In this document: positions 1 through 37,841 of the stretch, one piece after another
Numbering within the stretch: the stretch's first letter is position 1
Layout of the letters: every line of letters starts with the position of its first letter
NCBI GenBank assembly: GCA_903870815.1
Contig: CAIQEI010000017.1
Span: 1-37,841, forward strand
Length of the DNA: 37,841 nt
Direction of reading: 5' to 3'
From: an uncultured Verrucomicrobia subdivision 3 bacterium
GTDB taxonomy: Bacteria > Verrucomicrobiota > Verrucomicrobiia > Limisphaerales > UBA11358
Position numbers and translations under genes: made by a program
Notes under the pieces: model-generated
What the model was told of the DNA's origin: nothing
The model's database searches: none
Seen by the model: only the letters and a program-made list of their open reading frames with translations

Positions 1-72
1 GCTTTTTTCACCGCGATCCGCCTCCCGCAGGATGCGAATCTTGTCTTCCGTCGTGTATCGTTTGCCTTTCAT
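1..72 (-). CDS. IS3-family transposase OrfA, N-terminal fragment cut by window edge
   Basis: Reading leftward from the ATG at 72, the 24 codons inside the window give MKGKRYTTEDKIRILREADR and then GEKS. Short Lys/Arg-rich starts of the form 'K-R-Y-T-x-E-x-K-I-x-I-L-x-E' are typical of the helix-turn-helix OrfA of IS3-type elements, which acts with OrfB as a DDE transposase. The rest lies beyond position 1. The leader between 72 and about 138 ends in TG when read on the minus strand, as IS3 termini do. Family assignment rests on this short N-terminus only, so the subgroup cannot be told. Confidence 0.7.
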   Translation of the reverse strand, partial: MKGKRYTTEDKIRILREADRGEKS

Positions 73-138
73 GCGTCTGGTCCTTTCTTGCGTCTCAGAC
101 TAACACATCAGGTGGCCCGAAAAAGTGAAGTCACGTCA
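1..138 (-). mobile_element. End of an IS3-like insertion sequence
   Basis: The OrfA start at 72 is preceded on the minus strand by a 66-base leader that begins TGACGTGACTTCAC at 138. IS3-family ends start with TG and have leaders of about this size. The reading frame of the neighbouring FecR-TPR gene loses family resemblance at this point, which supports the boundary at 138. The other end and any target duplication are outside the window, so the boundary is inferred. Confidence 0.6.
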
Positions 139-1619
139 GGGTCCTTCGGATCGAGCTTCTTCGCCAGCGCCAGTTCCTTCGCCGCATGGGCGTCGTCGCC
201 GCCGGCTAGATACGCCTTACCGAGATAGCTTCGCAGCTCCGCGCGCTGCGGTTCGAGGGCGGCGGCGACGAGCAAGTCTTCGCGGCCGCCCTTCAAATCT
301 CCGGTGCGGATACGGCTAAGGCCGCGCCCGAGCCAGGCGTTGCCCAGCGCGGAATCGGCGGCCAGCGCGGCGTCAAAACTGGCGATGGCCGCGTGCGGAT
401 TATTTTGCGCGGCGAGAACAAACCCTTTCAGCGCGAGCGCCTGCGCGTTGCGCGGCGCGAGCGCGAGGCTTTTATCCAGAGCCGTCATAGTATCTTTCAT
501 CCGGCCAAAACTGAATTCCAGTTCCGCCACGCGTTCCCACGCGAAACCGAAATCCGGGGCGACGACGGTGGCTTGTTGCGCCAGCGGCAGCGCCTTTTGC
601 AGCGAGGTTTCGCGGACGCCGCGCGACTGCTCGAAGTAGGAGGCCGCGAGCAGTTCGGACGTGAGGTGCGGCGCAGCGGTTGTGACCGGCGGCTGACGCT
701 TCACGGCGGCGATGAGCTGGCGCAGCGAGTCGGCGAGCCGCTCGGTTTGTGCGGAAGGTTTCGGCAGCGCGGCCAGCGCGGCTTCGGTCCCGGCCACTTC
801 ACCCACGGACAGCAGCAGCGCGGCGTGGTAAAGGTTCACCGCATCGGAACCGGAATTTTCGGAGGGAAACCTTTTCAGTGCCGCCAGTAGATCGCCGGCG
901 CGATAAGCGGCGAGTGATTCCGCGAGAGTTTTCTGTTCGTCCACCGTGAGCGGGAGTTCATCCGGATCAATCACCGCCGGATAATAAAAGCACCATTGCA
1001 GCAGGTTGTTGGCGATGAAGCCGGCGGTGCGCGTAGGGGCCCGCCCCAATTCGGCGACGGCCTGTTCGCCATTGGTGAGCGACAGCGTGGCCTGGTCGTT
1101 GCCGAATTTTACCTTGCCGTCCACGACGGACAGCGTGGTGGTGTCGGCGTCATTCACGGCGAGGATGAACTCGGTGCCTTCCACACCGGCGACCGCGCCA
1201 CGCGTGATGATGCGAATGCGGCCGGGCTGGTCACGGTGAAAAAACGAAAGCACGCCCCGAATAAGATGCAGGCCGGACAGCGAACCGGGCGCGTCCGGCG
1301 GTAAGATCTCCAGCTCGGTCGAGGCGCCAAAGGGCACGATGCTCCGGTCTGACCAGCGGAGGGCCACGCGGCTGTCGGCGGCGGTGTGAATCCGGTCGAA
1401 CGGCTGGAGCGACTGATGGGTTTTAGCGGGGATCCAGACGGTGCCACCGGCGGGCATGATTTCCACCGAGCCCTGCAATTCGACGATTTGGATGGCGTTG
1501 GTGGCGGGCGAGGGGGCAGGGGACTGGGCAAAAACTTGCGGTATACCAGCCGCGATAAGAACAACCATCGCAGCCTGCAATACACGTTTCCCTTTATTGT
1601 AACACTTCAGACGCAACAC
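108..1619 (-). CDS. FecR-domain and TPR protein, C-terminus replaced by IS sequence
   Basis: This 503-residue protein starts with a signal peptide (residues 1-31, hydrophobic stretch 17-30, cleavage near VFAQ). A FecR-type domain follows at about 43-190, with the characteristic GVEGTEF at 145-151. The segment 230-310 is helical, and about 325-495 holds tetratricopeptide repeats with TPR-like A/L/G spacing. Secreted FecR-TPR proteins probably act as envelope scaffolds; no enzyme activity is suggested. From memory, relatives continue after a 'LDPxDP' motif into several hundred more residues. Here the last nine residues (DVTSLFRAT) and the stop are read from the IS end at 108-138, so the gene appears truncated. 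Start chosen because it gives a full signal peptide. It is divergent from the sigma factor at 1743. Confidence 0.8.
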   Translation of the reverse strand: MLRLKCYNKGKRVLQAAMVVLIAAGIPQVFAQSPAPSPATNAIQIVELQGSVEIMPAGGTVWIPAKTHQSLQPFDRIHTAADSRVALRWSDRSIVPFGASTELEILPPDAPGSLSGLHLIRGVLSFFHRDQPGRIRIITRGAVAGVEGTEFILAVNDADTTTLSVVDGKVKFGNDQATLSLTNGEQAVAELGRAPTRTAGFIANNLLQWCFYYPAVIDPDELPLTVDEQKTLAESLAAYRAGDLLAALKRFPSENSGSDAVNLYHAALLLSVGEVAGTEAALAALPKPSAQTERLADSLRQLIAAVKRQPPVTTAAPHLTSELLAASYFEQSRGVRETSLQKALPLAQQATVVAPDFGFAWERVAELEFSFGRMKDTMTALDKSLALAPRNAQALALKGFVLAAQNNPHAAIASFDAALAADSALGNAWLGRGLSRIRTGDLKGGREDLLVAAALEPQRAELRSYLGKAYLAGGDDAHAAKELALAKKLDPKDPDVTSLFRAT

Positions 1620-1742
1620 AATCGCCTAAAATCAATACCCACCCATGAAGTTCTAAAAAAAACATAATCTTCGAGTTTTTACAATTTTTTTCAGAAATGA
1701 TTTAATTTGCCAACCTTCGCGCAAAACTCCATTACTGCTGGC

Positions 1743-2384
1743 ATGGAAGAGGGGCAAGAGGAATTAATTCCAACGCGGGCCACACTGCTGCATCGACTGA
1801 AAGACTGGCAGGATCAGGCGAGCTGGCAGGTTTTTTTCGACACCTACTGGAAACTCATCTACAGCGTGGCGCTAAAAGGCGGGTTGACCAATGCGGAGGC
1901 GGAAGACGTGGTGCAACAAACCATGATCTCCGTGGCCAAGCACATGCCTGGTTTCAAATATGATCCGGCGCTGGGCAGCTTCAAGGCGTGGCTGCTGAAC
2001 ATGACCCGCTGGCGCATGGCCGACCAACTGCGCAAGCGGCAGCCGCGGCTGGTCGAATATCAGGAATTCCCACCGGACCAGGAGCTATGCCTGGCCGAAG
2101 GGGAGCGGGCGATCCCGGCGTCCGCCCAGGTTGAACCGGACCTGGAAAAGCTGTGGGACGAGGAATGGGAAAAGAATCTGCTCGCCGCCGCCATCGCCAA
2201 AGCCCGGCGCCGGCTGGACCCGAACCAATACCAGGTTTTTGACTGCTATGTGAACAAGGACTGGCCACCGGAGCGCGTCGCCAAAGCATTTGGCATTTCG
2301 GTGAACCAGGTTTATCTGGCCAAACATCGGGTGACCGGGTTGATCAAAGAGGAAGCCGAGCGGCTGCAAAAAGAAGTCGTCTGA
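1743..2384 (+). CDS. ECF-like RNA polymerase sigma factor, verrucomicrobial/planctomycete type
   Basis: A 213-residue sigma-70 family protein. Near its N-terminus it has the segment SWQVFFDTYWKLIYSVALKG, then a region-2 core with DVVQQTMISVAKHMP, GSFKAWLLNMTRWRMADQLRKR (DNA melting and -10 recognition), and a C-terminal region 4 helix-turn-helix around PPERVAKAFGISVNQVYLAKHRV. This form, lacking sigma regions 1 and 3, is abundant in Verrucomicrobia and Planctomycetes, where it is often beside a Ser/Thr kinase; none is seen here. ATG 1743 is preferred because family members start a few residues before TRxxLLxRL; an in-frame TTG at 1707 would add 12 residues. An AT-rich divergent promoter region (1620-1742) is shared with the FecR-TPR gene. 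Confidence 0.85.
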   Translation: MEEGQEELIPTRATLLHRLKDWQDQASWQVFFDTYWKLIYSVALKGGLTNAEAEDVVQQTMISVAKHMPGFKYDPALGSFKAWLLNMTRWRMADQLRKRQPRLVEYQEFPPDQELCLAEGERAIPASAQVEPDLEKLWDEEWEKNLLAAAIAKARRRLDPNQYQVFDCYVNKDWPPERVAKAFGISVNQVYLAKHRVTGLIKEEAERLQKEVV

Positions 2385-2769
2385 TTCATCGGTGGGATTC
2401 CGCAGTGGAGTTCATCTAGAATGATTCCCCCTCGCGACGGCGAACCGCCGGTTTCCATTCGCCGGGACGCGGCACCGAGGGCGCAAAATTCATTGATTTT
2501 CGGGCCAATTCCCCCCCCTTACAGATCGGCTCTAATAACCCGCCAAGTGGCGTTAGCCGGGTTCAATTTCCGACGTCCGCAAAATTTCTGAAAATAATTT
2601 GAAAGATTGGGATGGTTTGCCCGTATTGAAAGTGAGCGGCAAAATGGCCAACGGATTGGGGATAAAAGGGCGTTCGGCCAGCCGCTCCAGTCAACTCCGC
2701 CTTCGGGGGACGTTATTATGACGTGGGAAAATGGGGGTGGGCGGAGGCGGAGTTGATTCATTTACAAAC
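2385..2769. other. Intergenic stretch of about 385 bases without a convincing gene
   Basis: Between the sigma factor and the small gene at 2770. A short open frame 2421-2591 (+) is proline/arginine-rich and matches nothing I know. A run of eight C lies at 2511-2518. The right end carries a 12-bp inverted repeat listed separately. In related genomes a kinase gene often follows this sigma type, but I see no kinase motif here. Confidence 0.6.
2691..2756 (+). promoter_or_regulatory. Stem-loop ahead of the 2770 gene, possible cis-regulatory element
   Basis: TCAACTCCGCCT (2691-2702) and AGGCGGAGTTGA (2745-2756) are perfect 12-bp inverted repeats separated by 42 bases. The second arm ends 13 bases before the ATG at 2770. 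The loop holds a second small dyad (ACGT-tattatg-ACGT). It could be an operator or an RNA structure gating translation; the sequence does not say which. Confidence 0.45.
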
Positions 2770-3141
2770 ATGCAAGCCAATGGGCAAATTCTAACGATCG
2801 AAGACCGGCTGACCGCGCGCGGGCCGCGCGGCGAGCATTTATCCCTGCTCTCCGGCCAAGAGACTTTGGAGGAACTCCGGTATCTGATCATCCAGCTTTC
2901 CACCCGTTGTCGGGATCAACCGAATCAACCGCAATGTCCGTTTCGTTTATTGTCCAGTCTCAGTTATGCCGCGATGACCAGCATGGTCAAGGACCTGCCC
3001 CGCATTACGTGCCTTGATTTATTCCAGATGGAACTGGAATGCAGATCCCAACCGGATTCGGCGTGTTCATTAATCTGCAAAAACGGGCCCGGATATCCAT
3101 CCAGTTTACCAACCATCAATAGAAATGAACCCGGGCAATGA
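2770..3141 (+). CDS. Hypothetical protein with six cysteines, first gene of a three-gene cluster
   Basis: A 123-residue soluble protein I do not recognise. It has an acidic and basic N-terminal half, then six cysteines (in CRDQ, QCPF, ITCLDL, LECRSQ, ACSL and ICKN) and no signal peptide or membrane segment. The cysteine spacing does not match a zinc finger or ferredoxin pattern that I know. ATG 2770 is chosen over an upstream ATG at 2731, because 2731 falls inside the loop of the inverted repeat and would add a glycine-rich low-complexity leader. The stop TGA overlaps the next gene's ATG (ATGA at 3138-3141), which argues for co-translation with it. Coding status is moderately supported by that overlap. 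Confidence 0.55.
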   Translation: MQANGQILTIEDRLTARGPRGEHLSLLSGQETLEELRYLIIQLSTRCRDQPNQPQCPFRLLSSLSYAAMTSMVKDLPRITCLDLFQMELECRSQPDSACSLICKNGPGYPSSLPTINRNEPGQ

Positions 3142-3263
3142 ACAAGCGGCCGAAACGGGAACTTTCCCTGCACCAGAAACAAATGCGGTTCTTCACCGGT
3201 TTTTTCGGCGTGTTGGTGGTGTTGTTGGCGGTTTTTCTGTTATGGCTGTTGAATCGCCCCTAG
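3138..3263 (+). CDS. Small single-pass membrane protein (41 residues)
   Basis: ATG at 3138 overlaps the previous stop by four bases (ATGA). The product has a basic, soluble N-terminus (MNKRPKRELSLHQKQ), then one strongly hydrophobic helix at about residues 17-37 (FFTGFFGVLVVLLAVFLLWL), ending LNRP. The positive-inside rule puts the N-terminus in the cytoplasm. Function unknown. The overlap with the upstream frame and the 37-base gap to the next membrane gene suggest one operon. Confidence 0.55.
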   Translation: MNKRPKRELSLHQKQMRFFTGFFGVLVVLLAVFLLWLLNRP

Positions 3264-3300
3264 CGCCGCCGGGGAAAAATTCCGATCCCTTCAGAATCGC

Positions 3301-3651
3301 ATGAGAAGAACGGAGTTTTTAAAGTTCACCAGCATTTTATTGTTGGCCGGAATTTCACTGATCAGCATCGTCTTGCTGGTTCCCAACGCCGCCGGAGATC
3401 CGGCTCAGGGCTGTTTTATCAAAATCGCCGTGGCGCACTCATGGGGGAGGCTATTCGACCCGACCGCAGCCTGGTGCAGCCTCAAGCTCATCCTATTCAG
3501 CCTCGGCCTTTTTTTGGTCATTGAAACCTTGGGGACCATTCTGTGGGCGTTACAGCATAGGAATTCCGCCTGGGTCATTTACTCGCTGCACGTCGTGCCT
3601 TGCTTCGGGGTGCTTTTGGGCGGTTATTGTTTGCTCAAAGCATTGGTCTGA
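3301..3651 (+). CDS. Hypothetical multi-pass membrane protein (116 residues)
   Basis: The protein has a basic start (MRRTEFLKF) and about three hydrophobic segments: about residues 10-28, 60-82 and 90-114. The first is followed by a loop with a DPAQGC motif, and the loop between the first two helices holds AHSWGRLFDPTAAWC. Cysteines sit at about 38, 60 and 99. No family recognised. It is the third gene of the 2770-3651 cluster, and together they look like a small membrane-associated unit of unknown role downstream of a sigma factor. Confidence 0.6.
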   Translation: MRRTEFLKFTSILLLAGISLISIVLLVPNAAGDPAQGCFIKIAVAHSWGRLFDPTAAWCSLKLILFSLGLFLVIETLGTILWALQHRNSAWVIYSLHVVPCFGVLLGGYCLLKALV

Positions 3652-3686
3652 CCTCGTCCCCCCATTTCCCGGCTACTCCGGCAACA

Positions 3687-3857
3687 ATTGAGACTAGCAT
3701 AATACGGTGACGGAGCACGGCGTTTACGCCGCTTCAACGACCAGAAACACAAATTAGGTGGAAAGCCCAGCCCGCCGGCATTTTTCACACTGAAGCGGCG
3801 TAAACGCCGCGCTCCGCTCGCGTTAAATTCATGTCACTATATTTTGCAAGTCTCAAT
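3687..3857. repeat. MITE-like palindromic element upstream of the rpoE-type gene
   Basis: The outer inverted arms are 3687-3710 (ATTGAGACT...GTGA) and 3834-3857, matching at 20 of 24 positions. The inner arms are 3711-3736 and 3791-3816 (26 bp, one mismatch), each holding the hairpin CGGCG-ttta/taaa-CGCCG. The right side has 17 extra bases between its inner and outer arms. The spacer 3737-3790 encodes nothing. The size (171 bp) and nested inverted repeats are those of a non-autonomous MITE or REP-type element. No clear target duplication is visible. Confidence 0.7.
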
Positions 3858-3918
3858 AAGAGGCGGGAGCCAACCGAAACCTTGTCGCCGCCCGCGCTTG
3901 CATTAAACTGGGGCGACG

Positions 3919-4521
3919 ATGCCCGACCCAGTGGATCCCGATGCCATGCTGATGCTGCGCGTAAAGCGCGGCGACCGCGCGGCGTTTGCGGAACTGGTCG
4001 AAAAATACCGGCAGCCACTCTTTAATTTCGTTTTCCGCACGCTCCGCGACGAGACCGAGACCGACGACGTCGCCCAAAACACATTTTTGCAGGTCTGGAA
4101 ATCCCGCGCCCGCTATCAGCGTACCGCCAAGTTTTCCACCTGGCTCTTCACCATCGCCCGCAACCTATGCCTGAATGAAATCCGGCGCCGATCCCGGCAT
4201 CCCGCCGAATCGCTGGAGGAAACCCACGCCGAACACGACGACCAGCCGCAGCGGCAATACGTGGACAAAAAGGTTTTGCTGCCGACGGAAAATGTTTTGC
4301 ACGGCGAGCTGGCCCGGAAAATCGAGGAGGCGCTTGATGAGCTGCCGGAAAACCAGCGCACCGCCATCCTGCTTTGCCAGCAGGACGAGGTAAGCTACGA
4401 GGAAATTGCCGAGATTCTGGACTGCTCGCTGTCGGCCACCAAATCGCTGATCCATCGCGGCCGCGAAACGCTCAAGGAAAAACTCAAGCCCTATCTCCAA
4501 ACCGGCGAATGGACGAAGTAA
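3919..4521 (+). CDS. RNA polymerase sigma factor, RpoE-like ECF
   Basis: A 200-residue ECF sigma factor. Region 2 spans roughly residues 14-85 (FAELVEKYRQPLFNFVFR, DDVAQNTFLQVWKS, FSTWLFTIARNLCLNEIRRR). Region 4 is at about 130-190 (LDELPENQRTAILLCQ, SYEEIAEILDCSLSATKSLIHRGRETLKEKL), the -35-binding helix-turn-helix. It directs RNA polymerase to a specific promoter set. No zinc-finger anti-sigma gene follows; the next gene (4610) encodes a polytopic membrane protein that could serve that purpose, but this is speculation. The ATG lies 61 bases after a MITE-like element, which may influence expression. Confidence 0.9.
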   Translation: MPDPVDPDAMLMLRVKRGDRAAFAELVEKYRQPLFNFVFRTLRDETETDDVAQNTFLQVWKSRARYQRTAKFSTWLFTIARNLCLNEIRRRSRHPAESLEETHAEHDDQPQRQYVDKKVLLPTENVLHGELARKIEEALDELPENQRTAILLCQQDEVSYEEIAEILDCSLSATKSLIHRGRETLKEKLKPYLQTGEWTK

Positions 4522-4609
4522 TCTGAAAATCGCGGCTGATCGCAATTTCGCCGGCGGCAAGTGTTGAATTTGTTTTTCCAAACGCGGATCTTCCCGCATC
4601 ATTTCCCCG

Positions 4610-5287
4610 ATGACGCCGCCCAATCCGCAACTGCTCCGCTCGCTCGGCAAACTGGCGCGCGGGCTTTCGGCCTTGTTCTGGGGGCTGCCCGCCACGCTGC
4701 TCATCGGGGCGGAGACCGCGCGGGCCGACTGGCTGAAGCCGCTGGGTTTTCTGCCTGCGCTCGCCGTCAGTGCGCTGCTGGTCTATGGCCTGTGGCAGAT
4801 GGCGGATTTCCAACGGCAGGAACGCCCGTGGCGGCACGCGCTCGATCGCACGCTGTTGCTCGCCGTCGTCATCCTCGGCCTGTGCCCGTTCATCTACTGG
4901 CACAACAAGCTGCCGGAACAGGCGTTCTTTGCCGATGCCGTGCTGGTGCTGGAGCTCGCCGCGGTGCTGTTCCTGTTCAATTTGAACCTCGTGCTGCGGC
5001 GGTTGGCCGCGATGCTGCCGGACGAGACGCTGCGGAGCGAAACCCGCCAGTTCACCGCCTTCAACCGCTGGCTGCTGGTGGGGCTGCTCTTTTTAGCAAT
5101 CGTCATCGCCGCGCTGGTTCAACTGCCCCATCCCTCGCCGCCCATCGGCAAGGTTTTGATTTGGATCAACCGCGCGAGCAACCTGCTGCTGATATTTTTC
5201 ATCCTCCTGCCGCTGGCCATGACGATGGCGTTGATCTGGAAAACCAAGGAAGTGATACTCGACGCCGTCTTTGGCGCGCGGAACTGA
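4610..5287 (+). CDS. Hypothetical polytopic membrane protein (225 residues)
   Basis: About six hydrophobic segments (roughly residues 20-38, 44-63, 82-100, 108-127, 150-168 and 184-210) with a basic N-terminus (QLLRSLGKLARG). Between helices 4 and 5 is a cytoplasmic-looking stretch (RRLAAMLPDETLRSETRQFTAF). I recognise no named family. It lies 88 bases after the ECF sigma gene on the same strand, so co-transcription is likely and a regulatory partnership possible. The ATG at 4610 is the first that gives a balanced N-terminus before the first helix. Confidence 0.65.
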   Translation: MTPPNPQLLRSLGKLARGLSALFWGLPATLLIGAETARADWLKPLGFLPALAVSALLVYGLWQMADFQRQERPWRHALDRTLLLAVVILGLCPFIYWHNKLPEQAFFADAVLVLELAAVLFLFNLNLVLRRLAAMLPDETLRSETRQFTAFNRWLLVGLLFLAIVIAALVQLPHPSPPIGKVLIWINRASNLLLIFFILLPLAMTMALIWKTKEVILDAVFGARN

Positions 5288-5385
5288 AAGGTTTTCCAGC
5301 GAAGGATTTGGTGCATTCCACCAAATATATAGCGATGCGCTGCTGGTCCTGATGGGCCCGGCGCCAAATCTTTTCGGTCAAGGCG

Positions 5386-5841
5386 CTATTTTTCCGGCGG
5401 CACCGCTTCCAATTCCAGCTTGAGCGCATGCAGGGAAAGGTTGATGTCGCCCATGAACGCGACCAGCGAAACGCAGAGCGAAAGCAGGCAGGCAACAAAA
5501 ATCACGCCCAGCGGCCAGCCCTGATGCCATTGCAGCCAGGCCGAGACAAACACCGTCACCACCAGCACCGCCGCCAGCAGCGCGCTCGTCACGGAGAATA
5601 AAATTGCGAGCCGGATGATTCGGGCGCGGCGGTAAATGATGTCCACCTGCGCCTGCGTCTGCGACCGCTCGCGGCCGGTTTGGGCGGCGAGCTCATTGGT
5701 CATCTGCCGGGCGCGGTCAATCGCGCGGCCCAGCCGGTTGGTCATGGTCAGGAGCAACAGGCCGACGCCGGAGATCAGGATGACCGGGCCGACGGCGTCC
5801 CGGAGCTGCGGGATGATTTGTTCAAGCGAGGTGATGGGCAT
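5386..5841 (-). CDS. DUF2721 family membrane protein
   Basis: A 151-residue protein with three hydrophobic segments: about residues 17-31 ([16 protein letters not shown]), 74-100 and 109-130. Between the first two is a charged helix with [17 protein letters not shown] and later [14 protein letters not shown]. The 'NRxxRxIDRxR' helix after the first transmembrane segment is the hallmark of DUF2721, small bacterial membrane proteins of unknown function. The ATG at 5841 (MPITSLEQI) matches the usual start; a longer frame back to 5907 adds an unlikely leader. It is convergent with the 4610 gene and divergent from lpxD. Confidence 0.8.
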
Positions 5842-5953
5842 AAATTGCAGAGACAGTTTAATCGCACCGGACCAACAATCAACAGCCACAAATTGCCGAC
5901 CCCTCACCGGAAATTGCGGCGGCGGCGAATGCCCGGGCCGTCAAAGTTGGGGA

Positions 5954-5981
5954 TTGAACAGATTCTGCGCGGCTTTATAGT
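5954..5981 (+). promoter_or_regulatory. Candidate sigma-70-type promoter of lpxD
   Basis: TTGAAC (5954-5959) and TATAGT (5976-5981) are separated by 16 bases and end 19 bases before the lpxD ATG. The -10 box matches the consensus at five of six positions. Confidence 0.5.
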
Positions 5982-6000
5982 GAGCCGGACAATTCAAGTC

Positions 6001-7017
6001 ATGACCTTCACCACTGCTGAAATCGCCAAACTGCTCGCCGGGGAAGTTCTCGGCGACGCCACCGTCACGCTCACCGGCTTTGCCGCCGCCGACCAGGCCA
6101 AAGCCGGCGACCTCACGTTTGCCGATACCGCCGAATACTTTGCCGCCGCCGAAAGCAGCGCCGCCGCCGCCATCATCGCCGGGAAAAATTCGAGCTCGAC
6201 GACCAAGATTGTCATCCGGGTGGAAAACCCGCGCCTGGCATTCGCCAAGGCGCTCGCGGCGTTTTTTCCCGAGCCGAAATTTGCCGCCGGAATTCATCCA
6301 TCCGCCGTCATCGCCGCGTCCGCGCAGGTGGACCCTTCCGCGCACATCGGTCCGCATTGCACGATTTGCGAAGGGGTGAAGATTGGTGCCAAGGTTGTTT
6401 TGCAGTCCGGCAATTCCATCGGCGACGATTCCGTGGTGGGCGACGAGACCCATCTGTTTCCGAACGTCACGATTTATCCGCGCACGCAAATCGGCCGGCG
6501 CGTCCGCATCCACGCCAACTCGGTGATTGGTTCGGACGGTTTTGGATACGTATTTGATTCCGGCTTTCACCGCAAAGTTCCGCAGATCGGCAAGGTCGTC
6601 ATCGGCGACGATGTGGAGATCGGTTCCAACAGCTCCGTGGACCGCGGTGCGCTCGGCTCAACTGTCATTGGCAAGGGCACGAAAATCGACAACCTCGTGC
6701 AGATCGGCCACAACGTGGAGATCGGCGAATACTCCATCCTGTGCGCGCAGGTCGGCATCGCCGGCAGCGCTAAGCTGGGAAAATATTGCGTGCTCGCCGG
6801 CCAGGTGGGCATAGCCGGGCATCTGAAAATCGGCAACCAGGTGACCATTGGCTCCAAGTCCGGCGTGATGCACAACATACCCGACGGCGAGAAATGGCTG
6901 GGCATTCCCGCGCAGCCGGACCGGCAGGCCAAACGCATGATGATTGCCATGCAGCGCGTCCCGGATTTGCTGAAAAAAATCGCCGCGTGGGAGAAGAAAT
7001 TGGGCGGAACCGAGTAA
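6001..7017 (+). CDS. lpxD: UDP-3-O-acylglucosamine N-acyltransferase
   Basis: LpxD adds the second hydroxyacyl chain from acyl-ACP to UDP-3-O-acylglucosamine in lipid A synthesis, in the cytoplasm. The 338 residues match the usual family length. An N-terminal uridine-binding domain (1-95, with [13 protein letters not shown] and [10 protein letters not shown]) is followed by a left-handed beta-helix of hexapeptide repeats (about 100-295). Seen are GSDGFGY at 178-183, the catalytic-site His237 in QIGHNVEIG, and a C-terminal helix (305-335). ATG 6001 starts right at the conserved N-terminus and follows a plausible promoter; upstream in-frame codons belong to the DUF2721 antisense. It shows that the organism makes a Gram-negative lipid A. 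An AraC-type regulator begins five bases after the stop. Confidence 0.95.
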
Positions 7018-7022
7018 ATTCC

Positions 7023-8000
7023 GTGGCCTTGAAATCCGCCGCTCCAGCCGGAAATCTCCGCCGCCCGCCGGCGCCGTTCACCGAGGCCGAGGCCTGGCGC
7101 GACGCCGGCAAGGGTTGGCAGCCGCTCTTCGGCAGCTTTCACGGCGCGGGCTACAGCATCGAATGGCACGACTTTTTTGCGAAACGTGAATTCGACTGGG
7201 CGGCGAGCTTTCATCCGGGCTGCGTTGAGCTGTGCCTGAACCTGGCCGGCCATGGTTTTGTGGAATGCCAGCGCCAGCGGATGGAGTTCAGGCCGAACAC
7301 TGTTGGTTTTTATCATCGCAAGGATGAACCGCTGACCGCCCGGCGCGCGGCGAATGAGCAGCACCAGTTTCTTACCGTGGAATTTTCCGGCCCGTTTCTC
7401 GCGAAACATCTGGCGGGCATGGTGCCGATGCTGCATCCGCTGGTCCGCGCGGCCATGGAAAACCAACCGGGCGTGCTGGTCTCGGGCGCAACCGTCCGGC
7501 TCACGGCGGCGCAACACCAGCTCATCAGCACCTTGCGGCAGCCGCCGGTTTACGCGGCCTCCCAGCCGCTGTGGTATCAATGCAAGGCGCTGGAACTCGC
7601 CGTGACGTTTTTGGTCCAGCCGCCGCCCGAATCGGAAATGTTCTGCACCCGGCAGCAACGGGTGGCGCAGGAGCGCGTCGAGCAGGTGATTTTTCTGTTG
7701 AAACAGGATCTGGCGGCGCCGCCTACGCTGGAGGAGCTCGGCAAAAAAACCGGCTGCAGCCATTTCTACCTGAGCCGGATTTTCTCCGCGCAGACCGGCC
7801 ATACCATCACGCAGCAGCTCCGCCAGCTCCGCATGGAACGCGCGGCGGAACTGCTCAAGTCCGGCGAGCACAACGTCACCGAGACCGCGCTGGAAGTCGG
7901 CTACAACAGCCTGAGCCATTTCAGCGCGGCGTTCCATGAGACCTTCGGCTGCTGTCCCGGCTTGTATCCGCTGAAAACACCCGCGCAGAACACCGGTTGA
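7023..8000 (+). CDS. AraC-family transcriptional regulator
   Basis: About 325 residues from a GTG at 7023, five bases after lpxD's stop. The N-terminal part (about 1-200) looks like a cupin-type ligand-sensing domain with FHPGCVELCLNLAGHG and a following beta-rich stretch. The C-terminal 100 residues hold the double helix-turn-helix of AraC/XylS proteins: TLEELGKKTGCSHFYLSRIF, then NVTETALEVGYNSLSHFSAAFHETFG. The ligand and targets are unknown. The tight spacing suggests co-transcription with lpxD, which is unusual for a lipid A gene. The start is the first in-frame codon after the lpxD stop; a TTG at 7029 is also possible. Confidence 0.85.
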   Translation: MALKSAAPAGNLRRPPAPFTEAEAWRDAGKGWQPLFGSFHGAGYSIEWHDFFAKREFDWAASFHPGCVELCLNLAGHGFVECQRQRMEFRPNTVGFYHRKDEPLTARRAANEQHQFLTVEFSGPFLAKHLAGMVPMLHPLVRAAMENQPGVLVSGATVRLTAAQHQLISTLRQPPVYAASQPLWYQCKALELAVTFLVQPPPESEMFCTRQQRVAQERVEQVIFLLKQDLAAPPTLEELGKKTGCSHFYLSRIFSAQTGHTITQQLRQLRMERAAELLKSGEHNVTETALEVGYNSLSHFSAAFHETFGCCPGLYPLKTPAQNTG

Positions 8001-8028
8001 TGGCCAGCGGGCCAGGCTAGCCTCCCGA

Positions 8029-8436
8029 TCAGCCGGGGGTGGCGCAGATTTTCACCAGCAAGTCGCCTTTTTCATCCGTGAACAGGGCGAACACCGGCAG
8101 GTTGCGCCGCGCCGGGCCTTCGGTCACCCGGCCGTCCGGATCGAAGGTCGAACCGTGGCACGGGCAGGAAAAGGTCCGGTTCGCCTCCGCGTTGAGCTGG
8201 CAGTGCCGGTGGGTGCAGATGGCCGAGAGCGCAAATAAATTTGCCCCGCGTCGCACGATGAAAAATCCCAGATCGCGGTAACGCGCATAAACGCCATCCG
8301 CAAGATATTGCGCGGCCGGGCCGGCATTGACTACTCGTTCCGGTGCGCCGGAGGCAAGGTTCATACCGCCGGGGGTGGCGCAGCCGGCAGCGAACGCTGC
8401 CCCCAAACACAAAAATGAGCGACGATTCATTGGCAT
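8029..8436 (-). CDS. Rieske [2Fe-2S] lipoprotein with twin-arginine signal
   Basis: A 135-residue protein starting at the ATG 8436, one base after the stop of the upstream gene (TGATATG). The N-terminus has a twin-arginine motif (NRRSFL) and a lipobox-like end (AAFAAGC, Cys19), so it is probably exported folded and lipid-anchored. The Rieske domain has CTH (Cys74, His76) and CPCH (Cys91, His94) as cluster ligands, with Cys79 and Cys93 placed for the structural disulphide seen in high-potential Rieske proteins. It is an electron carrier or a subunit of an unknown periplasmic redox pair. No cytochrome b is nearby, so it is not an obvious bc1 subunit. An ATG at 8448 would overlap the upstream gene. 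Confidence 0.85.
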   Translation of the reverse strand: MPMNRRSFLCLGAAFAAGCATPGGMNLASGAPERVVNAGPAAQYLADGVYARYRDLGFFIVRRGANLFALSAICTHRHCQLNAEANRTFSCPCHGSTFDPDGRVTEGPARRNLPVFALFTDEKGDLLVKICATPG

Positions 8437-8437
8437 A

Positions 8438-9310
8438 TCAAAATTCAAAAACCAAACTGGTCATAATGCCCCAATGGATTTCCTCGCGGGCGCCGTTGTC
8501 CAACGGGAAAACAAACGTGATGCCGGGGCGCGGCTGGAGGCGGCCGATGGTTTTGAGGTTGGCCCGCAGGCCGGCGTCGGCGATGAGATTATTCTGGCCG
8601 GCGCGATCGTGGTTCAAGGCCGTTTCGCCGGAAGATTCGAAAACCAGAATCAGTTTCTCAACGCCCGGCACCCGCAGAGTTGTGCGCGGCAGTTCGTAAC
8701 CGAGGGTGTAGCCGTACTCAAACGTGTTCAAGCCGCCATCCTCGCCCGGGCCATAGAGCATGGAGTAGCCGAAAACGGATTGCAGCGTGAACCGGCCCGC
8801 CCTCGAGTCGTTAAAGATTTTCGGGACCAGCTCGGGGTTCTGGCTCAATTCCGATGTCGTGGGAATACCGAACTCCGCCGCGGCGCCGAACGTCGAATCC
8901 GCCAGGCCGTTCGGGGAAACCACCTGAAAAAAAGGATAGCGCGCGCCCACGTTAATGTTCGCCAGACCTTGGGTGGTCATGCCGGCCTGCGCGTCGCGCT
9001 CATAAGGCACTTCCAGCTCGAGTGTGAGCAGGCCGATGCCGTACTCGATTTCCGCCTTGATCACGTCGGCGTGGTCACCACCGGCGGCTGTGTGCAGCCA
9101 GTCAAGCCGGTACTCGCCCGTTTCCAAATCAGAATCATCCACCAGAAACGGTTCGGGAAAAACGCCCTGCCCGTAGCTGCTGCGATAGTCGAGGCCGTTG
9201 AGAAAACCGTAGTGCGTGTCCGGCGCGGGCTGGTTGCCAGCCACTAGCCCGTCGCCGGCGGAGGCGGTTAGCGCGCCCAGCAGCAAAACAGGCAAACCGA
9301 TTTTTTTCAT
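8438..9310 (-). CDS. Outer-membrane beta-barrel protein, phenol-pathway MetA-like transporter family
   Basis: 290 residues with a signal peptide (MKKIGLPVLLLGALTASAG) and alternating beta-barrel strands. It ends in aromatic FEF, the classic outer-membrane C-terminal signature. The central part (DVIKAEIEYGIGLLTLELEVPYER, NINVGARYPF) resembles the 'transporter/MetA-pathway of phenol degradation' group of barrel proteins, whose substrates are mostly unknown. Its stop is one base from the start of the Rieske lipoprotein, so the two genes are probably translated from one message and may act together at the envelope. Confidence 0.7.
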   Translation of the reverse strand: MKKIGLPVLLLGALTASAGDGLVAGNQPAPDTHYGFLNGLDYRSSYGQGVFPEPFLVDDSDLETGEYRLDWLHTAAGGDHADVIKAEIEYGIGLLTLELEVPYERDAQAGMTTQGLANINVGARYPFFQVVSPNGLADSTFGAAAEFGIPTTSELSQNPELVPKIFNDSRAGRFTLQSVFGYSMLYGPGEDGGLNTFEYGYTLGYELPRTTLRVPGVEKLILVFESSGETALNHDRAGQNNLIADAGLRANLKTIGRLQPRPGITFVFPLDNGAREEIHWGIMTSLVFEF

Positions 9311-9399
9311 CGCGGAGAAAATAAACGGTGCCGAAGCCTGGTGCTGTCGCGCGCTTGCGGATTGTTATCGGCGGGTTGCTTTGGGCGCGGCCAAAGTTT

Positions 9400-10371
9400 T
9401 CAATTCACGCCGATGAGATATTCACCCAGCCGGATCCACAAAGGAATGGTCACCAGCCCGACCGCGGAAGTGCCCAGCGCCACCTGCAGCGCCGTCCGCG
9501 CGTCCCCGCCGTAATGTTTCGCCAGCACGATCGGCAGGACTGCCGATGGCAGCGCGCCTTGCAGCACCAGCACGCGCTTGAGTTCAATTGAGCAGGGCAA
9601 AAACCTCGCCACCAGCAGAAACAAAACCGGCATGAGGCCCAGCCGCACTAGCGCGGCGACCAGCACCACCCGCGCCGCCCGGCCGCCGCGCGCCTCTTCA
9701 AGATGGTCCGCCACGATCGCCCCGATGAGCAGCAAGGCCAGCGGGATGGCGCTCTGGCCGAACCAGTGGGCCACGGTCAGAAGGACCTTCCCCGCGAACG
9801 CCACCGGCACAGGCGGCGCGCAAACCAGGCCGAGAAAATTCAGCGCCAGCGCCAGCAGCAGCGCGGCCAGCGGCGGGTTGATGATTTTCCGCCAGCCGCC
9901 GGCCGGCCCGCGGCCGGACAACATGGCCACGCCCAGCGTCCACATGGCGGTTTCGGGCCCGACGTTGTGAACGAACAGCACGCCCGTGGTGCCGGAATCG
10001 AACAGCGTCACGCACAGCGGAATGGCGAGGTAACCATAATTTTGGAGGCCGGTCAGAAAGGCGAACGTCCGCTGCTCCGGCTTGGTGGTCAGCCCCGCCG
10101 CGCGGGCGAATAGCCACGCCACGCCGACGCCCACGGCCACCATGCCGAAGCCGACCAGCGGCGGCAGCAGGAGGTTTTCCGGCCGGCGCAGCGCCGCGTT
10201 GCCGAGGACGGAATCGAAGATCAGCGCCGGCAGCAGCAGGTTGATGGTCACCCGCATCAGGCTCGCGTCGGCGTCCGCCGAGAGCCAGCCGCGCCGGCGC
10301 AGCCAGAGGCCGATGCCCATGATGGCGAACACCGGCAACACCGCCGTCAGCACTGTCAGAAACTCATTCAC
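9400..10371 (-). CDS. AEC-family (auxin efflux carrier-like) permease
   Basis: A 323-residue protein with about ten transmembrane helices in two five-helix halves. The first half has VTINLLLPALIFDSVLG and a Q-N-Y-G-Y motif (TGLQNYGYLAIPL), the discontinuous-helix motif of this family. The second half has GQSAIPLALLLIGAIV and LQGALPSAVLPIVLAKHYGGD. Bacterial relatives move small carboxylates or similar solutes; substrate not predictable here. The start MNEFLTVLTAVLPVF is right before helix 1. It is alone in its strand run, 89 bases upstream of the OMP-Rieske pair. Confidence 0.85.
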   Translation of the reverse strand: MNEFLTVLTAVLPVFAIMGIGLWLRRRGWLSADADASLMRVTINLLLPALIFDSVLGNAALRRPENLLLPPLVGFGMVAVGVGVAWLFARAAGLTTKPEQRTFAFLTGLQNYGYLAIPLCVTLFDSGTTGVLFVHNVGPETAMWTLGVAMLSGRGPAGGWRKIINPPLAALLLALALNFLGLVCAPPVPVAFAGKVLLTVAHWFGQSAIPLALLLIGAIVADHLEEARGGRAARVVLVAALVRLGLMPVLFLLVARFLPCSIELKRVLVLQGALPSAVLPIVLAKHYGGDARTALQVALGTSAVGLVTIPLWIRLGEYLIGVN

Positions 10372-10483
10372 CCGCCGGATGAAAACAGATTTTCGCCGCC
10401 GGATAAATCACAACTTGGAAACGGCGGATCCCGGAGTGTGGTTGGAGTGAACCGCGAAATACCCGAACCACACGAAAAGATTT

Positions 10484-10594
10484 TGACACTAATTCCACGA
10501 ATTAACGCGAATTGCTGCAAAACTTGATGGCGGGCAAATTTCCGTTACGCTTTCAGTGTATTTGAATTCGCGGCAATTCGTGAAATCCGTGTCA
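10484..10594. repeat. MITE-like inverted-repeat element
   Basis: Arms TGACACTAATTCCACG... (10484-10513) and 10565-10594 are 30 bases each and match at 25 of 30 positions when one is reverse-complemented. The 51-base centre is non-coding. The TGACACGGATTTCACGAATT-type sequence resembles a dispersed palindrome I associate with Verrucomicrobia genomes, from memory. It sits between the AEC permease start and the PEPCK gene end. Confidence 0.65.
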
Positions 10595-10616
10595 CCAGCT
10601 TGGTTTGGTTACGGTC

Positions 10617-13600
10617 TCAAGGGGCGGTGAGGTAATTCTCGATGGGCTCGGCGCCGATCGTGCCGGTCAGCTGTTGCGGATACTCCGGCGCCTCGACGGC
10701 CTCCAGCGTTTTGCGCGCGGCGGTCAGGCGCCCGGCGATGCGCAAATTTTCCGAGACATCAGCGTAGTTCGGGCGCCGGAGAAACTGGTTCAGATATTCC
10801 ACGTGCCGCTTCCACAGGGTGCGGTCCACTTTCTGTTTCGCCGCCAGCCGCGCGGCATACCACGGGCTGGCCAGCAGGTTTTCGCGCGTGAACAATTTCC
10901 GCACTTCGGCATGGCCCAGCCCTTGGCCCTCCCATTGGTCGTGGAGCATGATGTGCAGCAGCGCCTGCAGCGGCGGACACGCCTGTTTGATGCTGCCGTC
11001 ATCGAAATACATTTGGGCGACGCGCTTCTGCGTGGCGACGATGTTGTCCATGCCGTCCGCGAAGATGTCCTGGTCCTGCAATTCCGGCTTGAGCATCGGC
11101 TCGGTGAACACGGCGTGCGGATGATTGAACACCCGGCCGAAAAATGCGTGGACGAAGCGCGCGTTGATGCGCCAGCCGAGCCGGCTCGCATGCACCTTTT
11201 TGCCGCCGTGATCGAAGTCCGCGCACCGTTCCAAAAACCGGTTGGCGATGAGAAATTGCGGATCGCGCTCCTCGGCGGACATCCGGCACCAGACTTCCGG
11301 CACGATCAGGCTCACGTCGTGATCCACGCGCAAATGCGGGCCGACGTAGCCGGCGGCGGTGACGAACGCGTGCTGGCCCGTGAGGATGAACGACACCAGC
11401 GCATTGTTCAGGTCGATGATCGGCGGCAGCGCGTTGAACGGTCCCTTGGTCAGCGCGCCTTCGGAACCCGCGCCGGTGGTGGACGGCGATTTGCCGGTCA
11501 TGCTGCAGATCACTTCCATGAACAATTCCGGCAGCTCGAAGAAATGGATCGGATTGTAGCACGCGAGCGGACGTACGCCGGTGTCCGGCGGATTGTTGCG
11601 GCGGCCCGGCAGCACGGCGGTGACGGGGGTGTGCAGCGGTTTACCGGGCGGCGCGCGGCGGCGCAGGCGCGCGGAGATTTCCGCGAGATATGTTTCGCTG
11701 GCGCGGACGAGGTCGGGACGCTTCTGTAGATAGCGCGGATTTTTCGTCGGCTTGCCGTCCACGAGGCGCGGGTTGGCGGTGCAAACAAAATAATCCGGCG
11801 CGTCGGTCTCCGCGACTTCGCGCACGAATTTCTGCATCGGGTCGGTGAACTGGTTGAAGCCCAGCGCGTCCTCCACCATGTCGCGCGCGTTGGCCGGCGT
11901 GAGCGGTTCGTAATTGGAAAAGAAATTCTCCGGCTGGACGAAATCCAGTTCCGCCTGCTTATCATAACCGCGGTGGATGGCGTCATCGGGCCGCTGGAAG
12001 AGGCGCTGCTCGCAGTTCTGGACGAATTTCAGCGACAAGGCCGGGTCCGTGCCTTCCGGCAGGTTCGCCAGCGCCGCGGCCGGCACGACGGTGGATGCCG
12101 TGATGTCGTCCTCCATCTGCACCTTCACGGCCGGATGAAAATCCTTGCGCAGGCCGAACGTGCGCCAGGAGCCATCGTGATCGAATCCCACGCGCAGGCA
12201 GGTCGTCACCAGCTTGCGGTTGTCGCATTTTAGTTCGTTGCCGGGCGTGCCGTTGATGATATCCACGCTGAAATGGTCGCGCCAGATCGCGCCCCATTCC
12301 GGCTTGTAATAACGCTTCACCACGAAGACCAGCTCCTTGACGTGCTGCGGCACGCTGGCGAGCCAGGCGTTGTATTCCGCCGTGTAATCGTGCTCGTCTG
12401 GGGTGAGCAGCTTGATGACGGAGCCAAGCGAACGGTCCGCCGCCAGCACGGCGCGCGGGTCCGTGCGCGACGGGTCGGCGAAACGGCGGGAGTAGTCGCG
12501 GGTGATCAATTTTTCGACGCGGTCAAAGTCGGCTTTCAGATCCGCCACGAACACCGGCCCGGTGAGAATCGCGTCGGTGATGGGCTTGGAGATCTCCGAT
12601 TTGCCGCCGCCGGAGACGGTGCAGGGCTTGTGGCAGAACGTGCCGTCAGCCACGGTGCCGACAAGCCGCCATTGGCGGCCGTGGCCGGGCGGTTTCTCCA
12701 TGCGGACCTTGTAGCCGGAAGGGCGGACATAGGTTTTATCGGGCGAGAGTCGGATGTGGTGTTCGCCGGTGGCCGGGTTCGTCCAGGAAATTTTCTGGCT
12801 CTGCAAATCAAAGCGCGCCGACGCCGGCACATAGATGATTTCCGGATATTTCCGGTCCACCGCGTAGCCTTCCGGCCGCAGGTGCATGAGGCTGCCAAAC
12901 AGCGAAATCATTTCCGTGTACGAATGGCTGGAGCGCTTGGCCAGCACGTCGCCGTTGAACTCCTCGCCGAGGTCGTAGCTGGGAAAAACCAGCGCGCCGC
13001 CGGCGTGCTCCTCCTCCGCCAGGCCGAACAGGTTCGCCGCGTAGCTCAACTGCGTCTTCACCTCTTTTTTGCAGTAGCCGAAATAGTTGTCCGCGATGAT
13101 GGTGACGATCACGCCGGTTTCATCGCGGCAGGTGAGCTTGAAGGCATTGCCGCCGTTGTAAAGTTCGTCCTCCTTGCGCCAGCACATGCCGTCGCGGCGC
13201 TGGCGCGCGGTGGCCTGGTCGAAATGCGGTAGGCCGACGGATTTCTTCGTCACCCGGATCAGGTGCGGCGCGAGGATGATGCAGCCGGTGTGGCCGCTCC
13301 AATGCTCGCTGTCGAGCGCGGCGTCATTTTCCGGCAGGAGCGGGTCGCCGGCGTTGGTGAAGATGGTCTCGACGAAATCCAGGTTGCTGACGAGGTTGCC
13401 CGGCACGAAAAAGCGGACCTCCATCGTCTTCTCCGCCGTGAAGCCGGGCACCGCCGGGCACACGATCGGCCGGATGAGCAGCGAGACGAAGCATTCCGCC
13501 GGCTGCGGCTGCGTGGCGGTGAACGGCAGCTTCAGCAGGTCCCGGGGTGGCGTGAGCGCGTGCTGGAGCATTTTGGCGAAGGTCAGTTTCGGCACACCCA

Positions 13601-14036
13601 GCTTGTCGTCGGGGATCGGCAGGCCGCCTTCCGTCACGTGGAAGATGCCCGCCGTCGTGCGGCGGTCGCTTTTGGGATTGTGCAGCACGCCCTGCTTGAC
13701 GCGGTAGGAATTGATGATGTCGGACGAAAAATCATCGCGATCCACCGGCAGCGAGAGCACGCGGGCCAGGCCGGCGCGGTCCAGTGCGAACGTGCGCGAT
13801 GGCAGCTTGGGCGCGGGAATTTCCTGGAGATAATCGTGGAGGAAATTCTGGATGCGCTGGTCGGCGGGGGCGAGATGCTGGCCGAGCAGCCGGTCCTTCT
13901 CGCGCGACTGCGCGGCCATGGCGGCGGCGATCTCGACGAATTCCTTGTCTCCCTGGAGTGGCACCGGCGAGCAGCCGATCAGGGCGAGTTTGACGTTGAT
14001 ATGGGCAATGAGATGGGCGGGCAGCTGGCTGTTCAT
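10617..14036 (-). CDS. Pyrophosphate-dependent phosphoenolpyruvate carboxykinase (PPi-PEPCK)
   Basis: A 1139-residue protein that by length and motifs matches the PPi-type PEPCK (EC 4.1.1.38) known from Propionibacterium and Entamoeba. The reaction is PEP + CO2 + Pi to oxaloacetate + PPi. Seen are the N-terminal VKQGVLHNPKSDRRTTAG (113-130), GNLVSNLDFVETIFTNAGDP (213-232), DNYFGYCKKEVKTQ (316-329), CHKPCTVSGGGKSEISKP (468-485), RVGFDHDGSWRTFGLR (615-630), FQRPDDAIHRGYDKQAE (680-696), GRRNNPP (811-817) and SMTGKSPSTTGAGSEGALTK (845-864). The GGGKSE segment fits phosphate binding. These proteins are unlike ATP/GTP-PEPCK and are often annotated 'hypothetical'. It is a single gene, divergent from a histidine kinase. 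The identification rests on remembered family sequence; activity is inferred. Confidence 0.85.
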   Translation of the reverse strand: MNSQLPAHLIAHINVKLALIGCSPVPLQGDKEFVEIAAAMAAQSREKDRLLGQHLAPADQRIQNFLHDYLQEIPAPKLPSRTFALDRAGLARVLSLPVDRDDFSSDIINSYRVKQGVLHNPKSDRRTTAGIFHVTEGGLPIPDDKLGVPKLTFAKMLQHALTPPRDLLKLPFTATQPQPAECFVSLLIRPIVCPAVPGFTAEKTMEVRFFVPGNLVSNLDFVETIFTNAGDPLLPENDAALDSEHWSGHTGCIILAPHLIRVTKKSVGLPHFDQATARQRRDGMCWRKEDELYNGGNAFKLTCRDETGVIVTIIADNYFGYCKKEVKTQLSYAANLFGLAEEEHAGGALVFPSYDLGEEFNGDVLAKRSSHSYTEMISLFGSLMHLRPEGYAVDRKYPEIIYVPASARFDLQSQKISWTNPATGEHHIRLSPDKTYVRPSGYKVRMEKPPGHGRQWRLVGTVADGTFCHKPCTVSGGGKSEISKPITDAILTGPVFVADLKADFDRVEKLITRDYSRRFADPSRTDPRAVLAADRSLGSVIKLLTPDEHDYTAEYNAWLASVPQHVKELVFVVKRYYKPEWGAIWRDHFSVDIINGTPGNELKCDNRKLVTTCLRVGFDHDGSWRTFGLRKDFHPAVKVQMEDDITASTVVPAAALANLPEGTDPALSLKFVQNCEQRLFQRPDDAIHRGYDKQAELDFVQPENFFSNYEPLTPANARDMVEDALGFNQFTDPMQKFVREVAETDAPDYFVCTANPRLVDGKPTKNPRYLQKRPDLVRASETYLAEISARLRRRAPPGKPLHTPVTAVLPGRRNNPPDTGVRPLACYNPIHFFELPELFMEVICSMTGKSPSTTGAGSEGALTKGPFNALPPIIDLNNALVSFILTGQHAFVTAAGYVGPHLRVDHDVSLIVPEVWCRMSAEERDPQFLIANRFLERCADFDHGGKKVHASRLGWRINARFVHAFFGRVFNHPHAVFTEPMLKPELQDQDIFADGMDNIVATQKRVAQMYFDDGSIKQACPPLQALLHIMLHDQWEGQGLGHAEVRKLFTRENLLASPWYAARLAAKQKVDRTLWKRHVEYLNQFLRRPNYADVSENLRIAGRLTAARKTLEAVEAPEYPQQLTGTIGAEPIENYLTAP

Positions 14037-14054
14037 GGCAACTTGAGAATATTC

Positions 14055-14069
14055 TGGTCCGTCGGACCA
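14055..14069. promoter_or_regulatory. Perfect palindrome in the PEPCK/kinase divergent region
   Basis: TGGTCCG-T-CGGACCA is a 7-1-7 perfect dyad whose left edge is 19 bases upstream of the PPi-PEPCK ATG, within the 200-base divergent region shared with the hybrid kinase gene. The position suits a repressor operator; regulator unknown. Confidence 0.35.
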
Positions 14070-14236
14070 AATCCTTTGCCCATTAATTTGCGGGTGAAAC
14101 CGGAATTGGCAAATCTTTTTTCAGCGGCCGACGATTATCGTCGCGACCAGTCGGGGCTGGCGAAACGTTCCGCGCCACCGGCCGGCCGGATTAATTCTCG
14201 TCATCCCGCCGAAAGTTAGGTATTAGAAGCGGCGGT

Positions 14237-17200
14237 TTGAATGTAAAGAAACATGCGGTTCTTCCGACCCTGCTGCGGCTGACGGCCTTGCTGGCACTTA
14301 ATTATCTGGGAGGGATGCTGCTCAAAATATCGCACTTGCCAGGGGACGAAGCGCAACCGTTTTGGCCGTCTTGGGGCCTCGCGCTCGCGGGAGCGCTGGT
14401 GTTCAGTTGGCGTTTCTGGCCCGTCATCACGCTAGGTTCTGGCTTGTTTTTGTATGCTGGCGGCGTGCCCTTCGGATGCTTCATGGTGGCAACCATCGTT
14501 GGCAATACGCTCATTGCCTTGGGGTGCGCATTTGTGCTGCAGCGGCTGTTCAAATACGAGTACGCCCAGGAACGGATGCGGGACGTGACGGATTATCTAC
14601 TGGTGGCCGCCGGCATGGGCACCACGCTCAATGCCGCCTTGAACGTCCTCGGCCTAGCCTGCGAACACAAAATTCCCTGGGCGGCCCTGCTGCCGAACCT
14701 GCTGGCCTGGCTGGTGCCGAATGCCCTGGCCGTGCTGGTGTTGACGCCGGTGTTTATCCTCTGGGCGGTGCCTTCGATCTGGCGCTGGAATTTCCGGGCG
14801 GCGGTAGAGGCGCTGTTCTGCCTGGCGGGGCTGGCGGCCAGCACGCTGATCGCCTTTAACGTCTGGTTTGTCCACGGCATCCACGATTTTCAACTGGCCT
14901 ATCTGCCGGTGCCGTTTTTGCTGTGGGGCACGTTCCGGTTTGGTCCACGCGGGGCGGCCACCGGCACGCTGGTGGTTTGCGCCCTGGCCGGCTACGCCCT
15001 GGGGCATGAACACGGTCCGTTCGGGGCGGAAGACCTGGACGGATTGCGGCTGCTGGGCAGCTTTGTCTGCATCCTGGCGGCGTTGAATCTTCTGCTCGCC
15101 GCCGTGGCGACCGAGCGTCGCCGGGCGGAAATCAATCTTGCGGAAAATGAAAAGCGGCTGCGCGCCGTGGTGGCCGACCAGCCGGACCTGATCTGCCGCT
15201 TCCGGCCGGAGGGCGAAATCACCTTTGTCAATCCGGCGTTCTGTGAATTCCACGGCCGCCCGGCGGTGGACCTGCTCGGCACGGATTTTTTTCAGTGGCT
15301 CACGCCGGACGAGGCGGCGGGATTGCGCGAAAAACTGGCCGTCCCGCCGGCGGCGGAGCCGGTCTGGACTTTTGACCGCCGGGCCATGGCCGCCGCCGAC
15401 CATGCGGTTTGGCAGCAATACAACCTCCGCCGGTTTGCCGGCGACGGCGGGAAAGGGTTTGAATACCAGGCCGTCATTCAGGACATCACGCCGCGCAAGC
15501 AGGCGGAACTCGCCTTGCAGGAAGCCAAGGCCGCCCTGGAAAAGTTGAACCTCAAGCTGGAGCAGGCCGCCAAGGAGGCCAACGCCGCCGCCGACCAGGC
15601 CAACCGCGCCAACGCCGCCAAAAGCGAATTTCTCGCGAACATGAGCCACGAGATCCGCACCCCGTTGAGCGGGATTCTCGGCATGGTGGAACTGCTCACA
15701 CAGACGCGCCTCGATTTCCGCCAGCGCGAGTTTGCCCACGCCGCCGCCGAGAGCGCCCACTCCCTGCTGCACGTCATCAACGACGTGCTCGACTTCTCCA
15801 AGATCGAGGCCGGCAAGATGAACATCGCCCAGGAGGAATTTTCCCTCCGGGCTGTCGTGGACGGCGTTCTGGAAAATGCCGCCGCCCGCGAGCCCGGAAA
15901 AAAAATCGGCCTGGCGGCGATCGTCCGCCGCGATGTGCCGCACCGGCTGACCGGCGACCCCGCGCGGCTCCGCCAGGTGCTGCTCAATCTGGTCGGGAAC
16001 GCCATCAAATTCACCGAGCGGGGCGAAGTGGTGGTCCGTTTGCAACCGCTGCACCGGATGAAAGGGCGCCTCAAGCTCCGGTTTGAAATCACCGACACGG
16101 GCATTGGCCTCACTCCGCATCAGATTAAACATTTGTTCCAACCGTTTGCCCAGGTCGACTCCTCCTCCTCGCGAAAATTTGGCGGCACCGGCCTCGGTCT
16201 GGCCATCTCGCGGAAGATTGTCGAGCTGATGGGCGGTCGCATAGGCGTCCACAGCGCCGCGGGGACCGGCTCGACCTTCTGGTTCGAACTGCCCTTTGCC
16301 GTGCCGCCCCAGCCGGCGGTTGAACGCGGTTTTCCCGGACTGGTTTTTGCCCAGGTGCTCGTCGCCACCCCCCAGGCCAGCCTCCGTGAAGCCCTCACCG
16401 AACGCCTGCGCGGCTGGGGCGTGGACTGCCGTGAAATCTCTTCCGCCCCGGAATTATTGCGGGTTATCAAACACGACCTCTCGGCGGCCGTGATGCCGAT
16501 CGTGTTGTGCGACGACGAAATGCTTGCGCTCGGCGGTTTGGAACTGCGGCAGCGGCTGATGGAGCATCAGGGGCGCGTCCAGTGCATCCTGCTCGCCGGC
16601 CCGACGGCGACACTGGATGACGACCAGAACGTGCTTGTGCAATTCGCCGGCGCCCTCGCCAGCGTCCTGCTCAAGCCCGTCCGCGAACAGTCCTTGTTTG
16701 AGGCGCTGGTTGCCGTGGTCGCCGGCCATAAGCCGGAAGCGGTGAGCCCCGCCAACGCGCCCGGCGACACTGAAATGGTCCGGCGCGAATTGGCCGGCAA
16801 ACAGACGCCCATTTCCGGGCTCCGCATCCTGGCCGCCGAGGATCACCCGTTCAACCGCCGGCTCTGGCAGCTCATGCTGGACACTTTTGGCGCCCGCGCC
16901 GAATGGGTCGAGAACGGGCGCGAAGCCGTGGAAAAATTTGCGCCCGGCCGCTTCGACGCCATCCTCATGGATTGCAACATGCCCGAGCTCGATGGCCACG
17001 AGGCCACCGCCGCCATCCGCCATATCGAGGCGGAAAAAAACGCCGCACAGCGCGTCCGCATCATCGCCATCACCGCCAACGCGCTCGCCGGGGAACGCGA
17101 GCGCTGCCTTGCCGCCGGCATGGACGACTATCTGCCCAAACCGTTCACCTCCCAGCAACTCTACCAGGCGCTGCTGGTCGCCAAAACCCCCGACCGGCCG

Positions 17201-17560
17201 GCCGACGGCGGGAAGGTCGCCGCCGACGCGCTGGAGCAACTTTGCCAGGATCTTGGCCGCGCCTCCGTCTGCGAAATGGTCGGTGATTTTCTGGCGGGAT
17301 TTCCGGGTCAGTTGCAGGAGGTCCACCGGTTGCACTCCGCCGGCCAATGGTCGGAACTCCAGCGGGCGGCGCACACGCTCAAGGGATTATTTGAATTGTT
17401 CGGATTTCGGCTGGAGTCCGAAAACTTTCGGGCCATCGAACAGGCCGCCGGGAATGGGGAGACCGCGGACGTGGAGGCGGTGCTGAAAGGCCTGGATGAA
17501 TCGGCGGGAGCGGCAGTGGCCCGGCTTCGGGAATGGCAGCAAAACCAGCCGGCCGCCTGA
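14237..17560 (+). CDS. Hybrid sensor histidine kinase with MASE1, PAS, receiver and HPt domains
   Basis: 1107 residues. A MASE1-type membrane sensor fills about 1-295 (about eight helices, with PFWPSWGLALAGAL). A PAS domain is at 305-420 and a coiled linker at 423-462. HisKA has phospho-acceptor His471 in NMSHEIRTP. The HATPase has N588, DTGIGL (620) and GTGLGL (650). A receiver-like domain at about 705-830 has Asp759 and Lys813 but lacks the acidic pair at its start (ATPQ instead of DD). A full receiver at about 861-980 has Asp912 and Lys968. An HPt domain at about 995-1100 has His1046 in AHTLKG. It is a complete internal phosphorelay; its output regulator is not in the window. Start is TTG 14237, just after an in-frame stop. 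Confidence 0.9.
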   Translation: MNVKKHAVLPTLLRLTALLALNYLGGMLLKISHLPGDEAQPFWPSWGLALAGALVFSWRFWPVITLGSGLFLYAGGVPFGCFMVATIVGNTLIALGCAFVLQRLFKYEYAQERMRDVTDYLLVAAGMGTTLNAALNVLGLACEHKIPWAALLPNLLAWLVPNALAVLVLTPVFILWAVPSIWRWNFRAAVEALFCLAGLAASTLIAFNVWFVHGIHDFQLAYLPVPFLLWGTFRFGPRGAATGTLVVCALAGYALGHEHGPFGAEDLDGLRLLGSFVCILAALNLLLAAVATERRRAEINLAENEKRLRAVVADQPDLICRFRPEGEITFVNPAFCEFHGRPAVDLLGTDFFQWLTPDEAAGLREKLAVPPAAEPVWTFDRRAMAAADHAVWQQYNLRRFAGDGGKGFEYQAVIQDITPRKQAELALQEAKAALEKLNLKLEQAAKEANAAADQANRANAAKSEFLANMSHEIRTPLSGILGMVELLTQTRLDFRQREFAHAAAESAHSLLHVINDVLDFSKIEAGKMNIAQEEFSLRAVVDGVLENAAAREPGKKIGLAAIVRRDVPHRLTGDPARLRQVLLNLVGNAIKFTERGEVVVRLQPLHRMKGRLKLRFEITDTGIGLTPHQIKHLFQPFAQVDSSSSRKFGGTGLGLAISRKIVELMGGRIGVHSAAGTGSTFWFELPFAVPPQPAVERGFPGLVFAQVLVATPQASLREALTERLRGWGVDCREISSAPELLRVIKHDLSAAVMPIVLCDDEMLALGGLELRQRLMEHQGRVQCILLAGPTATLDDDQNVLVQFAGALASVLLKPVREQSLFEALVAVVAGHKPEAVSPANAPGDTEMVRRELAGKQTPISGLRILAAEDHPFNRRLWQLMLDTFGARAEWVENGREAVEKFAPGRFDAILMDCNMPELDGHEATAAIRHIEAEKNAAQRVRIIAITANALAGERERCLAAGMDDYLPKPFTSQQLYQALLVAKTPDRPADGGKVAADALEQLCQDLGRASVCEMVGDFLAGFPGQLQEVHRLHSAGQWSELQRAAHTLKGLFELFGFRLESENFRAIEQAAGNGETADVEAVLKGLDESAGAAVARLREWQQNQPAA

Positions 17561-17569
17561 ACGCGCCGT

Positions 17570-18400
17570 TCAAGATTTCGGGACCGTCCCGGTTTTGAGC
17601 GCCACCAGGTGATCGCACCATGCCTTGACACCGTCGCCGGTGCGCGCGGACAGTTCAAAGATTTTCGCTCCGGGACTCGCCTGCCGGATGTTTTTCAAAG
17701 CCAGTTCGCGGTCAAAACCAGCCGCCGCCGTCATGTCCGTTTTCGTCACAATTACCACATCGGCAGAATGGAACATCGGCGGATATTTCAGCGGCTTGTC
17801 CTCGCCTTCCGTCACCGAAAGCAGCACCACGCGCACAGCCTCGCCCAAATCAAACGAAGCAGGACAGACGAGGTTGCCGACGTTTTCAATGATGAGCAGA
17901 TCCAGCGCGCGCAGGTCGAGCTGCGACATCGCCTCGGCCACCATGCCGGCTTCAAGATGACAGAGCGTGCCGGTGGCGATTTGCACGACCGGCGCGCCGG
18001 TGGTGCGCAGCCGGGCGGCATCGTTGTCCGTCGCGAGGTCGCCGACGATAACGCCGGCGCGCAGTCGGCCCTTTAATTCATTAAGGGTTTTGGTGAGCAA
18101 CGCGGTCTTGCCCGCGCCCGGCGAGGAAGCGATGTTCAGCACGAGCAGGCCCAAAGCGCGGAACGCGCCCCGGTTCTGCTCCGCCAGGCGGTCGTTGGCG
18201 TTCAGGATGCCGGTGTTCAAATTCAAAATCTGGCGCGGATGCTCGTGGCCATGGTCGTGGTGATGATGGTCCTGACCGTGGCCGTGATCGTGCGAATGCA
18301 TGATCACCGTGCCATCCGGCAGCGTGTGAGCGTGTGAATCCACCCGCCGGTCGCCCACTTGGTAAGGGCCGGGTTTTGAGCATCCGCATTCCTGACACAT
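17570..18400 (-). CDS. hypB: Hydrogenase/urease nickel incorporation GTPase HypB
   Basis: A 276-residue SIMIBI-class GTPase that delivers nickel to [NiFe] hydrogenase with HypA. The N-terminus is CQECGC (Cys2, Cys5, Cys7), the high-affinity nickel site of HypB. A histidine-rich segment follows at about 23-54 (13 His), a nickel store. The P-loop is SPGAGKT (93-99), and [13 protein letters not shown] holds the switch region. The G-domain metal site is Cys147-His148 with Cys179 near. The end is nine bases from the end of the histidine kinase gene on the other strand. hypA lies 12 bases upstream, so the pair forms one transcript. No hypCDEF or hydrogenase genes are in the window. Confidence 0.95.
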
Positions 18401-18412
18401 AAATTCTTTGGG

Positions 18413-18754
18413 TTACGAAATTTCCAGCGATGCCAGTTCCATTTCGCGGCCGCGCCGCAACTCGCCGCTGGGCTGTTGGCAGCGCGGGCATTCATATTGC
18501 AAATCCGCCGCGGCAAATTCCGCCGCGCAATTCGCGCACCAGGCCACGGCGGGCACGGCTACAATCTCCAGTCCCGCCCGCGCGGCCAGCGATTGGTCTT
18601 TCATCGCCTCAAACGCGAACCGCAGGGCCTCCGGCACCACGCCGGACAGCGCGCCGACGCGCAGCACGAGCCGGTGAATCTGCGTCGCGCCCGCCGCCCG
18701 GGTTTTATCGCCGGCGGTTTCCAGCGCGGCCTGCATGATGCTGAATTCGTGCAT
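18413..18754 (-). CDS. hypA: Hydrogenase nickel metallochaperone HypA
   Basis: 113 residues, the family's normal length. It starts MHE, where His2 and the N-terminus bind nickel, and has a zinc ribbon with Cys73-x2-Cys76 and Cys89-x2-Cys92. The motif VGALSGVVPEALRFAFE is typical of HypA. It hands nickel to the hydrogenase large subunit, together with HypB encoded right after it. It is divergent from the yifB-like gene, with 135 bases between. Confidence 0.93.
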   Translation of the reverse strand: MHEFSIMQAALETAGDKTRAAGATQIHRLVLRVGALSGVVPEALRFAFEAMKDQSLAARAGLEIVAVPAVAWCANCAAEFAAADLQYECPRCQQPSGELRRGREMELASLEIS

Positions 18755-18889
18755 GACAGGAAATGATTCCGTTCGGTCGCTGATTCAGCATGGCGCAAGC
18801 CGGCGGCGGCGACTCCACCAAAATTGGCATTTTCACGCCCCGCCAAAATACCGGTTGAAGTTGGCTGCCCGTTCGCGCATAAATCTCCC

Positions 18890-20416
18890 ATGCTTGCACG
18901 GGTTTGCTCTGCGGCGGTCAACGGCATTGACGCCTACGCCATTGAAGTCGAGGTCAACTGCGGTTACGGCGAGACGTTCATCGCGCTCGTCGGCCTGCCG
19001 GATGCCGCCGTCAAGGAATCCAAAGACCGCGTTTCCACCGCGCTGGCCAATTCCGGCTATAAATTCCCGATGGGCAAGACCACCATCAACCTCGCGCCCG
19101 CCGATGTGAAGAAGGAGGGGCCGAGCTTCGACCTGCCCATTGCGCTCGGCATGCTGGCCGCGAGTGAGCAGGCGGAAACGGACCAACTCGATTATTTTGT
19201 GGCCGTGGGTGAACTCGCGCTGACCGGGGCGGTGCGCTCGTGTAAAGGCGTTTTGCCGATTGCCCTGCGCGCGAAAGCCGACGGCAAGACGGGCATTCTG
19301 GTTCCCGCCGAAAACGCTGCCGAAGCCGCCGTGGTGAACGGGCTGAGTGTCATCCCGGTGCAAAACCTCCGCGAGGCCGCGCAGTTTCTGGAAGGGGAAA
19401 TTAAAATCGCTCCAACTAGGGTGGACATCGCCCGGCTGTTCGAGCATCCGGCTGACGACGAACATGATTTTTCCGAGGTGAAGGGCCAGGAGAATGTGAA
19501 GCGCGCGTTGGAAATCGCCGCGGCCGGTGGTCATAACGTTCTGCTCATCGGCCCGCCGGGCACCGGCAAATCCATGCTGGCGAAACGGCTGGCCACGATT
19601 CTGCCCCCGCTGACTCTGGCCGAGGCGCTGGAGACGACGAAGATCCACAGCATCGTCGGCCTATTGAAACCCGGACAGGCGCTGGTGACGCAGCGGCCGT
19701 TCCGCGCGCCGCATCACACCGCCAGCGACGCCGGTTTGCTCGGCGGCAACATCAATCCCACGCCGGGAGAAATCTCCATTGCTCATAACGGGGTGTTGTT
19801 CCTCGATGAATTGCCGGAGTTCAAACGCAGTGTTTTGGAGACGATGCGCCAGCCACTGGAGGAAGGCATCGTCACCATTTCGCGCGCGGCCGGCACGATG
19901 ACCTTTCCGAGCCAGTTCATGCTGGTCGCCGCGATGAACCCCACTCCGGACGGAAAGATGCCGGGCGAATCCAAGAGTTCGCCGCGCGAAATCCAGAGTT
20001 ATCTCGGCCGCATTTCCGGGCCGCTGCTGGACCGCATTGACCTGCACATCGAGGTGCCGCCGGTGAAATTTCGCGAGCTGTCCGGCTCGCCGGCGGGCGA
20101 AACCTCGGCGCAAATCCGCGCGCGTGTCATCACCGCGCGCCGGCTTCAGCAGGCGCGTTTTGCCGGCAAGCCGAAAATCACGTGCAACGCTCGGATGGGC
20201 GCCCGCGAGTTGAAAGCGTTTTGCGACCTGGATGAGCCGACGCGCGATCTGCTCAAGCAGGCGATGACAGAATACAATCTGAGCGCCCGCGCCTACGACC
20301 GGATTTTAAAAGTGGCGCGGACGATCGCCGACCTGGCCGGCGCTGAAAACATTTCCACCGACCACATTAGCGAGGCGATCCAGTTCCGCTCGCTCGACCG
20401 GCAGTTGTGGGGCTGA
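18890..20416 (+). CDS. YifB/ComM-family Mg-chelatase-like AAA+ ATPase
   Basis: 508 residues from the ATG at 18890, the family's standard length (ComM about 506). An N-terminal Lon-protease-like fold (about 1-170, with FIALVGLPDAAVKESKDRV) is followed by a Mg-chelatase AAA+ core: Walker A GPPGTGKS (221-228), RAPHHTASDAGLLGG (272-286), Walker B VLFLDELPEF (302-311) and arginine-finger region LSxRxxDRIDLH-like (ISGPLLDRIDLHIEVP). ComM promotes branch migration during integration of transforming DNA; this may be its role here. The usual zinc-type NPCPCG motif reads NPTPDGKMPG at 350-359, so the cysteines are missing. Upstream in-frame codons from 18824 lack a good start context. Confidence 0.9.
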   Translation: MLARVCSAAVNGIDAYAIEVEVNCGYGETFIALVGLPDAAVKESKDRVSTALANSGYKFPMGKTTINLAPADVKKEGPSFDLPIALGMLAASEQAETDQLDYFVAVGELALTGAVRSCKGVLPIALRAKADGKTGILVPAENAAEAAVVNGLSVIPVQNLREAAQFLEGEIKIAPTRVDIARLFEHPADDEHDFSEVKGQENVKRALEIAAAGGHNVLLIGPPGTGKSMLAKRLATILPPLTLAEALETTKIHSIVGLLKPGQALVTQRPFRAPHHTASDAGLLGGNINPTPGEISIAHNGVLFLDELPEFKRSVLETMRQPLEEGIVTISRAAGTMTFPSQFMLVAAMNPTPDGKMPGESKSSPREIQSYLGRISGPLLDRIDLHIEVPPVKFRELSGSPAGETSAQIRARVITARRLQQARFAGKPKITCNARMGARELKAFCDLDEPTRDLLKQAMTEYNLSARAYDRILKVARTIADLAGAENISTDHISEAIQFRSLDRQLWG

Positions 20417-20439
20417 TCCACCGGCGCGCAGATTTACCC

Positions 20440-20476
20440 GTAAAAAAGAACAGGGCCGGACAAAAGTCCGGCCCTG
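20440..20476 (-). terminator. Rho-independent terminator on the minus strand
   Basis: CAGGGCCGGAC (20451-20461) and GTCCGGCCCTG (20466-20476) form an 11-bp stem with an AAAA/TTTT loop. Read leftward it is followed by TTCTTTTTTAC. The T-run exists only on the minus side. Confidence 0.75.
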
Positions 20477-20578
20477 ATGGTAATGAGGTTAATCCGCCCT
20501 TACCCAGACGCTCAGAAGTGCGACGCGACCAACTTGGGGGTCGCTGTCCGGACCGCGCCGCCAGCATAACCTCTATGC
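20451..20578 (-). ncRNA. Candidate structured small RNA ending at the 20451 terminator
   Basis: On the minus strand, GAGGTTA (20573-20567) can pair with TAACCTC (20491-20485), closing a domain that contains the hairpin GCGACC/GGTCGC (20525-20530 and 20539-20544, 8-base loop). A 5' hairpin GCATA-gaggt-TATGC (20564-20578) competes with the closing stem, and the strong terminator follows. It does not match 6S, SRP or tmRNA features I know. It could also be the 3' untranslated end of the YihY-like transcript. Inferred from structure only. Confidence 0.35.
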
Positions 20579-20744
20579 CAACCCTAAACGGACAGCGAAA
20601 TCTTGAACGGAAAAATCCTATCATCGACCGGTCGTCGGTGATAACCGATTCTTGGCAAATCCAAGACGGTTTTTGTCCGGGATGAAGATCCGCCACCGGC
20701 ATGATGACCGTCTGGCTCGAAGGCGATGACCTGAGGAAACCGGT

Positions 20745-22496
20745 TTAGAGCGGGAAGTCGCGGTTTTCGTCCGGGATCACAATTTCGCGGCGGGCGGTGA
20801 CGGCTTCAGTGGGGGGAGGGGTTTCCGTTTCGGCCACGAGGTTCTTGACCGGCGGCAGGGGAGCGGGTTCCGGCGGCACAATCATCGGCGTGGGTTCCGG
20901 CTTTTCCGTCCGGGGCAGCGAATCCGCCGGTCTGGCCGCCGGCGCGTCGGAAATCTCAATCGGTTTTTCTACGGGAACGGTTTTGGCTTCCGCCAGCGCG
21001 GGGCGCAGCGGCAGGCGGTTGGCGAGTGAGAGCAGGGAGATGGCCGAGGCGGTCTCGCGTTCCGCCTTTTCAATGCGGGCGAATTCGCCGTAAATCCCGG
21101 TGAGCAAGGCCTCCTCGCGCAGCGGCAGCTCTTGGCCGGTGCCGGTGCGCATGGCGAGGATGATGTCGTAGGCGTTGATGGTTTCGAGCGGTCGCGCGGG
21201 CACAAAGCCGGCCTCGACCCCGACGACCTCGGTGACGAGTTGCGTGTGCGCCAGCGTGCGCAGGACGGATTGCGAAAGCCGGCTGGGGATGCCCAGCTCG
21301 TTCGAGAGCTGGAAGACGGTGGCCGGGCGCAGGCCGTTCTGAAAGCGCTGACCCAGGCAGGTCATCAGGCGGAGCGCCACAAATTCGCGGCCGCGCTGAT
21401 TGACGTTGTCGGCCAGGCGGTCCTGCAGATAGGCGGCGCGGTTTTGGTAGGCGTAGGCGATCTGCACGCCGAATAACAGGATGACCCAGGAAAAATATAT
21501 GCCGACCATGAACACGGGCAGCAGATAGAGGCTGCCGTAAATCGTGTTGTTGGTGAAAACGCGGGAGACGAACAGGTAGCCAAAGACATTGTTCAAATGC
21601 CAGAGCGTGCCGGCCACCGCGCCGCCGACGAACGCGGCGGAAAATTTAACCTTCGTGTTCGGCAACAATTGATAGACGAAGGTGAAAGTGAGGCAGATCA
21701 CCAGCAGCGGCAGGCATTGGAAGATCAACTTGCCGACGACCGGCGTCTGCGTGATGAAATCCTTGGCCGACTGGAACTGCGAGCCGCCCGCCAATCCGAG
21801 CGCAGTGATGAGCAGCAGCGGGCCGAGCATGATAGCCGTCGAGTAGAGCTGTATTTGTGTGAGCCAATTGCGTCCGCGCGTGACGCCCCAGATGTCGTTG
21901 AAGGTTTCCTCGATGCGTCCCAGCAGTGAGATGGCGACAAAAATTAGCAGCACCACGCCGGTCGCGCCGAGCGCGCCGCTCTGGGTTTTTTGCACAAACA
22001 CCCAGATTTGACGCGCCATTTCCTTTTGCGCACTGACCGGAACAACGCTGGCATTGGCGGGACTGGCGACGGCAACGAGGTTGGTTGAAATACTGTTGGT
22101 ATCGGAATTGTCCGTGGCGATGGTCACACTATTGGTGACAATCGTGACGGCATGACCATCGAAGGCGGCGGTATTCGTGCCCATGGTCGCGGGCGGGACG
22201 ATGGCACTGGTAAGCTTTTCAATGAAGTGCTGGAACTGCGCTTCGCCTTGAGTCTTGAGCAGGCTGCTGGTGACGCTCAACGCGACGACCAGCAGCGGAA
22301 TAAGCGCGATGAGCGTGGAGTAGGACAGCGCCGAGGCGCGCACGAGGCAACGGTGGCGGATGAACTGGCGGATGACGAGCACCCAGAAATGCACAAAGCG
22401 CTCGAGCCGGCCTTCGAGCAGGAAAATTTCGTCCTCGGCATCAGCCGCGGCGCCGGAAAGGATTTTGATGAGACGGGAAAACCGTTTGCTGGCCAT
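20745..22496 (-). CDS. YihY/BrkB-family membrane protein with long C-terminal extension
   Basis: 583 residues. The core (about 35-360) has six transmembrane helices and family motifs: CLVRASALSYSTLIALIPLL (50-69), RIEETFNDIWGVTRGR (194-209) and IYGSLYLLPVFMVGIYFSWVILLFGVQ (319-345). The family was once called ribonuclease BN, wrongly; its function is unknown. Two oddities: a Thr/Asn/Ser/Val-rich insertion of about 55 residues (100-157) in the loop after the second hydrophobic region, and a C-terminal part with a winged-helix-like region (about 375-440) followed by a proline/glutamate-rich tail (about 500-583). Many family members are under 350 residues. It is upstream of the minus-strand terminator at 20440. 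Confidence 0.85.
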   Translation of the reverse strand: MASKRFSRLIKILSGAAADAEDEIFLLEGRLERFVHFWVLVIRQFIRHRCLVRASALSYSTLIALIPLLVVALSVTSSLLKTQGEAQFQHFIEKLTSAIVPPATMGTNTAAFDGHAVTIVTNSVTIATDNSDTNSISTNLVAVASPANASVVPVSAQKEMARQIWVFVQKTQSGALGATGVVLLIFVAISLLGRIEETFNDIWGVTRGRNWLTQIQLYSTAIMLGPLLLITALGLAGGSQFQSAKDFITQTPVVGKLIFQCLPLLVICLTFTFVYQLLPNTKVKFSAAFVGGAVAGTLWHLNNVFGYLFVSRVFTNNTIYGSLYLLPVFMVGIYFSWVILLFGVQIAYAYQNRAAYLQDRLADNVNQRGREFVALRLMTCLGQRFQNGLRPATVFQLSNELGIPSRLSQSVLRTLAHTQLVTEVVGVEAGFVPARPLETINAYDIILAMRTGTGQELPLREEALLTGIYGEFARIEKAERETASAISLLSLANRLPLRPALAEAKTVPVEKPIEISDAPAARPADSLPRTEKPEPTPMIVPPEPAPLPPVKNLVAETETPPPTEAVTARREIVIPDENRDFPL

Positions 22497-22586
22497 GTTG
22501 CGGACACGCTAGCAAAGCGCACGGACAAGTCAACGGTGCGCGCAAAGACTTTACGCCGGCGGGCGGAAAGGCACAATGGGGGTCGG

Positions 22587-22663
22587 GCATCCGTAGCTCA
22601 ATTGGATAGAGCTTCTGACTTCGGATCAGGCGGTTGCAGGTTCAAGTCCTGCCGGGTGCACCA
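22587..22663 (+). tRNA. tRNA-Arg, anticodon TCG
   Basis: The 77 bases fold as a cloverleaf. The acceptor arm pairs GCATCCG with CGGGTGC, the D-arm has GCTC/GAGC, and the anticodon arm is TCTGA-CTTCGGA-TCAGG with TCG in the middle. The T-arm is GCAGG-TTCAAGT-CCTGC, and ACCA is encoded at the 3' end. The TCG anticodon reads CGA and related arginine codons. It is convergent with the SUMF1-fold gene, 88 bases away. Confidence 0.95.
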
Positions 22664-22751
22664 TTCCACCAGTTTGACTGGTGACGACCAACAGAGACCA
22701 CGGTTTCAAAACGGTCGTGAAGGAAAAAAAGAAATGGGCGAGGCTTAAAAA

Positions 22752-23891
22752 CTAAAGCCCCTTCACACAGCGAAACCCGATGTTGCTGAGGGCGCTGCCC
22801 GGGGAATTGCTGTTGCGGTTGGCACAACGCGCGCTGAAAGCATAGTCGTGCCAGCTCCCGCCGCGCAAAACCCGGTTGCTCCCGTAGTCCGGTCCGTTAG
22901 GATCGCTGCCCCCGGCATACGGTGTCCCATACCAATCCCAAAGCCACTCCCAGACGTTTCCGGACATATCGTTAAGACCATAACCGTTCGCGCCAAAATA
23001 GCCCACTGGGCTGGTGTAGGGAAGGGAACCGCCCGAGAAGGCCGCGTTGTAGCCATCCGGTCCAAAATCATAGCTGTAAGCGGCGGTGTTGCCCTTGTAG
23101 TTGGCCAGGTTGCCGGCGATGATATTTCCCCACGGAAACCGCTGGCCGCTCAACCCGCCCCGGGCCGCCTTCTCCCACTCCGCTTCCGTCGGCAGCCGAT
23201 AGCCGTTGGCCGACCAATTGGGGTAGACCGTGGTTCCGGTGTCGCCATTGGTATAGACATAGGCCGGTATGAAAAACGGGATCGTGTAATAAACCGGGGT
23301 CAAACCAGCCTGTTGTGAACGCGCGTTGCACCACTTCACCATGTCAAACCAATTCACCGTCTGCACCGGATAATTTACATCATTGGCCGTTCCGGCATTG
23401 GTGAAGGAATATCCATTGGTTATGGCCCAATTATAAACCGACTGCCATTGATCGTAGCTCACCAGATTCACATCCATGTAAATCGCGGATACCGACGCAA
23501 CCACGGTGGGGATGGCGTTCGGCACCCCATCCAGCGTGTCTCCCATCGTGAATACACCCGCCGGGATAAGCGTCATGCCGGGTGGCGGATTGAAAGCAAT
23601 GAGCAAATTGGTGCTGACGGCATTGCCGGGAATAATCTGGATATAATCCACCCAGTTAATTCCAGCGCCCAAAGACAACGTCGTCTGGATGGTGTAGGTC
23701 GACCCCGGTTGCGCGTTGTTCCAGACCAGTGTTCCGTCCGGGTTGAACGCCGTGATGGTGGTTGCCGCCGGGCCGGAAATCCTGAAAAATCGGGCTCCTT
23801 GGGCGGCGGCTGAATGAACGCCAGAAAGCAGCGCAAGCAAAACGACCAGCAGGGACAATTTGGTTTTCACTTTGATGAGTGGATTCAACAC
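22752..23891 (-). CDS. Secreted SUMF1/formylglycine-generating-enzyme-fold protein
   Basis: 379 residues with a signal peptide (basic start MLNPLIKVKTK, hydrophobic core, VHSAAAQG). A beta-rich N-terminal part spans about 32-105. The SUMF1 domain follows from PPGMTLIPAGVFTMGD to the end, with GYRLPTEAEWEKAARGG, GNVWEWLWDWY, RVLRGGSW and NIGFRCVKGL. True formylglycine-generating enzymes use two cysteines. The second (Cys356 in ARCANRN) is present, but the first position, five residues before, is alanine (Ala351). So it is probably not an active sulfatase-maturing enzyme but one of the many secreted SUMF1-fold proteins that bind ligands or have unknown functions. No sulfatase gene is nearby. 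Confidence 0.85.
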   Translation of the reverse strand: MLNPLIKVKTKLSLLVVLLALLSGVHSAAAQGARFFRISGPAATTITAFNPDGTLVWNNAQPGSTYTIQTTLSLGAGINWVDYIQIIPGNAVSTNLLIAFNPPPGMTLIPAGVFTMGDTLDGVPNAIPTVVASVSAIYMDVNLVSYDQWQSVYNWAITNGYSFTNAGTANDVNYPVQTVNWFDMVKWCNARSQQAGLTPVYYTIPFFIPAYVYTNGDTGTTVYPNWSANGYRLPTEAEWEKAARGGLSGQRFPWGNIIAGNLANYKGNTAAYSYDFGPDGYNAAFSGGSLPYTSPVGYFGANGYGLNDMSGNVWEWLWDWYGTPYAGGSDPNGPDYGSNRVLRGGSWHDYAFSARCANRNSNSPGSALSNIGFRCVKGL

Positions 23892-23993
23892 CGTTCGACT
23901 TCAATGTACAACCAAAAACTGCAATCGTCGGCTGCGGACATGGATAAACACGGATGAAGACCGTTCAAAACTGGCCTCAAGCCCTCGGGATAA

Positions 23994-24016
23994 AAATGAA
24001 AACCGGCGTTGCCGGT
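23994..24016 (-). terminator. Terminator-like hairpin on the minus strand
   Basis: ACCGGC-gtt-GCCGGT (24002-24016) forms a 6-bp stem. Read leftward it is followed by TTTTCATTTTT. It lies downstream of the HU-like gene (24218-24517) and could end that transcript. Confidence 0.45.
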
Positions 24017-24063
24017 CGAACGCCACGCCCTTCTGCTTTAATAAAACCGTCAGTGAATTTTAC

Positions 24064-24141
24064 GTAGACTTTCTCGAGTAAGCCAAGGCCGATTTCGTTC
24101 AATACCTCGAAAGCGAAACCAATCAGTTTTTCCGTCTTGGC
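24064..24141 (-). pseudogene. GxxExxY-family protein fragment
   Basis: The minus strand encodes AKTEKLIGFAFEVLNEIGLG and then LLEKVY, the N-terminal signature of GxxExxY proteins (I-x-G-x-A-x-E-V-x-x-x-L-G-x-G-x-x-E-x-V-Y). The frame is open only from a TAG just upstream, and after VY it runs into unrelated sequence and a stop, so the remaining ~80 residues are gone. The function of the intact family is uncertain. Confidence 0.65.
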
Positions 24142-24217
24142 CTGTAACTCGAACTATCGGTTGCCCGCCTCGCCGCAAGTCAGGCAGCTTGTCCGTGTCT
24201 ATCTGCCCATCTGTGGT

Positions 24218-24517
24218 TCAAGCCTTCGGCGTGAGCTTCAGCACCTCCGCGCGCATCTCCTTGCCGGCCTTGAATTTCACCATGGCGCGGGCGGGAATCG
24301 GCACATCCGTCTCCGGCCGGTTCGGGTTGCGGCCGACGCGAGCCTTGCGGATTTTTACGTCGAACACGCCGAAGTTGCGTAGTTCCACCTTGTCGCCCTT
24401 CGCGAGCGCTTCGGTGACGTAGTTCAGGGTTTTTTGCACCACATCAAACACCTGGGTCTGGATCAACCCGGTTTCTTCGCTGATGCGGACGACAAGGTCG
24501 CGTTTGGTCAGGGTCAT
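24218..24517 (-). CDS. HU/IHF-family DNA-binding protein
   Basis: 99 residues: MTLTKRDLVVRISEETGL, a helical dimerisation half, then the beta-arm region with VELRNFGVFDVKIRKARVGRNP (about 44-65) and the Asn-Pro tip that intercalates into DNA, and a C-terminal helix. It bends DNA as a dimer. The RNP arm and the 'TKRDLV' start resemble IHF subunits more than HU, but the assignment between them is not secure. A terminator-like hairpin lies downstream, and a second HU-type gene is 613 bases away on the other strand. Confidence 0.93.
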   Translation of the reverse strand: MTLTKRDLVVRISEETGLIQTQVFDVVQKTLNYVTEALAKGDKVELRNFGVFDVKIRKARVGRNPNRPETDVPIPARAMVKFKAGKEMRAEVLKLTPKA

Positions 24518-24563
24518 GCTTTTGTTTGGGTTTATGGTTGGTTTTCTAATTTGATTGAAATGT

Positions 24564-24680
24564 TCATTGCCCCCTGCAGATCATCCAGAAATAGCGGTCC
24601 CGATCCGCGAAATCTCGTTGCTCGGGCAAATCCTTGAGCCAGCCGTATCCACGGCTGTAAAAGCGTTTCAAGGTTCTCAT
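24564..24680 (-). pseudogene. Short frame resembling the N-terminus of a C1-family (papain-like) peptidase
   Basis: ATG at 24680 gives MRTLKRFYSRGYGWLKDLPE and then QRDFADRDRYFWMICRGQ. The 'YGWxxDLPxQRD' string is like the segment before the mature domain in many bacterial C1A peptidases. Nothing of the catalytic domain follows. It may be a remnant or a chance small frame. Confidence 0.3.
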
Positions 24681-25055
24681 GGCTGAATTGTGAATCCATC
24701 AACTGCTTTTTGCCGCCAAATGTCCAGACAAAAATTGCTCGGCAATGGAATCAAAGAGGCGAACGGAAACCGTCTAATGGGCATGGCTGAATCGCGCTTT
24801 ACGGATGATTCCCGGCGGACCCGATAAATTGCGGAAGGTAACTGTCCTGATTTCAGTGAAAAATTTGGCCGGTATGGACGTATCTACCAACTGACTAGCT
24901 TTCACTGACGACGGTCTCACGGGTTTCGCGTCGTCTGGGGACCGTCAACCGACACTTACGTCCACACCAGCCAAATGAACCTCGTCCTTTTTCCGGTTCT
25001 GTCAAGGGCAGATGGGATGAGGACTTGCTTTCCTCAATAAATACGTGGTTTTCTC

Positions 25056-25084
25056 TTGGCACGCAGTTCCTGAAGCGATTTAAT
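25056..25084 (+). promoter_or_regulatory. Candidate sigma-70-type promoter of the HU gene
   Basis: TTGGCA (25056-25061), a 17-base spacer, then TTTAAT (25079-25084). Each box matches the consensus at five of six positions. It lies 46 bases before the ATG at 25131. Confidence 0.6.
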
Positions 25085-25130
25085 GACCGGGCAACAACCA
25101 CCATCAACACAAAATTATACTTAAAAAATT

Positions 25131-25421
25131 ATGGCAAAAGCCTTGACCAAATCCCAAATCGCCGCTGAAATCGCTAACCAGAACAGCCTCACCAAAAAGC
25201 AAGCCGTCGAGATTCTTGAACAATTGGCCGCGCTCTCCTACAAGCACGCCAAAGACACGTTCACCTTTCCCGGAATCGGCAAACTGGTGCTGGTCAATCG
25301 CAAGGCCCGCATCGGACGTAATCCGGCCACGGGTGAAACCATCCAGATCAAGGCCAAGAAAGTCGTGAAGTTCCGCGTCGCCAAGGCCGCCAAAGACGCG
25401 ATCCTCGGCGTGGCCAAGTAA
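25131..25421 (+). CDS. HU-family DNA-binding protein
   Basis: 96 residues: MAKALTKSQIAAEIANQNSL, KKQAVEILEQLAALSYKHAK, then the DNA-binding arm FPGIGKLVLVNRKARIGRNP with ATGETIQIKAKKVVKFRVAK and a lysine-rich end. It lacks the RNFG of the first HU-type gene and reads like an abundant nucleoid protein. It has its own strong promoter candidate and a clear terminator, so it is a single-gene transcript. Confidence 0.95.
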   Translation: MAKALTKSQIAAEIANQNSLTKKQAVEILEQLAALSYKHAKDTFTFPGIGKLVLVNRKARIGRNPATGETIQIKAKKVVKFRVAKAAKDAILGVAK

Positions 25422-25438
25422 TTCCGGTTTTAAATTTC

Positions 25439-25470
25439 AAAGGCACCCTGTTAATCCAGGGTGCCTTTTC
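25439..25470 (+). terminator. Rho-independent terminator of the HU gene
   Basis: AAAGGCACCCTG (25439-25450), a 6-base loop and CAGGGTGCCTTT (25457-25468), followed by TTC. The A/T flanks make it work in both directions, so it may also end the DUF5069 transcript. Confidence 0.85.
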
Positions 25471-25489
25471 TGCTTTGCGGCTGGAAATT

Positions 25490-25932
25490 TCAGGCTTTGC
25501 CGCCGAAGGTCGCGAAGTCGTCCGCGTCCAGCAAGTCGAACCACGTCGTGATGTCCTCGCGCTTGGGGGCGGCGGCCTTGTGGAGGCTGTTGAAAAACTC
25601 GCGCGATTCGACATCCGCCGGCACCCGTAACTCGGCGAAGGCCGACCACGCGGCGATTTCCTCCGGCGACCGCTTGTGCTTGGCGTGCTTTTCAATCCAT
25701 TCCAGGACTTCGCCGTCGCTCTTAGCCAGTTCTTTTTTCAGCGCTTCGGGATCAATGCCGGCAAATTCCAGGAACCGCTGGTCCAGCGGACAGGCGTAGT
25801 GATATTCGCCGTTCTTGCCGGCCAGGTGGCGCGGCCCTTGTCCAGCATGCGCGGCAAAATGACGTAGCCGCCGAGCCGCACGCGCGGGCTGCGCGGCGGG
25901 AATTGAGTGAGATCAGGAGTGTGGAGTGGCAT
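25490..25932 (-). pseudogene. DUF5069 gene interrupted by a one-base frameshift
   Basis: From the ATG at 25932 the protein reads MPLHTPDLTQFPPRSPRVRL and GGYVILPRMLDKGRA, a DUF5069 start. The frame then leaves the family. Shifting by one base at about 25826-25830 restores it: HLAGKNGEYHYACPLDQRFL, later AWSAFAELRV, ESREFFNSLHKAAAPKREDI and FDLLDADDFATFGGKA, then the stop at 25490. The span is 443 bases, one short of 148 codons, consistent with a single missing C in the GCCAC string. DUF5069 proteins are small proteins of unknown function, common in Verrucomicrobia. Either a fresh mutation or a sequencing error. Confidence 0.8.
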
Positions 25933-26038
25933 GATTTTGTTTTGGATTTATTTTGCCGCCGCAGTCTTGCGGCGCGGAACCAAGCTGCACCAAAAATGCC
26001 GAATTGCAAGTGGCCCCGGAAAAAATTAGCCTGTCCCG

Positions 26039-26725
26039 GTGAAACACTCTGGAAAAGCCTCCGCCGCCGCGATGAAACTGATCGCCCTCTCCGGCGCAGC
26101 TGTGCTTTTGCTGCTGCTCGTTGCCTGGCTGGCCGCGCACATCGGCACCTTCATCGTGGCGCAGGCCGTTTCGCTGGGGGTCTTGTGGGTGTTGTTTGTC
26201 GTCTTCACGTTTTATTTTTTCCGCGACCCGGACCCGCTGCCGCCCGCCGGGCCCGGCCTCGTCATCGCCCCCGGTCACGGCAAGGTGGACACGATTGACA
26301 CCACGACCGAGGCTGACTTTATGGGCGGCGAATGCCGGCGCATCTCCATTTTCCTGTCCGTGTTCGACGTCCACGTCCAGAACGCGCCGGTCACGGGCCG
26401 CGTCGCTTTTTTCAAGCACACGCCCGGCCAGTATCTCAACGCCATGCGCGCCGACTGCGCCAAGTTTAATGAAAATGTTTTGCTCGGCATCGAGTCTGTT
26501 GACCCGCTCGGCCAGAAAGTCGGGGTGCGCCTCATCGCCGGCCTCATCGCCCGGCGCATCGTTCCGTTCATCGCGCAAAATGATCCCGTCCTGCGCGGCG
26601 AACGCATCAGCCTCATCCAGTTTGGCTCGCGCGTGGATGTCTATCTCCCGATGAATACGAAGGTCAAGGTCCAGCTCGGCGACCGCGTGGTCGGCGGATT
26701 GACTGTGCTGGCCGCTTTTGAATGA
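26039..26725 (+). CDS. psd: Phosphatidylserine decarboxylase, short-form
   Basis: 228 residues from a GTG at 26039; an ATG at 26072 is as likely. Decarboxylates phosphatidylserine to phosphatidylethanolamine at the inner membrane. Two hydrophobic helices (about 14-33 and 38-60) precede FFRDPDPLPP, the segment IAPGHGKVDTID, and SVFDVHVQNAPVTG (107-120). The self-cleavage site is FGSR (195-198), where Ser197 would become the pyruvoyl group. The short form is the archaeal/'related' type. It is followed three bases later by pssA, so the two steps of PE synthesis are made together. Confidence 0.9.
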   Translation: MKHSGKASAAAMKLIALSGAAVLLLLLVAWLAAHIGTFIVAQAVSLGVLWVLFVVFTFYFFRDPDPLPPAGPGLVIAPGHGKVDTIDTTTEADFMGGECRRISIFLSVFDVHVQNAPVTGRVAFFKHTPGQYLNAMRADCAKFNENVLLGIESVDPLGQKVGVRLIAGLIARRIVPFIAQNDPVLRGERISLIQFGSRVDVYLPMNTKVKVQLGDRVVGGLTVLAAFE

Positions 26726-26728
26726 TCC

Positions 26729-27598
26729 ATGGCCGATAATCCTCAACCTCCGTCCGGCGATGCGGCTGAAACGTCGAAGCTGAAGATTTATTTCCTGCCG
26801 AACCTGTTCACGGCCGGAAATCTGTTCTGTGGTTTTGTGGCGCTCACCAAGATCGTCGAGGCGAATTTGACGCCTGACGTCAACGGCCACGTCAACTGGT
26901 ACCCCATCCAGTTTGCGCTCGCGGCCATTCTGCTGGCCTGCATCTTCGATTTGTTCGACGGCCGGGTCGCGCGCATGGGCGGGCATGAAAGTCCCTTCGG
27001 CCGCGAGTTTGATTCGCTCGCCGACCTGATTTCCTTTGGCGTCGCGCCGGCGTTTCTGGTGCATCGCGTGGTGTTGCGCGGGGCGTTGCCGGAAGAATAC
27101 ACCCAGCTCGGCTGGTTCATCGCCTCGATTTATCTCATCTGCGGGGCGTTCCGGCTGGCCCGGTTCAATTGTCTCTCCGCCATGAACCTGCCCGGGGCGG
27201 GCAAGGATTTCCTCGGCTTTCCCATTCCCTCCGCCGCCGGCCTGGTGGCCTCGCTCACGCTGTTCATCATCAAGTTGAATGAGAAGGAAAAGGACCTGGG
27301 CCACTGGGGCTACCTGCTGCCGGTCGTGCTGGTGTTCCTCTCCGCGATGATGGTGAGCGAGGTGCGGTATCCAAGCTTCAAATCGCTGGGGCTGCGCTCG
27401 ACCACGACGTTCCTGAAGCTGATTGTCGCCGTGCTGTTCGCCGGTTGCCTCTTCATCCTGCGCGAGAAGATTTTGTATTACGTCCTGCCGCTGTTCTTTA
27501 CCGGCTACCTGCTGTATGGCTTCATCCGTCCGCGCCTGTCCCGTGCCTGGCGCCGGGAAATTGAGGAGGACGACGACGAGCCGGAGGCGGCTAGCTGA
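26729..27598 (+). CDS. pssA: CDP-diacylglycerol-serine O-phosphatidyltransferase
   Basis: 289 residues. Makes phosphatidylserine from CDP-diacylglycerol and serine in the inner membrane. The CDP-alcohol phosphotransferase signature is complete: Asp74, Asp77-Gly78, Ala81-Arg82, Gly91, Asp95 and Asp99 in DLFDGRVARMGGHESPFGRE and on. About seven to eight helices follow, with the C-terminus acidic (EEDDDEPEAAS). It lies directly after psd and before a LysE-type gene that starts one base after its stop. Confidence 0.95.
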   Translation: MADNPQPPSGDAAETSKLKIYFLPNLFTAGNLFCGFVALTKIVEANLTPDVNGHVNWYPIQFALAAILLACIFDLFDGRVARMGGHESPFGREFDSLADLISFGVAPAFLVHRVVLRGALPEEYTQLGWFIASIYLICGAFRLARFNCLSAMNLPGAGKDFLGFPIPSAAGLVASLTLFIIKLNEKEKDLGHWGYLLPVVLVFLSAMMVSEVRYPSFKSLGLRSTTTFLKLIVAVLFAGCLFILREKILYYVLPLFFTGYLLYGFIRPRLSRAWRREIEEDDDEPEAAS

Positions 27599-27599
27599 C

Positions 27600-28358
27600 A
27601 TGGCCGACTCCCATCCCATTTTGCTGGCTGCGCTGACGGGCTTCTTTTGCAGCCTGATTTTTTCCTCCATCCCTTTCGGGCCGATCAACCTCACCCTCCT
27701 CAATGAGGGTGCGCAGCGCGGTTTCCGCTGGGCCCTGCTCATCGGTCTGGGAGCCGCGACCATGGAGACCATCTACTGCTCCATTTCCTTCACCGGCTTT
27801 TCGTCCATCCTCGACCACGGCGTTGTGCAGGCCTTCATGCAGCTGTTCAGCTTCGTGTTCATCCTGTTCCTCGGCTTCAGGTTTCTGCTGGCCAAATCCG
27901 TCCACGTGCCCACCAAGCTGAACACCGCCTCGGAAAAGATCGAAACGCGTATCGAGGAGAAATTTCATCCCCACTCAGCCTATATGACCGGCTTCGCCCG
28001 TGTGCTCGGCAATCTCGGCGTGCTACTCTTCTGGGTCGTTCTGGCGGCGAACCTCATGGCCCGCGACTGGGTGGACGCCGATTCCTTCGCCGCCAAGGCC
28101 GCGTGCGTCGCCGGTGTCTTGTTTGGCACCAGCACGTGGTTCACCATCCTGAGCTTTGGCGTTTCCCGCGGCCACCGGCGGATGGGGGAGAAAACCCTGC
28201 TCCGCCTCCAGCACTTTTCGGGCATCTGCCTCATCATTTTCGCCCTATTTCAAGGCACGCACATCGCGTGGCAACTGGCCAAGCACAGCCGTCAACATTC
28301 CCGGGCCGCAAACCCGGTGGCGCCCGGTCCGGCCAATCAGTTTTCGAACCCCCATTAA
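27600..28358 (+). CDS. LysE-type amino acid exporter family protein
   Basis: 252 residues from ATG 27600 (TGACATGG, one base after the pssA stop). About six transmembrane helices. The first helix ends in PFGPINLTLLNEG, the family's PxGP motif, and RGFRWALLIGLGAATMETIYC follows. A charged loop (residues about 100-130) links the two halves. Substrate unknown; the family exports amino acids or related metabolites. Together with psd-pssA and ychF this forms a four-gene block read in one direction. Confidence 0.8.
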   Translation: MADSHPILLAALTGFFCSLIFSSIPFGPINLTLLNEGAQRGFRWALLIGLGAATMETIYCSISFTGFSSILDHGVVQAFMQLFSFVFILFLGFRFLLAKSVHVPTKLNTASEKIETRIEEKFHPHSAYMTGFARVLGNLGVLLFWVVLAANLMARDWVDADSFAAKAACVAGVLFGTSTWFTILSFGVSRGHRRMGEKTLLRLQHFSGICLIIFALFQGTHIAWQLAKHSRQHSRAANPVAPGPANQFSNPH

Positions 28359-28361
28359 TTT

Positions 28362-29465
28362 ATGCTTAAAGCTGGAATCGTCGGACTGCCCAACGTGGGT
28401 AAATCAACCCTGTTCAACGCCGTCACCCGTACTCGCAAGGCCGAGGCGGCCAATTATCCGTTCTGCACCATCGACCCCAACGTCGGCATCGTCACCGTGC
28501 CGGATGAGCGCCTCTACGTCCTGCAAAAGGTCGCCAAGACCAATGTCGTCATCCCTGCGGCGGTCGAGTTCGTGGACATCGCCGGCCTCGTCAAGGGCGC
28601 GTCGCAGGGCGAAGGTCTGGGCAACAAATTCCTCACCCACATCCGTGAAGTCGATGCCATCGTCCAGGTCGTCCGCTGCTTTGAGGACGCCGACATTCAT
28701 CACGTCGCCGGCAGCGTGGATCCCGTGCGCGACATCGAAGTCATCACCACCGAACTTGTCCTCGCCGACCTGGAGGCCGTGCAAAAGCGGCTGAACTCCG
28801 TGGCCAAGGACGCCAAGCGCGGCGACAAGGAGGCGCTGGCGCAGGAAACCGTATTGAAAAAACTTGAGCCGCATCTCAATCAGGGCAAGCCCGCCCTTAC
28901 TCTCGAACTCACTCCCGAGGACAAGGCCATTTCCCGCCTGTTCTGGTTGATGACTGACAAGCCCACCATCTTCGCTTGCAACGTCAAGGAAGGCGACCTC
29001 GCCACCGCCGACCAGAATCCTTTCGTCCTGAAAGTTCGTGAGTACACCGCGCACCATTTCGCGTGCGAAGCCGTCGTTATCAGCGCGCAGATTGAGAGCG
29101 ATCTGATTGACTTGTCGGATGCCGAGGCCAAGGAGTTCTTGAAGGAGTTGGGCGTTAACGAATCCGGCGTCGGTGCCCTCATTCGCGCCACGTATCATCT
29201 GCTCGGCCTGCGCACCTACTTTACGGCGGGCGAAAAGGAAGTCCGGGCGTGGACCATTCATAACGGCGACACCGCGCCGAAAGCCGCCGGCGTCATCCAC
29301 TCGGATTTCGAGCGCGGCTTCATCAAGGCCGAGACCGTAGCCTACGAGGATTTGGTCAAGCTCGGCTCCGTCGCCGCCGCGCGCGAAAAGGGACTCTACC
29401 GGATGGAAGGCAAGGAATACATCGTGAAAGACGGCGACGTCCTGCTCTTCAAGTTCAACGTGTGA
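28362..29465 (+). CDS. ychF: Ribosome-associated GTPase/ATPase YchF (Obg family, OLA1)
   Basis: 367 residues, the usual length. G1 GLPNVGKST (8-16), G2/G3 with [14 protein letters not shown] and the following GEGLGNKFL. The nucleotide-specificity motif reads NVKE in [11 protein letters not shown], not NKxD, as in YchF proteins which prefer ATP. A helical insertion (about 125-200) and a C-terminal TGS domain ([20 protein letters not shown] to LLFKFNV) complete it. It binds ribosomes and takes part in translation and stress responses. Starts four bases after the LysE-type gene's stop, so probably the same operon. Confidence 0.96.
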
Positions 29466-29505
29466 GCCAGGTCCGCACAATCTTGAAAGGCAAGCAAAGC
29501 TGGCG

Positions 29506-30114
29506 TTATGGACTGGCGTAATTTTGAACCGCGCTTTTGAAGCTGGCGGAGGTTGCCAGCTTTTGCATCAAGTCGTCCATGGCTGCTTCCGTGGTGATTT
29601 CGCGATGAGATTCACTGTCAATTTGCAATCCAGTTTCTTTGTTGAAACCGGTCAGCGTATCGCTCCAGAGCAGCTTGTTGGTTTTGGTGTCCGTAAGTTT
29701 GAGGTCAATCTGAATGGTGCAATCCAAATCTCCGCTCCAAAATCCCATGATGGGCGTGGAATCCAGTTTCAACAGATCGCCTGCCAGCAGCAAATCGCCG
29801 TGGTCTACGGAAACTTTATAATTTAAATTGGTCAAAGTCTCCTTGATGGCTTCGGTGAGGATGGCTGCGACCTGTTTTTCGGTCACATAGGTTCCGCTGG
29901 TCTTCATTCCAACGCCCTTGTATGAAAGTAGAAACGGATCCCCGCCGCGGAGGTCGTTTAGGTTTTGCACCACGATGATTTTATCCACGCTGACCTTGTC
30001 CGTGCTGATGGGCGGTTTGAAGCTGATCTTGACGGTAGATTGGGTAAAGACGCATCCGGTCGTGAGCATTATGAACGCAGCCAGACTCGCGAGCATGGGA
30101 AGTTTTGTTTTCAT
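29506..30114 (-). CDS. Lipoprotein of unknown function
   Basis: 202 residues with a lipoprotein signal peptide (MKTKLPMLASLAAFIMLTTGC, lipobox LTTGC with Cys21). The mature part is an alpha/beta domain with no cysteines, including VSVDKIIVVQNLNDLRGGDP, YVTEKQVAAILTEAIKETL and DSTPIMGFWSGDLDC. The 'TEKQVAAILTEAIKETLTNLNY' to 'DLKLTDTKTNKLLWSDTLTG' arrangement resembles YajG/LPS-assembly-type lipoproteins, but I cannot name a family. It converges with ychF. Confidence 0.7.
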   Translation of the reverse strand: MKTKLPMLASLAAFIMLTTGCVFTQSTVKISFKPPISTDKVSVDKIIVVQNLNDLRGGDPFLLSYKGVGMKTSGTYVTEKQVAAILTEAIKETLTNLNYKVSVDHGDLLLAGDLLKLDSTPIMGFWSGDLDCTIQIDLKLTDTKTNKLLWSDTLTGFNKETGLQIDSESHREITTEAAMDDLMQKLATSASFKSAVQNYASP

Positions 30115-30235
30115 GGCTTTCTAAGCGTGCACCAAGAAAAATCTATTTTTCCAGCGTTGCCAAGAATATTTAACGCCCGCCTTGGAAAGACGGAAGGAAG
30201 AAAAGGGCCGCGCTCTGCGTCTGGTGGCGGTGAAT

Positions 30236-31459
30236 TTAAGACGCGAAAAACTTCTGGATCTCTTTGATGACTTCGATGAAGACGTCCACTTCGGCTTTCG
30301 TGTTGTAGAAGTAAAAACTGGCACGGGCGGTGGATTCCACGCCGAGCTTATGCATCAAGGGTTGCGTGCAGTGATGCCCGCCCCGCAGCGCCACGCCGCC
30401 CTGATCGGCCAAAGTTACCACGTCGTGCGCGTGAACGTCTTTCAGCAGAAAGCTCACGAGGCCGGCGCGGTTCGTCTTGGGGCCGAAGATGCGGATGTTT
30501 TTGAGTCCGGCCAGCTGGTCAGCCGCATAGTTCGCCAGTTCCTGGTCGTGCCGCCAGATGTTCTCGCGGCCGATGGCGTCCAGATAATCCATGGCAGCGT
30601 GCAATCCAATCGGGCCGGAGATGTCGGGCGTGCCGGCCTCGAACCGGTGCGGGGCATGTTTGAATTCCGACTTGTCGTAGCCCACGGTCAGGATCATCTC
30701 ACCGCCGCCCTGATACGGCGGCATGGCGTCGAGGATTTCCTGCCGGCCCCACAGCACGCCGATGCCGGTTGGCCCGCAAATCTTGTGGCCGGAAAAGGCG
30801 AAGAAGTCGCAGCCGATGGCCTGCACGTCCACCGGCAGATGCCCGGCGCTCTGCGCGCCGTCCACCAGCGTGGTGATGCCCAACTTCCGCGCTCGAGCGC
30901 AGAGATCGGCGACCGTATTGACGGTGCCCATCGAATTCGAGATGTGAACCATCGAGAAAATCTTAACTTGCGAGGTGAGCAATGAATCCAAATTGGACAA
31001 ATCAAGAACGCCCTCGTCGCCGGTGACGGGAACGTAGACGATCTTCGCGCCGGTCTTCTGCGCAAGTATCTGCCACGGGACGAGATTGCTGTGGTGCTCC
31101 AGTTCGGTGAGCAGGATGACGTCGCCGGATTTGAGGTTTTTCACTCCCCACGTGGCGGCTACCAAATTAATGCCTTCGGTGGTGCCGCGCGTGAAGATGA
31201 TTTCGTCGGCGGATTCGGCGTTGATGAATTTCGCGGCGCGGGTGCGGGCGGCTTCAAAGGCGCTGGTGGCGCGGTTGCTCAGCTCGTGGATGCCGCGATG
31301 AACGTTGGCGTTGTCGAATTCGTAGTAGTGGACAAGGGCGTCGATCACCGCACGCGGCTTTTGCGAGGTGGCGGCGTTGTCGAAGTAAACGAGCGGCTTC
31401 CCGTGAACTTGCTGATTCAGGATCGGGAAGTCCGCGCGCAATGATGTCCAGTCAGTCAT
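30236..31459 (-). CDS. sufS: SufS-type cysteine desulfurase
   Basis: 407 residues, class-V aminotransferase fold. Takes sulfur from cysteine for Fe-S cluster assembly. Seen are the N-terminal YFDNAATSQKP, NVHRGIHELSNRAT, PLP contact SMVHISNSMGTV, VDGAQSAGH, and the PLP lysine Lys226 in FSGHKICGPTGIG. The active-site cysteine is Cys364 in RGGHHCTQPLM. Alone on this side with sufT upstream (75 bases), it is a split suf operon: sufB, C and D are not in the window. Confidence 0.93.
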   Translation of the reverse strand: MTDWTSLRADFPILNQQVHGKPLVYFDNAATSQKPRAVIDALVHYYEFDNANVHRGIHELSNRATSAFEAARTRAAKFINAESADEIIFTRGTTEGINLVAATWGVKNLKSGDVILLTELEHHSNLVPWQILAQKTGAKIVYVPVTGDEGVLDLSNLDSLLTSQVKIFSMVHISNSMGTVNTVADLCARARKLGITTLVDGAQSAGHLPVDVQAIGCDFFAFSGHKICGPTGIGVLWGRQEILDAMPPYQGGGEMILTVGYDKSEFKHAPHRFEAGTPDISGPIGLHAAMDYLDAIGRENIWRHDQELANYAADQLAGLKNIRIFGPKTNRAGLVSFLLKDVHAHDVVTLADQGGVALRGGHHCTQPLMHKLGVESTARASFYFYNTKAEVDVFIEVIKEIQKFFAS

Positions 31460-31534
31460 TTTCGGATTTTTTATTACGAAGCCTGAAAACCATGAAGCGT
31501 TTTCTCCTGTTTTCCTGGATTCCTTATCGAAATC

Positions 31535-32092
31535 TTACAGCAATCCGAGTTGCAGCTTCGCCGCCTCGGTCATCATGCCCTGGTTCCATGGCGGATCCCA
31601 CACGAGTTCGACGTTCGCCTCGTCAATCGGTTCGAGTGAGATGAGTTTGTTCTGTACGTCCTGCGCGAGCACCGGTCCCATGCCGCAGCCGGGCGCGGTC
31701 AACGTCATCTTCACGTCGGCCTTGTAGTTGTCCGTGCCGATGGGTGTGAGGTGGCAGTCGTAAATCAGGCCGAGGTCCACGATGTTGACGGGTATCTCGG
31801 GGTCGTAACAGGTCTTGAGCGATTCCCAGACCTTCTTCTCCAGTTGTTCCTGCGTGAGCGGCCCGCTGGGCGTGGCGGTGGCGGGCGCGGCGGCTTGGAC
31901 TTCGATGCCCAGCGCGTCGGCGTCCTTCGATTCGATGCGGAACATGTTGCCGTTGACCACGACGGTGTAGGTGCCGCCCAGCGATTGCGTGACATGTGCG
32001 GTCTCGCCCTTTTGAAGTGTTACCTTGGTGCCGATGGGAACCACGGAAGCTTCCACGTCGCGCGTTAAAATCTTGGCCTCATTGGAATTCAT
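31535..32092 (-). CDS. sufT: SufT-type Fe-S assembly factor (MIP18/DUF59 domain)
   Basis: 185 residues. An N-terminal beta domain (1-65, starting EAKILTRDVEASVVPIG) precedes a DUF59 domain at about 80-185 with CYDPEIPVNIVDLGLIYD (95-112) and TAPGCGMGPVLAQDV (132-146). This two-part layout is that of SufT, which helps mature Fe-S proteins. It is upstream of sufS and likely on the same transcript. Separate from the cox operon by 152 bases. Confidence 0.88.
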   Translation of the reverse strand: MNSNEAKILTRDVEASVVPIGTKVTLQKGETAHVTQSLGGTYTVVVNGNMFRIESKDADALGIEVQAAAPATATPSGPLTQEQLEKKVWESLKTCYDPEIPVNIVDLGLIYDCHLTPIGTDNYKADVKMTLTAPGCGMGPVLAQDVQNKLISLEPIDEANVELVWDPPWNQGMMTEAAKLQLGLL

Positions 32093-32244
32093 AAATGCGA
32101 TTCAATTGTTTGCTGGGTCTATCATCGCCGCAAATGCCCGTGAAATCAAACCCGGGATTAACGCTTTCCCGACTTTATCCCGCGCCCGGTCGGAAGTTGT
32201 GAGTCGGCCGGCCGGTGACTAAAGCTGAAACCGGCCACCGCCGG

Positions 32245-33099
32245 TCACTCAAAGCTCTGCGGGGCGGCGGAGCCGGACTTGCCTGCCAGCCACGCGGCGT
32301 AATCAGCCGGGCTTTGCACGACAACGAAGCCGCCGGCCATCGCCGCATGGCCGTTGCCGCAAAGCTGGGCACATTCAATCTGGTACCGGCCGATCTTCGT
32401 GGGCGTGAAGGTGCAGGGGATGCGGAGGCCGGGAATTGCATCCTGCGTGAGCCGCATGGCCACGAGTTTGAGCGAGTGGATGACGTCCTTGGAACTGAGA
32501 TAAATCAGCACCGGCTTGTTGACGGGAACGTGGATTTCGTTGAACACCTGCACGTCGTCCTTGCCGGCGGGATCGGTGGGATCGATGCCGAACACGTTGT
32601 TTTCGGCGACCAGTTTCATGTCCTGCCGACCGAATTTGCCGTCCGGACCGGGGTATCGCGCGTTCCACGCGAACTGCTGCGCGACGATTTGAATCACCGT
32701 GGCATCCTCCGGCCTGGGAAATTGGTTAACGTTTTTTGCCCAGAGCGGCACGGCGATGCCCAGTAGCAGCACGGCTTCAATGGCGACGATCGCGAGTTCG
32801 ACATAACTCGGCAGTTTGCTCTTGGAACCTACATAGCTGGCCTTCAGATTGCGCGCGGCATTGAATCGGAACAGCACGTAGCCGAAATAAATAACCCAGC
32901 CGACGAACAGCGCAAGCATCAGCCAGTGGACGTAAACCATGAGATTGTCCACGGCTTTGCCGTTGGCCGAGGCGAGTTCGGGCAAGCCCAGCACCCGGTG
33001 GGCAAACCCGTCACGCGTGCAGGCGTCACCCAAAAAGTGCCAAAGCCATGCTGAAGCGTCAGAAACCATTTGCCAGAGATGAGCGAACCAGTCTTTCAT
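32245..33099 (-). CDS. coxB: Cytochrome c oxidase subunit II
   Basis: 284 residues. Two transmembrane helices (about 53-76 and 100-120) precede the periplasmic cupredoxin domain. QQFAWNARYPG (141-151) is the aromatic electron-entry patch. The binuclear CuA ligands are all present: His208 (VIHSLKL), Cys243, Cys247, His251 and Met254 in IECAQLCGNGHAAM. No heme c domain is fused. It accepts electrons from cytochrome c and passes them to subunit I. It is the last gene of the cox operon, 85 AT-rich bases after the small membrane gene, so it could also have its own promoter. Confidence 0.94.
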   Translation of the reverse strand: MKDWFAHLWQMVSDASAWLWHFLGDACTRDGFAHRVLGLPELASANGKAVDNLMVYVHWLMLALFVGWVIYFGYVLFRFNAARNLKASYVGSKSKLPSYVELAIVAIEAVLLLGIAVPLWAKNVNQFPRPEDATVIQIVAQQFAWNARYPGPDGKFGRQDMKLVAENNVFGIDPTDPAGKDDVQVFNEIHVPVNKPVLIYLSSKDVIHSLKLVAMRLTQDAIPGLRIPCTFTPTKIGRYQIECAQLCGNGHAAMAGGFVVVQSPADYAAWLAGKSGSAAPQSFE

Positions 33100-33184
33100 A
33101 CGGATAAATTGTAGTTTTGAGTCTTTGGTTTTTAGTTTTGCGCCAGCGGTATTAAGTTTCTAATTTAAAACTTAAAATCAAAAA

Positions 33185-33451
33185 TTAAAAACTAGCCGGC
33201 GTCTCGGCAGTCGATTTTTTTGCCGCTTCCAGCGCCTCGCTCTTGCGGATGAAGTAAATCAAAAAGGTCAGCGCCGCACCCAGCACCGTGAGGAGAACGG
33301 CTCCCAGCGTGAGGATGCCGAGATTCATGCCGTCAACCATTGGCGAATCAATGATCTGGCTGTTGCCGCTGCCGCAAGCGGCGCAGGCGAACACCTTCAC
33401 CGGCGCGAGCGCGGCGAGCATGAGAAATAAAATGGCGCGGAACAATTTCAC
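33185..33451 (-). CDS. Small membrane protein of the cox operon (88 residues)
   Basis: From a GTG at 33451 that overlaps the previous stop by four bases (GTGA). It begins with a signal-like hydrophobic stretch (KLFRAILFLMLAALAPVKVF), then a CAACGSGN motif, a second helix (about 45-68) and a lysine-rich end. The CxxC-type pair (ACAACG) is suggestive of copper or heme handling, but this is inference. Start chosen for the overlap and signal; a longer frame to 33565 runs through the preceding gene. Confidence 0.65.
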   Translation of the reverse strand: MKLFRAILFLMLAALAPVKVFACAACGSGNSQIIDSPMVDGMNLGILTLGAVLLTVLGAALTFLIYFIRKSEALEAAKKSTAETPASF

Positions 33452-33633
33452 AGGTAGCTGACGTTTTTCAGTTTCTTCAAAAAGTAAACGCCATAGACAA
33501 TCACGAAAATGCCGGCGACCACGGCGGTCGCACCCCAAAGCACGCTCCCGGATTGAAACGCCCACGCCGCGCAGCCGAACGACAGCGCCGTCAGCAGCGT
33601 CACAAAGATCAGATGGAAGGCTTTGAGGGACAT
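33448..33633 (-). CDS. Small two-helix membrane protein of the cox operon (61 residues)
   Basis: MSLKAFHLIFVTLLTALSFG and a second hydrophobic helix (VLWGATAVVAGIFVIVYGVYF) with a basic end (LKKLKNVSYL). It starts six bases after the cox4-type gene and overlaps the following gene by GTGA. I recognise no name; its size and place suggest an accessory subunit of the oxidase. Confidence 0.65.
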   Translation of the reverse strand: MSLKAFHLIFVTLLTALSFGCAAWAFQSGSVLWGATAVVAGIFVIVYGVYFLKKLKNVSYL

Positions 33634-33639
33634 ATTATT

Positions 33640-33963
33640 TTAGTGGGAAACCGTTCCTGGCGGAAATCCAAACGTGGCGCCCAGCGTCAAGCCGAGCAGG
33701 CCGATGAAAAAGAACACGGTGAACGCGAGCACGGTGTAGATGAGTTTTTTCTCCGACAGCAAGTGCATCAGGTAGCCGGCGACGAGAAACGCGTTCACCA
33801 CGGCGATGGCGAGAATGAGCGTCACTTTCAGCGTCCAGCCCTCGCCGATATGCGAAAACGACGTGGCGATCATCGCCGACGTGGTGCAGAGGACGACCAG
33901 AAACACCACGCCGCAGAGGCGGAAATAGCTTTTCAGATTAACTGGTTTGTCGGATTCACTCAT
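33640..33963 (-). CDS. Cytochrome c oxidase subunit IV-type membrane protein
   Basis: 107 residues with three transmembrane helices (about 15-34, 45-68 and 75-98), including NAFLVAGYLMHLL, the pattern of prokaryotic subunit IV (CtaF/CyoD-like). It stabilises the catalytic core of aa3-type oxidases. Sits six bases after coxC. Confidence 0.8.
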   Translation of the reverse strand: MSESDKPVNLKSYFRLCGVVFLVVLCTTSAMIATSFSHIGEGWTLKVTLILAIAVVNAFLVAGYLMHLLSEKKLIYTVLAFTVFFFIGLLGLTLGATFGFPPGTVSH

Positions 33964-33969
33964 AAAATC

Positions 33970-34773
33970 TCAAGTCAAATAAAGCACAGGGAACAGAAAA
34001 ATCCACACCAGATCCACGAAATGCCAGAACAGCCCGGAGACTTCGATGCGGTTGGTGAAGCGTTCGGGATCGGTCTTCCACATGGCGCCGCCAAACGCCC
34101 AGAAGTAAAAGATGACGATCGTGCCGCCGAGAATGTGCAGCGCATGCAGTCCGGTCAGTGTGAAATAAATCGCGGTGAAGGTGTTGTGGCGCGGGCCGTA
34201 GTTGCCCATGCTCTTGATGTCGGTCGCCGCCACGGTCACTTCATCCAGCTTGGCCGACTGCGCCGCCGGCGCGCGCAAATCCATCAGTTCTTTTTCGTCC
34301 GCAACCACGCGCCCGTGGAGCGTGACGGTGCCAGTTTTTTTCGCGAGGTCGAAGTCCTTTGATTCCTCGACCATATGGCCGTCGGCGAAGGTGCCGTTGT
34401 TCAGCTTGATCTCGTAATGAATTAGCTTGTCGTGGTATTCGTAGGATTTGATGCCCAAAAATGTCAACGCCAGCAGAATGGTGCAGGCGTGGAAGATTTT
34501 AAACTTGGTGAAGTCGCGCACCTTGCAGGCCGCCCACGCGAGCAGGGTGGTGATGGCCGAGAGCGCGAGAAGCAGCGTGTTGACGGTGCCGAGCGTGACG
34601 TTCAGCCAGCCGTGCGGCCACATGCCGTGCTCCGCGCCCACGCGCAGCAATACGTAGGCGGAAAACAATCCGCCGAAGAGCATCACTTCAGACGCGAGAA
34701 ACAGCCAGATGCCGAGCTTGGCGTTGTAAAGTCCGGTGTCCGGCCGGGTTTCAATTGTGTAGGGAATTTCCAT
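33970..34773 (-). CDS. coxC: Cytochrome c oxidase subunit III, with an inserted hydrophilic domain
   Basis: 267 residues. Family motifs are GIWLFLASEVMLFGGLFSAY (21-40), LGIKSYEYHDKL (106-117), FTLTGLHALHILGG (204-217) and WHFVDLVWIFLFPVLYL (250-266). Between the YEYHD helix and the GLHALH helix is a hydrophilic stretch of about 75 residues (117-196) that is absent or much shorter in most family members. It starts six bases after coxA. Confidence 0.92.
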   Translation of the reverse strand: MEIPYTIETRPDTGLYNAKLGIWLFLASEVMLFGGLFSAYVLLRVGAEHGMWPHGWLNVTLGTVNTLLLALSAITTLLAWAACKVRDFTKFKIFHACTILLALTFLGIKSYEYHDKLIHYEIKLNNGTFADGHMVEESKDFDLAKKTGTVTLHGRVVADEKELMDLRAPAAQSAKLDEVTVAATDIKSMGNYGPRHNTFTAIYFTLTGLHALHILGGTIVIFYFWAFGGAMWKTDPERFTNRIEVSGLFWHFVDLVWIFLFPVLYLT

Positions 34774-34779
34774 GGAAAA

Positions 34780-36657
34780 TCAGTGGTGCGCGGTTGGCGT
34801 GAGCGGCGCGGACGGGCTTACCGGTTCGTCCTGCGGCGTGAAATCTTCCGCGTGGCCGGGCGCGCTGTATTCGTAAGGCCCGCGGACCACGTGCGGCGTG
34901 TGCTCGAAATTTCCGTGCGGGGGCGGCGTGGGTGTCTGCCAGTCGAGCGTGGTCGCGCGCCAGGGATTGGTGCCCACCTTTTCGCCGTGGTTGATGCTCC
35001 AGAACAAATTGATGATGAAGGGGATTTGCGCGATGCCCAGGCAGATGGCCGCCCACAAAATGACGCCGTTCAACTGCATCACGCTGCCGGGCAGCGCGTC
35101 AATCGCCCCGGGCACGCGCGCGGCGGAATAGTTCACCGCCCCGTCGCTCATGCGGCGCAACATGCCCTTGATGCCTTGCGCAAACATGGGCATGAAGACA
35201 ATGTTCATGAACGCGAGGGAGCACCAGAAGTGCACGCGGCCCCAGAATTCGTTCATTTTTCGCCCGGTCATTTTTGGGAACCAGAAATAGACGCCGGCAA
35301 AGAGTGCGAAAATGGTTCCGGGCGCAACGACATAATGGAAGTGCGCGATGATGTAATAGGTGTCGTGCAGATACAGATCCGCCGCCGCCAGCCCGAGCGG
35401 CAGGCCGGTCAGTCCGCCGATGCCGAACATTGGCAAAAAGCCCAGCGCGAACAGCATCGGCGTGTTGATGCGGATCGAGCCGCCCCACAGCGAAAGGAAC
35501 ATGCACGTCAAGATGATCACCGACGGCACGGAGATCATCATGGTCGTCGCCTGGAAGAACGTGGCGATTTTCTGGCCCATGCCGGTCAGATACATGTGGT
35601 GCGCCCAGACGATGAACGACAGGAAACCGACGAACAGCACCGAATAAACGAGCGATTTGTAGCCCCAGATCGGCTTGCGCGTGTTGTTGGCGATGACCTC
35701 GATGACGATGCCCATCGCCGGCAAAATTAAGACATAAACTTCCGGGTGGCCGAGGAACCAGAACAAGTGCTGCCACAATAGCGGGCTGCCGCCGCCGCTG
35801 CGGTCAGCCAGCTGGCCGCCGATGGCGAGTCCCGTCGGCAGGAAGAAACTGGTGTGCGCGACGTTGTCCATCAGTTGCAAAACGCCGGCGGCTTCGAGCG
35901 GCGGGAAAGCGAGCAGCAGGATGAAGGCGGTCACGAATTGCGCCCAGACGAACCAGGGCAGGCGCATCCAGGTCATCCCCGGCGCGCGGAGTTGTATGAT
36001 CGTGGCGATGAAATTGACCGCGCCGAGTAGCGATGAAGTGATGAGCAGCACCATGCCGACGAGCCAGAAGGCCTGGCCGTTCGTCGGAATCGTGGTCGCC
36101 AGCGGCGAATAGGAGGTCCAGCCCGCCTGCGCCGCGCCGCCGGGAATGAAAAAGCTCACCAGCATCACCACACCGCCGAGGAAAAACGCGTGGAAGCTCG
36201 CCATGTTGATGCGCGGAAAACACATGTCCGGCGCGCCGATCATCAGCGGCACCACGTAGTTGCCGAACGCCGCGAACGCTAGCGGCACCACGCCGAGGAA
36301 CACCATGATGGTGCCGTGCATCGCGCCGAAGGAATTGTACAGGTCCGCCGAAATCGCCCCGTGCGCCGCCGGCTGGCCGAGGATTTTCTCCAGCAGCGGG
36401 CCTAACACCGGCACCGGCACGCCCGGATGCGCGATCTGCCAGCGCATGAGCAGCATCAGGAAAAACCCGAACAGCATGAAGCAGAGCGACATGAAGCCAT
36501 ACTGGATGCCGATGACCTTGTGATCGGAGGAGAAAATATACTTCTGCCAGAAATTCGGCTCGTGGTGCTCGGTGTGCTCATGGCCGGCGTGGTCGTCGTG
36601 CGCCGGCGGCGCCGAAGCTTCGCGGAACGGCGGAAATTGTTGGACGTTTGACTCCAT
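34780..36657 (-). CDS. coxA: Cytochrome c oxidase subunit I, A-family, with an atypical K-channel position
   Basis: 625 residues. Redox-site ligands: His114 (MHGTIMVF), CuB ligands His304 of GHPEVY and His353-His354, the crosslinked Tyr308, and His439/His441 in AHFHYVVAPG. Glu306 in GHPEVY and Asp144 in GAPDM belong to the D-channel, as in A1-type oxidases. Where aa3 enzymes have Lys in VPTGxK (K354 of Paracoccus), this protein reads VPSVII, with Ile382 at that position. The N-terminal 40 residues are His- and Pro-rich (HDDHAGHEHTEHHE). Catalyses oxygen reduction with proton pumping in the inner membrane. Starts seven bases after ctaB. Confidence 0.95.
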   Translation of the reverse strand: MESNVQQFPPFREASAPPAHDDHAGHEHTEHHEPNFWQKYIFSSDHKVIGIQYGFMSLCFMLFGFFLMLLMRWQIAHPGVPVPVLGPLLEKILGQPAAHGAISADLYNSFGAMHGTIMVFLGVVPLAFAAFGNYVVPLMIGAPDMCFPRINMASFHAFFLGGVVMLVSFFIPGGAAQAGWTSYSPLATTIPTNGQAFWLVGMVLLITSSLLGAVNFIATIIQLRAPGMTWMRLPWFVWAQFVTAFILLLAFPPLEAAGVLQLMDNVAHTSFFLPTGLAIGGQLADRSGGGSPLLWQHLFWFLGHPEVYVLILPAMGIVIEVIANNTRKPIWGYKSLVYSVLFVGFLSFIVWAHHMYLTGMGQKIATFFQATTMMISVPSVIILTCMFLSLWGGSIRINTPMLFALGFLPMFGIGGLTGLPLGLAAADLYLHDTYYIIAHFHYVVAPGTIFALFAGVYFWFPKMTGRKMNEFWGRVHFWCSLAFMNIVFMPMFAQGIKGMLRRMSDGAVNYSAARVPGAIDALPGSVMQLNGVILWAAICLGIAQIPFIINLFWSINHGEKVGTNPWRATTLDWQTPTPPPHGNFEHTPHVVRGPYEYSAPGHAEDFTPQDEPVSPSAPLTPTAHH

Positions 36658-36664
36658 AAATTAA

Positions 36665-37576
36665 TTATTTCAATTTGTTGCCGACCAGCGCCGCGATCAG
36701 CAGCGGCAGATAAATGATCGAGGCCAGAAAAAGTTGGCGTGCGCGCTGCGCCGTGAGTTGCTGCGCAAATCGCACTGCGCACCAGCAATAGCCGGCCCCC
36801 AAAATCAGCGCGGCCGCGAGATAAATCTTGCCGTTCAAACCGAACGCATATGGACAGAGGCTCGCGAGGAGCAGGGCGATCGTGTTGCTGATGGCCTGCT
36901 GCGCCGTGCGACCGCCGCCCGCGTCCACGTTTGGCAGCATCACGAAACCGGCCTTGGCGTATTCGTCGCGATACAGCCACGCGATGGCCATGAAATGCGG
37001 GATCTGCCAGAACGCCAGAATCGCAAACAGCGCCCAGCCCTCGCCGCTTAATTCGTTGCGAGCCGCCGTCCAGCCCATCAGCGGTGGCAATGCGCCGGGA
37101 ATCGCGCCGACCAGAGTGTTCACCCACGTCACCCGTTTGAGCGGCGTGTAAATGAACAGGTAGCTGACGGAAGTCACCGCGCCCACCACGCTCGTGAGCG
37201 GATTCACCAGCGCGGCCAGATAAACCAGGCCGACCACGGAACACGCGCCGCCAAAGATCGCCACGGTTGCCGGCTGCATCCGGCCTGATGGCAGCGGCCG
37301 GCTCGCGGTGCGCCGCATTTTGGCATCGTGGTCGCGTTCGAGCCACTGGTTAAGTGCCGCTGCGCCGGACGCGACTAGCGCGGTGCCGAACAGCGTGTGG
37401 AACATCAGCAGGTAATCCACTGTCCCGCGTTCACCGAGGTAAAAGCCGACAAAGGTGGTAAGCAGCACGAGCGCGGTGAGCCGCGCCTTGACGAGATCGG
37501 CAAAAACCGCCGTCCAACTTTTGTCCGCAACCACGGTTGCAGTGATGGCTTCCGCCGATAATTTCATTTCTGACAT
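36665..37576 (-). CDS. ctaB: Protoheme IX farnesyltransferase (heme O synthase)
   Basis: 303 residues of the UbiA superfamily with about nine helices. The prenyl-diphosphate motif is NQWLERDHDAKM (76-87), followed by RTASRPLPSGRM, and the second motif is in the central region around YTPLKRVTWVNTLVGAIPGALPPLMG. Converts heme B to heme O for the oxidase. It is the first gene of the leftward cox operon. Its upstream region carries a perfect dyad and a tandem array. Confidence 0.95.
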   Translation of the reverse strand: MSEMKLSAEAITATVVADKSWTAVFADLVKARLTALVLLTTFVGFYLGERGTVDYLLMFHTLFGTALVASGAAALNQWLERDHDAKMRRTASRPLPSGRMQPATVAIFGGACSVVGLVYLAALVNPLTSVVGAVTSVSYLFIYTPLKRVTWVNTLVGAIPGALPPLMGWTAARNELSGEGWALFAILAFWQIPHFMAIAWLYRDEYAKAGFVMLPNVDAGGGRTAQQAISNTIALLLASLCPYAFGLNGKIYLAAALILGAGYCWCAVRFAQQLTAQRARQLFLASIIYLPLLIAALVGNKLK

Positions 37577-37614
37577 TTGGGGTCTCGGCTCCTGAAGTAA
37601 AGGCGCCTAATTCA

Positions 37615-37645
37615 ACATATTTTGTCATGACTGGACAAAATATGT
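37615..37645. promoter_or_regulatory. Perfect dyad operator ahead of the cox operon
   Basis: ACATATTTTGTC (37615-37626) and GACAAAATATGT (37634-37645) are perfect 12-bp inverted repeats with a 7-base spacer. They end 38 bases upstream of the ctaB ATG. The right half, GACAAAATATGTC, also looks like GACA-N5-TGTC, a half-site pair. A TTGACA-like box overlaps it on the minus strand. A winged-helix repressor is possible; none is encoded nearby. Confidence 0.6.
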
Positions 37646-37702
37646 CAATACTGAGTTGCGGCATTCGATCCCGGCGGAGCGTCTGCCGTTGCTTTACACT
37701 TC

Positions 37703-37841
37703 AACTCTTCAACGATTCAACTCTTCAACGATTCAACTCTTCAACTCTTCAACTCTTCAACGATTCAACTCTTCAACGATTCAACTCTTCAACGATTCAA
37801 CTCTTCAACGATTCAACTCTTCAACGATTCAACTCTTCAAC
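37703..37841. repeat. Tandem array of two alternating 8-base units
   Basis: The array is made of AACTCTTC and AACGATTC, which differ at two central bases. Seventeen full units plus three bases lie in the window, nearly always alternating (period 16). One break at 37735-37758 shows three AACTCTTC units in a row. It continues past the window edge. The unit length is not a multiple of three and no convincing frame is seen. Confidence 0.85.

Follow-up and report, generated by a model that had tools for sequence, protein, structure and literature searches.

The window, by which we mean the whole 37,841-nucleotide stretch of DNA analysed here, comes from an uncultured Verrucomicrobia subdivision 3 bacterium and carries close to its start a sigma factor gene that is followed on the same strand by a conserved hairpin and three small genes. 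The features considered below are:

108..1619, minus strand: divergent FecR/TPR protein gene (Pfam FecR, E 1.1e-11, plus TPR)
1743..2384, plus strand: ECF-type sigma factor gene, 213 aa, with Sigma70_r2 and sigma70-ECF matches
2600..2625, plus strand: promoter TGAAAGATT-N13-CGTA, the putative sigma-factor target
2689..2758, plus strand: conserved hairpin RNA with a 15-17 bp stem and a G-tract loop of ~36-42 nt
2770..3141, plus strand: gene1, 123 aa, soluble, cysteine-bearing, of a genus-restricted family
3138..3263, plus strand: gene2, 41 aa, single TM helix, member of a multi-copy family
3301..3651, plus strand: gene3, 116 aa membrane protein with three predicted TM helices

These coordinates agree with the original prediction, which had described a perfect 12-bp inverted repeat ending 13 bases before a small cysteine-bearing gene, an ATGA overlap of that gene with one for a 41-residue single-helix protein, a 116-residue membrane protein behind them and a sigma factor gene just upstream. 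The arms of the repeat are TCAACTCCGCCT (2691-2702) and AGGCGGAGTTGA (2745-2756), the ATG of gene1 is at 2770, and the ATGA overlap is at 3138-3141. The sigma factor matches Sigma70_r2 (E 4e-11) and the sigma70-ECF superfamily (E 1.8e-20), both over the cut-off, and region 4 alone gives a weak match (E 0.1). From the position of its gene, the FecR/TPR protein is likely to be the partner of this sigma factor. An ECF-type sigma factor gene divergent from a FecR-domain gene is also the arrangement of the ECF sigma/FecR modules of Bacteroidota and Verrucomicrobia; unlike these, the window adds a linked RNA hairpin and a small-protein operon, and we know of no described module of the type with such a hairpin or operon. 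By eye, the contig start (window 1-110) looks like the terminal part of an IS3-type transposase helper gene. Immediately 3' of gene3, at 3687-3857, lies a MITE/REP-like element with nested inverted repeats (26-nt arms at 96% and 25-nt arms at 84%), in which the palindrome AGCGGCGTAAACGCCGC occurs twice.

None of the three small proteins had been recognisable at the outset, and profile searches bore this out: no Pfam or NCBIfam family matched any of them with a meaningful score, nor did PDB profiles match gene1 or gene3. The genus has relatives of gene1, often diverged paralogues, in 12/49 genomes, and none was found in 195 other genomes of the order; the relatives share the motifs GxE..ELR, CPFRxL and ExxCR; a plasmid search with gene1 gave no match, and an AlphaFold model of gene1 alone was too poor for use (pLDDT 46). 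The gene2 family comprises single-TM proteins of 40-45 aa with the motif HQKQMRFFTxFFG, with matches in 38/49 genomes of the genus, and many of its copies are located after a gene for a 240-aa membrane protein and upstream of a dnaK-like gene. In this recurrent pair the 240-aa protein (MIGAFLNALGILLGALFGL) is followed after ~50 nt by a gene2-like TM protein of 42 aa, and a dnaK-like gene in convergent orientation often comes next (L055, L058, L059, L061-L064, L066, L068, L070-L073, L077). Gene3, characterized by the motif AAWCSLKIILLS, occurs in 18/49 genomes of the genus and also in further families of the same order, frequently as a lone gene; modelled by AlphaFold with one relative it forms three long TM helices (pLDDT 73), and this model has no significant match among PDB structures.

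Conservation of gene order, which the original prediction had proposed as a check, is encountered in G003 and G016, two further species of this genus, where the order is gene1, a 53-aa TM gene, gene2, gene3, a multi-PAS histidine kinase and a NarL-type response regulator with a GerE domain. G013 and G047 have gene2, gene3, kinase and regulator with gene1 missing, and G041 has gene2, gene3 and a regulator. The differences between G003 and G016 concentrate at third codon positions, which places the frames under coding selection, and the recurring order marks gene1, gene2 and gene3 as genuine genes. Their company with histidine kinases in these relatives suggests a small membrane-signalling role for the encoded proteins. 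The cluster had been put forward as a real three-gene unit with a structured leader; gene order, together with the covariation described below, upholds the real unit and the structured leader, but the unit varies in content and extent, as it may lose gene1, gain a fourth gene, or continue into a kinase and its regulator.

In the window the stem extends over 15 nt at 93% and, once G-U pairs in the RNA are counted, over 17 bp, and the single-sequence fold is moderately better than shuffles (z -1.8). It is rather the comparative evidence that places the hairpin beyond chance. Over 12 distinct sequences or loci, taken from draft assemblies of species that are not independent, 94.4% of the cells of a 15-bp stem are paired, double-sided changes affect 10/15 pairs (22 cells), and covariation reaches 0.478 against 0.283 in shuffled alignments, with 0/500 shuffles as high. 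Sliding the partner abolishes this covariation, and an earlier set of 5 hairpins gave the same outcome. The compensatory changes that the original prediction had suggested looking for are thus present, and the comparison identifies the stem-loop as a conserved RNA hairpin. The set was assembled with a covariance model of the first five hairpins, those of the window, G003, G016, G013 and G047, which yielded further copies in the genus, then by examining the sequence 3' of the sigma gene and by searching for a motif, and finally with a second covariance model, the E-values of both being rough. Weak covariance matches outside the genus (E ~1e-3) were rejected, as they fell mostly in coding sequence, and likewise a match in G021 and a second one in G044, both inside a coding frame. 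An integron attC reading was discarded as the core GTT is not kept. As relatives read the hairpin in different frames it is not coding, and on the same ground an upstream in-frame ATG (2731) was rejected as the start of gene1. A search of Rfam 15, covering positions 1-6000 of the window and 11 other loci with the hairpin, gave no match at the gathering cut-off apart from a tRNA. The hairpin precedes gene1 in G003 and G016 and gene2 in G013 and G047, and further copies, described below, lie at loci of a second type. Taken across these loci, the hairpin is a previously uncatalogued RNA, and it is this RNA, not the gene cluster, that forms the constant part.

Every loop is rich in G on the RNA strand and consists of 69-81% purine, with lengths of 18-96 nt across loci. 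In all 14 loops analysed the G-richness falls on the same strand, and they contain 64 GGG runs, where 35.1 are expected from mononucleotide shuffles (0/2000 as high) and 44.7 from dinucleotide shuffles (0/1000). A four-tract quadruplex motif with spacers of up to 12 nt is present in 10/14 loops, the loop of the window being among the remainder. The G-tract loop is most likely the recognised part of the RNA, either through a protein that binds single-stranded G-tracts or through G-quadruplex folding.

Twelve of the hairpins are of a sigma type, and 11 of these share a contig with an orthologue of the sigma factor, the contigs being different in G005. In the window, G039, G014, G042, G023, G044 and G026, ~140-650 nt separate the hairpin from the sigma gene, or its orthologue, upstream of it; in G024, G025, G031 and G013 the two share a contig and lie within ~15 kb of each other. 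All 12 have upstream the motif TGA[AC]AGAT[TA]-N13-CGTA with 12-13 of 13 matches, the hairpin lying 9-122 nt downstream of it, whereas the four hairpins of the kinase operons have 7-8/13 matches only. The motif was first noticed beside five hairpins and then searched genome-wide independent of hairpins. A loose pattern matches 26 of the 49 genomes of the genus, and sites with a spacer of exactly 13 are nearly confined to the 22 genomes with an orthologue of the sigma gene (14/22 against 1/27 of the others; Fisher p 5.6e-6). From this co-occurrence the sigma factor apparently recognises the TGAAAGATT-N13-CGTA promoter, of which the site at 2600-2625 is the only exact copy in its own genome. No sigma70-like promoter was found between the sigma gene and gene1. 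The hairpin had been regarded as the leader of the three genes; the wider family instead goes with the sigma factor upstream and its promoter, and no locus other than the window was found to combine this promoter with gene1, gene2 and gene3.

Other sites of the motif precede, as identified by eye, genes for response regulators, secreted Ig-like proteins and a papain-like protein, and it is plausible that these genes constitute a regulon of the sigma factor. The secreted Ig-like repeat proteins lie directly 3' of exact promoter copies (L174, L175, L195) and are likely to be an envelope or surface part of such a regulon. A one-mismatch copy, TGAAAAATT-N13-CGTA, is found at window 24857-24882, 248 nt upstream of a gene for an HU-like DNA-binding protein (25131-25421). 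The four kinase-operon hairpins have in common an inverted repeat TTTAG-N6-(C/G)TAAA ~80-110 nt upstream (L083, L084, L080, L081), which is perhaps a site or operator for the NarL-type response regulator of the operon itself.

The genes behind the hairpin vary. At sigma-type loci gene1 follows it in the window only; in G023 and G044 genes identified by eye, from their first residues, as response regulators start ~15-23 nt 3' of it; and PurA-family genes lie 3' of it in G039, G042 and G005 and just upstream at one G013 locus, within ~400 nt in each case. Two further explanations of the hairpin were considered. It could be an intrinsic terminator of the sigma gene or of the transcript from the sigma promoter, conserved as such: many loci do have it 3' of the sigma gene, and the stem is succeeded by T7 in G039 and G014 and, at a short distance, by T6 at one G013 locus, so that at these loci termination is a possible role. 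A terminator scan of the window, however, found none at 2689-2758, where the tail is TTCATTTAC; a U run is present at a minority of loci, the loops are far longer than those of terminators, and their G-tracts are conserved. Moreover, the promoter separates the sigma gene from the hairpin, and in G003, G016, G013 and G047 the hairpin stands at the head of the operon and has no neighbouring sigma gene, all of which makes termination an unlikely general function. We hold it equally improbable that the hairpin is a stand-alone small RNA whose place before gene1 is incidental, the three genes being expressed otherwise. Such an RNA would account for G024, G025, G031 and G026, where no gene starts close 3' of the hairpin, but a start codon lies ~6-23 nt behind it in the window, G023, G044, G003 and G016, and the lack of a sigma70-like promoter before gene1 also speaks against separate expression.

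The composition of the loop bears on a third explanation, in which the RNA would be a sponge of the CsrB/RsmZ type whose GGA motifs titrate a CsrA protein. Purine-rich loops on stems are common to both, and every loop has at least one GGA, with seven in G026; yet GGA is not above what composition predicts (40 against 33.3 expected, 122/2000 shuffles being as high), GGG runs being enriched instead, and there is a single hairpin here rather than an array, which leaves this explanation very doubtful. Finally, a functionless mobile repeat of the REP or MITE type, which the different MITE-like element just behind gene3 might bring to mind, is already contradicted by the essentially single copy per locus type and genome (with no DNA copy elsewhere in the genome of the window, G000), the fixed place after the sigma promoter, the compensatory changes and the conserved single-stranded G-tracts.

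The adjacency to PurA genes offers a candidate reader of the loop. PurA (PF04845) is present in 42/49 genomes of the genus in 1-7 copies each, and 4/16 hairpins adjoin such a gene against ~0.01 expected for random loci by our own estimate from ~1.8 copies per 4 Mb; the species compared are, however, related to one another. A PurA gene is also found next to a gene1 paralogue (G016) and next to gene3 (G018). The PurA gene of the window's own genome is on another contig (C128), and a scan of 30 other PurA loci found the hairpin at none. To our knowledge, the targets of bacterial PUR-domain proteins are hardly known outside Borrelia. PUR proteins prefer purine-rich RNA, the bacterial protein Bpur binding it with a KD of 13 nM (PMC3764826), and BpuR, likewise bacterial, acts as a repressor of its own mRNA (PMC9112904). 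Taken together, the genomic neighbourhood and the binding behaviour of Bpur indicate that a PUR protein is probably the best candidate reader of the loop. Like the bpuR mRNA bound and repressed by BpuR (PMC9112904), the hairpin places purine-rich RNA near a start codon, and, as in PUR-bound leader RNAs, a PUR-domain gene adjoins it at some loci. Unlike in the bpuR leader, the purine-rich loop is presented by a covarying stem, the downstream gene is often not purA, and binding is putative. These comparisons allow us to propose, tentatively, a circuit leading from the sigma factor through the G-tract hairpin RNA to a PUR-domain protein, which could be plugged in before different signalling genes, be they those of response regulators or those of a cysteine protein together with small membrane proteins.

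Our preferred explanation, held with moderate confidence, is that the sigma factor drives a G-tract hairpin RNA, either a leader or a small RNA, whose loop would be read by a G-binding protein or by quadruplex formation. The active sigma factor would give rise to a transcript from the promoter at 2600-2625 that first folds the hairpin and then reads into gene1, gene2 and gene3. As the stem closes just before the start codon, the hairpin can set downstream translation or stability; a protein bound to the loop, or a quadruplex in it, might thus control the next gene at the level of translation or stability; alternatively, the RNA might act in trans. At the sigma loci the hairpin would be a short stand-alone RNA or the 5' leader of a response regulator gene, a PUR-domain protein gene or gene1, whereas in sigma-less relatives it would lead the operon of gene1, the TM gene, gene2, gene3, histidine kinase and response regulator. 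In this reading the window joins the sigma-hairpin module to the small-membrane-protein operon. The small RNAs MicA, RybB and MicL of enterobacteria are driven by sigmaE, and similarly an alternative sigma factor would here regularly give rise to a conserved non-coding RNA; unlike those RNAs, the hairpin is encoded beside the sigma gene, has a G-tract loop and is often continuous with a downstream gene. We know of no bacterial circuit outside Borrelia in which a PUR protein and an RNA are linked in the manner proposed above.

These observations add a new structured RNA, without an Rfam entry, that is tied to an alternative sigma factor in an uncultured genus of Verrucomicrobia. The sigma factor itself gains a predicted promoter and a partial putative regulon comprising response regulators, secreted Ig-domain proteins and the hairpin RNA. 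That the three small genes adjoin, in relatives, the genes of a multi-PAS histidine kinase and a response regulator points to signalling rather than metabolism, and with the hairpin a specific RNA can be named as a candidate ligand of bacterial PUR-domain proteins.
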